Of a DNA stretch of 64,000 nt, positions 1 through 64,000 are shown in pieces. The translations under genes and the position numbers were made by a program. Source of the stretch: Hydrogenimonas sp. SS33 (GTDB taxonomy: Bacteria; Campylobacterota; Campylobacteria; Campylobacterales; Hydrogenimonadaceae); the NCBI RefSeq assembly GCF_040436365.1, contig NZ_AP026369.1, positions 1,241,501 to 1,305,500 on the forward strand. The letters run 5' to 3'. Under the pieces are notes generated by a model. It searched no databases. It saw only the letters and a list, made by a program, of their open reading frames with translations, and had not been told where the DNA came from. Each line of letters opens with the position of its first letter. Positions within the stretch are counted from its first letter, which is position 1.

Positions 1-332
1 TGCGCTCCCGTGCCACCATCGTCCACGAAGCGGGGTTTGACCGTATCGCATTCACGACGGACCACTCCCTCTACGGCATTCCCCGCCCCTGGGTCCACTG
101 GTATGTCAGCAGCAACGGCAACGCCCTCATCCGCATCGAATCGACCGGTCCCATCGACTTTATGCGTTCCGACTACATCGGCGATGCCAAAGGGACCTAC
201 TTTTTCTCCGACCTGCTGGGGAACGACTGTTCATCGCTCCGCTTTACCGACAACGGCGAACGTATCGACTTCATGGTACGCTGCCGGGATGCCGACGCCA
301 TCGTCGCTTCCCTCTACAAAGGCGACGAATGA
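1..332 (+). CDS. Pseudopilin-like protein, C-terminal part (partial)
   Basis: The gene enters the window from the left. Reading from base 3, an open frame of 109 codons runs to TGA at 330-332 and ends KGDE. No start codon or N-terminal prepilin motif is visible, so the assignment rests on context. The stop overlaps the start of a GspK-like gene (ATGA arrangement), as minor pseudopilin genes of type II secretion clusters usually do. The visible part is a soluble, beta-rich-looking globular tail with many aromatic and Asp/Gly residues (for example RPWVHWYVSSNGNALIRIES), compatible with a pseudopilin periplasmic domain. Family assignment is inference. Confidence 0.5.
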   Translation, partial: RSRATIVHEAGFDRIAFTTDHSLYGIPRPWVHWYVSSNGNALIRIESTGPIDFMRSDYIGDAKGTYFFSDLLGNDCSSLRFTDNGERIDFMVRCRDADAIVASLYKGDE

Positions 333-1231
333 GGCGGGGGATCGTCCTTTTCATCACGCTGGCGATTCTGCTGATGCTCAGCGGCGTCATTTTTCTCTTC
401 CTTCACCAAAGCGGTGTTGTCAAAAAGAGCGTACGGCAGAATATCGCCCTCGTCCAGACCAACCTGATCCTCAACGACATGAGCGGCTACCTGAAGAGCC
501 AGAATTTCACCCAGGACGACATTTTCTACGGTGCGGGCATTCCCGTCGCCCTCGACCTCGGCCCCGTCAACGGCATGTTCTCCATCGATTCGGCCGACCG
601 GACCATCAACATCAACGCCTATCTCAAATCTCTGGAAAAGGAGCAGGTCGTTCTGGAGACGTTCCTGCAGTGGTTGGATGAGCGGAAAATCAAAGATCCC
701 CAGCTGCTGCTGGCGCTTCTGCTGGATACGATGGACAAAGACCTCTATCCGAGAATTCCGGGAAGCGAGATCCGCCGGACCACCCCCTGGTTCCAGAACG
801 GCTCCATTCCAAACAGAGCGGCCCTGGAAACCGTCCTCTCCGTCTACCGGCAGCTCAGCGGGGACACACGCCCCGACACGCAACGGTGGGAGGAGATTTT
901 CGGTTTCGAAGGGTCCGTCTTCGACCTCAACTACGCCGGCCCGGACCAGCTTCGCCTCCTTTTCCCCAATCTCGACCCGGGTGCCGTCGAACGGATCGCC
1001 GCCCACAACAGCCGTTACGAAAAAGCGGGGGATATCCCTGTCGGCGAAGAGCTGCAGATGGAACTGCTGCAACCCCATGCGGGCATCACACCCGTTCTTT
1101 CCACCCGGGAAGTGGCCGTGCATATCGACTATACCGGCGCCCAGGAGTGCAGCGGAAGCCTCACGTTCCGCATGGGGCTCAAGAAGAAAAAAATCACCCG
1201 TCTCACTCTCTCTACCGTCCGCTGCCCCTGA
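329..1231 (+). CDS. GspK-like type II secretion minor pseudopilin
   Basis: This 300-aa protein starts at an ATG overlapping the upstream stop. The N-terminus is a short basic stretch (MRRG) followed by one long hydrophobic helix (residues 5-28), as in prepilin-like proteins. After that it is periplasmic. The motif SIDSADRTININAYL near residue 90 and the later FDLNYAGPDQLRLLFP segment resemble the paired helix-hairpin repeats of GspK, the large tip pseudopilin. There is a 34-bp gap to waaC. It probably belongs to the pilus/secretion cluster entering from the left rather than to LPS synthesis. The exact GspK subfamily is uncertain. Confidence 0.65.
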   Translation: MRRGIVLFITLAILLMLSGVIFLFLHQSGVVKKSVRQNIALVQTNLILNDMSGYLKSQNFTQDDIFYGAGIPVALDLGPVNGMFSIDSADRTININAYLKSLEKEQVVLETFLQWLDERKIKDPQLLLALLLDTMDKDLYPRIPGSEIRRTTPWFQNGSIPNRAALETVLSVYRQLSGDTRPDTQRWEEIFGFEGSVFDLNYAGPDQLRLLFPNLDPGAVERIAAHNSRYEKAGDIPVGEELQMELLQPHAGITPVLSTREVAVHIDYTGAQECSGSLTFRMGLKKKKITRLTLSTVRCP

Positions 1232-1265
1232 TTTTGGATATAATATCGACAAAAACAAGGGTTCC

Positions 1266-2267
1266 ATGCGCCTGGCCATTGTCCGTCTGACGGCGATGGG
1301 CGACGTCATCCACACGCTCGCCTCGATGCAGTTCGTCAAAAAAGCCTGTTCCCACTGTCACATCACCTGGTTCGTGGAGGAGAAGTTCGCGCCCGTCTTG
1401 CGAAACAACCCCGATGTCGACGCCATCATCCCTTTGAATCTGCACGGGTTGAAAAAGGGCTTTTCACTGGGCAAAACGGCGGAAATCTACCGCAAAATCA
1501 AGGAGGCTGGGCCTTTCGACAAGATCATCGACGTCCAGGGGCTCATCAAGTCGGCGCTGGTGGCGAGAATTGCCGGCGGCGAAGTGAGCGGCCTCGACCG
1601 CCGCTCCGCCAGGGAAGGGGTGGCATCGCTCTTTTATCGCCGCACTTTCGGCGTCGACTGTGCCGGGATCGCGCCGATGCGCTTCGCTTCCCTCATCGCC
1701 CAGAGTCTCGACATGGAAATCACGGAAGCGATGATGCAGGCAAAACGCCCCTACCTCTTTTCCGAAAAGACGAAGGAGACCGACACTATCGCCGCCATGT
1801 TCGATGCCAAACGCAAAAATATACTCATCATCACCGGTGCCAGCAACGCCAGCAAAACCTACCCCGAAGAGCGGTGGGTCGAAACGATCGCGAAGCTGAA
1901 AGCGCACCGCATCCTGCTGGTCGCCGGCAGCGAAGAGGAGCGCAAGACGGCCCGGGAAATCGCCTCCGAAACCGGTGCCCTCCTCCTGCCTGCCATGAGC
2001 CTCAACGCCCTCAAATACGCCGTCGGCCGAAGCGACCTGCTCATCGGCGGGGACACCGGCCCCAGCCACATGGCCTGGGCCATGAACAGGCCCTCCCTTC
2101 TGCTTTTTGGATCCACCCCCAAAACGATGATGATGGAAACCCCCGTCAACGTCGCCCTCACCTCCGGAGCGAAGGTCCACCCCTGCCGGTTCGACAAAAG
2201 CGACCGCAGCATCGCCGCCATCAATCCTGAAAGCGTGGCCCAAACGGCCCAAAGGCTGCTGGCGTGA
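1266..2267 (+). CDS. waaC: LPS heptosyltransferase I (WaaC)
   Basis: This 333-aa GT9-family enzyme transfers L-glycero-D-manno-heptose from ADP-heptose onto Kdo of lipid A at the inner membrane's cytoplasmic face. The start MRLAIVRLTAMGDVIHTL is the family N-terminus, with the GD pair of the acceptor site. The C-terminal half has GASNASKTYPEERW and GGDTGPSHMAWA, the ADP-heptose-binding signature. An in-frame open reading extends far upstream into gspK, but ATG 1266 is chosen because it matches the family N-terminus. It opens a tightly overlapping core operon, followed by lpxL at 2264. The function is secure. Confidence 0.95.
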   Translation: MRLAIVRLTAMGDVIHTLASMQFVKKACSHCHITWFVEEKFAPVLRNNPDVDAIIPLNLHGLKKGFSLGKTAEIYRKIKEAGPFDKIIDVQGLIKSALVARIAGGEVSGLDRRSAREGVASLFYRRTFGVDCAGIAPMRFASLIAQSLDMEITEAMMQAKRPYLFSEKTKETDTIAAMFDAKRKNILIITGASNASKTYPEERWVETIAKLKAHRILLVAGSEEERKTAREIASETGALLLPAMSLNALKYAVGRSDLLIGGDTGPSHMAWAMNRPSLLLFGSTPKTMMMETPVNVALTSGAKVHPCRFDKSDRSIAAINPESVAQTAQRLLA

Positions 2268-3172
2268 AAGATCTGGCTTACGTCACCCTCTACCGCCTTT
2301 TCAGGCTCTTCGTTCTCTACACGCCCGAAACTGTCCGTTTTCCCGTTGTGAGGTCGATGGCGCGGCTGGCTTACCTTCTCGACCGCCGCCACAGAGCCGT
2401 CGCCTATGTCAACCTCGGCATCGCTTTCGGCGACACCCTCCCGGAAAGGGAGAAAAAACGCATCGTCAAGCGCACCTACGAAAACCTCCTCTTCCTGATC
2501 CACGATTTCGTGCTCAACCGGGGCATCACCCGGGCCGAACTGCTTGAAAAAACAGAGGTGATCGACCGGCACCACATCGACGAAGCCATCAGGAAAAAGA
2601 GGCCGGTGATCTTCATTACCGCCCACTACGGCAACTGGGAAGTCGCCTCTCTCGTCGCGGCCGCCCTCTACGGCCCCATCACCATCGTAGGACGCCCCCT
2701 CGATTCGAAAAAGATGAACGAAATTCTCAAAGAGGGAAGGGAGCAGCTCGATGTGGAGCTGGTGGAGAAAAAAGGGGCCATGCGCCGCTTGATCACGGCA
2801 CTTCGCAACGGGCGCAACGTCGGCCTGCTGGTCGACCAGAACACCACCCGCGACGAAGGGATCGAAGTGACGTTTTTCGGAAAAACGGTCCGCCACACAC
2901 CGGCCGCCGCCCTGCTGGCCAGAAGGCTGGATGCCGTCGTGATCCCCATTTTCGTCCGTTCCGACGACCATAAGCGCTACACGGTCAAAGCCTATCCTCC
3001 CATTGAAATGGAAACGACGGAAAGTGCACAAGAGGATATCAGGCGCCACGTCCAGGCCCAGGCGGATGTAACGGAACGGGCCATCCGGGAAAAGCCCGAC
3101 GAGTGGTTCTGGCTGCACAAGCGGTGGCGAAGCCACTACAACGACCTCTACGAGAAAGAGAAAACCCGGTGA
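2264..3172 (+). CDS. lpxL: Lipid A lauroyl/myristoyl acyltransferase family
   Basis: This 302-aa member of the LPLAT family (LpxL/HtrB/WaaM) adds a secondary acyl chain to Kdo-lipid A. The GTG start at 2264 overlaps the waaC stop by 4 bp. The catalytic H-x4-E motif is HYGNWE at residues 121-126. A second conserved block, LLVDQNTTRDEG, follows near residue 190. Amphipathic, membrane-associating segments lie at the N-terminus. WaaC followed by an HtrB homologue is the usual order in Campylobacter LOS loci. The acyl-chain specificity cannot be read from sequence. Confidence 0.9.
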   Translation: MKDLAYVTLYRLFRLFVLYTPETVRFPVVRSMARLAYLLDRRHRAVAYVNLGIAFGDTLPEREKKRIVKRTYENLLFLIHDFVLNRGITRAELLEKTEVIDRHHIDEAIRKKRPVIFITAHYGNWEVASLVAAALYGPITIVGRPLDSKKMNEILKEGREQLDVELVEKKGAMRRLITALRNGRNVGLLVDQNTTRDEGIEVTFFGKTVRHTPAAALLARRLDAVVIPIFVRSDDHKRYTVKAYPPIEMETTESAQEDIRRHVQAQADVTERAIREKPDEWFWLHKRWRSHYNDLYEKEKTR

Positions 3173-4257
3173 AAATTCTGCATACCGAATGGATCCGCAC
3201 CAAGGGAGGCCAGAGCATGCGGGTGCTCGAGGACCTCAAAATCATCGAAGAGCTGGGCCATACGCCCTATCTTGCCTGCCGTAAAGAGAGCTGGCTCTAC
3301 GAAGAGGCGGTCGGAAGAGGGTTCGAGACTTTCGCCCTCCCCTTCGGCCACCTTGCCGATCCCAAACCCTATATCGAAATGGTGCGGCTGATTCGCCGCC
3401 TCGATGCAGAGATTATCCATACCCACAGCAGCAAGGACAGCTATCCGGCCACCTATGCCGCCAAACTACTCGGCAAAAAAGTGGTCCGCAGCCGCCACAT
3501 CGAGCTGACCAAGAAACCGGGCCACCTCTTCAGGCTGGCCGATCGCATCGTCACCACGGGAGAGCGCATCAAAGAGGAGCTGCTGGGCTACGGGCTTTTG
3601 GCGCAAAAGGTGGTCTCCATCCCCACCTACCCCGACGCCGGACGCTTCACCCCCTCTGCCAAACGGCGCCGGGATTTCCGCCAAGAGCTGGGCATCGGCG
3701 CCGACACCGTGGTTATCGGCACCATGGCGGGAGCGGGACGGCGGAAACGGGGATGGGCGCTGGTGGAGATGATGCCTTCCATTCTCCAGGAGCACCCCGA
3801 CACCCTGCTGCTCATCGCCGGCGACAGCCGGGGCAGTGCGGCCCAAAAGCTGCAGGAGCGCATCGGGGCGCTGGCGCTGCAAAACCGCGTCCGGTTTGTC
3901 GGCTATACCCGGCCAGAAACCTTTCTCGACGGCATCGATATCTACGCCTGCCCTTCCGAAAAGGAGGGGCTTCCCCAGGCCCTCATGCAGGCGATGATGA
4001 TGGGAAAAGCCTGCCTTTCGACCGATGTGGGAAGCATTCGCGAACTCAACGTCGCAGAGAACCTCCTTCTGGCCGACAAGGAGGATCTGGCCGGTTTTGA
4101 AGCGCAGTTGCGCCGGCTTGCGGGAGACAAGGCAGCCGTCCGCCGACTGGGCGAAGCCAACCGGCGTCTCGCCCTGGAACGCTTCAACCGCGATATCATG
4201 AAAGCGAAGACCGGGCGGCTCTATGGGGATCTGGCAGAGGGGGATAACCGTGGTTGA
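3169..4257 (+). CDS. GT4-family glycosyltransferase
   Basis: This 362-aa retaining GT-B glycosyltransferase starts at a GTG (VKILHTEWIRTKGGQSMR) overlapping the lpxL stop by 4 bp. A longer in-frame start at 3103 is less likely because it would lie deep inside lpxL. Near residue 265 the donor-site motif CPSEKEGLPQALMQAMMMGK has the E-x7-E-like spacing of GT4 enzymes. The N-terminal domain has the HTHSSKDS loop often seen in core heptose/glucose transferases. By position it probably extends the inner or outer LPS core. Donor and acceptor are unknown. Confidence 0.85.
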   Translation: MKILHTEWIRTKGGQSMRVLEDLKIIEELGHTPYLACRKESWLYEEAVGRGFETFALPFGHLADPKPYIEMVRLIRRLDAEIIHTHSSKDSYPATYAAKLLGKKVVRSRHIELTKKPGHLFRLADRIVTTGERIKEELLGYGLLAQKVVSIPTYPDAGRFTPSAKRRRDFRQELGIGADTVVIGTMAGAGRRKRGWALVEMMPSILQEHPDTLLLIAGDSRGSAAQKLQERIGALALQNRVRFVGYTRPETFLDGIDIYACPSEKEGLPQALMQAMMMGKACLSTDVGSIRELNVAENLLLADKEDLAGFEAQLRRLAGDKAAVRRLGEANRRLALERFNRDIMKAKTGRLYGDLAEGDNRG

Positions 4258-5005
4258 AGCCGTCAGTGTGACGATATTGACGAAAAACTCGGAAAAATAT
4301 CTTGCCGAATGTCTCGATGCGCTGCAGGCGTTTGATGAGGTACTCATTCTGGACAACGGTTCGGAGGATGCAACCCTCTCCATCGCCGGGCGCTATCGCA
4401 ATGTCACGATTGTCGAGCATCCCTTCATCGGCTTCGGTCCCATGAAAAATCTGGCGGCCCAAAGGGCCCGAAACGACTGGATTTTCAGTGTCGACAGCGA
4501 TGAAATCGTGACACCGCAGCTTCTGGACTCCATCCGAAGCCTGGACCCGAATGCGAGAAACCGGGTCTATTCGATGAACCGTCTCAACCACTACCGGGGC
4601 AAACCGGTCCGCTGCTGCGGATGGTACCCGGATGAAGTGGCAAGGCTCTACAACCGCACCCATACCCGTTTCAGCGATGCGATGGTCCATGAAAGCCTGG
4701 TCATGGAACCCGACACCCGGAAGGAGCACCTTGAAGGGCTGATTTTCCACTACCCCTTCGACAGTGCCGCCGCGTTGATCGAGAAGATGCAGCGCTACTC
4801 CACCCTCTACGCCCGTGAGCACAAGAGCGCCTCCTCTCCCGCCAAAGCGTTCTGGCGGGCATCTTTTTCCTTTTTGAAAAACTACCTCTTTCGCCGGGGC
4901 TTCCTCTGCGGTTACGAAGGGCTTCTCATAAGCGTTTCCAACGCCAACGGCGTCTTCTACAAATATATCAAACTCTACGAAAAAGAGTCGGAGAAGCGGG
5001 GATGA
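4250..5005 (+). CDS. GT2-family glycosyltransferase, WaaE/KdtX type
   Basis: This is a 251-aa GT-A transferase. GTG 4250 is preferred over an in-frame ATG at 4223 because GAGGGGGA lies just upstream at good spacing and the start overlaps the previous stop. The N-terminus VSVTILTKNSEKYLAECL and the metal-binding VDSDE (around residue 80) are those of the WaaE/KdtX group, which add beta-glucose or a similar sugar to heptose. LDNGSEDAT is the nucleotide-binding loop. The C-terminus has a hydrophobic segment (FLKNYLFRRGFLCGYEGLLI) typical of membrane-associated members. Sugar specificity is unknown. Confidence 0.85.
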   Translation: MVEAVSVTILTKNSEKYLAECLDALQAFDEVLILDNGSEDATLSIAGRYRNVTIVEHPFIGFGPMKNLAAQRARNDWIFSVDSDEIVTPQLLDSIRSLDPNARNRVYSMNRLNHYRGKPVRCCGWYPDEVARLYNRTHTRFSDAMVHESLVMEPDTRKEHLEGLIFHYPFDSAAALIEKMQRYSTLYAREHKSASSPAKAFWRASFSFLKNYLFRRGFLCGYEGLLISVSNANGVFYKYIKLYEKESEKRG

Positions 5006-5808
5006 AAGCCTCTGTCATCGTCACGACCTACAACTGGCCCGAAGCGCTCTTGCTGACCTTAAACTCCCTGCTGCGCCAGAGCCGTCTGCCCGATGAGGTG
5101 ATCGTCGCCGACGACGGCTCCGGCGAAACGACGGCCGAGGTAATAGAAAAGTTTGCAGACCAAGCCCCCTTTCCCGTCATCCACGCCCGGCAGGAAGATG
5201 AGGGCTTCAGACTCGCAATGTCCCGCAACCGCGCCATCGCAAAAGCCGAAAGCGACTACATCATCGTCATCGACGGCGACCTCATCCTGCACAACGCCTT
5301 CGTGGAAGACCATCTGAAAAACGCCCGGCCGGGGCGGTATCTGCAGGGAGGCCGCGTGCTGCTGGGTGAAAAAATCACGAAAAAACTCTTTGAAGGCACA
5401 TTCGACCCTAAACGGCTCGGCCCCCTTTCGCCCGACCTCAAAAACCGCAAAAACGCGCTGCACAGCCGGTTTCTCTCCAGGCTCTTTCTGGCACCGAACA
5501 CCGCTTTGAAAGGGATAAAAGGGTGCAACTTTTCCCTCTATAAGGAAGACATTCTCACCGTCAACGGTTTTGACAACCGGTTTGTCGGGTGGGGCCGCGA
5601 AGACAGCGAATTTGTCGCCAGGCTGTACAAAGCGGGCATGCAGCGCCAAAACCTCAAATTCGCCGCCGTCGCCTTTCACCTCTACCACCCCGAAAACGCA
5701 CGGGCCGCTCTGCCGCAGAACGACCGGAGGCTGCAAAGAACACTTGAGGGCGGCAACTTTCGGTGCGAAGACGGCATCGAGCGTTTTTTGCAAAAGGGTG
5801 AAAGATGA
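5002..5808 (+). CDS. GT2 glycosyltransferase with galactosyltransferase-type C-terminus
   Basis: This 268-aa protein overlaps its neighbours by 4 bp on each side. The N-terminal GT2 domain reads SVIVTTYNWPEALLLTL, with ADDGS near residue 38 and the DGD metal motif (IVIDGDL) near residue 90. The C-terminal portion carries GWGREDSEFVARL, the GWGxED signature of the GT7-like C-terminal domain found in chondroitin-polymerase-like and LOS galactosyl/GalNAc transferases. It is probably an LPS outer-core transferase. The sugar is not determinable. Confidence 0.85.
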   Translation: MKASVIVTTYNWPEALLLTLNSLLRQSRLPDEVIVADDGSGETTAEVIEKFADQAPFPVIHARQEDEGFRLAMSRNRAIAKAESDYIIVIDGDLILHNAFVEDHLKNARPGRYLQGGRVLLGEKITKKLFEGTFDPKRLGPLSPDLKNRKNALHSRFLSRLFLAPNTALKGIKGCNFSLYKEDILTVNGFDNRFVGWGREDSEFVARLYKAGMQRQNLKFAAVAFHLYHPENARAALPQNDRRLQRTLEGGNFRCEDGIERFLQKGER

Positions 5809-6848
5809 AAAAGGTCTGTTTCATCCGTCGCCAGCACAACCCTTTCGGCGGCGTGGAGCGCTATTTCGAACGGCTGGTCGTGGAGATGAAGCGCCGGGAA
5901 AATTTCGATGTGGAAATTTTGCATATCACGCAACCCGGGTGGATGCCTTCGTGGATCAAACTCCCCTATTACGATTTTCAGGTATGCCGGAAAAGGAAAA
6001 AAGAGTGCATCTATTTCTCCAATGACCGGCTCTCCTGCCTCGATATTCACCGTGCGGGCGGCGGTACCCACAAAACCTTTCTGAAAGTCAAAGGGTTCAC
6101 ACTCAATCCTCTTCATCCCGTCTATCTCTGGCTGGAGAAGAGAACACTCCAAAACAGCCGCCAAATCATCGCGATCTCCGAAATGGTCAAACGCAACATC
6201 ATCGACGACTACGGTATCGACGAAAAAAAGATCACCGTCGTCTACAACGGCATCGACCTGGAAGAGATTTCCCAAAAGGAGATGGACAGAAGAAAAGAAA
6301 AAGTCCTCAAAGAGTTCGGCATAGAAAGAAATCTGCCTCTCATTCTCTATGTGGGCAGCGGTTACGAACGCAAAGGGGTTTGGGAATTCCTCGAAATCCT
6401 CTCCCGCCTGCATTCACCTTTCCACGCCTTTGTTGTGGGCAAAGAGAAAAATCTGCAGAAATATATCCGTCGGGCCGATGCCCTCGGCATCGCCGAACAT
6501 GTCACCTTCGCAGGCCCCCGCAGGGATGTGGAGAATTTCTATTGCGCATCCGACATCTTTCTCTTTCCGACACGCTACGAACCTTTCGGCAGTGTGGTGC
6601 TGGAAGCGATGCATTACGGCAATGCCGTCATTACGACCCGACAGTGCGGCGCCGGTGAAATTCTGGAGATGGAGCCGCTGATGCAAACTTCCGAAGACTT
6701 CAACATCGCAGCCTTCATCGAAGAGCTGCTCCAAAACCCTTCCAGGCTCGAAAAGATCAAGAGTCGCAACCGAAGCCTGGCCGAAAACTACTCCATGAAA
6801 CGCAATGTCGATGAAACCCTTGCGGTCATCGAAAAGGTGACGGATTGA
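5805..6848 (+). CDS. GT4 glycosyltransferase, WaaG-like
   Basis: This 347-aa GT-B enzyme begins VCFIRRQHNPFGGVERYF, close to the F-G-G-x-x-R acceptor loop of WaaG (core glucosyltransferase I). The RAGGGTHKTFL segment near residue 85 is also WaaG-like. Near residue 255 the donor motif is PTRYEPFGSVVLEAMHYG. The next gene encodes a YrbL/LPS-kinase-like protein, as WaaG and WaaP neighbour each other in enteric waa operons. I infer addition of the first outer-core hexose. The GT4 assignment is firm; the WaaG role is tentative. Confidence 0.8.
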   Translation: MKKVCFIRRQHNPFGGVERYFERLVVEMKRRENFDVEILHITQPGWMPSWIKLPYYDFQVCRKRKKECIYFSNDRLSCLDIHRAGGGTHKTFLKVKGFTLNPLHPVYLWLEKRTLQNSRQIIAISEMVKRNIIDDYGIDEKKITVVYNGIDLEEISQKEMDRRKEKVLKEFGIERNLPLILYVGSGYERKGVWEFLEILSRLHSPFHAFVVGKEKNLQKYIRRADALGIAEHVTFAGPRRDVENFYCASDIFLFPTRYEPFGSVVLEAMHYGNAVITTRQCGAGEILEMEPLMQTSEDFNIAAFIEELLQNPSRLEKIKSRNRSLAENYSMKRNVDETLAVIEKVTD

Positions 6849-7459
6849 ATAAACCCATCAAAATTGACCCGGCCCTCTTCATCGGTGACGGGACGGAACG
6901 GCTCTGTTACCTGCATCCCGAAAACCACGGGCTCTGTATTAAAATCCCCCGCTCATCCGAACTAATGAAACAGCACCGTCACGACCTCAAAATCTATGCG
7001 AAACTGGCAAAAAGAAAGCGCCTTTTTCGCCACATCGCCCCTTTTTTGGGTACGGTCAAGACCGACAGAGGCGAAGGGCTGCTTTTCGAAACGGTCCGCA
7101 ACCCTGACGAAAGCACGGCGATCAGTCTGCTGCACTATCTCTACCATATGCCAGAGAAGATCGACGAAGCGATGATCGAAGCCCTGCGGGAGTTGGAAAC
7201 CTTCATCAAAAGAGAGCGGATCGTTCTCAAAGATCCGAGTCCCTCCAACCTTCTTTACAAAAAAGAGGGATCCGGCGGGCGTTTCGTCATCATCGACGGC
7301 ATCGACCTGACACCCTTTCCGATCTATGCGGATTTCAGAGTCTCGAAGCAGTGGGAGAAAGTGCTTCGCCGCGTCTATCGCGAAAGTGCCCGCCATCCGA
7401 AACTTCGTACACTTCTGGCCCGGGCGTGGCCCGGGCTTTTTTCACAGGTAAAACCATGA
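6845..7459 (+). CDS. YrbL-like/LPS-kinase-fold protein
   Basis: This 204-aa protein starts at TTG 6845, overlapping the previous stop. The opening ERLCYLHPENHGLCIKIPR is characteristic of the YrbL family (protein-kinase fold, related to the WaaP/KdkA heptose and Kdo kinases). KDPSPSNLL near residue 128 stands where the catalytic loop HxDxxxxN would be. VIIDGID follows where the DFG metal site would be. Its place in a core operon suggests LPS-core phosphorylation or sensing, which is inference. The last 14 codons contain a GC-rich hairpin plus T6 that looks like an intrinsic terminator (see 7418). Confidence 0.7.
   Translation: MNKPIKIDPALFIGDGTERLCYLHPENHGLCIKIPRSSELMKQHRHDLKIYAKLAKRKRLFRHIAPFLGTVKTDRGEGLLFETVRNPDESTAISLLHYLYHMPEKIDEAMIEALRELETFIKRERIVLKDPSPSNLLYKKEGSGGRFVIIDGIDLTPFPIYADFRVSKQWEKVLRRVYRESARHPKLRTLLARAWPGLFSQVKP
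7418..7442 (+). terminator. Intrinsic-terminator-like hairpin inside the 3' end of a CDS
   Basis: GCCCGGG and CCCGGGC arms surround a 5-nt loop and are followed directly by six T. The structure lies within codons of the YrbL-like gene and only 13 bp before the ATG of the next gene, so it would attenuate transcription into the YejM-like gene and the distal core genes. Activity is inferred from structure. Confidence 0.5.
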
Positions 7460-9279
7460 ACGCACCCATCGAACGACTGAAACTCTTTTTCAAGATCAAT
7501 TTTCTCATCACCAGCCTCTTCTTTCTCGCCTTTCTCCTGTTCAACAAAGAGACGCAAACCCTCTATTTCACCATTCCCGCAACCATCTCGACCGCCGCGT
7601 TGCTCTATCTGCTCTATTACCTGCTGCTGCGCCCCTTTTTCCGTTTCTACCGCGTCATTCTTCCCCTGATGGCAGCCCTTTTCATCGCAACGAACTATCT
7701 GCTGCTTTTCGATTTCTTCCTTTTTCGCATCTGGAAATTTCACATCAACGCCATGGTGCTCAACATCATCTTCTCCCCGGCGGCCTACGATAGCATCCAA
7801 ATAGGCTACGGCCCGCCGCTGGTTACGGCCCTCTACCTCATCGTTTTCACCACCCTCGAACTCCGGCTCATCCGTTTCATCGCCCGGCACGATAATGCGC
7901 TTTCGGGCTGGAACCGCCGCTTCAACCGGACGGTACTGCCCGCCGTCATCGTTCTCGCCCTATGGGAAAAGGTCTATTACGGCCTGCAGAACATGAAAGC
8001 CAACGATACTATCCTCGAAAGTGTCAAACCCATTCCCCTCTACCAGCCGCTCACCTTCGCACGGTTTGCCAGCAGATACCTCGGCATCGAAAAGGTCGAG
8101 CGCCACTCTGCCAACCTGGCAACCCGCAAAGACGCCAAAGTCCGCTATCCCCTCGAACCCGTCAAAATCGCGAACCCCCACCCCGTCCCCATCTTCATTT
8201 TCGGCTCCGATGCGGTCCGTGCCGAGATGATCAGACCCGATATCATGCCCAACATCACCGCTTTTTCCAAAGAGGCCCTCTTCTACCGGGGCGCCATATC
8301 CGGCGGCAACTGCACCCGTTTCGGGCTTTTCAGTTTCTTCTACGGCCTCAACGCCCCCTACTGGTTCGCCTTTCTGCATGCCAAAAAGGGGCCGGTACTC
8401 TTCCGTGTGCTCAAACGGCTCGGATACCAGGTGGGCATCTTCTACAGCACCGACACCCGCTGGCCGGAGTTCAGACAGACGATTTTTTACGACGTCAGGG
8501 CAGACATCCACGACCGCATGCCCGGCCTTCCGTGGCAGATGGACAGGCGACTCAGTGAAAAATGGTCGAAGTGGATCGACGAACGGAACCTCTCCAAACC
8601 CATCTTCTCTTTTCTCTTCCTAGATGCGCCCCACGGCCGCTCCTACCCCAAGGAGGCGGCCATTTTCCAGCCCGACGGCGGCGGAAGAACCAACTACACC
8701 ACCGCAAGCGCCAAGGACAGAACCGAACTCTTCAACCAGTACAAAAATGCCATCCACTACGATGACGCGCTCCTTGGGAAAATGCTCGACAAACTCAAAG
8801 AAAAGGGGCTTTACGACCGATCGGTCATCGTCTTCATGTCCGATCACGGGGAGGAGTTTTTCGAACATGGCCATTTCAGCCACAACAATGCCTTCGACAA
8901 AGAACAGACCAACGCTTCGCTTGTCATCAAACTTCCGGGCCGGCCACCCAGACGTATCGACAAACTCGCATCGTCCATCGACGTCATCCCCTCTTTGCTC
9001 AAATACCTGGGCGTCAAAAACGACCTTTCTTCTTTCTCCAATGCCCGGTATCTCTTCTCCAAAACCTATCGCCGCAGCTTCGCCACCTGCGGCAACTGGT
9101 ACCATAACGCCATCATCACACCCGCCTATATCTACGTCTTTTCCAATCTCCCCAACGAAATATGGCGGACAAAAATCTATGGAACCGCCGACTATCGCCC
9201 CGTTCGCCACCCCAAAGACGCCAACCGCAGCCGTATGATCCTGGAGGTTTTGAATGAAAACAGAGCCTTTATCCGATAA
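7456..9279 (+). CDS. YejM/PbgA-like sulfatase-fold inner-membrane protein
   Basis: This 607-aa protein has five predicted N-terminal membrane helices (residues about 10-30, 38-58, 64-90, 112-132 and 150-170) and a periplasmic alkaline-phosphatase/sulfatase-like domain. ATG 7456 overlaps the upstream stop (ATGA). The domain has FGSDAVRAEM at its start, GGNCTRFGLFSFFYG where the nucleophile Ser/Thr would lie, and MSDHGEEFFEHGHFSHNN near the C-terminus. The DUF3413-plus-sulfatase layout and length match YejM, the PE/LPS sensor controlling LpxC turnover. A lipid-head-group transferase is the alternative. In an LPS operon either role fits. Confidence 0.75.
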   Translation: MNAPIERLKLFFKINFLITSLFFLAFLLFNKETQTLYFTIPATISTAALLYLLYYLLLRPFFRFYRVILPLMAALFIATNYLLLFDFFLFRIWKFHINAMVLNIIFSPAAYDSIQIGYGPPLVTALYLIVFTTLELRLIRFIARHDNALSGWNRRFNRTVLPAVIVLALWEKVYYGLQNMKANDTILESVKPIPLYQPLTFARFASRYLGIEKVERHSANLATRKDAKVRYPLEPVKIANPHPVPIFIFGSDAVRAEMIRPDIMPNITAFSKEALFYRGAISGGNCTRFGLFSFFYGLNAPYWFAFLHAKKGPVLFRVLKRLGYQVGIFYSTDTRWPEFRQTIFYDVRADIHDRMPGLPWQMDRRLSEKWSKWIDERNLSKPIFSFLFLDAPHGRSYPKEAAIFQPDGGGRTNYTTASAKDRTELFNQYKNAIHYDDALLGKMLDKLKEKGLYDRSVIVFMSDHGEEFFEHGHFSHNNAFDKEQTNASLVIKLPGRPPRRIDKLASSIDVIPSLLKYLGVKNDLSSFSNARYLFSKTYRRSFATCGNWYHNAIITPAYIYVFSNLPNEIWRTKIYGTADYRPVRHPKDANRSRMILEVLNENRAFIR

Positions 9280-10342
9280 CCGACCGCCGCGCATCGTACT
9301 TTTCAACATGACCCTCTCCGGAGGGGCGGGAAACTACATCGTCACGTTGGCGAACGCCCTGGCCAAAGAGGGTGCCCAAACCCATATCGTCATCTACAAA
9401 GATGCCGTCGATTATCCGATCCCCGAAGGGGTCCGCTTCCATAGGCTCGTACCCGAAAACAGGGGCGATCTCAAACGGCAGCTGCAAAACCTGCTGAAAT
9501 CTCTGCAGCCGGTCGACCTGATTCTCTCCAACTCCACACCGTCGAACAAAATCCTCTCTGCACTCCATCTTCCCAATGCGATGCACGTGGTCCACAGTGC
9601 GGAGACCAAAACCTACCGCGGCCTCTTCGCTCCCCTCAAAGCGTGGTGGCGCCGTCGCACCTATCGGAAACTCTACTCCAAAAAACACCTCGTCACCGTT
9701 TCCAAAGGGTTGGAAACCTACATCGTCGACACCCTCGGCGCCCGTCCCCTCTCCATCCGCACCCTCTACAACCCTTTCGATTTCGAAATGATCCGCCGAC
9801 AGGCCGAAATGCCCGATCCCGAAATTCCCGACGAACCCTACATTATTCATGTCGGCCGGCTGGATATGAGAAGCAAACGACACGACATCCTTTTAGAAGC
9901 CTTTAAAAGAGCCGATATTCCGCATAAACTGGTTATCGTCGGAGAGGGAAAAGATCGTGAAAAGATCGAAAAGATCATCCATTCACTGAAGCTGGAAGAA
10001 CGGGTCATCATGACAGGATTTAAAGCCAATCCCTATTCGTGGATTCGCCATGCCGACCTGCTGGTCCTTTCTTCCGATTTTGAAGGATTTCCCAGAACAC
10101 TTGTCGAAGCAGCCATTATCGGCACCCCCATTGTCAGTACCGATTGCCCGACAGGTCCAAATGAACTATTACGTGATGAATTGTCGGCATATTTGACACC
10201 GGTGGGCAATTCGAAAGCCCTGGCAGAAACCATTGAAAGGGCGTTCTACCATTATCCCACTTTTAAAAAAGCGGAACTTTCCCGTTTTGGCCAGCATCAA
10301 ATCGTTTCACATATTCTTAGCTTTGCCAAGGATCTGTCTTGA
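9254..10342 (+). CDS. GT4-family glycosyltransferase
   Basis: This 362-aa GT-B enzyme starts at ATG 9254, inside the end of the YejM-like gene, with GGAGG at good spacing. It opens with RIVLFNMTLSGGAGNYI, the acceptor-side glycine loop. Later it has HVGRLDMRSKRHDILLEAF and the donor motif DFEGFPRTLVEAAIIGTPIV. The ending SFAKDLS abuts the O-antigen ligase start. Base composition drifts toward AT from about 9.9 kb into the next gene. It probably makes the outer core that accepts O-antigen. Specificity is unknown. Confidence 0.85.
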   Translation: MKTEPLSDNRPPRIVLFNMTLSGGAGNYIVTLANALAKEGAQTHIVIYKDAVDYPIPEGVRFHRLVPENRGDLKRQLQNLLKSLQPVDLILSNSTPSNKILSALHLPNAMHVVHSAETKTYRGLFAPLKAWWRRRTYRKLYSKKHLVTVSKGLETYIVDTLGARPLSIRTLYNPFDFEMIRRQAEMPDPEIPDEPYIIHVGRLDMRSKRHDILLEAFKRADIPHKLVIVGEGKDREKIEKIIHSLKLEERVIMTGFKANPYSWIRHADLLVLSSDFEGFPRTLVEAAIIGTPIVSTDCPTGPNELLRDELSAYLTPVGNSKALAETIERAFYHYPTFKKAELSRFGQHQIVSHILSFAKDLS

Positions 10343-11583
10343 CAAGTTCTCTGAATACACACTTTACAAATCAGATCATATCTTTTGCTTTAAATCTCTC
10401 CTTTGTTTTATATGCCGCACTGTTACCTTTCTCCTATGCGTTCAGTATTCATACCGGTCCAATTTTCCTGCTTCTCTTATGGCTGGCAGAAGGCAATATG
10501 CGAAAAAAAAAGAAAATCCTTCTGCGCAACAAGGCAATTCTCTTTTTTTTACTTTTTTTTATTGTCCATATTTGCTCTTTGTTGTGGAGCCACCATTTTC
10601 ATACCGCTTTGCATACGCTGAAATTCTATTTTACAATCTTGGTCATTATTTCCATACTGTATACATCTCTCCAACGATCGTTCATCCCCTATATCCTCAT
10701 CGCTTTTCTTCTTTCCATGTTTGTCAGTGAAGTGCTTCTTTACGGTGTCTTCTTTGAATGGTGGCATTTCAAAAATGCATCCAGTGCCAATCCCTCCCCA
10801 ATCATGCACCATATTTTTTACAGCATTTTTGTCGCTGTGACCATCCTGCTGCTTCTTTGGCAGATTTTCAATCCTAAAATATCCTACAAAATCAAAATCT
10901 TGGAACTCTTTTTCCTCATCTCTACAACAACCAACCTCTTTCTTAACGGTGGACGCACAGGCCAACTCGGTTTCATCTTTGCCCTATTCGTTTTCACGAT
11001 CAATCTATTTGGCTTTAAGAAAAAATATCTCCTGGCAACATCAGCAATATTGGCAATCCTTTTTATATCGGGTTATAGATTGTCCCCCGTTTTTCATGCC
11101 AAAGTGCATCAGGGGGTTTCAGATATTCAAAAGATGATGCACGGTGATCTAAACACATCATGGGGACTCAGGGTAGCCATGAAAAAAGTGGGGTTTCAAA
11201 TCGTTAAAGATCATCCACTGCTTGGTGTCGGAGTCGGAGACGTTCTTGCGACATTTCAATCCTACCTCCAAAAATCAAAAGAAAAAAAGTATGCTTTTTT
11301 GTTTACCGTCAACCATGTTCACGACCAATGGCTACAAATTCTTCTACAAACCGGCATCATCGGACTCGCCTTTTTCATCCTCTTCCTTCTACATCTTTTC
11401 AAAATACCCTTTGATGACCCTCTGACAAAAGCCACCTTTCACGCGATACTCACCATATTCATCGTTGCATTTTTCACCGATGTACCGTTGAGAAATTTTA
11501 CGGCGGCACTTTTCGGTTTTATCATCGGCTTCTTTCTCGCCATAAGCCGCCTGCACACACATCCTGAGGAAGTCAAACTATGA
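10339..11583 (+). CDS. waaL: O-antigen ligase (WaaL) family membrane protein
   Basis: This 414-aa protein with about 11-12 hydrophobic segments starts at TTG 10339, overlapping the previous stop. The long periplasmic loop near residues 250-330 contains GLRVAMKKVGFQIVKDHPLLGVGVGDV and VNHVHDQWLQILLQTGI, the Wzy_C pattern with the conserved loop His and Arg. Its position at the end of the core operon, apart from the Wzx/Wzy locus at 26-33 kb, argues for ligase rather than polymerase. It would join undecaprenyl-linked O-antigen to lipid A-core in the periplasm. The gene is more AT-rich than its neighbours. Confidence 0.75.
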   Translation: MTSSLNTHFTNQIISFALNLSFVLYAALLPFSYAFSIHTGPIFLLLLWLAEGNMRKKKKILLRNKAILFFLLFFIVHICSLLWSHHFHTALHTLKFYFTILVIISILYTSLQRSFIPYILIAFLLSMFVSEVLLYGVFFEWWHFKNASSANPSPIMHHIFYSIFVAVTILLLLWQIFNPKISYKIKILELFFLISTTTNLFLNGGRTGQLGFIFALFVFTINLFGFKKKYLLATSAILAILFISGYRLSPVFHAKVHQGVSDIQKMMHGDLNTSWGLRVAMKKVGFQIVKDHPLLGVGVGDVLATFQSYLQKSKEKKYAFLFTVNHVHDQWLQILLQTGIIGLAFFILFLLHLFKIPFDDPLTKATFHAILTIFIVAFFTDVPLRNFTAALFGFIIGFFLAISRLHTHPEEVKL

Positions 11584-12335
11584 AAAAACTATTACGCATC
11601 GGCATTTTCGACAGCGGCGCCGGCGGGCTGACCGTCGTCAAGAGTATTCTGGAGCATCGTTTTTTCGATGAAATCGTCTACTACGGCGATACGGCGCGGG
11701 TCCCCTACGGCACCAAGGATCCGGCGACGATCACCCGTTATGCCCTGGAAGCGCTGGAGTTTTTCAAAAATTTCGACCTCGACCTGCTGGTAACCGCCTG
11801 CAACTCCGTCAGCGCCCATGCTCTTCCCGAAATGCGGGCCAATGCCGATTTTCCCGTCTACGGCGTCATCGACCCCGGCATCAGGGCGCTGCGAAACAGC
11901 GGGCTCGACCCCTCCGCCCGCATTCTCATTCTCGGAACCCGCGCCACGGTGCAAAGCGGCCGCTATCAGCAGGGTATCGAAGCCGCCGGCTACAGCAACA
12001 TCGAAGCGGTCTCTCCCTCGCTTTTCGTTCCCGTCGTCGAAGAGGGTCTCTTCGAAGGGCCGGTGCTGAAAAGCGTCATGGAGCACTATTTCAAAGATAT
12101 CGAAACACCCGATGCCGTCATTCTCGGCTGCACCCACTTCCCCCTCATCGCCGACGCCATTCGCGACTACTTCCCCAACGCCCCCCTCATGATCCATTCG
12201 GGAGAGGCGATCGCAGAGCATCTGCAGGAAGAGGGCTATACGCCTCACCGGGTCGAAAAGAGCGATCTGAAAATCTTTGCCTCGGAAAATCCCGACAATC
12301 TCAAAGCTATCGCCAAAAAATGGCTGCAGCAATGA
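11580..12335 (+). CDS. murI: Glutamate racemase
   Basis: This 251-aa enzyme makes D-glutamate for peptidoglycan in the cytoplasm. IGIFDSGAGGLTVV at residues 7-20 supplies the N-terminal Asp/Ser. The two catalytic cysteines are in VTACNSVSAHALPE (residues about 63-76) and ILGCTHFPLIAD (about 181-192). ATG 11580 overlaps the waaL stop. The C-terminus overlaps the waaF start. It is a housekeeping gene carried in the core operon, so its expression is probably tied to envelope synthesis. Confidence 0.95.
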   Translation: MKKLLRIGIFDSGAGGLTVVKSILEHRFFDEIVYYGDTARVPYGTKDPATITRYALEALEFFKNFDLDLLVTACNSVSAHALPEMRANADFPVYGVIDPGIRALRNSGLDPSARILILGTRATVQSGRYQQGIEAAGYSNIEAVSPSLFVPVVEEGLFEGPVLKSVMEHYFKDIETPDAVILGCTHFPLIADAIRDYFPNAPLMIHSGEAIAEHLQEEGYTPHRVEKSDLKIFASENPDNLKAIAKKWLQQ

Positions 12336-13312
12336 AGATTCTCATAGAACTTCCCACATGGCTTGGGGATGCCGTCATGACCACCCCGGCACTGGAAAAT
12401 CTCTATGGCGCCTACCCCCAGGCCCACATCACCCTGGTCGGCTCCTACGTCGCCACCGAAGCGCTCAAGGCCCATCCGCGTGTCGGGCGGGTCATCGTCG
12501 ACAAAACAAAATTCGGCGGTTTCCGCCCCTTCAATATCTACCGGCTCGCCAAAGAGATCGGAGCCCACGACCTGGCCCTGAGCTTCCGCAGCCACCTTGG
12601 CTCGAAACTCCTGCTCAGCCTCACCGGTTCACAAAAAATCTATCAATACAAAAAATCTACCCACAACCCGCTACCCGCTACCCACTCGGCTCCTTCGGGA
12701 GCCTTTCACCAGGTCCAACGCTACCAGGCCTTCATCGACACCGTCACAGGGCGGCAGGACACCCCCGGCCCCCTTCGCCTCGACTGGCCGAAAAGAGGAT
12801 ACGAAAAACCGACACTGGGCATCAACCCGGGCGCCACCTACGGCAGCGCCAAACGCTGGTATCCCGACAAATTCGCCGAAGTGGCGGCCGCTCTGTCAAA
12901 GCGCTTCGATATCGTCATCTTCGGCGGCCCCGGCGAAACGGATATCGCCAAAGACATCGAAGCGGCCCTGGCCGAAAAAGGGGTGGAAAATGTGGTGAAC
13001 ATGGCAGGCAAAACGACCATCCCGGAACTCTGCGGCGCCATCGGGGGGCTTTCGCTCTTCATTACCGGCGACAGCGGCCCCATGCACATTGCTGCCGCCT
13101 ACCAGGTCCCCACCGTCGCCCTCTTCGGGCCGACAAAGTACAAAGAGACCTCCCAATGGATGAACCCGCGAAGCGCCATCGTCCGCCGCGACATGGCATG
13201 CGCCCCCTGCATGAAGCGCACCTGCCCCCTCAGGCACCACGCCTGCATGAAAGAGATCACCCCGCAAGAGGTCGTGGAGGCGGCCTATACTCTGCTTAAA
13301 AACGGCAGATAA
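12332..13312 (+). CDS. waaF: LPS heptosyltransferase II (WaaF)
   Basis: This 326-aa GT9 enzyme adds the second core heptose from ADP-heptose. ATG 12332 (MKILIELPTWLGDAVM) overlaps the murI stop as ATGA and matches the family N-terminus better than the in-frame ATG 12320. Signatures are NPGATYGSAKRWYPD near residue 168 and FITGDSGPMHIAAAY near residue 245. Residues 109-118 are encoded by a 7-bp-period array (12658-12685) followed by a GGCTCC/GGAGCC hairpin. This gives a low-complexity Pro/His/Ser-rich loop not expected in WaaF. The catalytic motifs are intact, so the enzyme is probably functional. Confidence 0.93.
   Translation: MKILIELPTWLGDAVMTTPALENLYGAYPQAHITLVGSYVATEALKAHPRVGRVIVDKTKFGGFRPFNIYRLAKEIGAHDLALSFRSHLGSKLLLSLTGSQKIYQYKKSTHNPLPATHSAPSGAFHQVQRYQAFIDTVTGRQDTPGPLRLDWPKRGYEKPTLGINPGATYGSAKRWYPDKFAEVAAALSKRFDIVIFGGPGETDIAKDIEAALAEKGVENVVNMAGKTTIPELCGAIGGLSLFITGDSGPMHIAAAYQVPTVALFGPTKYKETSQWMNPRSAIVRRDMACAPCMKRTCPLRHHACMKEITPQEVVEAAYTLLKNGR
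12658..12685. repeat. Heptad tandem array inside waaF (4 units)
   Basis: Four contiguous 7-mers are variants of TACCCGC (TACCCAC, AACCCGC, TACCCGC, TACCCAC). They are read in frame as part of waaF. A perfect 6-bp hairpin with a TTCG loop follows at 12688-12703. Confidence 0.85.
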
Positions 13313-13375
13313 CTCCCAAAGCGCCCGCCAAAGCACGCAATCAACAGCGACGTGTTCAAAGAGTCAACGGCGAAT

Positions 13376-13942
13376 TCACCGGTACTCGTTATCTACCAAT
13401 TGGCACAAAATATGGCCAATGAGAATGTGCATCTCCTGAATTCGTGCCGTGTCGTCGGAGGGGACGATGATGTTGAGGTCGCACACATCGTTCATTTTGC
13501 CGCCCCCCTTGCCGCTGAGGCCGATGGTTTTGCATCCCATCTCGGCCGCCGTCTCCAGGGCGTAGATGACATTGGTACTGTTGCCGCTGGTGGAGATGCC
13601 GACAAGCACATCCCCCTCTTTCGCCAGTGCCGCCACCTGCCTTGCAAACACCTGCTCGTAGCCATAATCGTTGCCGATGGCGGTCAGGGCCGACGTGTCG
13701 GTCGTCAGGGCGATGCCCGGCAGGGGATGGCGTTCGATCTTGTAGCGCCCCGTCAGCTCCGCCGCGATATGCTGGGCGTCCGCCGCGCTGCCGCCGTTGC
13801 CGCAGAGCAGCACCTTGTTTCCCCGCTCCAGCGCCTCGGTGACGATGACGCCGGCGGTATAGATGAAATGCTGCAACCCGGCGACCGTATCTTCCAGCAC
13901 TCTTCGGTGGGCTTCCAGCTCTTTTTCGATGACTGTCAACAT
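13376..13942 (-). CDS. gmhA: Phosphoheptose isomerase (GmhA)
   Basis: This 188-aa SIS-domain enzyme converts sedoheptulose 7-phosphate to D-glycero-D-manno-heptose 7-phosphate, the first step toward ADP-heptose. [21 protein letters not shown] (residues about 45-65) holds the substrate loop and metal/His ligands. [10 protein letters not shown] and the late [13 protein letters not shown] helix complete the family pattern. The start overlaps the hldE stop by 7 bp, so the two are co-translated. It is convergent with waaF across a 63-bp gap without a clear terminator. Confidence 0.95.
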
Positions 13943-15366
13943 CTTTTGCCTTTCATTTTCTCGATCGTTTTGGTGGTGCTGCGACCTTCCACGAAATCGA
14001 CCAGCCGCACCTCTTTGGCGATATCGCTGCCGACGACCTCCCTGCCCTCGTAGTCACCGCCTTTGACGAGAATGTCCGGCTGCACGGTTTTGATGAGTTC
14101 GTAAGGGGTATCTTCCTCGAAAATCGTCACATAATCCACCGCATCCAGTGCCGCCAGCAGGTAGGCCCGGTCAAATTCGGGATTGACGGGGCGTTCGGCC
14201 CCTTTGAGGCGGCGGACCGAATCGTCGGAATTGACCCCGACGATCAGGACATCCCCGAAACGCTTCGCCTTTTCCAGATACTTCACGTGCCCCAGGTGCA
14301 GAATGTCGAAACAGCCGTTGGTGAAGACGATGGTTTTGCCCTCGTTTCGCAGCCTCTTGACACTTTTGGCCAGGGCTTCGCGGCTTTTGATGCGGTGTTC
14401 GGTCGTCGATTCGTGCAGCGCCTTTTCGTAGGCGACAATCTCGTCCCACGTCGCCGTGGCACTGCCCAGCTTGCCTACGACCACCGCCGCGGCCGCATTG
14501 GCCACCCGGGCCGCCTCGTCGATATCCCCGCCGCAGGCCAGCACGTAACCGAGCGTTGAAAGGACCGTATCGCCCGCACCCGTGACGTCGTAAACCTCCT
14601 GTGCCACCGTGGGAATGGTGCGCATCGTCTCATCGAAAATCGCCATCCCCTCCTCGGAAAGCGTGATCATCGCAACATCAAGCCCAAGTTCGTTTTTCAG
14701 CCTGAACCCCGCCTCTTTCAAACTCGCTTCATCGACGATATCGATGCCCGTCGCTTCGCCTGCCTCCTTCTTGTTGGGCGTCACCAGCGTCGCGCCCCTG
14801 TATTTGGAGTAGTCCCGCCCTTTGGGGTCAACCAGCACTTTCACCTTCGCCTTGCGGGCCATGGCGATGATCTCCTGCGTCAGCCGGTCACTGAGGACCC
14901 CTTTTCCGTAGTCTGAGAGCAGAATGATGTCGGTCATAAAAAGCTGCTTTCGCACTGAAGCGAGAATCTTCTCCTCCGTCTCATGTGCGATGGGCTGGCG
15001 CGTCTCGCTGTCGAAACGCACCACCTGCTGATGGGACGCGATGACCCGGCTCTTCCTGGTCGTTTTGCGTTCCGGCTCGCTCACCAGCGCATCGGTTTTC
15101 ACCCCAAGGGATTTGAGCATCAACGCAAGCCGCCGGCCGTTCTCGTCGCTTCCGATGGCCGACGCCACACTCACCCTCGCCCCCAGCGCCACCAGGTTGT
15201 TGACCACATTCCCCGCACCGCCGAGCACTTCACTCTCATCCCGCACATCGATGACCGGCACAGGCGCTTCGGGAGAGATCCGCTCCGTATGCCCCCAAAG
15301 ATAATGGTCGAGCATCAGGTCGCCGATGACGAGAATAGACGGAGAACAGGCAGCGTATTTACGCAT
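13936..15366 (-). CDS. hldE: Bifunctional heptose 7-phosphate kinase / heptose 1-phosphate adenylyltransferase
   Basis: This 476-aa fusion has an N-terminal ribokinase-like kinase (residues about 1-315; substrate [20 protein letters not shown], catalytic GAGDT near 265) and a C-terminal cytidylyltransferase-fold domain (about 340-476; [16 protein letters not shown], including the HxGH nucleotide site). ATG 15366 is chosen over ATG 15372 because AAGGA sits 5 bp upstream of the former and abuts the latter. Its start overlaps the stop of the four-helix-bundle gene by 8 bp. In C. jejuni, hldE normally follows hldD directly. Confidence 0.95.
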
Positions 15367-15757
15367 GAACATCCTTTTTGGTTGCGTCGTTGGTCGTTGG
15401 TCGCTGGTCGCTGGTTTTTTTCTCCAAAGATCGTCTCAACCCATTGATCATGCGACTTATGCTTTCAAGTTCCTGAATCCACTCTTTTCCCTTTTTCATC
15501 TCTATATAATCAATTTTCATGCCAATATAGATTTGGGTTTTCAGTTCCGCTGCGGAACCTAGGGCAATATCAAGAAACCGCCAACTCTCTTTGTCTGAAT
15601 TCCTCTCTAACCCTTCCGCAATATTGCTGGGAATGGAGAGCCCGGAACGCGTAATCTGATCTTTAAATCCAAAATCTTTTGATTCCCGAAATGCCACATA
15701 AATGTCGGCGCTCAAAGCAGCCGACTTTTTCCAAACATCCAAAGATTCACACTTCAT
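15359..15757 (-). CDS. Four-helix-bundle protein (23S IVP/S23 family)
   Basis: This 132-aa protein starts at ATG 15757 (MKCESLDVWKKSAALSADIY), with GGAGAG just upstream. Motifs KDQITRSGLSIPSNIAEGLE and RFLDIALGSAAELKTQI are the core of the four-helix-bundle family first seen in 23S rRNA intervening sequences and related to Avd of diversity-generating retroelements. No enzymatic function is known. The gene interrupts hldE-hldD and is flanked by inverted 7-bp arrays (15389-15416 and 15814-15862). The left array encodes its hydrophilic C-terminal tail. It is more AT-rich than its neighbours, suggesting insertion. Confidence 0.88.
   Translation of the reverse strand: MKCESLDVWKKSAALSADIYVAFRESKDFGFKDQITRSGLSIPSNIAEGLERNSDKESWRFLDIALGSAAELKTQIYIGMKIDYIEMKKGKEWIQELESISRMINGLRRSLEKKTSDQRPTTNDATKKDVHA
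15389..15416. repeat. Heptad array at 3' end of the four-helix-bundle gene
   Basis: Four tandem units on the + strand (GTTGGTC twice, then GCTGGTC and GCTGGTT) are preceded by a decayed partial copy from 15381. The array lies in the C-terminal codons of the four-helix-bundle gene. Its unit is the reverse complement of the array on the gene's other side. Confidence 0.85.
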
Positions 15758-15813
15758 CCGTCTCTCCAACACCAAAACAGTAAATGAACCATCTCAAAAG
15801 CGGCAAAGCCGCA

Positions 15814-15862
15814 CCAACGACCAACGACCAACGACCAACGACTAACGACTAACGACTACTAA
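15814..15862. repeat. Heptad array upstream of the four-helix-bundle gene, containing the hldD stop
   Basis: About seven tandem 7-mers (CCAACGA four times, CTAACGA twice, then a decayed unit) form the inverted mate of the array at 15389. The hldD stop codon (15849-15851, minus strand) lies inside it, so the array supplies the last residues of HldD (VSSR). Confidence 0.88.
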
Positions 15863-16844
15863 CTTCCTCTTCATAAAGTCGGACAATCTCCGGCAGATAA
15901 CGCCGGATCCCCTCCTCCAGCGTCACTTCCGGCTCGTAGCCGAGAAACTCTCTCGTGGGTTCGATGTCGGCCTGGGTGAAGAACTGGTACTGGCCGATGT
16001 AGGGGTTGGGGATGTATTCGCAGGGCAGGTCGGTTCCCAGCTGTGCCTGGAGGGTGTCGACGATATCCTGGAAACTCCGGGCTTTGCCGGTGCCGACGTT
16101 GTAGACGCCGCTGCGTTTGGGGGCACACGCCTTGACGTTGGCCTGGATGACGTCGTCGATGTAGATGAAATCGCGCAGAATCTTGTCGCTCCCTTCGAAA
16201 AGCCGGGGGCGTTTTCCCGCCAGAATCTGGTGCCCGAACTGCAGCACCATGGAGGCGGTCTTGTTCTTGTAGAACTCCCTCGGGCCGTAGACGTTGAAAT
16301 AGCGCAGTCCCACGATGGGCAGGTCGCTCTTTTTCATCCACCCGTAAGCCAGGTGGTCCATCGCCAGTTTGCTGAAGCCGTAGATGTTGGCAGGCTCCTC
16401 CCTGCCCACGGTCTGGGGGGCGGGGGCGTTGCCGTAGGTGGCACCGGAGCTGGCATAGACCATCGCCGCCCCCATCTCCTTCGCCATTTTCAGCAGATCC
16501 TTGAAGGCGTTGAGGTTGGTATCCATCATGATCTTCTGGTCGTACACCGTCGTGTCGCTGATGGCCGCTTCATGAAAGATGTAGTCGAAGCGGAAATCCC
16601 TCAACCGCTGCAGATCTTCCCTCTTCGTGATGTCGCCGGCGATGATCTCGCCCCTGAAGCCCATCAGGTTTTTGTAGTGGCCGAAACTCCTGAGATTGCC
16701 GTTGGCGAAGGTCTCCCCCGTCCTGAAAAGATCGAACACCACCACCTTCGCATCGGGAAAATTCTCCTGAAAATAAAAGGCCAGGTTGGAGCCTATGAAA
16801 CCGGCCCCACCGGTAATGAGAATCGTTTTGTTGTTGAAATCCAT
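15849..16844 (-). CDS. hldD: ADP-L-glycero-D-manno-heptose 6-epimerase
   Basis: This 331-aa extended SDR epimerises ADP-D,D-heptose to ADP-L,D-heptose, the donor for WaaC and WaaF. The NADP site TILITGGAGFIGSNLAFYF is at the N-terminus. The catalytic Ser and Y-x3-K are in YASSGATYG and NIYGFSKLAMD. ATG 16844 is preferred over 16850 because of AAAGGA spacing. The C-terminal codons and the stop come from a heptad array, so the natural terminus has probably been replaced by a few residues. The active site is intact. Confidence 0.95.
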   Translation of the reverse strand: MDFNNKTILITGGAGFIGSNLAFYFQENFPDAKVVVFDLFRTGETFANGNLRSFGHYKNLMGFRGEIIAGDITKREDLQRLRDFRFDYIFHEAAISDTTVYDQKIMMDTNLNAFKDLLKMAKEMGAAMVYASSGATYGNAPAPQTVGREEPANIYGFSKLAMDHLAYGWMKKSDLPIVGLRYFNVYGPREFYKNKTASMVLQFGHQILAGKRPRLFEGSDKILRDFIYIDDVIQANVKACAPKRSGVYNVGTGKARSFQDIVDTLQAQLGTDLPCEYIPNPYIGQYQFFTQADIEPTREFLGYEPEVTLEEGIRRYLPEIVRLYEEEVSSR

Positions 16845-16918
16845 GATCATCCTTTAATCAACTTCCGAATTTTTTGAAATTTTTTTCGACCGATTACAAC
16901 CGTTCAAGAGCATACGTT

Positions 16919-17260
16919 TTATTGGGCATAGAGGATTTTGCCTTTACTGAATATTTCCTCGTAAAACTGATCTCCTATTTTTTCAAGACGTATCTTTGCG
17001 TTCTCTTCATTGTCCACAAGCAGATCGATCCCGATTTTATATTTTCTCTGCATGGGAATCAGCTTTTTTTCTATTTTCCGACGGTAGTGCTGTATCTGTC
17101 GAGGCGGCAACTCCTTTTTCAATATAAAAATATCCGCATCACTCTCTTCGTCGGCACGGCCGGAAGCATAACTGCCGAAAAGAATGATCTTATCTACATC
17201 GAAAGTTTTGATACATTCGAGCGCTTCATCCAAAAATTTTTCGAACGCTTCGCGGTTCAT
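16919..17260 (-). CDS. Orphan MNT-type nucleotidyltransferase
   Basis: This 113-aa minimal nucleotidyltransferase has the pol-beta motif LFGSYASGRADEESDADIFI (GS-x9-D-x-D) near residues 27-46 and a further acidic IGIDLLVD near residue 80. Such proteins are usually the MntA-like half of HEPN/MNT toxin-antitoxin pairs, where they AMPylate the HEPN toxin. No HEPN gene is adjacent. A MITE lies 30 bp upstream, so the partner may have been lost. RBS GAGGGA precedes ATG 17260. Confidence 0.75.
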   Translation of the reverse strand: MNREAFEKFLDEALECIKTFDVDKIILFGSYASGRADEESDADIFILKKELPPRQIQHYRRKIEKKLIPMQRKYKIGIDLLVDNEENAKIRLEKIGDQFYEEIFSKGKILYAQ

Positions 17261-17290
17261 TGTCCCTCATCCGTATTTGAATTCTTTTCA

Positions 17291-17558
17291 GGGCACCTCT
17301 AAAAACCCATGTCCGTCATAGCTTTGCAAGCTTTTATGCAGACAAGGCGCCGCGACGCAGGACTGGCCAAAGCCAATTCAAGAAGCGGCAACGCAGTATG
17401 CATGAAAGCTCGCATAGCCCGAAGGGAAGGCAAAGTGAGCATCGTCTTCCGCAAAAGCTCTCCTCGAGTTTCCTTCGGGTAGCCCAACGCCCGCCTTACT
17501 ACGAAATCCGACGCTCTCTTTGCCTTCTATGGCTGGGCATGGGTTTTTAGAGGTGCCC
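17291..17558. mobile_element. MITE-like element, family 3 (268 bp)
   Basis: The perfect terminal inverted repeats begin GGGCACCTCTAAAAACCCAT. Both sides are flanked by the direct repeat TTCA (17287-17290 and 17559-17562). There is no transposase gene. The 4-bp duplication and these ends would fit IS5-type mobilisation in trans, which is inference. The right end supplies the final residues and stop codon of gmhB. Internally there is a CCCGAAGG/CCTTCGGG inverted repeat. Confidence 0.85.
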
Positions 17559-18050
17559 TTCAATTATATCATGAACGATCGGGCCGTTTTTCTCCACCAG
17601 AAGCGTATGCCCCACACCGGCACGTTTCGCCGCTTCGATGTCACTCTCCTTGTCGCCGATCATCCACGATCGGGCCATATCGATATCAAATCGCTTCTGC
17701 GCCGCCAGAAACATTCCGGGCATCGGTTTGCGGCAGTCGCATCCCGCCTCCGGCGTGTGGGGACAGTAAAACACCTGTTCACGTTTGATGTCGATGCCGG
17801 CTTCCTGCATCTTCTCAAGCATCCAGGCCGTCAGCTTTTCGAAATCCTCTTCACGGTAATACCCCCGCCCGATCCCCGACTGGTTGGTAACGACAATGGG
17901 CAGATACCCTTTTTGCTGCATGGTGCGTATCCACGGCAGAATGCCTTCGACAAACACGAAATCTTCGATACGGTGCGTATAGCCGTGGTCGATATTGATG
18001 ACACCGTCACGATCCAGGAAAAGGGCTTTTACCTTCGCTCTATCAGCCAT
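17547..18050 (-). CDS. gmhB: D,D-heptose 1,7-bisphosphate phosphatase (GmhB)
   Basis: This 167-aa HAD phosphatase makes heptose 1-phosphate for HldE. The catalytic loop LFLDRDGVINID lies at residues about 10-21. The structural zinc site CPHTPEAGCDC is at about 96-106. WMIGDKESDIEAA is motif IV. ATG 18050 matches the family N-terminus; an in-frame upstream ATG at 18086 lies within the microprotein gene. The C-terminus (GHL, then TAA) is encoded by the terminal repeat of the inserted MITE, so the native last residues were replaced. The core enzyme looks intact. Confidence 0.92.
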   Translation of the reverse strand: MADRAKVKALFLDRDGVINIDHGYTHRIEDFVFVEGILPWIRTMQQKGYLPIVVTNQSGIGRGYYREEDFEKLTAWMLEKMQEAGIDIKREQVFYCPHTPEAGCDCRKPMPGMFLAAQKRFDIDMARSWMIGDKESDIEAAKRAGVGHTLLVEKNGPIVHDIIEGHL

Positions 18051-18154
18051 ACCAGTCCTATCATCAGCAAAATAAGTGCCGCCCATGTCAGAAAACCGGG
18101 CAGTGCGGCGGCATTGACCGCATGGCCGCCCGTGGGCATGTATGCCGGTCCCAT
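18029..18154 (-). CDS. 41-aa single-pass membrane microprotein
   Basis: A short ORF starts at ATG 18154 with an excellent AAAGGAG five bases upstream and ends at TAA 18029. It overlaps the gmhB start by 22 bp. The peptide begins MGPAYMPTGGHAVNAAALPG and continues with a hydrophobic helix (FLTWAALILLMIGLVWLIE) ending in RR, so N-out/C-in is likely. It lies between ccoS and gmhB, suggesting a role in cbb3 oxidase assembly, comparable to small Cco subunits. That is inference from position only. I do not recognise the family. Confidence 0.6.
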   Translation of the reverse strand: MGPAYMPTGGHAVNAAALPGFLTWAALILLMIGLVWLIERR

Positions 18155-18181
18155 GGTCGCTCCTTTCAGATGGGGTGATAT

Positions 18182-18202
18182 AGTGAACGGTGAACGGGTG
18201 AT
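18182..18202. repeat. Short heptad array (3 units)
   Basis: Three tandem 7-mers (AGTGAAC, GGTGAAC, GGGTGAT) lie between ccoS and the 41-aa microprotein gene. The units match those at 38331, 43309 and 47562. Confidence 0.65.
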
Positions 18203-18215
18203 AGTGTTTAGGAGG

Positions 18216-18446
18216 TTAGTCTGGCATAACGCGTTTGTCTTTTCGCTTTTCCTTCAACGCTTTCTTCTTCTCTTCCATCCGAACCGCGTCCCGCAGCTCC
18301 TCTTCGCCGTCATACAGCGCACCGTCGAGAAATCGGTGTTTGTCTTCGAACTGCCCCGTCTTGTGGCCCCACAACAGCGCAAAGAGGCCAATCGCCCCCA
18401 GTAGCGTGGAGATCCCGAGCATCATCGCCAGAATGCCCGAACTCAC
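18216..18446 (-). CDS. ccoS: cbb3-type cytochrome oxidase assembly protein CcoS
   Basis: This 76-aa protein starts at GTG 18446, immediately after the upstream stop. One N-terminal membrane helix (ILAMMLGISTLLGAIGLFAL) is followed by the CcoS-typical stretch LWGHKTGQFEDKHRFLDGAL and a basic tail. The tail is longer than in many CcoS proteins and rich in Lys/Glu. CcoS is needed for cofactor insertion into cbb3 oxidase. Together with the ccoI-type ATPase at 19226 it marks a microaerobic respiration maturation cluster. Confidence 0.88.
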   Translation of the reverse strand: MSSGILAMMLGISTLLGAIGLFALLWGHKTGQFEDKHRFLDGALYDGEEELRDAVRMEEKKKALKEKRKDKRVMPD

Positions 18447-18743
18447 CTACGCTTCCTTTTCATAATCGACCACCCGGCTCTGCTGCGTTACCTCTTTGAT
18501 GAATGCGACAACCTCCTGGTGTGCCGGATGGACACGGTAGCTCTCCAGCCCCGCTTTGTCGTCGAATGTCGACGTCAATACCAGGTCCATCGACCGCTCG
18601 GAACGGGAGAAGTCGACCCCCACTTCCATCGACCTCAACGACGGAATCTTCCCTGGCAACGCCTCCAGCATCGCCTTCACCTTTTCGATATTTGCCGCTT
18701 TGTTTTCATCTTTGAAACGAAACATTACAATATGTACGACCAT
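18447..18743 (-). CDS. Dabb (stress-responsive A/B barrel) domain protein
   Basis: This 98-aa protein starts at ATG 18743 (MVVHIVMFRFKDE), with GAGGGAG six bases upstream. VVHIVMF, a central EVGVDFSRSERSMDLVLTS and YRVHPAHQEVVAFI form the dimeric alpha/beta-barrel Dabb pattern. Members vary in function (stress proteins, cyclases). The His in HPAHQ is conserved in the family. It is directly upstream of ccoS in the same direction. No specific reaction can be assigned. Confidence 0.85.
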   Translation of the reverse strand: MVVHIVMFRFKDENKAANIEKVKAMLEALPGKIPSLRSMEVGVDFSRSERSMDLVLTSTFDDKAGLESYRVHPAHQEVVAFIKEVTQQSRVVDYEKEA

Positions 18744-18768
18744 TCTCATCTCCCTCAAAACGCAAAGA

Positions 18769-18781
18769 GGGGCGAAGCCCC
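18769..18781 (-). terminator. Possible weak terminator after the FTR-like gene
   Basis: GGGGC and GCCCC arms with a 3-nt loop lie downstream of the FTR-like gene on the minus strand. They are followed by a T-rich but interrupted tract (TCTTTGCGTTTT). This may separate that gene from the Dabb-ccoS part. Confidence 0.35.
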
Positions 18782-18804
18782 GTTTATATGACTGACGTCA
18801 AAAA

Positions 18805-19143
18805 TCAATGCTCATGCGTCGCCGCATACTCCGGCGTGCAGAAGATGCCGCAGTGGCATTTCCCCTCTTCGGGAATCTCCTTCTCTATGGCCGGTTTGCA
18901 GGGGCAGATGCGGTCATCCGCACTTTTGTGCTTGCCGTTTTCATCCTCGACGACCATGAAACAGGGGCAGAAACGCTTGCCGTAAAGAATTTTGTTGCGG
19001 GCCAGCCCCATGGTCACCCCCTCGTTCACCTCTTCCATCGGGTTGTAGACCCACCCAAACTGCTTGCAAACTTTGTCCGTAAATTTTTTCGTCTTCTCCA
19101 ACTCCGCCAGAAACTCGTCCGAACTCATGTCGACATGTTCCAT
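18805..19143 (-). CDS. ftrB: Ferredoxin-thioredoxin reductase catalytic-chain-like protein
   Basis: This 112-aa protein has the full cysteine pattern of the FTR beta chain: CPC (FCPCFMV), CPC (ICPCKPA) and CHCGIFC. These residues bind the 4Fe-4S cluster and form the redox-active disulfide. ATG 19143 is preferred over an in-frame GTG at 19152 by RBS spacing. Without a variable chain nearby it may act with another electron donor to reduce thioredoxin-like proteins. Its place between ccoI and ccoS suggests thiol or copper chemistry linked to cbb3 assembly, which is inference. Confidence 0.85.
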   Translation of the reverse strand: MEHVDMSSDEFLAELEKTKKFTDKVCKQFGWVYNPMEEVNEGVTMGLARNKILYGKRFCPCFMVVEDENGKHKSADDRICPCKPAIEKEIPEEGKCHCGIFCTPEYAATHEH

Positions 19144-19225
19144 TGATCCCACCTTTTTTTGAAATTTCGTTTATGCTATCACGCCCTCTCTGCGCTTCCT
19201 CTTAAATTGACGCTTTACTTTAAAA

Positions 19226-21634
19226 TTACTCGAACCTGATATTCTTGATCCGCATGCTGTTACCCACCACGATGAGGGAGCTGAGACTCATGGAGAGTGC
19301 CGCCACCAGGGGGATGACATAGCCCGCCACCGCCAGGGGGATGGTGACGGAGTTATAGAGAACCGACAGGGCCAGGTTCTGCTTGACGAACTTGAAGGTT
19401 CTGCGGCTGATCAAAAAGGCGTCCCGAAGCGAAGTGATGCGATCATCCAGCACGACGACGTCACTCACCTCCAGCGCCACGTCCGAGCCGCTTCCCATGG
19501 CGATGGCGATGTCGCTTTTTGAAAGGGCCAGCGCATCGTTGATGCCGTCGCCCGCCATGACCACCACATGCCCCTCCGCATGGAGTTTGTCGATCTCCTT
19601 CGCCTTCTCTTCGGGCAGCAGCCCCGCCTTGTAGTGGGGCACGCCCACCTCTTCGGCCACCCGGGCCGCCGCCTTTTCGTTGTCGCCGGTGAGCATCAGC
19701 ACATCCACGCCCAGCTTGCGAACGGCTTCTATCGCCTCTTTCGCCCCCGCTTTTGGCAGGTCGCGCAGCTCGAAGCGGGCCACCACTCTGCCGTCCACGG
19801 CGAAATAGAAGAGGGTAAACTCGCTCTCCTCCTCCACCTCCAGGCCATAGTCGGCCATCAGCTTGGCATTGCCTCCCAACAGCCTGTGCCCATCGACCTC
19901 CGCTTCGATACCTCTGGCCTGCACCTGCTTCACCCGCTCCAGCTCCACCTCTTTCAAATTTTCGAAATGCTCTTTCAGATACTTCACAATTCCCCGGCTC
20001 ACGGGGTGGATGGAGCTTTTGGCTAGAGAGTAGAGCCAGTCGGCCTCGTAGTCGCCGTAGGCTTTGTAGTTCACCACATGGGGTTTCCCTTCGGTGATGG
20101 TCCCGGTCTTGTCCAGCACCAGCATGTCGGCCTTGGCCATCGTCTCCAAAAATGCCGCCTCCTTGAAAAGCACCCCCCGCTTCGCCGCCAGGTTGAGGCC
20201 GATGAGTGTCGCCACGGGTGTCGCCAGCCCCAGCGCACAGGGGCAGGCGATGACGATGACCGAAATGCTCACCACCAGTGCCCGCTCGAAATCGCCCGTC
20301 ATCCAGAACCAGCCGATGAAGGTCAGCACGGCGATGGAGAGGATGGTCAGGGAGAACCAGCCCGACACTTCGTTGGCCAGCCGTTCGATCTTCGGCTTTT
20401 TGGTCAGAGACTCCTCCAGCAGGCTCACCAGCGTCGTCAGCATCGAGGAGCTGTAATCTTTCGTCGCTTCGTAGCGGACCACCCCGTCCAGCGCCACGCT
20501 CCCGCTGACGATCTCGTCTCCCGGGCGCTTGTAAATAGGCTCGCTCTCACCCGTCAGAGAGCTCTCGTCGAAACTCCCCTCCCCCGAGACGACCACGCCG
20601 TCGATGGCTACCTTCTCTCCCGGCCGCACTTCGATGATGTCGCCCGGCTCCACCTCTTCGACGGGCACCATCGCCTTCTCGCCGTTTTGCACCACCGTCA
20701 CCTCCGTCGGCAGGGCATTGGAGAGGGCATCCATCGTATCGGCGGCCCGCTTCTTACTGAGCACCTCCAGGTACTTGCCCGAAAGCACGAAGGTGATGAT
20801 CATCGTCACCGAGTCGAAATAGACCTCCCCCTTGCCCGTCACCATCGCCCAGAGCGAGTAGAGGTAGGCCAGCGTCGCCCCCGTCGCCACCAGCAGGTCC
20901 ATGTTGACGAAGCGGTTCTTCAGCCCGTACCACGCCCCGCGGAAAAAGACCCACCCGCTGTAAAACAGGGTCGGCGTCGCCAGCACCCATTCGGCCACGT
21001 TCAGAACGTTCTTGACGTCGCTGCGCATACCGGTGAACATCCCCGTATACTGCGCCACCGCGATCCACATGATGTTCATCGTCGCGAAAATCGCCACCAA
21101 CAGCCGGCTGTAGTAGTCCCGCCGCGCCCGGTTGGCCCGCTCCTCCTGGAGCTTGGGGTCGTAGGGGTAGGCGTTGTAGCCGATGGAGCGGATCTTCTCG
21201 ATAATCTGCGAAAGCCTGATCTGCTCCGGGTCCCACACCACATGCGCCTTGTTGGTGGAGTAGTTGATCGTCGCCTCCACCACCCCCGGCGTCTGGTGCA
21301 GCACCTTCTCATTCAGCCACACGCACGCCGAACAGTGGATTCCCTCGATAATCAGGTAAATCTCGTTCAACCCGTCGCTGCGCTCGATGACATACTTCTT
21401 CCGAAACCCTTCCAAGTCGAACTTCTGCAGATCCTCCCCGATCTCCCTGGGCGGCTCCAGCGTCGTCTTGCCGAGCTTGTCGTAAAAGGTATCCAGCCCC
21501 TCCGAACGGAGCAGATGGTAGACCCCCTGACACCCCTTACAGCAAAAATAGCGGGTCTCCTCCCCCTCTTTTTCGGTAATCATCACCGACTCGTCGAACT
21601 CCAGATGGCAGTGCGTACATGGAACTTTGGCCAA
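19226..21634 (-). CDS. ccoI: Copper-exporting P1B ATPase, CcoI/FixI type
   Basis: This 802-aa protein starts at TTG 21634 after AAAAGG. Domains in order: an N-terminal Cys-rich metal-binding domain (CTHCHLEF, FCCKGCQGVYH); an HMA domain with GIHCSACVWL; membrane helices; the phosphatase loop with LTGESEP; the membrane CPC motif (ACPCALGLATP); the phosphorylation site DKTGTITEGKP; the SIHPVSRG nucleotide motif; and GDGINDALAL. The extra N-terminal domain and the nearby ccoS point to CcoI/FixI, which supplies copper for cbb3 oxidase, rather than detoxifying CopA. In C. jejuni the ccoI homologue precedes rho; here an O-antigen locus intervenes. Confidence 0.92.
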   Translation of the reverse strand: MAKVPCTHCHLEFDESVMITEKEGEETRYFCCKGCQGVYHLLRSEGLDTFYDKLGKTTLEPPREIGEDLQKFDLEGFRKKYVIERSDGLNEIYLIIEGIHCSACVWLNEKVLHQTPGVVEATINYSTNKAHVVWDPEQIRLSQIIEKIRSIGYNAYPYDPKLQEERANRARRDYYSRLLVAIFATMNIMWIAVAQYTGMFTGMRSDVKNVLNVAEWVLATPTLFYSGWVFFRGAWYGLKNRFVNMDLLVATGATLAYLYSLWAMVTGKGEVYFDSVTMIITFVLSGKYLEVLSKKRAADTMDALSNALPTEVTVVQNGEKAMVPVEEVEPGDIIEVRPGEKVAIDGVVVSGEGSFDESSLTGESEPIYKRPGDEIVSGSVALDGVVRYEATKDYSSSMLTTLVSLLEESLTKKPKIERLANEVSGWFSLTILSIAVLTFIGWFWMTGDFERALVVSISVIVIACPCALGLATPVATLIGLNLAAKRGVLFKEAAFLETMAKADMLVLDKTGTITEGKPHVVNYKAYGDYEADWLYSLAKSSIHPVSRGIVKYLKEHFENLKEVELERVKQVQARGIEAEVDGHRLLGGNAKLMADYGLEVEEESEFTLFYFAVDGRVVARFELRDLPKAGAKEAIEAVRKLGVDVLMLTGDNEKAAARVAEEVGVPHYKAGLLPEEKAKEIDKLHAEGHVVVMAGDGINDALALSKSDIAIAMGSGSDVALEVSDVVVLDDRITSLRDAFLISRRTFKFVKQNLALSVLYNSVTIPLAVAGYVIPLVAALSMSLSSLIVVGNSMRIKNIRFE

Positions 21635-21730
21635 ATTCTACCTTTTGAAACGAATGTTTTAAGCAATTCCGGACTGATGTTGGGAAATGGTGCTTCAGCA
21701 ACAACCGGATTATATTACCCCACAAATCAT

Positions 21731-22002
21731 TAGACTTCTTGCAAAACTATACACAGTATGAGCAAAAAGAGAAACGATTCAATCAAGGCAGATGTTCCCA
21801 GGCGTAGCCGAAGCTACGTTTGGGGTTATCTAACGCAGAGTCAATCGGTTTATCTTTTTGCCCTACGGGAGGTATAAAAAGGGGCAATCTCGCATAAAAA
21901 AATATTTTCAACGTAGCTTTGGCTACGCCGAAAAATTTGTTTTTCACGATCTTACCCCTTTCTATGCCTCTCATATCTGCGTATAGTTTTGCAAGAAGTC
22001 TA
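21731..22002. mobile_element. MITE-like element, family 1, copy A (272 bp)
   Basis: Terminal inverted repeats begin TAGACTTCTTGCAAAACTAT. The element lies between the divergent ccoI and manC genes. Flanks share ATT/TA, compatible with a TA-type (IS630/mariner-like) or 3-bp duplication. Inside are two hairpins of form CGTAGC-N4-GCTACG (21803-21818 and 21912-21927). A nearly identical copy in opposite orientation lies at 41887-42157. No coding sequence is credible within it. Confidence 0.88.
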
Positions 22003-22147
22003 TTAAGAGTTTCAACGAAAGTTTTTCAAAAATGCCACATGCTGATCTGTTTGGACAACATAAGGCACCGGCTTCCATTTAGCAATATGAAAGTCAAAGT
22101 TGTTTATTATACATACGAAAAAGAAAGACGATGAAAAGAGATATTGT
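22003..22147 (+). other. Leader region of the O-antigen operon
   Basis: This 145-bp AT-rich stretch lies between MITE copy A and the manC start. It should hold the promoter of the long + strand O-antigen operon. TATTATACAT at about 22105-22114 is a plausible -10 region, but I see no convincing -35 at 16-18 bp. A 16-codon ATG frame near 22031 has no RBS and is not counted as a gene. Confidence 0.35.
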
Positions 22148-23551
22148 ATGACCAACATCATCCTGTGCGGCGGCAGCGGCACGCGTCTTTGGCCCGTGAG
22201 CCGCACACTGATGCCCAAGCAGTTCGTCAAACTCTTCGGCGGAAAGTCGCTCTTCCAGCTGACGGTGGAGCGCAACAGGCCTCTGTGTGACGCCCAGTTC
22301 ATCGTCTCCAACGCCGAACAGTATTTCCTCGCCGTCGACCAGCTCGAAGAGCTGGACGCTTCGCATAACCGCTTTCTGCTCGAACCCGTCGGACGCAACA
22401 CGGCACCGGCCATCGCACTGGCATGCCTGAACATCGATCCCGACGAGATCGTGCTGGTCACCCCTTCGGACCATCTGGTAAAAAAGAAAGCGGCCTACAT
22501 CCATGCGCTCGAAGAGGCCCGGGGGCTCGCCGAAGAGGGCCACCTGGTCACCTTCGGCATCGAACCCGACTACCCCGAAACCGGCTTCGGCTACATCCAG
22601 GCCGACGGAAACGACGTCAAAAGCTTCAGGGAAAAACCCGACCTGGAAACCGCCAGAGCCTACCTGGAAAAAAACAGAGAATCCCAAAACCGTGAACGCT
22701 ACCTCTGGAACAGCGGCATGTTCTGCTTCAAAGCCGGTCGTTTCCTCGAAGAGCTCGAACGCCACGCCCCGGAAATCTACCAAGCATGCAAAAAGGCGGC
22801 GGCTAACGAACAGGAGATCGTCGAAGGCCAGCTGCGCATCCGTCACGAAGATATGCTGGCCATTCCCGACGAGAGCATCGACTACGCCGTCATGGAGAAG
22901 AGCGACGACGTCAAAGTGGTCCCCTGTGACATCGGCTGGAGCGACCTGGGAAGTTTCGATGCGCTTTACGAGGAGCTTCCCAAAGACGACGACGGCAATA
23001 CGACAAACCCCCGCCATATCGCCCTCGATTCGAAAAACAACCTCGTCATAGGCGATGACCGCGTCATCGCGACGGTGGATGTGGAAGAGCTGATGATCGT
23101 CGACACCGGCGACGCCCTGCTCGTCAGCAAAAAAGGGAGTTCCCAGAAGGTCAAAAAGGTGGTCGAAAAATTAAAAGAGCGGGGTTCGGAGCTTCCCAAC
23201 GTGCACCTGACCGCCCACCGCCCCTGGGGCGCCTACACGGTCCTCGAAGACACCCCCGGCTACAAGATCAAGCGCATCGTCGTCAAACCGGGCAAGCGGC
23301 TGAGTTTGCAGAAACATTTCCACCGCAGCGAACACTGGATCGTCGTCAGCGGCACCGCCACCGTCACCGTCGGAGACGAAAAGTATCTCGTCCGTCCCAA
23401 CGAGTCGACCTACATCAAGATGGGCGAAATCCACCGGCTGGAAAACGAGGGAAAGATTCCCGTGGTGCTCATCGAGGCGCAGGTGGGTGAATACACCGGC
23501 GAAGACGATATCGTCAGACTCGAAGACGACTTCAAGAGAGAGAGCCCGTGA
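22148..23551 (+). CDS. manC: Mannose-1-phosphate guanylyltransferase / mannose-6-phosphate isomerase
   Basis: This 467-aa type II bifunctional enzyme makes GDP-mannose. The N-terminal pyrophosphorylase motif is ILCGGSGTRLWPVSRTLMPK, with FREKPD near residue 160. The C-terminal cupin isomerase domain (about 350-467) has KHFHRSEHWIVVSGTATVTV, with the metal-binding histidines. ATG 22148 matches the family start; an upstream in-frame TTG at 22100 would add residues not seen in the family. It starts the GDP-sugar block manC-gmm-gmd-fcl of the O-antigen locus. Confidence 0.94.
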   Translation: MTNIILCGGSGTRLWPVSRTLMPKQFVKLFGGKSLFQLTVERNRPLCDAQFIVSNAEQYFLAVDQLEELDASHNRFLLEPVGRNTAPAIALACLNIDPDEIVLVTPSDHLVKKKAAYIHALEEARGLAEEGHLVTFGIEPDYPETGFGYIQADGNDVKSFREKPDLETARAYLEKNRESQNRERYLWNSGMFCFKAGRFLEELERHAPEIYQACKKAAANEQEIVEGQLRIRHEDMLAIPDESIDYAVMEKSDDVKVVPCDIGWSDLGSFDALYEELPKDDDGNTTNPRHIALDSKNNLVIGDDRVIATVDVEELMIVDTGDALLVSKKGSSQKVKKVVEKLKERGSELPNVHLTAHRPWGAYTVLEDTPGYKIKRIVVKPGKRLSLQKHFHRSEHWIVVSGTATVTVGDEKYLVRPNESTYIKMGEIHRLENEGKIPVVLIEAQVGEYTGEDDIVRLEDDFKRESP

Positions 23552-23997
23552 AGCGGCTCGACGACACCACCTTCCGATGCGTCGTGGAGAACGCGCCGCT
23601 CGTCTCGGTCGACCTGATCGCGGAGCATGATGGCAAAATTCTGCTTGGCAAAAGGAAAAACCGGCCGGCACAGGGTTTCTACTTCACCACCGGCGGCCGC
23701 ATCTTCAAAAACGAAACGATCGAAGCGGCGCAGAACAGAATCGCCAAGGAGGAACTTGGGCTGGAAAACCTGCCTCATGTACCGGAGTTCATGGGCGTGT
23801 TCGAGCACTTCTACGACGACAGCATTTTCGACGGGGTCTCGACCCATTACGTCAACCTCGCCTACTACTTGCGTGTTCCGAAACTTCAGACACTTCCAAG
23901 AGAGCAACATACCGAATACCGCTGGTTCGGCATCGACGAACTTCTCGCGAGCGACGAAGTTCACAAATATGTAAAAAACTATTTCACAGAGGATTGA
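23548..23997 (+). CDS. gmm: GDP-mannose mannosyl hydrolase (NUDIX)
   Basis: This 149-aa protein starts at GTG 23548, overlapping manC by 4 bp. The N-terminus TFRCVVENAPLVSVDLIAE and GKRKNRPAQGFYFTTGGRIFKNE are typical of Gmm/WcaH. The NUDIX box is the Gmm-type degenerate form (GGRIFKNETIEAAQNRIAKEE), with hydrolysis at the sugar C1 rather than the pyrophosphate. It releases mannose from GDP-mannose and may adjust GDP-mannose versus GDP-fucose supply. Its place between manC and gmd is as in colanic-acid clusters. Confidence 0.9.
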   Translation: MKRLDDTTFRCVVENAPLVSVDLIAEHDGKILLGKRKNRPAQGFYFTTGGRIFKNETIEAAQNRIAKEELGLENLPHVPEFMGVFEHFYDDSIFDGVSTHYVNLAYYLRVPKLQTLPREQHTEYRWFGIDELLASDEVHKYVKNYFTED

Positions 23998-24000
23998 AAA

Positions 24001-25152
24001 TTGGCAGATAAAAAAGTAGCACTCATCACCGGCATCACAGGACAGGACGGCAGTTACCTCGCCGAATTTCTGCTGAAAAAGGGATACATCGTCCACGGCA
24101 TCAAACGGCGCGCCTCGCTTTTCAATACCGACCGTATCGACCACCTCTACCAGGACCCCCATGTCGAAAACCGCAACTTCATTCTCCATTACGGTGACAT
24201 GACCGATTCCATGAACCTCACCCGCATCATCCAGGAGGTCCAGCCCGACGAGATCTACAACCTGGCGGCCATGAGCCATGTGGCGGTCAGCTTCGAAACC
24301 CCCGAATATACAGGTAACGCCGACGGCATCGGCACCCTGCGTATCCTCGAGGCGGTGCGTCTGCTGGGACTGGAGAAAAAGACGCGGATCTACCAGGCCA
24401 GTACCAGTGAACTCTACGGCAAAGTCCAGGAGATCCCCCAGACCGAAAAGACCCCCTTCTACCCCCGAAGCCCCTACGCCGTCGCCAAGATGTACGCCTT
24501 CTGGATCACCGTCAACTACCGGGAAGCCTACGACATGTTCGCCTGCAACGGTATCCTCTTCAACCACGAATCCCCGGTCCGGGGCGAAACCTTCGTTACC
24601 CGCAAGATCACCCGCGCCGCCGCCAAGATCGCCCTGGGGCTGCAGGAGAAACTCTATCTGGGCAACCTCGACGCCAAACGCGACTGGGGCCATGCCAAAG
24701 ATTACGTACGGATGATGTGGATGATCCTTCAGGCCGACGGGCCGGAAGACTGGGTCATTGCCACCGGAAAAACCACCTCCGTGCGCGACTTCGTCAAAAT
24801 GGCCTTCGGATACTGCGGCATCGAACTGGCGTTCAAGGGAACCGGTATCGACGAGACCGGATTCATCACTGCCGTGGATGCAGCCCGCTTCAAAGAACGG
24901 ACCCACAGCAAGCTGGACCCCCAGAGCCTCGTAGGAAAGGAGGTGATCGCCGTCGATCCCCGCTATTTCCGCCCCACCGAAGTCGACCTTCTCATCGGAG
25001 ACCCCACCAAGGCCAAAGAAAAGCTGGGCTGGGTACCCGAACACACGCTCAACGATCTGGTTGACGAAATGATGGAGAGCGACCTGAAACTGATGCGAAA
25101 AGACGAATACCTCAAAGCCGGCGGCTATACGATCATGAACTATTTCGAGTGA
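24001..25152 (+). CDS. gmd: GDP-mannose 4,6-dehydratase
   Basis: This 383-aa extended SDR starts at TTG 24001 with AGAGGA upstream. It converts GDP-mannose to GDP-4-keto-6-deoxymannose. The NADP site is [19 protein letters not shown]. The active-site region includes [10 protein letters not shown] and [12 protein letters not shown] (Y-x3-K). [17 protein letters not shown] is a strong Gmd signature. Length and motifs fit full activity. It feeds fcl immediately downstream. Confidence 0.95.
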
Positions 25153-25156
25153 TAAG

Positions 25157-26311
25157 ATGCAAAGAGAGTCTAAAATCTTCGTCGCCGGCGGCACCGGCCT
25201 CGTCGGCTCGGCCATCGTCAAGAACCTGGTCGAAAAAAGCTACGGAAATATCGTCGCTAACTACCACAGCCGAAAACCCGATGAAGAGCTGCCCATACGG
25301 TGGGAAAAGCTCGACCTTCTCGACCCGTCGGCCGTCCAATCCTTTTTCCAAAAAGAGAAACCAGAATACGTGTTTCTCGCCGCCGCCAAAGTGGGGGGCA
25401 TCGTCGCCAACAATACCTACCGCGCCCAGTTCATCTACGAAAACCTCCAGATTCAAAACAACATCATCCACCAAAGCTATCTCAACGGCGTCAAAAAGCT
25501 GATGTTCCTGGGCTCCACCTGCATCTACCCCAAAGCGTGCCCCCAGCCGATGAAAGAGGAGTATCTGCTCACCGGCGAGCTGGAATACACCAACGAACCC
25601 TACGCCATCGCCAAGATCGCCGGCATCAAGATGTGTGAAAGCTACAACCTGCAGTACGGCACCAACTACATCTCGGTCATGCCCACCAACCTCTATGGGC
25701 CCAACGACAACTTCGACCTGGAAAAGAGCCACGTCCTCCCCGCTCTGATCAGAAAGATCCACCTCGGCAAAGCGCTGGAGCGAAACGACTGGGAGACGAT
25801 CCGAAAAGATCTGAACAAATTGCCGATCGAAGACATAAACGGCACCGCCAAAGAAGAAGAAATTTTAACCATCCTTAAAAAGTACGGCATAAAAACACAT
25901 AACACACAACACGTAACACGTAACACCGATCTCAACGATGTTGAGATCGAAATCTGGGGCAGCGGCAAACCGATGCGCGAATTCCTCTGGAGCGAAGACA
26001 TGGCCGACGCCTGCGTCTTTCTGATGGAAAAGAGAGATTTCAAAGACACGTTCCCTCCCGAAACAAAAGAAGTGCGCAACACCCATATAAATATAGGAAC
26101 GGGAAAGGATATCTCTATTAGGGATCTTGCCTATCTGATCAAAGAGATCATCGGATATAATGGCAACTTCTATTTCAATACCCAAAAGCCGGACGGCACG
26201 ATGAAAAAGCTAACAGACCCTTCCAAACTGCATGCGTTGGGGTGGAGGCATAAGGTCGAACTCGATGAGGGGATAAGAAGAATTTACAATTGGTATTGCA
26301 ATAACGGATAA
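25157..26311 (+). CDS. fcl: GDP-L-fucose synthase
   Basis: This 384-aa epimerase/reductase makes GDP-L-fucose. The NADP site is IFVAGGTGLVGSAIVKNLV. The catalytic set includes FLGSTCIYPK and NEPYAIAKIAGIK. The protein is longer than the usual 310-320 aa. The extra residues (about 200-260) form an insertion, also known from Helicobacter-type enzymes, and residues 246-258 here are encoded by a 7-bp-period array (25894-25928). From about 26.05 kb the gene turns AT-rich, marking the edge of the acquired O-antigen cassette. Confidence 0.92.
   Translation: MQRESKIFVAGGTGLVGSAIVKNLVEKSYGNIVANYHSRKPDEELPIRWEKLDLLDPSAVQSFFQKEKPEYVFLAAAKVGGIVANNTYRAQFIYENLQIQNNIIHQSYLNGVKKLMFLGSTCIYPKACPQPMKEEYLLTGELEYTNEPYAIAKIAGIKMCESYNLQYGTNYISVMPTNLYGPNDNFDLEKSHVLPALIRKIHLGKALERNDWETIRKDLNKLPIEDINGTAKEEEILTILKKYGIKTHNTQHVTRNTDLNDVEIEIWGSGKPMREFLWSEDMADACVFLMEKRDFKDTFPPETKEVRNTHINIGTGKDISIRDLAYLIKEIIGYNGNFYFNTQKPDGTMKKLTDPSKLHALGWRHKVELDEGIRRIYNWYCNNG
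25894..25928. repeat. Heptad array inside fcl (5 units)
   Basis: Five tandem 7-mers (AACACAT, AACACAC, AACACGT twice, AACACCG) are read in frame as a polar KTHNTQHVTRNTD stretch in an insertion loop of GDP-fucose synthase. Confidence 0.85.
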
Positions 26312-26324
26312 TAGGGTATATTTA

Positions 26325-27590
26325 TTGATCAATAAAATACAAAGAATTATCAACACGCAGGAAAAAAAAAGGTTAATAAATAATTATATAGCTTTATCTG
26401 TTTTGCAAGGTGCAAACTTTATTGTTCCTTTAATTATTCTCCCTTACCTTGTGAGAACTTTGGGAACCGATGTATTCGGGCTAGTCATGTTCGCTCAAGC
26501 TTTTATTCTATACTTCAATGTTATTGTAGATTATGGCTTTTCATTATCCGGAGTTAGAGAGGTTGCAATTCATCGAGACAATATTCACAAACTTGAAGAA
26601 ATATTTAACTCTATCATGATTATTAAACTTCTGCTTGCTATCTTTTCTTTTTTTATTATGTTAGGTATTATATTTATATTTGAACAATTTGATCATAACT
26701 ATAAACTCTACATCTATACTTTTGGATGGGTTATTGGACAAGCGATATTTCCAATTTGGTTTTTTCAAGGTATTGAAAAAATGAAATATATTACTATCTT
26801 TAAAATATTAGCTCAACTCATGTCACTATTGGCTATTGTAGTTTTTGTAAATCAACCCGGCGACTATCTACTCGTACCTATTTTCAACTCTTTTGGATTT
26901 ATACTGGTTGGAATTATTTCTATCATTATCATTATAAAAGAGTTTAAGTTTAAATTTTCTATTCCTACCTATAATATTTTAAAAAAGTACTTTATGGAAA
27001 GTTCGCACTTTTTTCTCTCTCGTGCCGCTGTATCAATATATACTTCCAGTAATGCATTCGTACTTGGATTATTTACCAATAATACGCTTGTAGGACATTA
27101 TTCAATTGCTGAAAAGCTATATATAGCTTTACAAGCTTTATATATGCCCATAGTTAATGTTCTCTATCCATACGTTTCTAAAAAAAGGAATATTACGCTC
27201 TATAAGAAAATCTTTAAACTAGTAATTTTATTCAATATCGCTATCATTATTGTACTTTATTTTATTACACCATACCTTGTATATTTAATTTCAGGTGATT
27301 TTATAGAAGAAAGTATAAAAGTTTACAGACTTTTTCTAATTGTCGCACTCATTGTTGTACCATCCATTCTCATAGGATATCCATTTTTGGCTGCATTAGG
27401 ATATAAAAATTATGCAAACTATAGTGTTGTAGCGGCTGCAATTTTTCATTTGGTGGGTCTATGTACTCTTGCTTACTTTGAAGCAATTAATATCTATTCA
27501 ATTGTTATTCTATTAATGTTTACACAATTGACAGATTTTGCAATAAGATTTTACGGCGTTAAAAAATATCGCCTTTGGAAGCTTGGCTAA
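26325..27590 (+). CDS. wzx: O-antigen flippase (Wzx/MATE-like)
   Basis: This 421-aa protein with about 12 membrane helices starts at TTG 26325. The segment NYIALSVLQGANFIVPLIIL, then YLVRTLGTDVFGLVMFAQAF, is the hallmark N-terminus of the polysaccharide flippase family, which moves undecaprenyl-PP-linked O-units across the inner membrane. It is the first fully AT-rich gene of the cassette. Codon use (AAA, ATT, TTA) contrasts sharply with the GC-rich neighbours, indicating lateral transfer. Confidence 0.88.
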   Translation: MINKIQRIINTQEKKRLINNYIALSVLQGANFIVPLIILPYLVRTLGTDVFGLVMFAQAFILYFNVIVDYGFSLSGVREVAIHRDNIHKLEEIFNSIMIIKLLLAIFSFFIMLGIIFIFEQFDHNYKLYIYTFGWVIGQAIFPIWFFQGIEKMKYITIFKILAQLMSLLAIVVFVNQPGDYLLVPIFNSFGFILVGIISIIIIIKEFKFKFSIPTYNILKKYFMESSHFFLSRAAVSIYTSSNAFVLGLFTNNTLVGHYSIAEKLYIALQALYMPIVNVLYPYVSKKRNITLYKKIFKLVILFNIAIIIVLYFITPYLVYLISGDFIEESIKVYRLFLIVALIVVPSILIGYPFLAALGYKNYANYSVVAAAIFHLVGLCTLAYFEAINIYSIVILLMFTQLTDFAIRFYGVKKYRLWKLG

Positions 27591-27599
27591 AGGATCAAT

Positions 27600-29552
27600 A
27601 TGTGTGGAATTTTAGGACAAATTTCATTTAAAAATACTCAACAATGGAACATTGTTAAGTTTGAGAAGTCTTTGTCACTACAAAAACACAGAGGGCCTGA
27701 TGATAAAGGTATTTATACTGATGATAGAGTAATTTTAGGACATCGAAGGCTTAGTATTATCGATCTCGACTCACATGCAAAGCAGCCCATGATCTCGAAA
27801 TGTAAAAACTTTGTTATTGTTTTTAATGGGGAGATTTATAATTACCAAGAGATCAAAGAGCAGTTAAAGCAAAAAGGATATTCTTTTCATACAAAAAGCG
27901 ATACAGAAGTTCTTCTCAATGCTTTCATCGAATATGGTATTGACGCCGTTAAACAATTTATTGGAATGTTCGCATTTGCAATTTATGATAAGAAAAATGC
28001 AAAAGTTTATATTGTTCGGGACAGACTAGGGATTAAACCACTTTATTATTATCAGGATGAAAACAATTTTACATTTTCATCCGAAATCAAATCTATCCTT
28101 GCTTTAAATGATATTGAACGTAAAATAGACCTTGATGCGGTCTCATCCTATTTCTCATTTCGTTATCCGATTCTGGACAATACATTTTTCGATGGCTTGC
28201 TTTCTCTTCCTCCGGCACATTACATTGAATTAACAAACCATTCACTAAAGATCAAAGAATATTGGAATGTTTCTAATCAGTTTTTGGAGCAACAAAATGA
28301 CAAAGGTGAAGAGTTTTACATCAAAGAATTGAAAAAAATCCTTGAATCTTCGGTCAAATATAGAATGATATCCGATGTACCTTTTGGCTCTTTTTTATCT
28401 GGCGGTGTTGATTCGAGTGTAATTACGGCTATTATGGCGAAATCATCCAACACTCCAATAAAAACATTTACAATCGGTTTTGAAGAAGAAGGTTACAACG
28501 AATTTGATTTTGCCAAGATGATTGCAGACAGATATCACACAGAACATCGTGAAATTCTTATATCCGGTGAAAACTATATAGATACTATGGAGCATCTTAT
28601 CGACTATAAAGACGCACCTCTCTCAGTTCCGAACGAAGTACCGCTTTATCTTATGTCAAAAGAGCTGAAAAAATATATTACCGTCGTCCTATCAGGAGAA
28701 GGTGCAGATGAAATTTTCGGTGGATATGGCCGTATTTTCCGTTCACCTTACGACTATGAGAGAATGAAGCATATCGACGAAGTTGATTGGACTGAACAGG
28801 AAAAGGAAGAATTCTGCATAAACTTCATACGCAAATACGGAGTGATGTGTTTCCAACATGAGGTAGATCATTTTATAAATATCTACAGCTACACTTCTTT
28901 GAAAGAAAAAAAAGAGTTGCTAGATGAAACAATTGATCTTGATGGTATTGAAAAAAAATTCATTGAAAAATTCCTTCGATATTTTAATGAATTGAAAAAT
29001 GAATCCTATTACAACAGACTTATGTATACTTTTGAAAAAATTCATATTGTTGGTCTTCTCCAAAGAGTTGATATGACAACAATGGCAACATCGGTCGAAG
29101 CACGCGTTCCTTTTGTTGATCACAGAGTTGTCGAATTTGCTTTTACTATCCCATTGAAATACAAACTCAAATGGAAGAGCGAAGAAGATAAATTTATGTC
29201 AAAACTCCTGATGAGTGACAAGATTTCAGAAGTTCACGATACACCAAAATACATTTTGAAAAAAGCCTATGAGGACATGATACCAACGGAAGTACTCTAT
29301 CGTAAAAAGATGGGGTTTCCTGTTCCCTTAAATAACTGGTTTGGCGGACATTTCAATGAGTATGCCAAAAACATTCTCCTAGATGACAAGGCACGAAAAA
29401 GGGGGCTATACAATATCAAAAACATAAAAAAGTGGCTGAACAGCGATAGGCTTGGAAAAGATCACTCATTTGCCATGAAAATCTGGATGCTGATCAATTT
29501 GGAACTCTTTTGTAGGAAATATTTCGATGAAAATCACTTTGGCTCAAATTAG
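27600..29552 (+). CDS. asnB: Asparagine-synthase-type glutamine amidotransferase
   Basis: This 650-aa protein starts MCGILGQI with the N-terminal nucleophile Cys2 (class II glutaminase), after AAGGATCA. The glutaminase domain includes KHRGPDDKGIY and FNGEIYNYQEI. The synthetase domain has the ATP pyrophosphatase loop SGGVDSSVI near residue 265 and SGEGADEIFGGY. In O-antigen loci such paralogues (for example WbpS) are thought to amidate uronic-acid sugars rather than make free asparagine. The surroundings here favour that role. It overlaps the next gene by 26 bp. Confidence 0.9.
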   Translation: MCGILGQISFKNTQQWNIVKFEKSLSLQKHRGPDDKGIYTDDRVILGHRRLSIIDLDSHAKQPMISKCKNFVIVFNGEIYNYQEIKEQLKQKGYSFHTKSDTEVLLNAFIEYGIDAVKQFIGMFAFAIYDKKNAKVYIVRDRLGIKPLYYYQDENNFTFSSEIKSILALNDIERKIDLDAVSSYFSFRYPILDNTFFDGLLSLPPAHYIELTNHSLKIKEYWNVSNQFLEQQNDKGEEFYIKELKKILESSVKYRMISDVPFGSFLSGGVDSSVITAIMAKSSNTPIKTFTIGFEEEGYNEFDFAKMIADRYHTEHREILISGENYIDTMEHLIDYKDAPLSVPNEVPLYLMSKELKKYITVVLSGEGADEIFGGYGRIFRSPYDYERMKHIDEVDWTEQEKEEFCINFIRKYGVMCFQHEVDHFINIYSYTSLKEKKELLDETIDLDGIEKKFIEKFLRYFNELKNESYYNRLMYTFEKIHIVGLLQRVDMTTMATSVEARVPFVDHRVVEFAFTIPLKYKLKWKSEEDKFMSKLLMSDKISEVHDTPKYILKKAYEDMIPTEVLYRKKMGFPVPLNNWFGGHFNEYAKNILLDDKARKRGLYNIKNIKKWLNSDRLGKDHSFAMKIWMLINLELFCRKYFDENHFGSN

Positions 29553-30234
29553 TGTGGCGGCATCCATTCAACTCAACCTACAAAAGATTATCAAAATCAT
29601 ACAGGAACACAAAACAAACAATTTGATTATATTTCCGGAATTGGCATTGACAAGCTATAATCTTGAATATATTACATCTTTAAATCAACAAATTATCGAT
29701 GAAGCATTAGATAAAATCCAACTTCAGCTCTCTTCACATGATCAAACAGTAATTGTTGGAACTTCTAGGTACAATAATGAAGGCAATATTTACAATTCTG
29801 CCGCTATAATAACGACTCAAAATATTCTTTATTATGATAAAATAAATTTAACGAAGAAAGATAGAAGTTTATTTACTCCGGGTAAAAAAATGCAGACTGT
29901 GGATATTGAAAGTTACCGAATCGGCACGATTATATGCCGAGATCAGAATGATATAGAACTTATACAAAACTATAAAAAAAGAAAGATAGATGTCATGGTG
30001 CAATTGAGTGCACATTACTATGAAACTGAAATTTCCTTGAAAAAAATAGATAAAAATATTGCAATGCCAATTGCTAGGGCGATCGATTGTTCTTGCACAT
30101 GGATTAAAGTGAATACGGTAGGGCAATTTGAAAATGAAATGTCTTTGGGAAACAGCATGATTGTTTCTCCTATTGGTGAAGTCTTGAGACAAGGCAACAA
30201 ATTCACAGAAGAAATTATTACTTTTACTACCTAG
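29527..30234 (+). CDS. Carbon-nitrogen hydrolase (nitrilase superfamily)
   Basis: This 235-aa protein starts within the asnB 3' end. The catalytic triad is visible: Glu in IIFPELALTSYN, Lys in DKINLTKKDRSLFTPGK, and Cys in IGTIICRDQND. It could be an amidase, a glutaminase-like ammonia supplier or an N-acyl hydrolase. The tight overlap with the amidotransferase suggests both act on the same amide chemistry in O-unit modification. Substrate unknown. The gene is AT-rich like its neighbours. Confidence 0.85.
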   Translation: MKITLAQISVAASIQLNLQKIIKIIQEHKTNNLIIFPELALTSYNLEYITSLNQQIIDEALDKIQLQLSSHDQTVIVGTSRYNNEGNIYNSAAIITTQNILYYDKINLTKKDRSLFTPGKKMQTVDIESYRIGTIICRDQNDIELIQNYKKRKIDVMVQLSAHYYETEISLKKIDKNIAMPIARAIDCSCTWIKVNTVGQFENEMSLGNSMIVSPIGEVLRQGNKFTEEIITFTT

Positions 30235-30245
30235 AAGGATTTTAT

Positions 30246-30998
30246 ATGAAACTATTTATACTGGCAGCAGGAGTAGGTTCAAGACTTTTTCCTATGACAA
30301 AAAATACACCAAAATCACTTCTTGATCTCGGTGATGGTACAACATTATTGGAGCGCCAGATAGAAAATGCTATTCATTCAAAATATATCGATGAAGTAAT
30401 TATTATTACCGGTTATAAAACTGAACAAATCGAAGCAAAGGTAAAAGATCTTGGAAAACAGATAAAAATCACCATTGTCTACAATCCATTCTATGATGTA
30501 TCGAATAACCTCATCTCGTTGTGGTGTGCCCATCATTTGATGAACGAAGATTTTATCATTACAAATGGAGACAATATCTACAAAGATACAGTATACGACA
30601 CCATTATCACAGAAGCATTAAAAAAGGCAAATACTATACAGATAACATTGGATTACAAAGAGCATTACGATGATGATGACATGAAAATAACATTCGATGA
30701 AAATGGTTATATTTCTCGGATACATAAAGATATCCCAACAGAAAATGCAAAAGCTGAGTCTGTAGGTCTTGTCATTGTCAAGGGAAGCAAATCCCAAAGA
30801 ATCTTCGTAGATCAACTCCTTTCACTAATAAAGGATAAAGAGTATATAAACAAATTTTGGTTGGAAATTTTCAATGCATTAATTCAAAATCATATCACTA
30901 TCGATCATGTCGAGATAGATAAAGACGATTGGCGTGAGATGGATTTTCATCCAGATATGGAAATTATTAAACAAGAAATGCTAAAAAAATTAATATAA
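30246..30998 (+). CDS. LicC-like nucleotidyltransferase
   Basis: This 250-aa nucleotidyltransferase has LFILAAGVGSRLFPMTKNTP (nucleotide and Mg site) and the YNPFYDVSNNLISLW segment characteristic of LicC-type cytidylyltransferases for phosphocholine or phospho-alditols. FIITNGDNIY carries the metal Asp. The next gene encodes a CDP-glycerol transferase-like protein, so this enzyme probably makes a CDP-activated alcohol (glycerol, ribitol or choline-like) for O-antigen decoration. The exact alcohol is not determined. Confidence 0.8.
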   Translation: MKLFILAAGVGSRLFPMTKNTPKSLLDLGDGTTLLERQIENAIHSKYIDEVIIITGYKTEQIEAKVKDLGKQIKITIVYNPFYDVSNNLISLWCAHHLMNEDFIITNGDNIYKDTVYDTIITEALKKANTIQITLDYKEHYDDDDMKITFDENGYISRIHKDIPTENAKAESVGLVIVKGSKSQRIFVDQLLSLIKDKEYINKFWLEIFNALIQNHITIDHVEIDKDDWREMDFHPDMEIIKQEMLKKLI

Positions 30999-31010
30999 AG
31001 AAACATATTG

Positions 31011-32192
31011 ATGAATAGAAATTTTATCCGAATGATTTCTGCAATACTAAATATACCACTAATATTTATTTCTTATATTGTACCTAGAAATAAAAATTTA
31101 TGGTTATTTGGTAATTTTAAAGGTTATTTTGATAATCCTAAATATATATATGAAAAACTTAATAAATCTGGAAAAAATGTTAAATGTATTTGGATTACTA
31201 AATCTAAATTGGAATATAAAAAATTAAAACAAAAAAATATAGATGTTGAATATTATTTATCTTTACGTGGTTTATACTTGTCCTATCGTGCTGGAATTGT
31301 TTTTTTGACTAATGGTTTTTCCGATTTAAATCGAATTGCATCAATGGGCGCTTATGTTGTCCAATTATGGCATGGTATGCCAATAAAGAAAATTCAATTA
31401 GACTCAGAAATAGATACAAAAATTTCTCTACCTTTACTTGGCCCAATATTAACAATATTTCATAAATTACTCATGAGAACTGTAAATCAAAATATAGATT
31501 TATTTATTGTAAATAACGAAAAAGAACAGCATAGAATAAGCAGAGCTTTTGGGATAAGTAAAAATAAAGTTGTAATACTTGGATCTCCTAGATTGGAAAT
31601 CATCCAAGATAAAAATTTATCAAAAAATATTTGTAAAAAACTGCAAAACATTAATAAAAATTGTAAAGTAAAAATTTTATATGCACCTTCTTGGAGAGAG
31701 AATGGTTGGGATGAAAATCATTTTATTCATAATTATAAAAAAATTGATAAAGCTTTAAAGAAATTAAACGCCTGCATATACATAAAAACACATCCATTAA
31801 CATCTCTCGAAGAAGTTGAATTATGGAATATTAAAAAAATAGAAAATATATACTTATTAAATGAGAGTGCATTCAATGATATTAATCAAATATATAATTG
31901 TGTTGATATTCTTATCACTGATTTTTCTAGCTTAATTTATGATTTTTCCAGCCTATCAAAACCTATTATTTTTTTTATTCCCGACTTAGAAACATATGAA
32001 GCCAATAGAGGATTTTATGAAAATCCAGTATTAATAGCAGAAAACAAAATAAATAAAACATGGGATCAATTAATTAATGAAATTGAAAATGTAATAAAAA
32101 ATGGCAAATGTAACTCTATTGAAAAGTTTAACAAAGTAGATAATTCTAAAAATATTAATAGAATTATAGAATATTTAGAAAGTAGAATATGA
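31011..32192 (+). CDS. CDP-glycerol glycerophosphotransferase-family protein
   Basis: This 393-aa protein resembles the TagB/TagF family, which transfers glycerol- or ribitol-phosphate from CDP donors. The pattern includes VVQLWHGMPIKKIQLDSEI, LGSPRLEII, LYAPSWRENGW and ITDFSSLIYDFSSL, with the His of WHGMP and the DFSS near the C-terminus. ATG 31011 is preferred over the adjacent TTG 31008. In Gram-negative clusters such enzymes add phospho-alditols to O-units. It is very AT-rich. Confidence 0.85.
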   Translation: MNRNFIRMISAILNIPLIFISYIVPRNKNLWLFGNFKGYFDNPKYIYEKLNKSGKNVKCIWITKSKLEYKKLKQKNIDVEYYLSLRGLYLSYRAGIVFLTNGFSDLNRIASMGAYVVQLWHGMPIKKIQLDSEIDTKISLPLLGPILTIFHKLLMRTVNQNIDLFIVNNEKEQHRISRAFGISKNKVVILGSPRLEIIQDKNLSKNICKKLQNINKNCKVKILYAPSWRENGWDENHFIHNYKKIDKALKKLNACIYIKTHPLTSLEEVELWNIKKIENIYLLNESAFNDINQIYNCVDILITDFSSLIYDFSSLSKPIIFFIPDLETYEANRGFYENPVLIAENKINKTWDQLINEIENVIKNGKCNSIEKFNKVDNSKNINRIIEYLESRI

Positions 32193-33430
32193 TAAATATT
32201 AATAAAATATATAATATTATAATATTTATATTTTTATTTATTATTGTAAGCAGGGGTCTTTTTGAATTAATAATAAATAAAAAAATTGCATTTCTAGTTC
32301 AAGTTTTGGCAATTATTTTATTTTTATTATTTATGTATATTAATAAAAAAATAAAAGTACATAAATTTTATTTTTACATAAATAGTTTTTATTTATCTTT
32401 ATTTATAATTATTATGCTTTTATCTGCTTTTTACACTTATACTTTCAATATAAGAGGAGCTCCTTTTTTTTATACAATGATTGTATTATTTTTGTTAATA
32501 ACATATTTATTAATAAGTGCATTATGTTTTAAAAATTTCAATAATATAAATTTAGACAATATTGTAATTTTTTTAATTTTAATACTTATATGTGTCGCTA
32601 TATATGAACAATATTATGGATTTCATATGCCCGGTGCTGCCAATTATTTTCCATGGGTTAGACCCGCCTCTTTAACAGGAAGCAAACAACATTATTCAAT
32701 TATTTTATCCATTTTAACATTAATCATATTTCAATATTGGATTATTTTAAAAAAAAGCAAATATTTACTGATAAGTATCATAGGAAGTTTGGGGGTAATT
32801 TTTTCTTTAACAAGATCTGGAGCATTTATAATTATGTTGACAATTGGTATTTATATTTTATTAAAGATGCTTTATGATGGCATAAATCCGTATAAAACAC
32901 TATTGGTTATTTTATTTATTTTTATAATTTCATATATTTTCTACGCATACAAAGATGATATTATATTTATAGAACGCATTTTAAGTTCTTTTAATACCAA
33001 TTCTCCTGGAAATAGCGATAGGGTAAAATCATGGTTACTTGCCATCACAATTATAGGCAATTCGAACTTATTAATAGGGGAATGGACAGGTATTGTTACC
33101 AATGCTACTCGAACAATAACAGGAGAATATTCCTTTGTAGTTGAATCTGGGCCACTTCAAATGATATTAAATTTTGGATTCATTGGTTTTATATTATTCT
33201 ACATAATATTATTTACATCTTATGTAAGAATAAAATTTTTATTTTTTAAATCCATATTAATTGCATGTCTTTTATCCACAGCGGTATATCAATCTATTGA
33301 AACAATACCTTTTATGGTTTTAATAGCAATGTTGCCAATTTTTTCTCAACATTTGCAATATTTAGTTAAATACAAAGGTTATAAATTTGAAAAACAACAT
33401 TACATTCATAAGCATCAATTTTTACCCTGA
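32189..33430 (+). CDS. wzy: O-antigen polymerase (Wzy-like)
   Basis: This 413-aa, very hydrophobic protein has about 11-12 helices and a periplasmic loop near residues 255-325. It starts at ATG 32189, overlapping the previous stop. LTRSGAFIIMLTIGIYILL is the conserved Wzy_C-type helix with the key Arg. Its place next to wzx and wbuB supports polymerase rather than ligase (the probable ligase is at 10339). It polymerises O-units on undecaprenyl-PP in the periplasm. It is the last AT-rich gene. Confidence 0.8.
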   Translation: MININKIYNIIIFIFLFIIVSRGLFELIINKKIAFLVQVLAIILFLLFMYINKKIKVHKFYFYINSFYLSLFIIIMLLSAFYTYTFNIRGAPFFYTMIVLFLLITYLLISALCFKNFNNINLDNIVIFLILILICVAIYEQYYGFHMPGAANYFPWVRPASLTGSKQHYSIILSILTLIIFQYWIILKKSKYLLISIIGSLGVIFSLTRSGAFIIMLTIGIYILLKMLYDGINPYKTLLVILFIFIISYIFYAYKDDIIFIERILSSFNTNSPGNSDRVKSWLLAITIIGNSNLLIGEWTGIVTNATRTITGEYSFVVESGPLQMILNFGFIGFILFYIILFTSYVRIKFLFFKSILIACLLSTAVYQSIETIPFMVLIAMLPIFSQHLQYLVKYKGYKFEKQHYIHKHQFLP

Positions 33431-34613
33431 AGATAGTGCCATAGGTTTGTATTCCACCCAAATGGCCGAATATCTTTCGGAAAAAGGTTATGAAGTCAGT
33501 GTCATAACCGGATTTCCCTACTATCCGGAGTGGGAAATACGTAAAGAGTATATAGACAAACCGAAATACATAACGGAAAAAAAAGAAAACATAACCATAT
33601 ATAGATACAAACAATATGTTCCCTCCAAACCGTCCTTCAAAACCAGAACCCTTCATCTTCTCGATTTTACATGGGGAAGCTTTTTCAACCTTTTCAAGAT
33701 TGGAAAAAGCGATCTCGTCATTTCGGTCGTGCCCTTTACCAGCACCATATTCCTGGGCAAAGTTCTTTCATGGCGAAAAAATGCCAAACTTTGGGTGCAT
33801 ATTCAGGATTTTGAGGTAGATGCCATTCTTGACAGTGGAATCGTCTCAAATACATCCGGATTCAAAAAAACTCTTTTCGACATGCTCTTTTGGATAGAGA
33901 AAAGGTTGCTGAACAGTGCCGACATTACAAGCACCATCAGTTATTCCATGATGGAAAAGCTCAAAACGAAAACTACTTCACCCCGGTACTACTTTCCAAA
34001 CTGGATAGATGATGATTTCATCGATCCCAAGAAGGCGAAAAGGCACCCCTATCTCAAAAGTGATCGGTTTAAAATTCTCTACTCCGGCAATATCGGTGCG
34101 AAACAGGATTGGGATTTTTTTCTTCGTGTCGTGGAACATTTTCGCCATGACACAAACATAGAGTTCGTCGTCGTTGGCGCGGGCGCCAACAAAAAGTGGC
34201 TAGTCGAACAGACAAATGGCATAGACAACGTCGCACACCATATGCCTGTGGAATACGAAGTGCTTCCCGATCTGCTTTGCAGTGCCGACATGCATATACT
34301 CTTTCAAAAGAATGATGTTATCGATGCCGTCATGCCCTCCAAACTTCTGGGAATGATGGGAAGCCGGAGACCTTCGGTAGTTACCGGCAACATGGCTTCG
34401 GAAGTGGCGACGGTATTCGAAAAATCGAACGGCGGTCTATTTTTCGACAGCAGCGATTTTCAAGGTGTTGTCGATGCGCTTGAACGTCTTTCCAAATCTC
34501 CTGCGGAATGTGAAAAGATGGGAAGTAATGCCCGAGATTATGTTGTCGAGCATTTCTCTAAAGAGAAAGTGCTGAGTAATTTCGAGGAGAAGGTTCAAAG
34601 CCTGTTAAAGTGA
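33387..34613 (+). CDS. wbuB: GT4 glycosyltransferase, WbuB-like
   Basis: This 408-aa protein starts at TTG 33387 (NNITFISINFYPEDSAIGLY), 44 bp inside wzy, with AAAGG upstream. IKVSVITGFPYYPEW-type residues near position 40, YSGNIGAKQDWDFFL and FQKNDVIDAVMPSKLLGMM match WbuB, which in other species transfers 6-deoxy-amino sugars. The composition switches from AT-rich to GC-richer within its first 15-20 codons, so the cassette boundary lies here. Specificity is uncertain. Confidence 0.8.
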   Translation: MKNNITFISINFYPEDSAIGLYSTQMAEYLSEKGYEVSVITGFPYYPEWEIRKEYIDKPKYITEKKENITIYRYKQYVPSKPSFKTRTLHLLDFTWGSFFNLFKIGKSDLVISVVPFTSTIFLGKVLSWRKNAKLWVHIQDFEVDAILDSGIVSNTSGFKKTLFDMLFWIEKRLLNSADITSTISYSMMEKLKTKTTSPRYYFPNWIDDDFIDPKKAKRHPYLKSDRFKILYSGNIGAKQDWDFFLRVVEHFRHDTNIEFVVVGAGANKKWLVEQTNGIDNVAHHMPVEYEVLPDLLCSADMHILFQKNDVIDAVMPSKLLGMMGSRRPSVVTGNMASEVATVFEKSNGGLFFDSSDFQGVVDALERLSKSPAECEKMGSNARDYVVEHFSKEKVLSNFEEKVQSLLK

Positions 34614-34686
34614 TGCCATTTGCTTTTTCATCACCGGATAAGTACAAATCGGCTATCATCGCTTTTAACAATTCATATTTGGAAAA

Positions 34687-36015
34687 ATGGACTTGAACAC
34701 TACCATCGCGAAGCTCATTCTTGTTGTTATTGATCTTTTTGCCGTATTTTTGTCCATCGTGACCGCTTACTTGTTGAGAACCACCATTCTTGCTCCCTTT
34801 TTCGACACGCAACACACGGTACCGATGTCCGACTATACAGGCTACTGGCCCGCCTATGGGGTCATTCTGCTCATGTTTTTCTATGAAGGTGTCTATACAC
34901 GTCGGTACGACTTCTGGCACGAAAGCCGTCAGATACTCAAAGCGCTTTTCTTCTCCTTTCTTATAGTAATGGCAATTCTTTCTCTTTCCAAAACACCCTA
35001 CAACTATTCACGTGCCGTTATAGTACTCGCTTTCGGTTTTATGGCTTTTTTCATTCCGCTCTTCAAAAACATAACCAAAAAACTGCTTTACAAAGCGGGA
35101 ATATGGAAAAGGTCTGCCACGATTTTCGGAGACGACACTTTCATCAGAGAAGAGATTTTCGGAAACCCCTACCTCGGATATGTTGAAGCTGATGAGAGCG
35201 AATCACAGACTGTATTTGTCAATTCGAAAGGGTGCGATGCGGAGACCTTGCGTAACATCATAGACAAAGAGATTTCAGCACGGAAAGAGGTCGTTTTCAT
35301 TCCTCTTGTCAACAGCTATGACCTCACCCAATCCATTATCTATGAACTGACACATGCACGTACCAACCTGATCGTTTTCCAAAACCGTCTCAAAAGTGCC
35401 CCCCGGCGTCTTTTCAAAACCTCTTTCGACTACACTATAAGCATACTCCTCATGCCCATTATACTTCCGATTCTCGCTCTTATCGCACTCTGGATAAAAC
35501 GGGAAGAACCCAAGGGGTCGATTCTGTTTAAGCAGAAAAGACTCGGTGAGAACGGCAGGCTCTTTGTCTGCTATAAATTCCGTACCATGGTGGAAAACGG
35601 AGATGGGATTTTGAAATCCTACCTGAAAAAAAATCCGGAAGAGACAGAATATTATGACAAATATCATAAATACAGGAACGATCCGCGTATCACCAGTGTG
35701 GGCGCGTTTTTACGAAAAACTTCTCTGGACGAGCTTCCCCAGATTTTCAATGTTTTGAAAAATGAAATGAGCCTCGTCGGTCCACGGCCCTATATGCCCA
35801 GTGAAAAAACGAAAATGGGTGAAGCAGCCGATACCATATTTCTGGTAAAGCCGGGCATCACGGGCCTTTGGCAGGTGAGCGGACGAAGTGATGTGGATTT
35901 TTTCCAGCGAATCGACATGGATGTCTGGTACATCAGAAACTGGAACCTGTGGATGGATATTCTGATCCTGCTAAAAACCGTCAAAACCGTTATTGTCCGT
36001 GAAGGTGCATTTTGA
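34687..36015 (+). CDS. Undecaprenyl-phosphate sugar phosphotransferase (WbaP-like)
   Basis: This 442-aa initiating transferase has four N-terminal membrane helices (about 8-30, 52-70, 84-104 and 110-130), a central Rossmann-like domain and a C-terminal bacterial sugar-transferase domain. That domain has [16 protein letters not shown], the catalytic [29 protein letters not shown] and [15 protein letters not shown]. It loads the first sugar-1-phosphate onto undecaprenyl phosphate at the inner membrane. Gal-1-P or Glc-1-P are likely donors for WbaP types, and galE downstream would supply UDP-Gal. Confidence 0.88.
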
Positions 36016-36034
36016 TTATGGAGAAAATACGAAT

Positions 36035-37327
36035 ATGAACGAAAAGAAAAAAGCGTCACAAAACGAACCTCAGGTTGTCATCCCCTACGGCTACATGCCC
36101 TATTGCCAGCCGGAAGAGGATGAAATCGATCTGAGGGAGTTGTGGAACATCATCAAAAAAAGAAAAAAAACGGTGTGGTGGACTACGGGAGTGGTTTTTC
36201 TGGCCGCTTTGGTCTATATTTTGTTCGCCACTGCCCAATATGAAGCCAAGGCTACGCTGAAAATAGGGAGTCAGCTCGTCAAAATGGAAGACGGTTCCAT
36301 GCAAGTCATTCCCTTCGATGGCGCGATCAACCTGAAAAATTATGTCGATGTCAAATACGACACCACCGGCAAGTACAGGGAAAAAAACCAGACCGACTAC
36401 ATCGACAACGTGTCGGTCCCCAAGAAGTCCAATCTTTTCATCAACATCTCTGCCCTGGGCAGAAACAACAAAGAAGCTGTCGAAACCCTTTCCGTGGCAC
36501 TAAACGATATTTTGGAAAAACATCGCCAGTACTACAATTCTATACGCGAGCGGCGGAAGGATGAGATAGAGACGAAAAAGGAGCAGATCGCCTACTATCT
36601 GAAAAATGAGTTGCCGAAACTCAAAAAAAACCTCGACCTCGTCAAAAGCGTGGAACTGAAGAAGATCAATGAAAAAATCAATCTACTCAAAAGCATCGAT
36701 ATCAAAAAAGTCGAAAACCGGATCAATTTTCTTCTCAACCAGAGAATCCCGGCCCTTAAGGAAAAAATCAAAGCTTCACGGACCGAAATAGACAACAAGA
36801 AAAAATCGATAGAGCGTATGATGTCCCGTTTGAACGACGCGGCGAAAAACGATCCGGCACTGGCGACCATGACAGCCATGCAGATTGCGAATCTGCAAAA
36901 CGACATTTCCAGGCTGAAACTGCGCATCATCGATTATGAGTCGGAAATCAGGAAGATAGAAGAGGAGATCATCCCCTCTTTGAAAAACGAAAAAGTGCGG
37001 CTGATAAAGCAGAGGCTGACCGATCTCGAAGCGGAAAAGAGGCGCATCCTGGAAGTCAGGATTCCGGAAATCGAAGCGAAGATCGAAAAACTTCCAAAGA
37101 TGATCATCCCCAATCTCAGAAACGAGATCAAGCAGACGGAACTCTCGATGAAACCGCCCTACCTGGTCATGACTTCGATCGTGGGCCATATCTACACCCA
37201 CGACTATCCCGTCAAACCAAAGAAGAAACTGGTGCTCGCCGTCGCATTGATCACCGGACTGATGCTGGGACTATTTTTGGCTTTTTTCAAAGAGTTTCTA
37301 AGCAAAGAACCCGAACATGTCTCCTAA
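36035..37327 (+). CDS. Wzz-like polysaccharide chain-length determinant
   Basis: This 430-aa protein has two membrane helices, [18 protein letters not shown] near residue 45 and [20 protein letters not shown] at the end. The latter is preceded by the Pro-rich YPVKPKKK typical of PCP proteins. Between them lies a long periplasmic coiled coil. It contains a recurring I-P-x-L/I-x-x-x-I phrase ([45 protein letters not shown]). ATG 36035 with GGAGA upstream is preferred over in-frame codons at 35993 that lie inside the previous gene. It would control O-antigen length with Wzy. Confidence 0.85.
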
Positions 37328-38342
37328 AAAAATCTTCGTAACCGGCGGAGCCGGGTATATCGGTTCCCACACCTGCGTGGAGCTGCTGAATGCAGGCTAT
37401 GACGTGGTTGTCTACGACAACCTCTCCAACGCCAGCGAAGAGGCGCTGCGGCGGGTGGAAGCGATTACGGGCAGGCCCGTTGCCTTCGTCAAAGGCGACA
37501 TACGCAGTGCCGAGGCGCTGGAAGAAGCGATGGAAGGGTGCAAGGCGGTCATCCACTTCGCGGGGCTCAAAGCGGTGGGCGAGTCGGTGGCAAAGCCGCT
37601 AGAGTATTACGACAACAATGTAGGCGGCACCGTCACGCTGCTAAAAACGATGCAGAAACTTGGCATCAAAACCATCGTCTTTAGCTCTTCGGCGACGGTC
37701 TACGGCGACCCGGACTTTCTGCCGCTTACCGAAGAGCATCCTTTGCGGGCCACCAACCCCTACGGCCGGACCAAGCTGATGATCGAAGAGATTCTACGGG
37801 ATCTTTTCGTCTCCGATCCTTCCTGGCGTATCAGTATTCTGCGCTATTTCAACCCGGTGGGTGCGCATGAAAGCGGGCTGATAGGCGAAGACCCGCAGGA
37901 CATTCCCAACAACCTGATGCCCTTCGTCTCCCAGGTGGCGGTGGGACGGCGCGACCATCTCAATGTCTTCGGCGGCGACTACCCGACCCACGACGGGACG
38001 GGCGTGCGCGACTACATCCACGTCGTAGACCTGGCCAAAGGGCACCTGGCGGCCCTGAAAGCGCTGGAGAGGGGGCCTCAGTGCGAAGCCGTCAACCTGG
38101 GCACCGGAGAGGGGTACAGCGTGCTCGATGTGGTAAAGGCCTTCGAAGAGGCTTCCGGAAAAAAGGTTCCTTACCAGATCGTCGACCGCCGGCCCGGCGA
38201 CATTGCCGCCTGCTACGCCGACCCGGCCAAGGCGAAGGAGATGCTCGGCTGGGAAGCGAAGTACGACATGCGAAAAATGTGTGAAGATACATGGCGGTGG
38301 CAGTCGAAGAATCCGAACGGATACGAGAGTAGTGAACAGTGA
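37317..38342 (+). CDS. galE: UDP-glucose 4-epimerase
   Basis: This 341-aa extended SDR starts at ATG 37317, overlapping the wzz-like stop by 11 bp. It has the NAD site [19 protein letters not shown], the catalytic FSSSATVYG with [11 protein letters not shown] (Y-x3-K), and [11 protein letters not shown]. It interconverts UDP-Glc and UDP-Gal, supplying the initiating transferase. Its last codons (SSEQ) and the TGA lie in a heptad array (38331-38372), so the C-terminus is repeat-derived. The body is normal length. Confidence 0.95.
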
Positions 38343-38372
38343 ACGGGAATCGGGAATCGGGAATCGGGAATA
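38331..38372. repeat. Heptad array at the galE stop (6 units)
   Basis: Six tandem 7-mers are present: AGTGAAC twice, GGGAATC three times and GGGAATA. The galE stop codon is inside the array. Two unit types found separately elsewhere (AGTGAAC at 47562, GATTCCC at 52474) are joined here. Confidence 0.88.
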
Positions 38373-38418
38373 GAATGTACGATTTGACGAAGATTGTCAA
38401 TGGCGAAAAAGGAGAAGT

Positions 38419-38799
38419 TTGAGCTTCTATCTGCTTTTGCTGCTTGGGTGCGAGATATTCGAAAGCTGGTGGCAGCATGCGCCCACACTGGGAGGCGTGC
38501 TCAAAAACTTGGCCCGCTGGTTTCATACCAACATCTTTCTGCTCTTTCTGATGCACCCCTCTTTCTGGCTGGTGCTCTTTATCTTTCTGCACAACGGCAT
38601 GCGGGGAACGCTGCTGAGCCTGATACTGGTCATGAAAGGAAGCGACATCGCTTTCAAGCTCTGGCTGGTGCAAAAGAGCGACCGCGGCGAGCTCTCTCCC
38701 GACTTTCAGGCCATGCTCTCCATGCCCTTGGCGCCCTGGATGCCGTGGGTCAATGTGGTATTCTACCCCGCCCTGTTGGCGCTGGCGCTGCAAAATTGA
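38419..38799 (+). CDS. Small polytopic membrane protein, unknown function
   Basis: This 126-aa protein starts at TTG 38419 with AAGGAG five bases upstream. It has three or four hydrophobic segments (MSFYLLLLLGCEIF, IFLLFLMHPSFWLVLFIFL, LLSLILVMKGSDIAFKLWLV and the C-terminal VNVVFYPALLALAL). Charged connectors contain QKSDRGELSPDFQ. I do not recognise the family. It follows galE and precedes a toxin-antitoxin promoter, so it may be the last member of the O-antigen operon or an independent gene. Confidence 0.65.
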   Translation: MSFYLLLLLGCEIFESWWQHAPTLGGVLKNLARWFHTNIFLLFLMHPSFWLVLFIFLHNGMRGTLLSLILVMKGSDIAFKLWLVQKSDRGELSPDFQAMLSMPLAPWMPWVNVVFYPALLALALQN

Positions 38800-38805
38800 T
38801 ACAAT
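38776..38805 (+). promoter_or_regulatory. Sigma-70-type promoter for the MntA/HepT pair
   Basis: TTGGCG (38776-38781) and TACAAT (38800-38805) are separated by 18 bp and end just before ATG 38812. The promoter overlaps the 3' end of the preceding membrane-protein gene, so any 5' leader would be very short. Confidence 0.55.
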
Positions 38806-38811
38806 CATTCC

Positions 38812-39198
38812 ATGATCAACGACAAAAGCCGTTCCTACGGAAAGACAAAAAGAGTGGATATTGAAACTCTCAGACGCTGTTTTCAAAATCCCGCTCTTGC
38901 GAACGTAACGTATGCCGCACTGTTTGGATCGAGAGCCGAGGGTAATGGCCGTCCACAAAGCGATTATGACATTGCCGTCTATGGTGATGACAAACACTTC
39001 GGCAAATGGGGCATGCAGGCGGAAGTATGGGGCATTCTGAGCAACTTGTGCGGCGTTGACGACTGTGACCTGGATATCGTGGACCTTGCAGCCGCTCCCC
39101 GCTCCCTGCTGGAAAGCATCGCAAAAAAACATATCCTACTGAAAGGAGATTCCCATGGGTTTTCAGAGCTACTTGGAAAGCTCGCGGCAGGTCGCTGA
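38812..39198 (+). CDS. mntA: MntA-type nucleotidyltransferase antitoxin
   Basis: This 128-aa protein has the pol-beta motif ALFGSRAEGNGRPQSDYDIAV (GS-x10-D-x-D) near residues 37-57 and a third acidic position in DCDLDIVDL. MntA antitoxins neutralise HepT by adding AMP residues to a tyrosine near its active site. The gene overlaps the HepT-like gene by 44 bp, the usual tight coupling of type VII pairs. It has its own promoter at 38776. Confidence in the pair is high. Confidence 0.87.
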   Translation: MINDKSRSYGKTKRVDIETLRRCFQNPALANVTYAALFGSRAEGNGRPQSDYDIAVYGDDKHFGKWGMQAEVWGILSNLCGVDDCDLDIVDLAAAPRSLLESIAKKHILLKGDSHGFSELLGKLAAGR

Positions 39199-39598
39199 AA
39201 CCGAAAAGAAGATTCTCGACCAGCTGGCGGAAAAAGAGGTCCTCACCCCCATCGAAATACGCGCCGCCAAAAGCTCTTTTCAAACCCTCATCGAAAACTG
39301 CATCGGCAAAGCAAAACGCATTCTCAAACATTACAACTGCCCTACCGTCCCCCGTACCGGGAGGGATGCCGTTATCTTTCTGTATGAAATGGGGCTTATC
39401 GATGAAGAGCTTTACCGGCAACTCTACGGCGCCATTGGTTTCAGAAACGCCATGATTCATGATTATCTCAATTTCAAAGAGTCCGTATTGCTCGAACTGC
39501 TTCATCAAAAATCCTACCTTCGACTCTACGATTTTCTTCTCTGGGAACCCCGTTTCACCGACATTCAACGTAAACGTATAGAAAATTATCTTTTATGA
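39155..39598 (+). CDS. hepT: HepT-type HEPN ribonuclease toxin
   Basis: This 147-aa alpha-helical HEPN protein has the R-x4-H-x-Y motif in FRNAMIHDYLNF near residues 107-118. The Arg and His are the RNase catalytic pair and the Tyr is the usual AMPylation site. GGAG precedes ATG 39155. The stop codon TGA (39596-39598) forms part of the target duplication TATGA of the MITE that follows immediately, so the element inserted exactly at the gene end without changing the protein. Confidence 0.87.
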   Translation: MGFQSYLESSRQVAETEKKILDQLAEKEVLTPIEIRAAKSSFQTLIENCIGKAKRILKHYNCPTVPRTGRDAVIFLYEMGLIDEELYRQLYGAIGFRNAMIHDYLNFKESVLLELLHQKSYLRLYDFLLWEPRFTDIQRKRIENYLL

Positions 39599-39869
39599 AC
39601 TGATGTTACGCAGTATATACCATCCTCCGCGGTATCAGCGTCGTGGGAGCACAAGACGCGGCGGCGAGGCGTAGCCTTAGCTACGCCGATGTCGTCGCAA
39701 CGCCGTGATCGTGTGGCGATGGTGCCGCCCCTTCGGGGTCCAACGATAACGCACACGCTGACATCGTTGAAAAGAACCGAACGTAGCTTCGGCTACGCCC
39801 GAACCTTTTCGCCTCGCATCGTATGCGTTCTCGTTGGACGGATGATGGTATATACTGCGTAACATCAGT
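39599..39869. mobile_element. MITE-like element, family 2 (271 bp)
   Basis: Long terminal inverted repeats (over 26 bp perfect) begin ACTGATGTTACGCAGTATAT. The 5-bp direct repeat TATGA flanks both ends (39594-39598 and 39870-39874). There is no transposase. The element contains two CGTAGC-N4-GCTACG hairpins (39670-39685 and 39782-39797), as in family 1, although the termini are unrelated. It lies between the HepT stop and the rho promoter. Confidence 0.9.
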
Positions 39870-40001
39870 TATGAAGCGATTGACAAATCTGCCGTGAAAT
39901 TGATACAATACCCCATCATCTGACAATCATACCGTGCATCTGCACGCTTCATTACCTGCCAGAATTCTGCAAAAACCGAATTTTTCAACAAAGAAGGAAT
40001 T
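39870..40001 (+). other. rho promoter and leader region
   Basis: This stretch holds a 5' leader of about 90 nt after the rho promoter and ends with AAGAAGGAATT before ATG 40002. The leader has no clear hairpin-plus-T-run. Autoregulation of rho through its leader is known in other bacteria but is not demonstrable here. Confidence 0.4.
39880..39909 (+). promoter_or_regulatory. Sigma-70 promoter of rho
   Basis: A consensus TTGACA (39880-39885) and TACAAT (39904-39909) are separated by 18 bp and lie about 11 bp downstream of the MITE end. The insertion left the promoter intact but replaced everything upstream. Confidence 0.7.
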
Positions 40002-41327
40002 ATGAGCGAAAACTCATCCCGTAACAACGGACAGCAAGCGTCCAAAACCCGTACCCATATTCCCGTCGAAGGGTACAAAATCGAGGATCTGAGGCAAAAG
40101 AGCCTCGAAGAGCTCCTTAGCATCGCCAAAGAGCTGGGTGTCGAAAACCCCAACGAACTCAAACGCCAGGATCTGATGTTCGAGATTCTCAAATCCCAGG
40201 TCAGCAAGGGCGGTTACATTCTTTTTACCGGAATTTTGGAAATCACCAACGAAGGGTACGGCTTCCTGCGAGCGATGGACGGCAACTTCTCCAACTCCAG
40301 CAACGACGCCTACGTCTCCAGCACCCAGATTCGCAAATTCGCCCTGCGAAGCGGCGACGTGGTGACGGGGCAGGTGCGCCCGCCCAAGGAGCAGGAGCGC
40401 TACTACGCCCTGCTGAAGATCGAAGCCGTCAACTACATGCCGGTGGCCGAGAGCAAAAACCGGCCGCTTTTTGATAACCTCACCCCGCTCTACCCCCAGG
40501 AGCGGCTGAAACTCGAATACAACCCCACCCGCCTCACCGGACGGGTACTCGACCTCTTCACCCCCGTCGGCAAGGGGCAGCGGGGGCTCATCGTCGCGCC
40601 GCCCAGGAGCGGTAAGACGGAGCTGATGAAAGAGCTGGCCCACGGCATTACCCACAACCACCCGGAGGTGGAGCTCATCGTCCTGCTGGTCGACGAGCGC
40701 CCCGAAGAGGTGACCGACATGGAGCGTAGCGTCAGGGGCGAAGTCTACAGCTCCACCTTTGACCTTCCGGCACAAAACCACGTCCGCGTCGCGGAACTGG
40801 TCATCGAGAAGGCCAAACGCCGGGTGGAACTGGGCAAGGATGTGGTCATCCTCCTGGACTCCATCACCCGCCTGGCCCGCGCCTACAACACCGTCACCCC
40901 CAGTTCGGGCAAGGTCCTCTCCGGCGGGGTCGACGCCAATGCCCTGCACAAGCCCAAGCGCTTCTTCGGCGCGGCGCGCAATATCGAAAACGGCGGCAGC
41001 CTCACCATCATCGCCACCGCCCTGGTGGATACGGGAAGCCGCATGGACGAAGTAATCTTCGAAGAGTTCAAGGGAACCGGCAACAGCGAAATCGTTCTCA
41101 GCCGCAATATCGCCGACCGCCGCATCTATCCCGCCATCGACGTCATCAAGTCCGGTACCCGCAAAGAGGAACTGCTGACCGACCCCAACACCCTCCCCAA
41201 AATCTGGGCCCTGCGCAACGCCATGCAGCAGATGGACGAAGTGGAAGCCCTCAAATTCCTCTACTCCAAAATGCTCAAAACCAAGAACAACGAAGAGTTC
41301 CTCAGCATCATGAACGAAGGGGCGTGA
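40002..41327 (+). CDS. rho: Transcription termination factor Rho
   Basis: This 441-aa hexameric RNA helicase has an N-terminal Rho-N helical domain (residues about 25-65) and an RNA-binding cold-shock-like domain with [21 protein letters not shown]. The ATPase has [17 protein letters not shown] (Walker A, around residue 200), [26 protein letters not shown] and the Q/R-loop region. The start ATG has AAGGA upstream. In C. jejuni rho precedes dnaX directly. Here a TA module and a MITE separate them. Confidence 0.97.
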
Positions 41328-41348
41328 CCCGGGCAATGCCCGGGTCAC
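41324..41348 (+). other. Perfect hairpin at the rho stop codon
   Basis: Eleven-base arms GTGACCCGGGC / GCCCGGGTCAC with a 3-nt loop contain the rho TGA. No T-run follows, so it is not a canonical intrinsic terminator. It may stabilise the rho mRNA 3' end or block readthrough into the TA operon. Confidence 0.5.
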
Positions 41349-41362
41349 GCAGGTCATCCGGA

Positions 41363-41391
41363 TTGACAGCCGCGCTGACCTTTGTTATACT
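41363..41391 (+). promoter_or_regulatory. Promoter of the RelBE/ParE-type module
   Basis: TTGACA (41363-41368), 17 bp, then TATACT (41386-41391). The -10 box abuts the operator palindrome at 41391-41410, so repressor binding would block RNA polymerase. Confidence 0.75.
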
Positions 41392-41410
41392 TGTATGACA
41401 TATCATACAA
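41391..41410. promoter_or_regulatory. Palindromic operator of the TA module
   Basis: TTGTATGACATATCATACAA: 8-bp arms (TTGTATGA/TCATACAA) around 4 bp, located between the -10 box and the RBS. This is a typical autoregulatory site for a ribbon-helix-helix antitoxin, presumably the product of the next gene. Confidence 0.7.
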
Positions 41411-41420
41411 GGAGAAGAGG

Positions 41421-41630
41421 ATGCTTTCGGTCAGATTGAACGAAGAGATGGAAAAAAAGCTTGAAAAACTGGCGAAAAGCACCAAACGTCCCAAAAGTTT
41501 TTTCGTCAGAGAGGCACTGGAAAATTATCTGGATGACATGATCGACTATTACGAAGCGATGCAACGAAAAAACGATCCCCACCGTGAATTGATCACGATG
41601 GAAGAGATGGAAAAAGCACTCGGACTCTGA
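41421..41630 (+). CDS. Ribbon-helix-helix antitoxin (RelB/CopG type)
   Basis: This 69-aa protein starts at ATG 41421 with AAGGAGAAGAGG upstream. An in-frame TTG at 41382 would lie inside the promoter and is rejected. MLSVRLNEEMEKKLEKLAK is the RHH beta-strand plus helix. RPKSFFVREALENYLDDM is the second helix. The acidic tail (ELITMEEMEKAL) would wrap the toxin. It ends 4 bp before the toxin gene. It is expected to repress its own promoter through the palindrome at 41391. Confidence 0.88.
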   Translation: MLSVRLNEEMEKKLEKLAKSTKRPKSFFVREALENYLDDMIDYYEAMQRKNDPHRELITMEEMEKALGL

Positions 41631-41634
41631 GACG

Positions 41635-41889
41635 GTGGATTACCGTATTCTTTTTGATAAAAAGGCCGAAAAAGATCTGAAAAAGATCGATAAAGTATGG
41701 CAAAAGAAAATTTTGCAATCCGTCAGGGAAGCCATCGCCAAAGAGCCTTACCGTGGAAAACGGCTGCTGGGAAACTGGTCCCCTTTTTTCCGTTGGAGAG
41801 TCGGAGACTACAGAATCATCTACGATATAGACGACACCACCGTTACCATAGAGGTCATCCGCATCCGGCATCGAAAAGAAGTTTATTAG
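41635..41889 (+). CDS. RelE/ParE-family toxin
   Basis: This 84-aa protein starts at GTG 41635. DYRILFDKKAEKDLKKID, KRLLGNWSPFFRWRVGDYRI and VIRIRHRKEVY follow the RelE/ParE fold. The basic C-terminus with R-x-R-H-R-x-x-V-Y fits RelE-like mRNA cleavage more than ParE gyrase inhibition, though the two are hard to separate. The TAG stop (41887-41889) is the first triplet of MITE copy B, so the element terminates the gene. Confidence 0.88.
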   Translation: MDYRILFDKKAEKDLKKIDKVWQKKILQSVREAIAKEPYRGKRLLGNWSPFFRWRVGDYRIIYDIDDTTVTIEVIRIRHRKEVY

Positions 41890-42157
41890 ACTTCTTGCAA
41901 AACTATACGCAGATATGAGAGGCATAAAAAGGGGTAAGATCGTGAAAAACAAATTTTTCGGCGTAGCCAAAGCTACGTTGAAAACATTTTTTTATGCGAG
42001 ATTGCCCCTTTCTATGCCTCCCGTAGGGCAAAAAGATAAACCGATTGACTCTGCGTTAGAAACCTCCTACGTAGCTTCGGCTACGCTTGGGAACATCTGC
42101 CTTGATTGAATCGTTTCTCTTTTTGCTCATACTGTGTATAGCTTTGCAAGAAGTCTA
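41887..42157. mobile_element. MITE-like element, family 1, copy B (271 bp)
   Basis: Near-identical to copy A at 21731 but in the opposite orientation. It begins TAGACTTCTTGCAAAACTAT and ends with the inverted form. Hairpins CGTAGC-N4-GCTACG are at 41962-41977 and 42070-42085. Flanks again share ATT/TA. It fills almost all of the 321-bp gap between the toxin gene and dnaX, and its first TAG is the toxin stop codon. Confidence 0.88.
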
Positions 42158-42210
42158 TTAGCTCTCCTTTGATAAACTGAACCCATATCATCCGCATAAA
42201 AGAGGTTGTT

Positions 42211-43989
42211 TTGTCACAGGCGCTCGCACTCAAATACCGGCCCCGTCGTTTCGAAGATCTCATCGGCCAGGATTCCGTCTCCCAGACGCTGGCGATGGCA
42301 CTCGACCAGAACCGGCTGGGGCATGCCTATCTCTTTTCCGGCCTGCGGGGGAGCGGAAAGACCTCCACCGCCCGCATCTTCTCCAAAGCGCTGCTCTGCG
42401 AGCACGGCCCGACGTCCAAACCCTGCGACGTCTGCGAGCAGTGCACCATGGCCAACGAGGGGCGGCATATCGACATCATCGAAATGGACGCCGCATCCAG
42501 CCGTAAAATCGACGATATCCGCGACCTCATCGAGCATACCAAGTACAAACCCTCCATCGGGCGCTACAAGGTCTTCATTATCGACGAAGTGCATATGCTC
42601 ACCAAAGAGGCCTTCAACGCACTGCTCAAAACCCTGGAAGAGCCGCCGGAGTTCGTGAAGTTCATCCTGGCCACCACCGACCCGCTCAAGCTGCCGGCGA
42701 CGATTCTGAGCCGCACCCAGCACTTCAGGTTCAAAAAGATCGCCAGACCGCTGGTCGTCAAGCATCTTGAATATATTCTCAACACGGAAGGCATCGGTTT
42801 CGAGCCCGAAGCCCTGGAGATTCTCGCCAGAAGCGGCAGCGGGTCTCTGCGCGACACCCTGACTCTGCTGGACCAGGCCATCGTCTACTCCAAAAACCAT
42901 GTGGATGTCGCCACCGTCACCCGCATGCTGGGCATCATCGACCCCGAATTTCTCGAAACCCTTTTCGGCGCCGTACTGCAACGCGACGAAGCGGCCCTGC
43001 GGGAGCATCTCAAAACGCTGGAAAACTACGAGGCGGAGATGGTCATCGACGAAATGAGCCTCTTTCTCAAAGAGAAACTCCTCAAAAACGACCCCGCCTA
43101 CTCCCCCATGCTTCTGGAGCGTTTCTACCGCATCCTCGCCGACGCCAAACCGCTGCTGGCCATGGGGAGCGACGGCGATTTCGTCCTCTCCCTGACCCTT
43201 TTCAAACTCGTCGAAGCCATGAATATCAAAGAGATCGACGAGATGATCGAAATGCTCGAGGAGGAGCTTTCTTGCGGCAGACGGGAAACGGGAATTAGTA
43301 AACGGAAAACAGTGAACAGTGAACGGAAAACGGAAGTAACGGCAGGAGCCGAAATACAAAGAGGCAACACCCAGAAACCGGCAGAACCGAATCGGGATCG
43401 AACGTCAAACGACCGTGACAGCTCCGTTCCCGATTCCCGACCTCCGATTCCCGACAACACCCTCCGCTTCAAAAAACTGATCGAAAAACTCTACGACCGC
43501 AACGCCGAATTGGGCCGGGCCTTCGAGGAGAGCATCGAATTCGTCAGTTTCGACGGCGGCGTCCTCTCCTGGGCAAGCCATGCCCAGGGGAGCAACAGGG
43601 AATTGCTCAAAACCCATTTCGGCATCGTCCGCCACTTCGTCCAGGAAGTCTTCGGCATCGGGACCAAGATCCAGTTGGTCAAGTCGGACAACCCGCCGTC
43701 AAACCAAGCCTCCGCCGCCGACGGGAGCCTCCGGGAGGAGAAGGCGGAAAAAGAGGAAGAAACAGCGCCCTCCGGCGAAGCACCGCTGCCCGACGCCAAT
43801 GCGGCGACCCACACCGCCTCCATGGTGGAGGATGTCGACTGCAACAACGAAAGCTGCATCAGCGGCCACTGCAGCGAACCGCCCCAGGCCAGGGAGATCG
43901 ACAGAGCCGAGATTCTCAACGACCCCATGGTCCAAAAGGCCAAAGAGCTCTTCGGCGCCAAAAAGATCGTCATTCGCAACAAGGTGTGA
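42211..43989 (+). CDS. dnaX: DNA polymerase III subunits gamma/tau
   Basis: This 592-aa clamp-loader ATPase starts at TTG 42211 (SQALALKYRPRRFEDLIGQ), with AGAGG 5 bp upstream. It has Walker A GLRGSGKTS (residues 44-52), a zinc module with C-x8-C-x2-C-x2-C, DEVHML and the SRTQHF sensor. The collar domain follows. Residues about 357-415, between the collar and the C-terminal domain, are a low-complexity insertion built from two inverted heptad arrays (43281-43336 and 43426-43453). No A-rich slippery site for tau/gamma frameshifting was seen. Function is essential, so the insertion must be tolerated. Confidence 0.95.
   Translation: MSQALALKYRPRRFEDLIGQDSVSQTLAMALDQNRLGHAYLFSGLRGSGKTSTARIFSKALLCEHGPTSKPCDVCEQCTMANEGRHIDIIEMDAASSRKIDDIRDLIEHTKYKPSIGRYKVFIIDEVHMLTKEAFNALLKTLEEPPEFVKFILATTDPLKLPATILSRTQHFRFKKIARPLVVKHLEYILNTEGIGFEPEALEILARSGSGSLRDTLTLLDQAIVYSKNHVDVATVTRMLGIIDPEFLETLFGAVLQRDEAALREHLKTLENYEAEMVIDEMSLFLKEKLLKNDPAYSPMLLERFYRILADAKPLLAMGSDGDFVLSLTLFKLVEAMNIKEIDEMIEMLEEELSCGRRETGISKRKTVNSERKTEVTAGAEIQRGNTQKPAEPNRDRTSNDRDSSVPDSRPPIPDNTLRFKKLIEKLYDRNAELGRAFEESIEFVSFDGGVLSWASHAQGSNRELLKTHFGIVRHFVQEVFGIGTKIQLVKSDNPPSNQASAADGSLREEKAEKEEETAPSGEAPLPDANAATHTASMVEDVDCNNESCISGHCSEPPQAREIDRAEILNDPMVQKAKELFGAKKIVIRNKV
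43281..43336. repeat. Heptad array 1 inside dnaX (8 units)
   Basis: Eight consecutive 7-mers, variants of ACGGGAA, ACGGAAA and ACAGTGA, encode a polar Arg/Lys/Ser stretch in the DnaX linker. Inverted relative to the array at 43426. Confidence 0.85.
43426..43453. repeat. Heptad array 2 inside dnaX (4 units)
   Basis: Four 7-mers: GTTCCCG, ATTCCCG, ACCTCCG, ATTCCCG. The unit is the reverse complement of CGGGAAT, matching the arrays at 38345 and 43281 in inverted sense. In frame with dnaX (encodes SVPDSRPPIPD). Confidence 0.85.
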
Positions 43990-43991
43990 AG

Positions 43992-45284
43992 ATGGGAAAA
44001 AGCGTCTCTCTGTTCGCCTCTCTCTTATTGCTGCTCTGGTTGACGGGCTGTGGCCCCAAACAGCCCGCCACGCCGGCTCTTTACAGTGATATCACGCCGT
44101 TTCTGCAGGCGGCTCCGGCGCCTTTGGGCACAAAGGAGGCGACACGCCTCTACACCGACTTCCTCGCACACCGGTACGCGCCTTGGCAGATGGAAGAGCT
44201 CAACATCACCTGCGAAGAGGCGGCCTGGACATATGACCACTACCGCAACAGAAAACTGATCGGCGAAAATCTTCGTCCCATTCCGGCAGAAACTCTGGAA
44301 AAATGGATCGACAACGCCCGTTTCGAGGCTTTCAACTCTCTGCATATCCGCGCCATTACGACACACCCCACCTCTTTGCGGCTTCTTCCGACCGATAAGC
44401 CGATCTTCTACGACCCCGCCCTGCCCGGCGAGGGTTTCCCTTTCGACACCAACCAGAACAGCGGCCTCAAGGCGATGACCCCGCTTCTCGTCTCCCACCT
44501 GAGCCGTGACGGCGGATGGGCCTTCGTGCAGTCTCCTTTCGCCATCGGATGGGTTCGTGTGCGGGATATCGTCGCCCTGAAAGAGGCTATGGCGGAAAAG
44601 ATCATGGAAACCCCTCTTGCCGTATGGCTCGACGAGAACGGCCCCGTCAAAGATACGGGCAACTATTTTCTCTTTTACGCCAAACTGGGGACACTCTTTC
44701 CCGTCGAATCCCGGACGGATGGAGAGTATCGGCTCGCGGTTGTGCAAAACTGCAGCGGCATCGCCCATTTCAGAGATGCCGAGACTGATGCCTGCCGGGC
44801 AGAAGCGATGCCCCTCGCCATGACCCGGGAAAACATCGCCCGCGTAGCGGAGCGGCTCCTGGACGAACCCTACGGATGGGGCGGCCTCTACCGGGACAGA
44901 GACTGCTCCGCCATGACCCGTGACTTTTTCGCACCCTTCGGCATCTGGCTTCCACGCAACTCCTCGGCTCAGGCGAATGTCGGCAGGAAAATCCTCTTGA
45001 AAGGGTTGGAGAGTGCCGAAAAAGAGCGCCTGATCATCGAAAAGGGCGTTCCCTTCCGCACCCTCATCCACCTGCCCGGCCACATTATGCTCTATGTCGG
45101 GCACCGAAACGGCAGGGCCTACGTCATGCACAACCTCTGGGGCATCCGAACCGAAGAGAACGGACGATATATCATCGGCAAAGCGGTTATCACCGACCTG
45201 CATCCGGGTGAGAACCTTCCCGGTGTCGACAGAGACGACCTTCTTGTAAATCGGATCGATTCGATGAACATCGTTGTGGAGTGA
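43992..45284 (+). CDS. SH3-domain NlpC/P60 (C40) peptidoglycan peptidase lipoprotein
   Basis: This 430-aa protein has a lipoprotein signal (LFASLLLLLWLTGCG). ATG 43992 is favoured over GTG 43986 because AAGGTG is 5 bp upstream. The middle holds bacterial SH3-like regions (SRDGGWAFVQSPFAIGWV, with WV at the strand end). The C-terminal C40 domain has catalytic Cys in YRDRDCSAMTRDFF, His in LPGHIMLYVG and a polar third residue in VMHNLWG. It probably cleaves peptide stems in the periplasm. It overlaps or abuts dnaX, so the two may share transcription. Confidence 0.88.
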   Translation: MGKSVSLFASLLLLLWLTGCGPKQPATPALYSDITPFLQAAPAPLGTKEATRLYTDFLAHRYAPWQMEELNITCEEAAWTYDHYRNRKLIGENLRPIPAETLEKWIDNARFEAFNSLHIRAITTHPTSLRLLPTDKPIFYDPALPGEGFPFDTNQNSGLKAMTPLLVSHLSRDGGWAFVQSPFAIGWVRVRDIVALKEAMAEKIMETPLAVWLDENGPVKDTGNYFLFYAKLGTLFPVESRTDGEYRLAVVQNCSGIAHFRDAETDACRAEAMPLAMTRENIARVAERLLDEPYGWGGLYRDRDCSAMTRDFFAPFGIWLPRNSSAQANVGRKILLKGLESAEKERLIIEKGVPFRTLIHLPGHIMLYVGHRNGRAYVMHNLWGIRTEENGRYIIGKAVITDLHPGENLPGVDRDDLLVNRIDSMNIVVE

Positions 45285-45359
45285 CGTTTTTTGACATTTA
45301 AACGGCGCTTTGCACCTCTTGGATTTTCGTTTTTTGAATAAATATGGTATAAATTAAGC

Positions 45360-45623
45360 ATGGAATTTGAATATGATCCTCTCAAAAGCAGATCAAACCT
45401 TCAAAAACACGGTATTGATTTCGAGCAGGCAAAAGTACTTTGGGAGGATGAGAGAATGGTAGAAATTCCTCTCTCATTTCCTGATGAACCCAGACAACTG
45501 TTCATCGGGAATGTGAATGGGAAAATTTGGAGTGCCGTTACAACCAGGAGAAACGGAAAGATACGGATTATTTCCGTTAGACGAGCCAGAAAAAAGGAGA
45601 TTGAAATTTATGATAACAGCTGA
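45360..45623 (+). CDS. brnT: BrnT-family ribonuclease toxin
   Basis: This 87-aa protein opens FEYDPLKSRSNLQKHGIDFEQA, the BrnT signature (D-x-x-K-x-x-x-N-x-x-K-H). Later it has RQLFIGNVNGKIWSAVTTRR and IRIISVRRARKKEIEIY, the RelE-like core. A TATAAA -10-like box lies 7 bp before the ATG, so the message may be nearly leaderless. It overlaps brnA by 14 bp, in the usual toxin-first order. Confidence 0.9.
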   Translation: MEFEYDPLKSRSNLQKHGIDFEQAKVLWEDERMVEIPLSFPDEPRQLFIGNVNGKIWSAVTTRRNGKIRIISVRRARKKEIEIYDNS

Positions 45624-45840
45624 AGAGTTTGACAAAAAGTTTGACGATAACGAAGATATCGAAGCCTATATCGATTGGAGCAAAGCGACGCGCCCCAATC
45701 TGGAACAAAAGAGGGTCAATCTGGACCTTCCGATGTGGATGATCGATCGGCTCGATCGGGAGGCCAAAAGGCTGGGAGTCGCACGTCAGGCTATCATGAA
45801 AATTTTCCTGGCGGAAAAACTGGAAAAGCTCTCATCCTAA
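45610..45840 (+). CDS. brnA: BrnA-family antitoxin
   Basis: This 76-aa protein starts at ATG 45610. ITAEEFDKKFDDNEDIEAYID is the flexible toxin-binding N-terminus. RVNLDLPMWMIDRLDREAKRLGV is the ribbon-helix-helix DNA-binding part, and SRQ-like ARQAIMKIFLAEKL follows. BrnA neutralises BrnT and represses the operon. Its 3' end overlaps the convergent MagIII gene by 9 bp. Confidence 0.9.
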   Translation: MITAEEFDKKFDDNEDIEAYIDWSKATRPNLEQKRVNLDLPMWMIDRLDREAKRLGVARQAIMKIFLAEKLEKLSS

Positions 45841-46491
45841 CGGGGCAGTGTCGACCCGTTTGCCTTTTTTATACCGTTTGCAGTACTCCACGATCATGCC
45901 GTGGAAAAGGGCGTAGATCTGCGCCTTCGGCAGGGTCGGGAAGAGGGCTCTGACTTTGATATCGTAATCTTTCAGCCCCTCTATCAGCCACGCCTGAATG
46001 GCTCTGTAACTCTCGAACTCGTACCCCAGCGCTTTCAAAAGCACCGCGGTGTAGGCGTCCACAACCATCGCTTCCCGGTAGCAGGCGTAGTTCAAAATCG
46101 CGTCCGCGGTCTCCTCGCCGACCCCTTTTTTGCCAAGCAGCCAGGGGCGGTCCACCTCTACCTGAAAAGTTTCGAAATCGCCAAATTTGTCGCGGATGGC
46201 CTGGTTCAGCAGTTTGAGGCGTTTGGCCTTGGTATTGTAGAAACCGGCGGGCTTGATCGCTTCCCGCAGCGTCGCTTCGTCAAGCTGCGCCAATCCTTCC
46301 ATATCCAACGCATCCAGCCCGCGCAGGTTTTCCAGTGCCTCCTCCACCTTCTGCCACCGTGTATTCTGGGTCAGGAGCGCACCGATAACCACTTCGTAGC
46401 TCCCGCTGTTGGGCCACCACCAGGGGTCACGCTCCTGAATGGGAAAATCCTGCATGTGCAATGCTTCGAGAAGTTCGTAACTGTTTGTCAT
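45832..46491 (-). CDS. 3-methyladenine DNA glycosylase, MagIII type
   Basis: This 219-aa member of the endonuclease III superfamily lacks the C-terminal 4Fe-4S cysteines. The opening PWWWPNSGSYEVVIGALLTQN, with IKPAGFYNTKAKRL, closely follows Helicobacter MagIII. The helix-hairpin-helix is LLGKKGVGEETADAILNYA. The catalytic Asp is in MVVDAYTAVLL. It removes alkylated purines such as 3-methyladenine. The start lies just inside the divergent promoter region at 46485. Confidence 0.9.
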   Translation of the reverse strand: MTNSYELLEALHMQDFPIQERDPWWWPNSGSYEVVIGALLTQNTRWQKVEEALENLRGLDALDMEGLAQLDEATLREAIKPAGFYNTKAKRLKLLNQAIRDKFGDFETFQVEVDRPWLLGKKGVGEETADAILNYACYREAMVVDAYTAVLLKALGYEFESYRAIQAWLIEGLKDYDIKVRALFPTLPKAQIYALFHGMIVEYCKRYKKGKRVDTAPLG

Positions 46492-46513
46492 GGCCGACTC
46501 TTTGTGCTATAAT
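46485..46513 (+). promoter_or_regulatory. Near-consensus sigma-70 promoter
   Basis: TTGTCA (46485-46490), exactly 17 bp, then TATAAT (46508-46513). Transcription would start near 46520 toward the + strand, opposite to both flanking genes, into a heavily structured leader and a 19-codon ORF. Confidence 0.75.
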
Positions 46514-46519
46514 CTAAGG

Positions 46520-46642
46520 GATGAGTAGAACTTCGTTGTGGTCAACGGGGTGGCAAGCCTGCCGGAATGTTCCGGCAGGCTTTTTTTTTGCCACCCCGAG
46601 ACCACACCGAAGGGGACATCATGTGGCGGCTACTACTCATCA
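46520..46642 (+). ncRNA. Highly structured leader / candidate small RNA
   Basis: From the expected start, nested inverted repeats pair 5' with 3': GATGAGTAG with CTACTCATC, CTTCG with CGAAG, TGTGGTC with GACCACA, and CGGGGTGGCAA with TTGCCACCCCG. Together they enclose a 12-bp terminator hairpin at 46555-46582 followed by T9. Termination there would give an RNA of about 70 nt. Readthrough would give a folded mRNA hiding the start codon of the 19-aa peptide. I recognise no known RNA family. Confidence 0.55.
46555..46589 (+). terminator. Intrinsic terminator inside the leader
   Basis: A perfect 12-bp stem (AAGCCTGCCGGA/TCCGGCAGGCTT) with a 4-nt loop runs into nine T. It is active only for + strand transcription. 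Confidence 0.8.
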
Positions 46643-46680
46643 TTCTGCTTCTCTGCCTCTTGACTAAGAAGCTCTATTGA
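46621..46680 (+). CDS. 19-aa hydrophobic peptide, type I toxin-like
   Basis: The ORF MWRLLLIILLLCLLTKKLY is preceded by AGGGGA at short spacing. It is a single hydrophobic helix with a basic C-terminus. In length and composition it resembles the 19-aa Ibs peptides of E. coli type I toxin-antitoxin pairs. The start codon lies in the distal stem of the leader, so translation would be occluded, as in known type I toxin messages. A 12-bp perfect hairpin (46686-46714) follows. No antisense promoter was recognised, and homology is not established. Confidence 0.45.
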   Translation: MWRLLLIILLLCLLTKKLY

Positions 46681-46685
46681 CCGTC

Positions 46686-46714
46686 ACAGGCAGGAGATCT
46701 TGTCTCCTGCCTGT
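46686..46714. other. Perfect 12-bp hairpin between the peptide ORF and the YmdB-type gene
   Basis: ACAGGCAGGAGA pairs with TCTCCTGCCTGT around a 5-nt loop. It lies 5 bp beyond the stop of each flanking ORF and could end both converging transcripts. It lacks a T-run on either strand. Confidence 0.55.
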
Positions 46715-46719
46715 CCCCT

Positions 46720-47538
46720 TCAAACGGCCTCCTCCACCCTCGCCTTGAGTGAAACTTCCATCTTTCCGTCGTCGTAACAGCGCACTTTGTAGGCGTCGGC
46801 ACAACGCCCCTCCCGCAGTTCGAAAACGATCATCTGCAGCATCGCCCTGCACTTGTCGGGCACGTCGAAGCGTCCGGGCAGGCCGGTCAGGAACCGCTCG
46901 ATGGGGACTTTGGCGTCCATACCGATGACATTGTCCCTGCAGCCCGTCAGGCCGATGTCGGTGACATAGCCGCACCCCGCGTCGATGACCAGGTCATCGG
47001 TGCCGACATGGGTATGGGTGCCGACGATGACGCTGGCGGAATCTTTGAGCATCATCAGCATCGCCCGCTTCTCGCTGGTCGCTTCGGCATGAAAGTCCAT
47101 GACGATATGCCTGATCCCCTCCGCCCGAAGCGTCTCCACCAGATTCGCCGCGCTGCGAAAGGGGTTCTCCACCATCGGCATACCGTAATGCCCCATAATG
47201 TTCACGACCGCCAGCGTTTCGCCCCCCACTTCGAAAATGCGCATGCCCCGGCCTGGCACCCCCTCGGGATAGTTGGCGGGGCGCAGCAGAGGCATCGACT
47301 CCAACAGCCCGGCGATCTCCTTTTTGTCCCACGTATGGTTGCCCCCGGTCATCACGTCGATACCGGCGGCAAAAAGCTCTTTGGCATTCTTTTCCGTCAG
47401 GCCGAATCCATGGCTGGCGTTTTCATAGTTGGCGACGACGAAATCCAACCCTTCGCTCTCCCGCAGTTTCGGAACGAAGGTTTTCACCATCTTCCGCCCC
47501 GGCCGCCCGACGATGTCGCCGATAAAACCGAGCTTCAT
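46720..47538 (-). CDS. YmdB-type metallophosphoesterase
   Basis: This 272-aa protein starts at ATG 47538 (MKLGFIGDIVGRPGRKMVK), with GGAG 7 bp upstream. Metal-binding motifs are FIGDIVG, NYENASHGFG, TGGNHTWD, MDFHAEATSEK and GTHTHVGTDD, the TIGR00282 calcineurin-like family. Bacillus YmdB is a cyclic-nucleotide phosphodiesterase affecting biofilm choice. The role in Campylobacterota is unknown. Two heptad arrays lie just upstream of its RBS. Confidence 0.88.
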   Translation of the reverse strand: MKLGFIGDIVGRPGRKMVKTFVPKLRESEGLDFVVANYENASHGFGLTEKNAKELFAAGIDVMTGGNHTWDKKEIAGLLESMPLLRPANYPEGVPGRGMRIFEVGGETLAVVNIMGHYGMPMVENPFRSAANLVETLRAEGIRHIVMDFHAEATSEKRAMLMMLKDSASVIVGTHTHVGTDDLVIDAGCGYVTDIGLTGCRDNVIGMDAKVPIERFLTGLPGRFDVPDKCRAMLQMIVFELREGRCADAYKVRCYDDGKMEVSLKARVEEAV

Positions 47539-47561
47539 CGGCAAACTCCGTTTGCAAAAAA

Positions 47562-47589
47562 AGTGAACGGTGAACGGTGAACGGTGAAC
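47562..47589. repeat. Heptad array upstream of the YmdB-type gene (4 units)
   Basis: AGTGAAC followed by three perfect GGTGAAC units: the least degenerate array in the window. Same unit as at 18182 and 38331. Confidence 0.9.
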
Positions 47590-47603
47590 GGATATTTGGT
47601 CCT

Positions 47604-47631
47604 AATGACCAGTGACCAGTGACCAGTGACT
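47604..47631. repeat. Second heptad array between the SixA-like and YmdB-type genes (4 units)
   Basis: AATGACC, two AGTGACC and AGTGACT, starting 14 bp after the previous array and ending just past the SixA-like stop codon. Confidence 0.88.
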
Positions 47632-47632
47632 C

Positions 47633-48136
47633 TCATTTCTCTCTCTTCAGTTTTTTCGGGTAGTCGAACAGCACCGTATGCCCTTTCATCCGGCACGCAT
47701 CATCCCAGCTTTTGGCGTCGAAAGCGATACCGACGATGCCTGCGGTAGGAATGTTGTCGATGGCGACATCCCCCAGCAGATTGGCGAGCATCGTCAGGCC
47801 CGGGTTGTGGCCCACGATCATGACCCGCTTGGCATCGTCGGGAAGCTGGCAGACCAGATAGAGCAGCGACTGGGGCGAGGCTTCGTAGATCCCGTCGCGC
47901 CACTCGATCCTGGCGACATCGTAGCCGATTTTCTCGGCGACGATCTTCGCCGTCTTCTTCGCCCGTTTGGCAGGCGACGACACGATGAGGTCCGGTTTGA
48001 TCCCCAGTTTCTTCAAATGCTCCCCCATCAGCGGGGCATCCTCTTTGCCGCGATGGTTCAGGGGCCGGTCGAAATCAGCCAGCGCCGGGTCGTCCCAACT
48101 CGACTTGGCGTGGCGCAGTATGAAAAGTTCTTTCAT
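47633..48136 (-). CDS. SixA-like histidine phosphatase
   Basis: This 167-aa protein starts at ATG 48136 (MKELFILRHAKSSWDD), chosen over 48142 by RBS spacing. The catalytic LRHAKS motif is at residues 7-12. VSSPAKRAKKTAKIV gives the second Arg. VMIVGHNPGLTMLAN gives the second His. It belongs to the SixA branch of the histidine phosphatase superfamily, which dephosphorylates phosphohistidine in relay proteins. The natural substrate here is unknown. Confidence 0.88.
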   Translation of the reverse strand: MKELFILRHAKSSWDDPALADFDRPLNHRGKEDAPLMGEHLKKLGIKPDLIVSSPAKRAKKTAKIVAEKIGYDVARIEWRDGIYEASPQSLLYLVCQLPDDAKRVMIVGHNPGLTMLANLLGDVAIDNIPTAGIVGIAFDAKSWDDACRMKGHTVLFDYPKKLKREK

Positions 48137-48145
48137 CGGCATTTC

Positions 48146-49294
48146 CTATCGGACCGCATCCAGGGAGCGGCTTGCATTGATTTTTCCATAGCCGTAATAG
48201 ATATTGAAACCTTGGTTGTCATATCTGATTCCACCGATTTTATCCGCATTGCAGGTAACGGCATTGTAGACATCTTCCCTGGTAAGATTGGGGTTGGCTT
48301 CCAGAAGCTGTGCCACGACACCGGTTACGATAGGGGCTGCGGCGGAGGTCCCGGCAAATGCGTTGTCATCGTCATAAACCAGGTAGTCTCCACTGCTTTC
48401 TCCCGCCCTTCCGCTCTGATCCAGTGTCGTGATACCGATATACTCTCCGCTATACTCTCCGCCAGGCGCCATGATATCCAAACTGCTGCCATAGTTGCTG
48501 TAATAGGTTCTCAGATTGTCACGGTCTGTGGCACCCACGGCAATGACTTCGGGAATAGAGGATTCGTCGTTGCCGATATATTGATCTTCGTTGCCCGCTG
48601 CGAAGACGATGACCGTTCCCTTTCCATTCCGGCCGCTGCGGGCCAAATCGACAATGGCGCTTCTTACCGAATCGCTCACATCGCCGCTTCCCCAACTGCA
48701 ATTGACCACATCGACCCCCCATTCCCGCGCCTTCTGAAAGGCCTCCACAATCTGACTTGTCGATATATTTTGATTGAAAGGAAGGCGGATGAAGTAAAGA
48801 TCGACATCCGGTGCCACACCGACCGGGCCGATGTCGTTGTTATCGGCGGCAATGACCCCCGACACCTCCGTACCGTGATTGTCCTCATCCCGCGGCGGTG
48901 TTACATCGGTCGTTCCGCTTTCGACATCGTATGTGGCGACGACTCTTCCCTGCAGATCGGGATGATGCACATCGAGCCCGTCGTCGATGACCGCAACCTT
49001 GATATGGCGCCCCAGAAAACGGTGGTCACCGTCCATATGAATGGAGGCTTCGTCACTGATACCGTTGGCGACATAGAAACCCCTGTCGTAATGAATCGCC
49101 CACTGCTGATAATAGAGAGGATTGGCGGCAAGTGTATGTATAGGCGGCAGTGCAGGCAGACCGGTTTTGTTGTAATCCTGCTTGCTGCAGGTGAACGGTT
49201 GTCCACCGCTGCCGCCTCCGCCTCCGCCACAGCCTGTCAAAAGGGCCAAAAGCGCCGTTGCCGCTATCGCCGAAACAAGAGCTCCCCTTCTCAT
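48146..49294 (-). CDS. Subtilisin-like serine protease lipoprotein (S8)
   Basis: This 382-aa protein has a lipoprotein signal (LLALLTGC) and a Gly-rich linker. The catalytic triad is complete: Asp in VAVIDDGLDVHHPD, His in NHGTEVSGVIAA and Ser in FAGTSAAAPIVTG. The oxyanion Asn is in IVFAAGNED. It lacks its own propeptide; the gene just upstream encodes one. ATGA overlap (49291-49294) couples the two. It is probably anchored at the outer membrane facing the periplasm or surface. Substrate unknown. Confidence 0.92.
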   Translation of the reverse strand: MRRGALVSAIAATALLALLTGCGGGGGGSGGQPFTCSKQDYNKTGLPALPPIHTLAANPLYYQQWAIHYDRGFYVANGISDEASIHMDGDHRFLGRHIKVAVIDDGLDVHHPDLQGRVVATYDVESGTTDVTPPRDEDNHGTEVSGVIAADNNDIGPVGVAPDVDLYFIRLPFNQNISTSQIVEAFQKAREWGVDVVNCSWGSGDVSDSVRSAIVDLARSGRNGKGTVIVFAAGNEDQYIGNDESSIPEVIAVGATDRDNLRTYYSNYGSSLDIMAPGGEYSGEYIGITTLDQSGRAGESSGDYLVYDDDNAFAGTSAAAPIVTGVVAQLLEANPNLTREDVYNAVTCNADKIGGIRYDNQGFNIYYGYGKINASRSLDAVR

Positions 49295-49683
49295 CGCAGT
49301 TGCCTCTTTTTGGCGATATCCGGCTGGGCGACTATGACATCGGGCAGCACATAGAGTGCATCGGCCGCCTCGATCGCCGCCTCGGGAGAGGAAGCTTCCA
49401 GCAGATAGAGGTTGCCCAACCGGTATTTTTTCAGAAGCTTCAGACGAAATCGCTGCAGGTACTTCTGCACATCGGCACCCGCTTCGAATTTCACCAGCAA
49501 CCTTTTCGAGACGACGATCTCAGCGCCCGAAGGCTCTTTGAAACGGCGCTCCCGGGCCAAAGAACGCGTCGCAGCCCGCTTTTCCACCGGCTGCAGATAG
49601 ACCTTTTTCCCGTTGTTCATGTAGTAAAGGCTCTCGGCAAAAAGCAGATTTGCCACTATCAGGGGCAATAGAATTTTTCTCAT
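49291..49683 (-). CDS. Separately encoded subtilase propeptide-like protein
   Basis: This 130-aa secreted protein has a signal peptide (MRKILLPLIVANLLFAES). It continues YYMNNGKKVYLQPVEKR, as do N-termini of related fused S8 proteases, and ends with a propeptide-like alpha/beta unit (LLVKFEAGADVQKYL, NLYLLEASSPEAAIEAADAL, VLPDVIVAQPDIAKKRQLR). It would fold and inhibit the protease encoded immediately downstream, as an intermolecular chaperone. Translational overlap with the protease supports this. The propeptide role is inference. Confidence 0.7.
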   Translation of the reverse strand: MRKILLPLIVANLLFAESLYYMNNGKKVYLQPVEKRAATRSLARERRFKEPSGAEIVVSKRLLVKFEAGADVQKYLQRFRLKLLKKYRLGNLYLLEASSPEAAIEAADALYVLPDVIVAQPDIAKKRQLR

Positions 49684-49733
49684 TCGTCTCCTTCCGACAA
49701 ACAGACATCGTCAGTAAACAATCGGCCCTTTTT

Positions 49734-52733
49734 CTATTTCCTCAAGGCTTTGAGCACCGTGTCGATCAGGTCGTCGTCATCCCGGCTGCGGGCTTTGAGA
49801 TGCTCTTTTTTCTCCTCATTATACTGAATCGTGATGTTTTCGTTGTAGTTCATGATGCGCTCGACACCCTTTTTGGCCGCCAGGACTTTGATGGTGACAA
49901 GGTCAAGAAACTGCCGCGTGGGCAGGTCGGGTTTGCCGAAACGGTCTTCGATCTCCCGCTCGATCTCCACCACGTCATGCGGCTCGCCGCAGGCGGAAAG
50001 CCGGCGGTAGAGCTCCAGCCGCACCCGGTCGTGGGGTACCAGCTCGTCGGAGATGTAGGCGGTGATGGAGAGCTTGACCTCCACACTCTTTCGCTGGGGC
50101 GTGCCCTCCTGGGTCAGGGCGCGGATAGCGTCTTCCAGCATCTTCAGGTAGAGCGCGTAGCCGATCTGTTTGATGTGCCCGCTCTGGCTCTCTCCGATCA
50201 GGTTGCCGCCACCGCGGATCTCCAGATCGTGGTAGGCCAGCACCGCGCCGCTGCCTAAAAAGCTGTTGGACTCCAGGGCGATGAGCCGCCGCTTCGCCTG
50301 GTCGCTGAGGGCATCCTTGTCCTCCACGAGAAAGTAGCAGTAGCCCTCCACCTTGCCCCGGCCCACGCGCCCGCGCAGCTGGTGCAGGTCCGCCATGCCG
50401 AAACGGTCGGCCCCGTCGACGATCATCGTATTGACCTTGGGCAGGTGGATCCCCGACTCGATGATGGAGGTCGAAAGCAGAAGGTCGTACTCCCCCGCTT
50501 CGAAACGGAGCATCTCCTTTTCGGTCTGTGCCGCCGTAATTTTGGAGTGGAGAATCAGGATGCGCAGGTCGGGCAGCACCTCCAGAAGCTCCTTTTTCTT
50601 GCTCTCGATGCCGGCGATGGAGTTGTAGACGTAAAAGAGCTGTCCGCCCCTTCGCAGTTCGCGCAGCACCGCCTCCTTGACCACCGTTTCGTCGAAACTC
50701 TTGACGAAGGTGCGCACCCCCTTGCGCTCCATCGGCGGGGTGCGCAGTTCGCTGTAGCCTTTGATTTTGGAGAGGGCCATATTGAGGCTTCTCGGTATCG
50801 GGGTGGCGCTCATGGAGAGCACGTGCACATCCGCGCTCATCTGTTTGAGCGCCTCCTTCTGCTTCACACCGAACTTGTGCTCTTCGTCGATGACCACCAG
50901 CCCCAGGTTCTTGAAAGCCGCCCCCAGCAGGGCATGGGTGCCGATGACCAGGTCCAGCTCGCCGTCGGCGAGCCGCTGCAAAATCAGCCGTTTCTGCTTG
51001 GCCGTGGTGAAGCGGTCGAGCTTGTCGATACGCACGCCGAAGGGCTCCAGCCGCGCTTTGACGCTTTTGTAGTGCTGGGCGCTCAACAGGGTGGTGGGGA
51101 CGACGAAAGCGCTCTGGTAGCCCGACTTCGCCACCGCCAAGATGGCGTTCATCGCCACTTCGGTCTTGCCGAACCCAACATCGCCGCTGAGCAGCCTGTC
51201 CATCACCCGCCCGCTGGAGAGGTCGGCGAAAATCTCCTCCACCGCCTGGACCTGGTCGGGGGTATACTCGAAACCCGCCGCTTCGCGAAACTGCGCCAGT
51301 TCCGGGAAATCGGTGCGAATGACCGCCCCTTTGATCAGCATCCGCTGCGCCGACATGTTGACGATTTCGGAAGCGATGGCGAAGAGCTTCTCCTTCACCT
51401 TCGCCTTGAGCCGCCCGAAGCCCCCTTTGCCCAGGCGGTCGAGCACCGGCAGGCTTCCCCCTTCGGCGATGTAGCGGTCGATCATCTCCAGGTTTTCCAC
51501 TGGCAGCAACAAAGCGTCGTCGTTTTGGTACTGGATATGGACGAAATCGCGGGTCGCCCCCAGCACCTGATGGGGTTCGATCCCTTTGAAGATACCCACG
51601 CCGTACTGCTCGTGGACCACGTAATCGCCCGGCTTCAGGTCGTCCAGCAGAATGGCGGGGCGCTTTTTGGCCCGTTTCCTGAAAGGTTTGTTCAGCGAAA
51701 CGACAATGCTCTCGGGGGTGAGCAGATGGACGATGCCGGAGGCCTTCACGACCCTGGCGCGGGCCAGCTCCTTGACGGGGGCGCGCCGCACCAGCGCGTC
51801 GCTCTCGGCCACCAGCACCAGCTCCCTGTCGGGGTACTGGTCGGTCAGCAGGTCCACGTTGATCGGCTCGATCGCTTTGATGCGCGTCGTCTCGGGCACG
51901 ACGGGCAGCTTGAAACGGCTTTGGGGAAGGGCGTTTCCGGCATGTTCGTAGGCGAAGCTGATCTCTTCGGCCATCGGTTTGGCCAGCACCGCCTCGCGCC
52001 CCGCCAGAAGGTCTTGGGCCGACTCCCGCAGGTACCAGAGCCCCAGGGAGGCGGCATCCTTGACGAAGACGTCGGCATCGCTGCCGGCGCAGCGGTCGTT
52101 GAGCGCCTCGAAAGCCTCCTTTTCCAGCGAAAAGAGAGCCGGTTCGATCACGATGCGCTCGATCTCCTCCTCTTTGTTCGATTTCTGGGTCTCTACTTCG
52201 AAGGTGCGGATACTCTCCACCTCCGTATCGAAAAGGCTGATGCGCCAGGGCTTTTCGCTGCCGGGACTGAAGATGTCGATAATGTCGCCCCGCACCGACA
52301 CCTCCCCGGGCGCTTCCACCACATCGACGAAAGTGTAGCCCCAGGCGTAGAAGCGCTCTTTGAGGGCGTTCAGGTCGAGCTCTTCGCCGAATTCGACGGC
52401 AAATGTCTGCAAAAGCTCCGGCTTGGGCAGCGGGTAGAGCAGCGTATGAAAAGGCGCCACCAGCACCACGCCCGCTTCCCGTTTCCCTTTTCCCGATTTC
52501 CGATTCCCGATTCCCGTATAGTAGCGTTTCAGCGCGTCGTTGAGGGCGAGAAGTTCCTCCCGCCAACTGCGGAGGTCTTCGCCGAAGGTGGCCCGAAAAT
52601 CGGGAAGCACCACACTCTCGATGCCGTGAATCGCCGCGACGGTGGCGGCGGTCTGCGCCTCCTTGTCGTCTTCGACGATGAGAATGTCGGGACGGCGGTT
52701 TTGTAAATAGTCATAAAGTCGGGTTTCAATCAT
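49734..52733 (-). CDS. mfd: Transcription-repair coupling factor
   Basis: This 999-aa protein has an N-terminal UvrB-like part, an RNA-polymerase-interacting domain (LKPGDYVVHEQYGVGIFKG), then the helicase with Walker A LSGDVGFGKTEVAMNA, DEEH box VIDEEHKFGVKQ and the GRVGRGKVEGYCYF motif VI. The C-terminal TRCF domain follows. It releases stalled polymerase and recruits UvrA. Residues about 73-87 (GIGNRKSGKGKREAG) are encoded by a heptad array (52474-52515) in a loop of the N-terminal domain. ATG 52733 overlaps the bactofilin stop. Confidence 0.96.
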   Translation of the reverse strand: MIETRLYDYLQNRRPDILIVEDDKEAQTAATVAAIHGIESVVLPDFRATFGEDLRSWREELLALNDALKRYYTGIGNRKSGKGKREAGVVLVAPFHTLLYPLPKPELLQTFAVEFGEELDLNALKERFYAWGYTFVDVVEAPGEVSVRGDIIDIFSPGSEKPWRISLFDTEVESIRTFEVETQKSNKEEEIERIVIEPALFSLEKEAFEALNDRCAGSDADVFVKDAASLGLWYLRESAQDLLAGREAVLAKPMAEEISFAYEHAGNALPQSRFKLPVVPETTRIKAIEPINVDLLTDQYPDRELVLVAESDALVRRAPVKELARARVVKASGIVHLLTPESIVVSLNKPFRKRAKKRPAILLDDLKPGDYVVHEQYGVGIFKGIEPHQVLGATRDFVHIQYQNDDALLLPVENLEMIDRYIAEGGSLPVLDRLGKGGFGRLKAKVKEKLFAIASEIVNMSAQRMLIKGAVIRTDFPELAQFREAAGFEYTPDQVQAVEEIFADLSSGRVMDRLLSGDVGFGKTEVAMNAILAVAKSGYQSAFVVPTTLLSAQHYKSVKARLEPFGVRIDKLDRFTTAKQKRLILQRLADGELDLVIGTHALLGAAFKNLGLVVIDEEHKFGVKQKEALKQMSADVHVLSMSATPIPRSLNMALSKIKGYSELRTPPMERKGVRTFVKSFDETVVKEAVLRELRRGGQLFYVYNSIAGIESKKKELLEVLPDLRILILHSKITAAQTEKEMLRFEAGEYDLLLSTSIIESGIHLPKVNTMIVDGADRFGMADLHQLRGRVGRGKVEGYCYFLVEDKDALSDQAKRRLIALESNSFLGSGAVLAYHDLEIRGGGNLIGESQSGHIKQIGYALYLKMLEDAIRALTQEGTPQRKSVEVKLSITAYISDELVPHDRVRLELYRRLSACGEPHDVVEIEREIEDRFGKPDLPTRQFLDLVTIKVLAAKKGVERIMNYNENITIQYNEEKKEHLKARSRDDDDLIDTVLKALRK
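52474..52515. repeat. Heptad array inside mfd (6 units)
   Basis: Six tandem 7-mers: GCTTCCC, GTTTCCC, TTTTCCC, GATTTCC, GATTCCC twice. Read in frame on the minus strand as a Gly/Lys/Arg-rich loop. Same unit family as galE and dnaX. Confidence 0.85.
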
Positions 52734-53050
52734 CCTCTATCCTCGTTGAGACGTATCGCTTCGATCTTTCCAAGGCAGCGGCCCTTGTCCAGCATATCGA
52801 CCTCCACGGCCCAGATGTCCCCCTGCACTTCACCGCCGAGGTAGACCTCTCTGGCATGCAGGTCCCCCTCCACCCGGGCGCCGCCGGCGACGATGATATA
52901 GGTCGCCGCCTCCACATTCCCGATGACGGTACCGTCGATGTGGATGCCGCCGTCGCTTCTGATGTCGCCTCTTATCGTGGTGCCGGGGGCGATGACGGAG
53001 GTACGGCCTGCGCCGCCATGTGCCCGATCATTGCGGTGAAAGATTCCCAT
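52730..53050 (-). CDS. ccmA: Bactofilin (CcmA-like cytoskeletal protein)
   Basis: This 106-aa protein has a beta-helical core with repeated G-x-[IV] steps: TSVIAPGTTIRGDIRSDGGI, IDGTVIGNVEAATYIIV, ARVEGDLHAREVYLGGEV. In H. pylori the homologue CcmA, with Csd1/Csd2, sets helical cell shape by localising peptidoglycan trimming. Here it overlaps the M23 peptidase gene by 79 bp and mfd by 4 bp. The long overlap is unusual but the N-terminus fits the family. It probably controls cell curvature. Confidence 0.93.
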   Translation of the reverse strand: MGIFHRNDRAHGGAGRTSVIAPGTTIRGDIRSDGGIHIDGTVIGNVEAATYIIVAGGARVEGDLHAREVYLGGEVQGDIWAVEVDMLDKGRCLGKIEAIRLNEDRG

Positions 53051-53886
53051 GGTACCTGTTTGACCTTTTCGAAAATGGTTTTATAGTCGGCTTTGCGCCA
53101 CCTGATGAACCGGTAGGGGTTCAGCGGCCGCCCCAGAAAGCGGATCTCGTAATGCAGGTGCGGCGCCGTGGAGAGCCCCGTATTGCCGCTGATGCCGATG
53201 AGGTCCCCTTTGACGAGGGTATCCCCTTTGCGTACCGTAACCTTCCGAAGATGGCCGTAATAGGTCTTGAAACCGAAACCGTGGTCGATGATGACCAGAT
53301 TCCCGAAACCGCTGCGCTTGTGGTAGCCGGCGAACTCCACGACCCCGTCGGCGGTGGTCCAGACCGGTTCATGCCCTTTGGCCCGCAGGTCGATGCCGGC
53401 ATGGAACTCCCGCCGGCGGGTGATGGGGTGGGTGCGCCATCCGAAGGCGGAGGTGACCCCCTTCATCGGCAGGGGCGCACCGTTGGGGACCACCTCGAAG
53501 AGCAGGGCGACCTGCGCCGCCGAGAGGGTCACGTTGGCCAGACGCCGTTCGGTTGAGAGGTTGGCGTCGCCCGTCTCCCCCATCATCGTCTCCAGGTCGC
53601 TGAGGCGGTCGCCGAGCCGTTCCAGCTCTGCACGACGGAGAGCGATGCGGCTGTTGAGACTTTCGACCCTTTTGTGCAGCATGGCGATCCGCCGCTGCAG
53701 GACACGCTCCCTCAGCTGAGCTTCCGTATTCCTCTCCTGCAGTGTTTTCATGTAGAGCCAGGTTCCGCCGGCAAGGGAGAGAAGCCCCAGAACCGCCAGA
53801 ATGAGAAGCCATTTCACCACCTGTCCGAGGGTAAACTGCCGAAACCTTCCCGGGCCGGTAACGGTGATTAGAATACGACGTTTCAT
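52972..53886 (-). CDS. M23 peptidoglycan endopeptidase (Csd1/Csd2-like)
   Basis: This 304-aa protein has one N-terminal membrane helix (VVKWLLILAVLGLLSLAGGTWLY), a periplasmic coiled coil (residues about 50-110) and a LytM domain. Metal ligands are His and Asp in REFHAGIDLRAKG and the H-x-H in APHLHYEIRFLG. It trims peptide cross-links for cell shape with bactofilin. H. pylori has two such genes in tandem here (csd1, csd2). This window has one. The Pro/Ala-rich tail (VPPSSPPAPR) is the part overlapping the bactofilin gene. Confidence 0.92.
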   Translation of the reverse strand: MKRRILITVTGPGRFRQFTLGQVVKWLLILAVLGLLSLAGGTWLYMKTLQERNTEAQLRERVLQRRIAMLHKRVESLNSRIALRRAELERLGDRLSDLETMMGETGDANLSTERRLANVTLSAAQVALLFEVVPNGAPLPMKGVTSAFGWRTHPITRRREFHAGIDLRAKGHEPVWTTADGVVEFAGYHKRSGFGNLVIIDHGFGFKTYYGHLRKVTVRKGDTLVKGDLIGISGNTGLSTAPHLHYEIRFLGRPLNPYRFIRWRKADYKTIFEKVKQVPWESFTAMIGHMAAQAVPPSSPPAPR

Positions 53887-55052
53887 GGTATGGTGTCAAG
53901 ATGTTTCAAAAAGGCTTCCACAACGTAAAAGGAGCCGAAGACCAGATAGCTTCTCTTTGCATCGATTCCGTTGAAGGGCTTCGCTTCGAGACCGCAGCGC
54001 TCTATGGCCGCTTTGAGCCGTTCGGGCGCCATCGTCCGTTCGCTCCCGATGGGGATGATCTCCACCCCCTCGACGAAGGGAGCCAGCTTCGAAAGGACCG
54101 CTTCCACATCTTTGTCGGCCAGGGCATTGTAGACCAGGCGCGGTTTCTCCTCCGCCTGTGCGTTAGCCAGGTGGCGCGACAGGGCTTCCGCGGCAAGAGG
54201 GTTGTGGCCCACGTCGACCACCACATTGGGCGCGATCCGCTGGAAGCGCCCCTTGAGAGGAAGCGTCGCCAGCACATCGAGGGGAGGCTGCGCCCCTTCG
54301 AGCACCCGGTAGGCCGCCGCCGCCGTCTTCGCGTTCTCCCCCAGATAGCCGGGCCACCCTCTCTTCCGAATAATGGCGTCGATCTTCCCGCTTTCGCCCT
54401 TTTCGAGTATCTCCCCGACGGAAATGACTTCCGCCCCCTTCTCCCGCGCCACCCTGCGGACCGCTTCCCATACCGAAGCGTTGGGCTGGGGTGCGACCAG
54501 GACCTTATTGTCGATGCTGCGCGCTTTCGTCAGGGCGATCTCTTCGACCGTATCGCCCAGAAAAGCCTGATGGTCGAGGCCGACGGGTGTCAGTACGCTC
54601 AACGCTTTCTCGACGACATTTGTCGCGTCGAACTCGCCTCCCAGCCCCGCTTCGAGAACAGTTACCTCCACCCCCTCGAAAGCGACCAGCGCCAGAAGGG
54701 TCGTATATTCGAAGTAGCTCAAAGCTTCGGAGGTCTCCGGCCGAAGAAGCCCCTGAAGTTTTCGGTGGGCCGCCTCCAGCACCGCATCCTCCGCATCCCT
54801 GCCGTCGATCCAGACGCGCTCGTTGAAACGCAGAATATGGGGAGAGCTGTAGTGGCCGACCCGCCGGCCGCCTGCATGGAGCATGGCGGCCAGCATGCGC
54901 CCGGTACTCCCCTTCCCGTTGGTTCCGACGATATGGACGACCCTTCCTATATCGAGGGCCTCTTTCACCTCATCGTAGGCGGCGGGCATGCGCTCCAGGT
55001 CGATCTTGTCGTAATAGAGGGGTTTTGTTGCGAGAAAATGCGTCAGGTCCAT
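53883..55052 (-). CDS. folC: Bifunctional folylpolyglutamate / dihydrofolate synthase
   Basis: This 389-aa Mur-ligase-fold enzyme adds glutamate to dihydropteroate and folates. The ATP loop is HIVGTNGKGSTGRMLA near residue 40. LEAGLGGEFDATNVV and TPVGLDHQAFLGDTVEEIA are the metal and folate-site segments. VDVGHNPLAAEAL lies in the C-terminal domain. TGATG-type overlap with the upstream diguanylate cyclase is 1 bp. The placement between csd and lptE is conserved in Campylobacterota. Confidence 0.95.
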   Translation of the reverse strand: MDLTHFLATKPLYYDKIDLERMPAAYDEVKEALDIGRVVHIVGTNGKGSTGRMLAAMLHAGGRRVGHYSSPHILRFNERVWIDGRDAEDAVLEAAHRKLQGLLRPETSEALSYFEYTTLLALVAFEGVEVTVLEAGLGGEFDATNVVEKALSVLTPVGLDHQAFLGDTVEEIALTKARSIDNKVLVAPQPNASVWEAVRRVAREKGAEVISVGEILEKGESGKIDAIIRKRGWPGYLGENAKTAAAAYRVLEGAQPPLDVLATLPLKGRFQRIAPNVVVDVGHNPLAAEALSRHLANAQAEEKPRLVYNALADKDVEAVLSKLAPFVEGVEIIPIGSERTMAPERLKAAIERCGLEAKPFNGIDAKRSYLVFGSFYVVEAFLKHLDTIP

Positions 55053-56590
55053 CAGGAGGCGATTCTGTTCCTTCCGCCCTCTTTCGCCCGGTAGAGGTTT
55101 TCATCGGCGCGTTTGAGCATCGCTTCGAGGCTCGGATTGGATTTGCGGTCGGCCACCCCGCCGCTGACGGTGACGGGGATGCGCACACCCTTGTACATGA
55201 ATTTGCTCTTGGCGACCACCTGGCGCAGCTTTTCGGCGAACCTGACCGCCCCTTCCAGCCCCGTCTTCGGCAGAACGACCAGGAACTCCTCGCCGCCCCA
55301 GCGCCCCACGAAATCGACTTCCCGGCTGTAGCGCCGCAGCATCTTCCCGAAAGAGGCGAGAATGACGTCGCCCGCATCGTGGCCGTAGGTATCGTTGACG
55401 GATTTGAAGTGGTCGATATCGAACAAGACCACGGAGTAGTCGTCCCCGTAACGTTTGTAGGCGGCCTCCTGCTTCTTGAGAAAATCGTCGATGGCCCGCC
55501 GGTTGGGAAGGCGTGTCAGCGTGTCGGTGCCGGAACGTTTCCGCTCTTTGCGTAGCGCCTCCTCCAGCACACGGACCTTTTGGCGCAGTTCGGCGATCTC
55601 CTCCTTGCTGGTCTTCATCTCTTCACTCAGACTTTTCGTCTCCGACTCTAGGGAACGGGCAATGGCCAGCAGTTTGGTGTGGAGTACTTCGAAAGAGTCG
55701 GCCTTGAAGTCGACCTCCCCCAGGTCGACCTGGATCCTCTTGACCGCGTCGTAGTTGCTCTCGCCGCAGTCGATGACCCGCACCAATGCCTGGTTGATAT
55801 GTTCGATGATCGAATCGAGCTCGGTCATGCGGGAGGTCACCGCCTTTTTGTCCAGCTCGATGCGCTTCTTGATCATGTGGCGTATGTCTTCCACCATCGC
55901 CTGGGAGGTGAGGAGTTCCGGGTTGGACCGGATCTGGGCGCCGATGGTGGCGATTTCGTCGTTCATGCCCGAAGCGATGGAGGGGACCAGTGCCGCACTG
56001 AGGACCTGTGCCACGAGGGTGAAGTCTCCGCCTCCGCCCTTGTAGGAGCGCAGGCACTCCGTGAGCTTCTCCGTCATCTCTCTCAGATCCTCTTTGGGGA
56101 CCTCGCCGCAATAGACGGAGAGTTTGTCGAGATAGGAGTCGTCGTACTCCATCACGAAGCGGGTCCAGTGTTCGCGGACGGCGTCGATCTCCTCCCGGTC
56201 CATGTGGGCCCCCACCATTTTGCGGTCCCGCTCCGCCATCCCGGCCGCCTCTTTGTCGTGCAGCATCTCGATTGCCTGCAGCAGCCGCTTCACCAGCAGG
56301 ACATAGGCCTGGATGATTTCGGAACTCTTGCCGGGATTGGCCCGCGCCAGCTCCGACCCCAGATACTGAATGAGCTGGTCCACCGTCGAGACATGGCGGT
56401 TTCGAAGCACTTTCTGCAGGTCGGGGGAGAGGCGTTTGAGATACTTCTCCATCTGCTGGCAATCTTCGATGATGACGTTGGCCCGCTTGGCATGGCGGCA
56501 GAAGATTTCGCCATAGACTCCCGGGGTCAGCTGCAGCCCCCGCTCCTTGATCTCTCTCAGTGCTTCCTTGATGATCTCCTGTACCGTCAC
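55052..56590 (-). CDS. Diguanylate cyclase with long helical N-terminal sensor region
   Basis: This 512-aa cytoplasmic protein has no membrane helix. Residues 1-345 are helical, with a coiled coil near 300-345 (SLSEEMKTSKEEIAELRQKV). The GGDEF domain follows with LTRLPNRRAIDDFL, FDIDHFKSVNDTYGHDAGD and the active site GRWGGEEFLVVLP. The inhibitory site RxxD (REVD) is five residues upstream of GGEEF. It should synthesise c-di-GMP with product inhibition. The N-terminal input is unrecognised. It is embedded between lptE and folC by 4-bp and 1-bp overlaps. Confidence 0.92.
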   Translation of the reverse strand: MTVQEIIKEALREIKERGLQLTPGVYGEIFCRHAKRANVIIEDCQQMEKYLKRLSPDLQKVLRNRHVSTVDQLIQYLGSELARANPGKSSEIIQAYVLLVKRLLQAIEMLHDKEAAGMAERDRKMVGAHMDREEIDAVREHWTRFVMEYDDSYLDKLSVYCGEVPKEDLREMTEKLTECLRSYKGGGGDFTLVAQVLSAALVPSIASGMNDEIATIGAQIRSNPELLTSQAMVEDIRHMIKKRIELDKKAVTSRMTELDSIIEHINQALVRVIDCGESNYDAVKRIQVDLGEVDFKADSFEVLHTKLLAIARSLESETKSLSEEMKTSKEEIAELRQKVRVLEEALRKERKRSGTDTLTRLPNRRAIDDFLKKQEAAYKRYGDDYSVVLFDIDHFKSVNDTYGHDAGDVILASFGKMLRRYSREVDFVGRWGGEEFLVVLPKTGLEGAVRFAEKLRQVVAKSKFMYKGVRIPVTVSGGVADRKSNPSLEAMLKRADENLYRAKEGGRNRIAS

Positions 56591-57126
56591 AGTTTCACTC
56601 CTCTCATCGCCATCCGGGAGATAAAGGCGTCAAGCGCCTTGGCCGACCCCTGTTTGATGGCCTGGAAACGCAGTGCATCGGAGATGACCGCTTTGGGTTC
56701 GATGGGGAAGTCGTAAAAACCGGTCACCGTCTCGGTGCCGTGGGCGGTGGGGGAGCGGTAGGCGATGGTGAGGGTCACTTTCGCCCGGTAGTAGATGGCA
56801 TAGCCGTTGACATCGTACTGGATCGGCATGAAGGAAACACTGTTGAAGCGGACATGCAGGATCGTCGTGGCCTCTTTCTTGCTCACGACTCGGGCACCGA
56901 AACGGCTGACGATCGCCTCGTTGAGGGCATCCTTGACCAAAACGCTGTTTTCGGGGTCGCGGAGGTAGATCTCCGAATCGACGTAAATTTTGTCGCTGAG
57001 GACCTTTTTCGTGTAGACGGTCGAAGGTTTGTAGCCGCAGCCACTGAAAACAAAAAGAGTGAGAAGTAAGAAGTAAGAAGTGAGAAGTCTCCACTCCCCC
57101 GTTTTCAAAAACTTCCCACTCCTCAC
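56587..57126 (-). CDS. lptE: LptE-like LPS-assembly lipoprotein
   Basis: This 179-aa lipoprotein's lipobox Cys is residue 30 (VFSGCGYKPS). The mature part has VLSDKIYVDSEIYLRDPENS and RFNSVSFMPIQYDVNGYAIYY, as in small LptE proteins that plug LptD. No ATG is available. GTG at 57124-57126 with GAGGAG 8 bp upstream is the best start. The RBS, start codon and signal-peptide core (LLTSYFLLLT, residues 14-23) all lie in or at two inverted heptad arrays (57058-57085 and 57111-57138). The usual HP1546-type position next to leuS supports the assignment. Confidence 0.82.
   Translation of the reverse strand: MRSGKFLKTGEWRLLTSYFLLLTLFVFSGCGYKPSTVYTKKVLSDKIYVDSEIYLRDPENSVLVKDALNEAIVSRFGARVVSKKEATTILHVRFNSVSFMPIQYDVNGYAIYYRAKVTLTIAYRSPTAHGTETVTGFYDFPIEPKAVISDALRFQAIKQGSAKALDAFISRMAMRGVKL
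57058..57085. repeat. Heptad array encoding the lptE signal-peptide core (4 units)
   Basis: AGTGAGA, AGTAAGA twice, AGTGAGA. Read on the minus strand the TCTTACT/TCTCACT units encode the hydrophobic stretch of the LptE lipoprotein signal. Inverted mate at 57111. Confidence 0.85.
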
Positions 57127-57138
57127 TTCCCACTCCTC
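57111..57138. repeat. Heptad array carrying the lptE RBS and start codon (4 units)
   Basis: ACTTCCC and ACTCCTC alternate twice. On the minus strand they give GAGGAGT and GGGAAGT: one unit is the Shine-Dalgarno and the next carries the GTG start. Ends 8 bp before the leuS stop. Confidence 0.85.
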
Positions 57139-57145
57139 ACTAAAA

Positions 57146-59590
57146 CTATTTGACGACCAGATTGACCAGTTTGTTCGGCACGACGATCTCTTTGACGACG
57201 GTTTTGCCCTCCAGCCATTTGGGTACGGCGGCTTTGGCCGCGGCAATGATCGCCTCTTTGTCGGCATCGGGCGCCACTTCGATCTGGGCTCTCGGTTTTC
57301 CGTTGACGGAGACGGCCATCGGCACGGCATCGACTTCGAAAACCTCCTCTTTCATTTCTACCAAGCCAAAATTGTTCCTTTTGAAGAGGCGGTCGCTGAG
57401 TTCCCAGGCGATATGGGGCACGATGGGCTCCAGGAGGTTGAGCACGATCCACATCCCCTCCTGCCAAACCTTGGAATCGCTCTGCCTGTCCAGGGCGTTG
57501 ATCGCCTCCATACAGGCGGCGATGAGGGTATTGAAGGTGAAACGCTCGCCATAGACCTCTTCCCCTCTTTTCAGGGCTTCGTACACCTTTTTTCTCGCCT
57601 CTTTCTCACTTTTTCCGAGCCCCCGGTGGTCGATGGCGGGCAACGCCTCGCAGGGCTCCACCTTCTGCGCCCGGTCGTAGAGTTTGCGAAGGAAGCGGTG
57701 GGCCCCCTCGACGGCGCTGTCGTTCCACTCCAGCTCCTGGGTCGGCGGGGCCGCGAAGAGGATGAAGAGGCGGGCCGTGTCGGCGCCGTAACGGGCCACC
57801 AGCTCGTCGGGGTCGACCACATTGCCTTTCGATTTGCTCATCTTCGCCCCGTCTTTGAGCACCATCCCCTGGGTCAGCAGCCGGGAGAAGGGCTCGTCGA
57901 TCTTCACATACCCCAGGTCCCGCAGCGCCTTGGTGAAGAAGCGGGCATAGAGCAGGTGCAAAATGGCGTGCTCGATACCGCCGATGTACTGGTCCACGGG
58001 CATCCAGTACCCCACATCCTCTTCGGTGAAGGGCACCTCTTCCCAGAAGCGCCGCGGCGTCGTGTAGCGCAGGAAATACCAACTGCTCTGCACGAAAGTG
58101 TCCAGCGTGTCCGTTTCGCGGACGGCATCGCTGCCGCATCGGGGGCACTTCGTAAATTTCCATGTGGGATGGTGGTCCAGCGGGTTGCCTTCACCGGTAA
58201 TCTCCACATCGTCCGGCAGCGTGACGGGCAGATTCTCTTTCGCTTCGGGAACCACGCCGCATTTGGGGCAGTGGATCATCGGAATCGGCGCCCCCCAGTA
58301 GCGCTGACGGCTCACGCCCCAATCCTTGAGCCGGAAGTTGATCACCCTCTTTCCGAGCCCCTTTTTCTCGAACCAGGCGATGATGGCGTCTCTGGCTTCC
58401 CGGCCGTAGAGGCCGTCGAACTCGCCGCACCCCTGCACCACCCCGTCTTCGGTATAGGCACCGTTTTCGGGCAGTGCACCCTCTTTGGGGAAGACGACGG
58501 GTTTGACGGGCAGGCCGTACTTCTTCGCGAAGTCGTAATCCCGGCTGTCATGGGCGGGCACCGCCATCACCGCGCCGCTGCCGTACTCCATCAGAACGAA
58601 GTTGGCGGTCCAGACCGGCACCTTTTCGCCGGTCACCGGATGAACCGCCTCGATACCCAGCGGCACCCCCTCCTTTTCGGCCATGTTACGCTCCCGCACC
58701 GGCATGCGGCGCATCGCTTCGATCTTCGTTTTGGCCGTATCGTCCAGCAGCCCTTTTTGCATCAGCGCTTCCACCAGCGGATGCTCGGGTGCCACGGCGG
58801 CATAGGTGACGCCGCAGATCGTGTCGGGGCGGGTCGTAAAGACTTCGAAAGACTCGATGCCGGTTTTTTGTGCACTCTCTTCGTCGAGTCGGAAGGCGAA
58901 CTCCAGCCCCGTGCTCTTGCCGATCCAGTTGCGCTGCATGGCGATAACCTGTTGGGGCCATCCGCCTTCGAGCTTTTTCAAATCTTCCAGCAGTTCGTCG
59001 GCGTAGTCGGTGATTTTGATGTAGTACTGGTACATCTCCTTCTGCACGATCGGCGTGTCGCACCGCCAGCAGCAGCCGTCGATCACCTGTTCGTTGGCCA
59101 GCACCGTCCGGTCGTGGGGGCACCAGTTCAGATACCCCTTCTTGCGGTAGACCAGCCCCTTCTCCCACATGTCGATGAAGAACGCCTGTTCATATTTGGT
59201 GTAGAGGGGATCGCAGGTGGCGAATTCCCGATCCTTGGAGAAGCTGAGCCCCAGCGCCGCCAGCTCCTTGCGCATGTAGTCGATATTTTCGTAGGTCCAT
59301 TTTTTCGGGTGCACCTTGTGCTTGATGGCGGCATTCTCCGCCGGCATTCCGAAGGCGTCCCAGCCGATGGGGTGAAGTACGTTGTGCCCCTTCTTCCGCC
59401 AGTAGCGGGCGATGGAGTCACCGATGGCGTAGTTGCGCACGTGCCCCATATGGATCCGCCCGCTGGGGTAGGGAAACATGCTCAGCACATACTTTTTGGG
59501 CTTCTCATTCCCCTCTTCGGGCTCGAAGCTCCCATGCTCGTCCCAATATCGCTGCCACTTCTTCTCGATTTCGGAAGGGTTGTATTTCAT
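57146..59590 (-). CDS. leuS: Leucyl-tRNA synthetase
   Basis: This 814-aa class I enzyme has the HIGH-type motif [17 protein letters not shown] near residue 40 and [14 protein letters not shown] near residue 580. The CP1 editing domain (about 220-410) has the TTRPDTICG and [13 protein letters not shown] segments. A zinc-ribbon-like C-x2-C pair is in HCPKCG and KCPRCG. The start overlaps the HEPN stop by 4 bp. The length is usual for bacterial LeuS. Confidence 0.97.
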
Positions 59591-59997
59591 TCTTTCTCCA
59601 GACTCTCTTTTTCGATATGCAGATGCCGACAGGCCATCGTCAGCAATTCATGGGCGAAGGCCAACACCTCTTTCACCTCTTCGCGAGACGGCAATCCGTA
59701 GGTCGGAACGGGGTAGCGCTCCGTCTTGTAATAGCCCGTGGCCATGTCAAGCCAATCGACCTGATGCTCCTCCAGCGGCAACCGCCTGTCGATGCCGCTG
59801 TGCAGTTGCACCAGGTCATGGCTTTTCGGGATTCTTCGGTTTTCCCAAGCGTAGAAAGCTTTCAGTGCCTTTTCCATCGCCTGTTGGGTTTGCGCGCCGA
59901 TGACATCGGTATAGTGGTCTGCATCCCACAAAATCTGGGCGGACGAGAGGTCGTGCCAGGCTTTGCGCAGCCACTCCCTCGCCATCGTCTCATTCAT
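59587..59997 (-). CDS. HEPN-domain protein
   Basis: This 136-aa helical protein starts at ATG 59997, overlapping the nucleotidyltransferase stop by 8 bp. [20 protein letters not shown] is the classic HEPN first helix. [26 protein letters not shown] carries the R/K and His of the C-terminal motif region. This family (PF05168 type) pairs with MNT nucleotidyltransferases and can act as a ribonuclease toxin or stress module. It sits between secF and leuS as a two-gene insertion into a conserved housekeeping operon. Confidence 0.85.
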
Positions 59998-60310
59998 AGA
60001 GAATTTTCGCCTTTTGCCTAAGATCGACTCGGAAAAAATAGTCGTCACGCCGCCTGAAATCCTCTTCGGTCACGGCGAACAGATCCAATCCGATTCGGTA
60101 GCGATAGATCAAGTCTCTCAACCGCTTTCTCGCTTCCAGCCGAAACGCGCGCAATTTTTCGGGTGGTAGGTTTTTTACGATCATCAGGTCGATATCGCTT
60201 TCGGGACCGTTTCTCTCTTCGGCGTAGCTTCCGAAAAGCAGAATCTTCTCCGGTTTCAGAGGTTCGAGACGCTCGACGATCTCCTCTCTCAACCGTTCCC
60301 ATTCGACCAT
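59990..60310 (-). CDS. MNT-type nucleotidyltransferase
   Basis: This 106-aa protein has the motif ILLFGSYAEERNGPESDIDL (GS-x10-D-x-D) and IGLDLFAVTEEDF with the third acidic residue. It is similar in layout to the orphan at 16919 (both end KAKILYE or KGKILYAQ), so they probably share ancestry. Here the HEPN partner is intact downstream. As in other MNT/HEPN pairs it is expected to modify and restrain the HEPN protein. It starts 10 bp after the secF stop. Confidence 0.85.
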   Translation of the reverse strand: MVEWERLREEIVERLEPLKPEKILLFGSYAEERNGPESDIDLMIVKNLPPEKLRAFRLEARKRLRDLIYRYRIGLDLFAVTEEDFRRRDDYFFRVDLRQKAKILYE

Positions 60311-60319
60311 GAACAGCCT

Positions 60320-61291
60320 TTAAACCGTCCCTTGCTCGTACATGGCGCGGAGTTTCTCCTTCTCCTGCTCCCGCCGCTTCTTCTCCGCCAGTTTGTGGCG
60401 GTATTTCTCCACGTCGAAGCCCATGAACATGAGCAGCGGCGAAGCGATGAAGATGGAGCTGTAGGTACCGACGATGATGCCTACCAGCAGGGTGAAGCTG
60501 AAGCCGTGGATGATCTCTCCACCCATCAGGAAGAGGGTCAGGACCACGAAGAAAGTGGTCAGCGACGTAAGCGTCGTCCGCGAGAGGGTGCGGGTGACCG
60601 ACTCGTCGATGACATCGGCCAGCTTGGCGCTCTTGACCGTCGTCAGCCCCTCCCGGATACGGTCGAAGACGATGATCGTGTCATTGAGCGAATACCCCAG
60701 AATCGTCAGCAGTGCCGCCAGAATGTCGAGGTTGACCTCCACGTTGAAAAGGACGATGGCACCCATGGCGATGGAGATGTCGTGCACCAGCGCCAGCACC
60801 GAGGCGACGGCGAAGCGCCACTCAAAACGGAAGCTGACATAAAGCAGGATGCCGGCGATGGCCAACACCAGCGCCATCAGCCCTTTTTCACGCAGTTCGC
60901 TTCCCACTTTCGGGCCTACCATGTCGACCCGGCGCACTTCGAATTTGCCCGTATCGGCCAGAAGTTTGCGTGCCTCGTCACCGATGTCCGTGCCCAGTTT
61001 CTTGGAGCTGGTACGCACTTTGATGATGATCTCGTCCTGGCTGCCGAAGTAGTTGACCGACGCCCCTTCGAAGACTTTGGAGCGCTTGATCGCCTCGCGA
61101 ACCTTATCCAGAGGCGCCTTGCCCTCGTACTTCACCTGCACCAGGGTACCGCCGGCGAAGTCGATACCGTAGTTGAACCCCTTGAAGGCGATGAGCGCCC
61201 AGGAGGCCAGTACGGCAATGACGGAGATGGCGAAGAAGATCTTCGCCTTCGCCATTAGCGGGATCGGTTTTTTGTATTTAAATAATTCCAT
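60320..61291 (-). CDS. secF: Protein translocase subunit SecF
   Basis: This 323-aa RND-type membrane protein has six helices. Helix 1 follows YKKPIPLMAKAKIFFAISV. The periplasmic segment has FNYGIDFAGGTLVQVKYEG, and the conserved D-F-x-G-G is present. SLNDTIIVFDRIREGL is helix 5 of the family signature. ATG 61291 is favoured over 61297 because AAGGAGG lies 7 bp upstream. Its ATG overlaps the stop of a 39-codon ORF as TAATG. With SecD it drives late protein export using the proton gradient. Confidence 0.95.
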   Translation of the reverse strand: MELFKYKKPIPLMAKAKIFFAISVIAVLASWALIAFKGFNYGIDFAGGTLVQVKYEGKAPLDKVREAIKRSKVFEGASVNYFGSQDEIIIKVRTSSKKLGTDIGDEARKLLADTGKFEVRRVDMVGPKVGSELREKGLMALVLAIAGILLYVSFRFEWRFAVASVLALVHDISIAMGAIVLFNVEVNLDILAALLTILGYSLNDTIIVFDRIREGLTTVKSAKLADVIDESVTRTLSRTTLTSLTTFFVVLTLFLMGGEIIHGFSFTLLVGIIVGTYSSIFIASPLLMFMGFDVEKYRHKLAEKKRREQEKEKLRAMYEQGTV

Positions 61292-61410
61292 TAACATCCC
61301 TCCTTTCGTCGGGACACGGTTGCCGAACCAAGTTCGTCAACCTTCGCTAACGCTGAGTTCGCTTCGGCAGCGGGCCCACGCGCAGCTAAACCGCGCTTTA
61401 AATTTTCCAT
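61291..61410 (-). CDS. 39-aa ORF coupled between secD and secF
   Basis: This ORF exactly fills the gap between secD and secF. Its ATG (61410) overlaps the secD TAA as TAATG, and its TAA overlaps the secF ATG as TAATG. GGGAGG lies 9 bp before its start. The peptide starts [20 protein letters not shown] and is soluble, charged and Ala-rich, ending SRRKEGC. It matches no family I know. It could be a functional microprotein or just a translated spacer preserving translational coupling. Confidence 0.45.
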   Translation of the reverse strand: MENLKRGLAARGPAAEANSALAKVDELGSATVSRRKEGC

Positions 61411-62984
61411 TATGCGTTACCTCCCGCCACTTTGATGCCGAACCATCGGTTCAGGTTCCGTTTGTCGATCTTGTGCTCCACCATCTGCCAGATGCCGTGG
61501 GTTCCCAGAATCGCCGTCAGCATCGAGGCGAGAATACCGATGCTCATAGTGATGGCGAATCCCTTGATGGGGCCCGTTCCGTAGGCATAGAGCACCACCG
61601 CGGCGATTAGGGTCGTGATGTTGGCGTCGAGAATCGCGCTGAAGGCGTTGGCGTATCCCTGTTCGATCGCCTTGGCCACGCTTTTGCCCTCGTAGAGAAG
61701 CTCCCGTATCCGCTCGTTGATGATGACGTTGGCATCCACCGCCATACCGACGGTCAGGACAATACCCGCCATCCCCGGCAGGGTCAGGGTCGCCCCGAAA
61801 AGCGCCATGATGGCCAGAATGAGGAAGAGGTTGACCACCAGGGCCACGTCGGCGATGGCGCCGGCGATGCCGTAGTAGAGGACCATAAAGAGGACGACGG
61901 CCAGGAAGCCGGTGATCAGGGCGATCATCGATGCTTTGATGCTGTCGGCTCCGAGGCTCGGCCCGACGCTGCGCTTCTCTTCCATGAAGACGGGGGCCAG
62001 CAGCGCGCCCGATCGCAGGGCGATGGCCACGTCGTGGGCCTCTTTGACGCTGAAGCCGCCGCTGATCTGCCCGCTGCCGCCGCCGATGCGCTCACGGATA
62101 ACCGGCGCGCTGTAGACCTTGTTGTCCAGCACGACCGCCAGCCGTTTGCCGACATTTTTGCCCGTGAAATCCCCGAAGATCTGCGCCCCCTGGGAGTTGA
62201 GGGAGAAGTTGATGACCGGCTGGTTGTTCCGGTCGAAGGCGACCCGCGCGTCGGTCAGCATGGAACCGTCGAGAATGGGCACCTCTTTGACCAGGTATTT
62301 GCGGCCGGGCACCTGGGCGTCTTCGAGAATGACGTCGCCATATTTGGCCGCCTCCGCCGGCGTCATCTGGTTCACCCGCGACGCCCGCTCTTCGTCCACC
62401 GCCATCAGCTGCAGGTGTGCCGCCTTGGCGATGAGCTCACGAATCCGCTGCTCCTGCTGGGGCGTCTTGATGCCGGGCACTTCCACCAGAATCTTGTCCT
62501 TGCCCTGTTTGGCGACGGTCGGCTCCGCCAGGCCGAACTGGTCGAGACGGTTGCGGATGGTGTCGACCGCCTGGGTAATGGCGTACTTCTTGACCGAAGC
62601 GATCTCCTTGGGCGTCAGGGAGACCGTATACTTCAGGCCCTCCTTTTGCACAGCGATGCCGGCCATCTTTTTCAAAATGGCATCCATTTTGGGCATGTCG
62701 TCCTTGTCGAGCAGCTCGAAGGAGATCTTGCCGTCATGGATCTTGAAATCGTCGATAATCAGGTCCTGGTCGTCCGCGGCGTACTTGATGGCGGAGGCCA
62801 GCGACTTGATTTTCGACTTGATCGCTTCGTCGGTATCGACCCCAAGCAGCATGTGAAGGCCGCCCTGCAGGTCGAGGCCGAGGGTGATTTTGGGGCCCTT
62901 GGTGTTGAAGATGGAGGGGACCGAAAGCGCCAGGCCGAAGACCGCCGCCGCGATAAAGATGAGGACGCGGTAGTTAAGCTTCAT
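61410..62984 (-). CDS. secD: Protein translocase subunit SecD
   Basis: This 524-aa RND-type subunit has helix 1 then [16 protein letters not shown] (the D-L-x-G-G motif). A large periplasmic P1 domain has [18 protein letters not shown] and [12 protein letters not shown] helix bundle follows with [18 protein letters not shown] and the [17 protein letters not shown] region. It pairs with SecF and YajC at the Sec translocon. It overlaps yajC by 11 bp. Confidence 0.96.
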
Positions 62985-63258
62985 CCTCGATCTTTCGCGC
63001 TACATAGTCGGGAACGAGTCGAACGATGCAATCGTCGTTAAGCTTGACTTTGATAAAATCCTCCTCCGGCTTGACCACTTCCGCCATCAATCCGCCGGTC
63101 GTGACGATCTTGTCGCCCTTTTTCAAAGAGGCGATCATCTCCTTGTGCTTTTTCGCCTGTTTCTGCTGGGGCCGGATGACCAGAAACCAGAAGATCGCAA
63201 AGAGAATCAGAAGCGGCAGGAGAGAAGCCAGCATACCGCCTTGTGCTGTACTTTGCAT
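62974..63258 (-). CDS. yajC: Sec translocon accessory protein YajC
   Basis: This 94-aa protein has one N-terminal helix ([20 protein letters not shown]), the family R-P-Q-Q-K-Q-x-K motif ([13 protein letters not shown]), [19 protein letters not shown] and a beta-rich cytoplasmic tail. It heads the minus-strand operon yajC-secD-secF-leuS. It is divergent from lnt across only 13 bp, so the promoters must lie within the genes. Confidence 0.96.
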
Positions 63259-63271
63259 GAAGAATCCTTAT

Positions 63272-64000
63272 ATGTTGAAAATTTCGATGCGATATTTTAC
63301 CACCGCTACCATAAGTTTAGGCTTTCTTTCAGCCCTCAGCGGTGCTCTCTTTATCTACCTGTGGCATTTGGGCATCCATTGGGCGTGGGTCCAGGCTCTC
63401 CTGGGGCTTCTGACCCTGACTTTGTGGCTCACGCTTCCGCGCCCAGCGCTTGCCTGGAGCGGCTTTTTCACCGGTATCCTCTGGTTCTGGTGGATCGCCA
63501 TGAGCTTCCGCTACTACGACCTGACATGGATGATCCCCCTCGTCATCCTCGCCGTCGGGCTCGTCTACGGCCTGCTCTTCTGGGCCGTGGGGTGGCTCCC
63601 CCACCTCTTTCTACGGGCCCTGGCGCTGGGTGTGGCGGAGTTCATCCACCCTTTCGGTTTCGACTGGTTCCGCCCCGCGCTGATGTTCACCGGCTCCATT
63701 CTGGGTGACCGGCTTTGGCACTACTGGCTCATCCTCACCGCCCTGAGCCTCTTTCTCTTCATCAAAAAACCGTGGCGCTGGAGTGTTTTCGCGTTGCTGA
63801 TTCCAATTTACCACTCCCCAATGACCAATGACCGGTTGCCAATGGCCGGTGAGATCCAACTCGTCCAGACCCACATCGAGCAGGCAAAAAAGTGGGACCC
63901 CCGCTACCGCGATGCCATTGTCGACCTCAACCTCCAAAGCATCGAAATCGCCATACGAAACGGCAAAAAAGCGGTCATCCTGCCCGAAAGCGCCTTTCCC
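63272..64000 (+). CDS. lnt: Apolipoprotein N-acyltransferase (partial)
   Basis: The frame is open from ATG 63272 to the window edge (243 codons). About six N-terminal helices (for example FSALSGALFIYLWHL-like, LVILAVGLVYGLLFWAVGWL) are followed by the nitrilase-like domain, beginning IQLVQTHIEQAKKWDP and reaching ILPESAFP, where the Glu is the catalytic base of Lnt. Residues about 180-194 (YHSPMTNDRLPMAGE) come from a heptad array between the last helix and the catalytic domain. Lnt adds the third acyl chain to lipoproteins. Confidence 0.9.
   Translation, partial: MLKISMRYFTTATISLGFLSALSGALFIYLWHLGIHWAWVQALLGLLTLTLWLTLPRPALAWSGFFTGILWFWWIAMSFRYYDLTWMIPLVILAVGLVYGLLFWAVGWLPHLFLRALALGVAEFIHPFGFDWFRPALMFTGSILGDRLWHYWLILTALSLFLFIKKPWRWSVFALLIPIYHSPMTNDRLPMAGEIQLVQTHIEQAKKWDPRYRDAIVDLNLQSIEIAIRNGKKAVILPESAFP
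63811..63852. repeat. Heptad array inside lnt (6 units)
   Basis: CCACTCC, CCAATGA twice, CCGGTTG, CCAATGG, CCGGTGA. Read in frame at the junction between the membrane part and the catalytic domain of Lnt. Confidence 0.8.

Follow-up and report, generated by a model that had tools for sequence, protein, structure and literature searches.

Heptanucleotide repeats are already known as a class, including copies located near start codons and a few placed in frame at the ends of proteins. In the long simple sequence repeats that Mrazek et al. (2007) studied in prokaryotes, as presented in PMC4679880 and PMC4692102, seven-base units dominate, many families occur per genome, the arrays are mainly intergenic and an origin by polymerase slippage is proposed, all of which resembles the situation described below. 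The arrays considered here differ from the repeats of that account in that they are also found as predicted in-frame signal peptide h-regions and as Shine-Dalgarno (SD) and start sequences, and in that arrays at orthologous positions change their unit.

The TAACTGA heptamer repeats of marine Beggiatoaceae, cyanobacteria and Bacteroidetes (PMC4679880) likewise adjoin start codons, have been suggested to play a translational role and include rare in-frame copies at protein ends. They consist essentially of one unit and mostly end just upstream of the start codon, without a canonical ribosome binding site (PMC4679880), whereas here many units are found and the array would supply both an SD sequence and an export signal. 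The G4-forming GGGAATC and GGGGATT heptads of Xanthomonas and Nostoc are also intergenic and vary strongly in sequence and length between close relatives (PMC4692102). In contrast to the arrays at lptE, which are purine- or pyrimidine-rich and predicted to be translated, they have G-rich units, which are discussed as G-quadruplexes and occur less often than expected on coding strands (PMC4692102).

The tetra- and heptanucleotide simple sequence repeats of phase variation in Haemophilus influenzae (PMC2651432) are comparable as short repeats near the starts of envelope genes. Here, however, the repeat-encoded peptide itself is the predicted h-region, and no switching of copy number was seen. 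Palindromic elements of Rickettsia are mobile elements of approximately 100-150 bp, located in frame inside mature proteins. As with these elements (mentioned in PMC2694212 and PMC3767692), the present case involves repeat DNA translated inside host genes, the difference being that here tandem heptads lie at signal peptides. In the openly accessible literature that was searched, we came across no report of heptads serving repeatedly as signal-peptide h-regions, or supplying the SD sequence and start codon of an LPS-assembly gene.

Results

Organization of the leuS-lptE junction

The window (the whole analysed stretch of 64,000 nucleotides) is part of the closed 2.25-Mb genome of Hydrogenimonas sp. 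SS33, labelled G000. In this window, the gap between leuS and the sequence of mature LptE is filled by two oppositely oriented heptad arrays (Table 1). TRF describes the downstream array as a repeat of period 7 (4.4 copies, 91%) and the upstream one as a repeat of a 14-mer, i.e. two heptads (2.2 copies, 100%). The initial annotation had read from the minus strand of these arrays a GAGGAG motif, a GTG start and the hydrophobic core LLTSYFLLLT, which is confirmed by TRF and by the coordinates; the arrays are present as it described, except that the upstream one ends at 57141 and not at 57138. Gene leuS precedes lptE in all 18 of the 18 loci examined in detail, and a consensus scan revealed no promoter between the two genes.

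Table 1. Features of the leuS-lptE junction (window coordinates)
Feature	Position	Strand	Remarks
leuS (leucyl-tRNA synthetase)	57146..59590	-	Pfam PF13603, PF00133, PF09334
leuS stop codon TAG	57148-57146	-	4 nt upstream of first array
Upstream heptad array	57111..57141	-	AGTGAGGAGTGGGAAGTGAGGAGTGGGAAGT, units GTGAGGA/GTGGGAA; mRNA purine-rich
Shine-Dalgarno-like GAGGAG within upstream array	57133..57138	-	6 nt before GTG; based on sequence and anti-SD duplex
GTG, most likely LptE start codon	57124..57126	-	in frame with mature protein
TTG, alternative in-frame start codon	57106..57108	-	also the pick of a coding-score gene caller
Downstream heptad array	57058..57088	-	ACTTCTCACTTCTTACTTCTTACTTCTCACT; mRNA pyrimidine-rich; predicted to encode LLTSYFLLLT h-region
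Lipobox cysteine codon (FVFSGC), residue 1 of mature LptE	57037..57039	-	based on sequence
lptE CDS from GTG, 179 aa	56587..57126	-	Pfam PF04390, E 4.5e-6
Predicted mRNA hairpin of both arrays	57058..57141	-	covers SD, GTG and h-region codons

Mature LptE matches PF04390 with 27.8 bits, above the gathering cut-off of 23, and in an NCBIfam search no model matched it. The gene occurs in a single copy in the genome and is present in 58 of 60 relatives; the frame of the mature protein is intact over 155 aa and conserved at 67-78% within the genus.

There are two candidate start codons, which lie within the upstream array or immediately after it, both with a repeat-derived SD sequence. GTG 57126 is the most likely start; from it LptE would be made as MRSGKFLKTGEWRLLTSYFLLLTLFVFSGC, followed by the mature sequence GYKPST.... 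Its GAGGAG motif forms an anti-SD duplex of -8.9 kcal/mol, versus -5.0 kcal/mol for a generic GTGAGAA array. The other candidate, TTG 57108-57106 (MKTGEWRLLTSYFLLLTLFVFSGC), has a second copy of GAGGAG 10 nt upstream, with equal anti-SD energy (-8.9). The previous statement that there is no other in-frame start was too strong, since this equally well placed TTG has a repeat-derived SD of its own, but it holds for the segment between the arrays and the lipobox cysteine, which contains no in-frame ATG, GTG or TTG. Therefore, if LptE is exported, its h-region is repeat-encoded. The predicted peptide MRSGKFLKTGEWRLLTSYFLLLTLFVFSGC has a positive n-region, a hydrophobic h-region (max KD11 2.35), an SGC lipobox and a cysteine orthologous to that of its relatives, and these features point to export of LptE via an array-encoded signal peptide.

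Heptad repeats in the window and in the genome

The lptE arrays belong to a genome-wide population of repeats that is confined to period 7. At a score of at least 14, there are 8 period-7 arrays in the window and none at periods 4-6 and 8-12, and 4th-order Markov simulations of the window, run for periods 5-9, yielded 0 arrays at this score. In 800 kb of the genome 51 period-7 arrays were detected, versus 0-5 for periods 4-6 and 8-12; the 32 period-14 arrays found in the 800 kb are the same period-7 arrays read as double units. The survey of the genome was performed on an 864-kb sample, window included, in which 48 of 59 arrays are intergenic. Other Hydrogenimonas genomes contain 4 (G016), 5 (G002) and 13 (G003) arrays per 400 kb. 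Sixteen copies of GTGAGAA (L103) and 21 of CTTCTCA (L070) represent one unit family with the lptE arrays. Being 7-bp arrays beyond chance expectation, and sharing their unit family with other arrays of this genome, the lptE arrays are heptanucleotide long simple sequence repeats.

The genome also contains 23 interspersed copies of an element whose 92-nt core is conserved; none of 17 genus relatives has one. Up to three heptad arrays occupy set positions in this element, and their unit is exchanged between copies (CATTGGG or GTCATTG; ACTACCC or CTTCTCA). Examples (G000 C1) are L092:10010-10400, L067:4050-4380 and L069:990-1270, and one copy begins approximately 630 bp past the window end. The presence of a mobile element at lptE itself was considered and rejected, as the 92-nt core gives no match there.

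Among other arrays of the window, inverted GTTGGTC and ACCAACG arrays lie approximately 400 bp apart (15386-15858), the GTTGGTC unit being found also at lptE of G016, and the GGGAATC family is represented by CGGGAAT (position 38344). Several heptads are located in frame within genes: CCCGATT inside mfd (TRCF; window 52471-52516), encoding TGIGNRKSGKGKREA; AACACAT-like units in a gene for an NAD-dependent epimerase/dehydratase (window 25894-25926), encoding KTHNTQHVTRNT; and CCGATTC in a carB-like gene, its identity judged by eye (L064:1346-1375), encoding PIPDSRFPIS.

lptE leaders in related genomes

Heptads are present at the lptE leader in 6 of 15 Hydrogenimonas orthologs, with differing units, and absent from the other 9. 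The units are GTTCACT in G008, TCTTCAC in G004, GTTGGTC followed by decayed TTCACTG in G016, GTGAGGA/GTGAGAA followed by ATCCATC in G003, and TGAATTA followed by ATTCAAC in G009. In the heptad-bearing orthologs the frame is open from an upstream start into LptE, and the lipobox (SGC, AGC or TGC) is conserved among lptE orthologs. A tree of leuS+lptE, in which several supports are modest (63-81), places G000, G016, G008 and G004 together, and G003 and G009 on the other side of the genus. G003 shares with G000 a sequence of 19 nt, GTGAGGAGTGGGAAGTGAG, located at an equal distance from the leuS stop (5 nt after it), as well as the same SD-N6-GTG arrangement; because of this common sequence, the repeat-borne SD-N6-GTG occurs in two lineages.

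The initial annotation had named relatives having the same signal peptide without period-7 structure as evidence against its interpretation. This is not what is seen in the sister pair G007/G011, which has no lptE heptads and whose signal peptide, MKRWMGVIVTAFFLLAGC, is unrelated. Heptads are not required at lptE, since 9 of the 15 genus members have ordinary signal peptides. The heptad signal peptides tend to have a lower max KD11 (1.7-2.8, versus 2.3-3.1 for non-heptad orthologs).

In genomes outside Hydrogenimonas there is usually hardly any gap between leuS and lptE, and the signal peptide is short and ordinary. The exceptions seen are L049, in which heptads occur only between the genes, and a Nautiliaceae MAG (L063:2915-3015), which repeats the two-array design: TGGAAAA units with a GTG are followed by CCATTTT/ACATTTT units, reading SIIHFTFYI ahead of the lipobox.

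Other exported proteins and the synonymous-codon control

Two further predicted h-regions of G000 are built of heptads: that of an M16 peptidase (signal peptide MKSFLKLFTVHCSLFTLFTG...; TTCACTG units) and that of a TolC-type OEP, an outer-membrane protein (MRVIGYWLLVIGFSVTSAQA; GGTTATT units). Among M16 orthologs of the genus, those of G011 (TTTTCAC) and G007 (CCTTTTA) also have a signal peptide made of heptads; the arrays of G016 and G012 are decayed. When the M16 genes of G007 (L154) and G011 (L148) are compared, the block of 56 nt that begins with the start codon and includes the array shows 70% identity, against about 94-100% in the neighbouring 100-base blocks. All units of the two arrays differ, the same two changes recurring in successive units, and both length and frame are kept. 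The M16 array is a case of concerted unit turnover under length and frame constraint. Slippage or recombination may create and swap the heptad units.

As a control, the peptide was fixed and codons were drawn from G000 usage (5000 draws per signal peptide). The lptE signal peptide has a period-7 score of 18, as compared with a maximum of 11 in 5000 simulations, and for 9 of the 12 signal peptides tested the observed score was reached in 0 of 5000. In the remaining three, which are decayed, 12-24 of 5000 simulations reached it; decay is the reason for the weaker period-7 signal of the G016 and G012 arrays.

The predicted mRNA hairpin

It had also been suspected that the inverted units fold, and in silico the hairpin proves to be both real and extreme. 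The arms pair in lptE mRNA at 31 of 31 positions, six of them as G.U, and the six differences between the arms are all G.U in the mRNA sense. The leader fold has a predicted energy of -60 kcal/mol (z -8.2), with SD and start codon buried. The arm duplex reaches -48.9 in the sense versus -27.3 in the antisense orientation, and the antisense strand of the leader folds less well (-26.9). Among 163 genes of the sample with a hydrophobic N-terminus, the lptE leader fold is the strongest (z -6.9; next -3.5; mean -0.22).

The hairpin follows from the inverted arrangement of the arrays. It is not conserved in the genus, because the other array-bearing Hydrogenimonas lptE leaders fold weakly (z +0.3 to -1.8); the Nautiliaceae leader (L063) folds strongly (z -5.1). 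A search of Rfam gave no match for the lptE leader, and a conserved RNA leader (thermometer or attenuator) was rejected, there being no conserved fold in the genus and no Rfam family. An RNA thermometer was also rejected on the grounds that in silico the hairpin is closed at 65 C, with an SD unpaired probability of 0.007. Nor do neighbouring arrays form hairpins as a general rule (mean duplex -11.5 observed versus -16.0 in random pairings); the lptE pair is unusual, since other array pairs of this genome show on average no complementarity.

On free mRNA, a hairpin of -60 kcal/mol over the SD sequence and start codon should strongly impede initiation. Relief would come from ribosomes that load while the second arm is still to be transcribed, or from leuS ribosomes. 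It is probable that the hairpin lowers LptE synthesis, and it may couple this synthesis to leuS translation or to transcription.

Discussion

We consider it likely that the generic genomic heptad pair between leuS and lptE is translated, supplying the SD sequence, the start codon and the h-region. The proposal of the initial annotation that repeat DNA has been recruited as a start region and export signal is supported by four independent lines: the lack of a start between the arrays and the lipobox cysteine, the heptads of orthologs, the other exported proteins and the synonymous-codon null. The best reading is that generic heptads persist at a site that permits them and have been adjusted by point changes. 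A pair of generic heptad repeats would have come to lie between the two genes. Its purine-rich member would yield the SD sequence and start codon, and its pyrimidine-rich member would encode the hydrophobic core of the signal peptide of the lipoprotein. Point changes may then have tuned the arrays, from GAGAAG to GAGGAG (SD) and from TTCTCAC to TTCTTAC (hydrophobicity). Compared with GTGAGAA, the upstream array has GAGGAG and GGGAAG units, with anti-SD pairing of -8.9 instead of -5.0 kcal/mol; compared with generic TTCTCAC, two units of the lptE array are TTCTTAC, which converts SHFSLLT to SYFLLLT and raises mean KD from 0.66 to 1.25. We infer from these sequence differences the direction of the changes and that they are adaptive.

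Signal peptides are known to tolerate almost any hydrophobic sequence. As the h-region needs only hydrophobicity, almost any stop-free, mildly hydrophobic array orientation could act as an h-region. Since 7 and 3 share no factor, a tandem heptad gives one 7-residue cycle in all three frames, which is why an array works as coding sequence. In most unit families one orientation is stop-free and often mildly hydrophobic, with cycles including HCSLFTV, GHWSLVI, IGYWLLV and LTSHFSL, and the opposite orientation often contains stops. The idea of self-correcting starts, with a GTG every 7 nt in three frames, was rejected, as only two frames stay open.

It is possible, if rather doubtful, that the inverted arrays are kept mainly as a regulatory RNA hairpin (translational attenuation, leuS coupling or transcription attenuation) and that their coding use is secondary. 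The top rank of the lptE leader fold, the restriction of the arm differences to G.U in the mRNA sense, the complementarity that sets this pair apart from the average array pair of the genome and the strong fold of the unrelated Nautiliaceae leader argue for such a role, but the weak folds of the other array-bearing Hydrogenimonas leaders and the lack of an Rfam match argue against it. Moreover, the six G.U sites are not independent, because they are located in repeated units, and the changes that give G.U pairs also improve the SD sequence and hydrophobicity. As for leuS coupling, 19 nt separate the GTG from the leuS stop, and in tested pairs hardly any termination-reinitiation remains at such a spacing (PMC10666635). 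We think it unlikely that the arrays are kept and replaced as blocks by an active length- and frame-preserving process, with envelope export signals evolving by whole-array unit swaps and, in addition, a selected translation-limiting hairpin at lptE.

A phase-variable (contingency) switch, with LptE turned on or off by a frameshift whenever a 7-bp unit is gained or lost, is suggested by the fact that 7 is not a multiple of 3, by the differences in length and sequence that intergenic heptads show among close Xanthomonas species (PMC4692102), by the phase variation mediated by heptanucleotide repeats near the hmw genes of Haemophilus influenzae (PMC2651432) and by the turnover of M16 arrays between close genomes. 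The frame argument of the initial annotation is arithmetically correct, but the arrays are only about four units long and the compared arrays keep the frame; between genomes the unit sequence was seen to change and the unit number was not, and no length variants were seen within a species. LptE is essential in E. coli and is therefore a poor candidate for an OFF state. We regard a switch of this kind as improbable. It is even less probable that translation begins at another place, leaving the array segment untranslated, or that lptE is decaying: the start codon is not ATG and the predicted start lies under the -60 kcal/mol hairpin, but no start exists between the arrays and the lipobox cysteine, the heptad-bearing orthologs are open in frame from an upstream start, and the gene is conserved, intact over the 155 aa of its mature part, single-copy and present in 58 of 60 genomes. 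The possibility that the T-rich codons of any signal peptide appear period-7 by chance can practically be dismissed; h-regions are indeed of low complexity and pyrimidine-rich, but this coincidence is refuted by the synonymous-codon simulations, other periods are absent, and the unit families are common to long intergenic arrays.

Recruitment of generic heptads at lptE would be a natural example, and one that recurs, of low-complexity repeat DNA turned into a working start region and export signal of an LPS-assembly gene. The orthologs show how hydrophobic signal sequences arise and get swapped, and the case offers a reason why coding sequence can take up heptads, in contrast to other repeats that break the frame. 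The predicted hairpin over the lptE start raises the testable question of how lptE is expressed. Species related to this hydrothermal-vent bacterium appear to have recruited repeats in a similar way, using other 7-base units and also at further genes.
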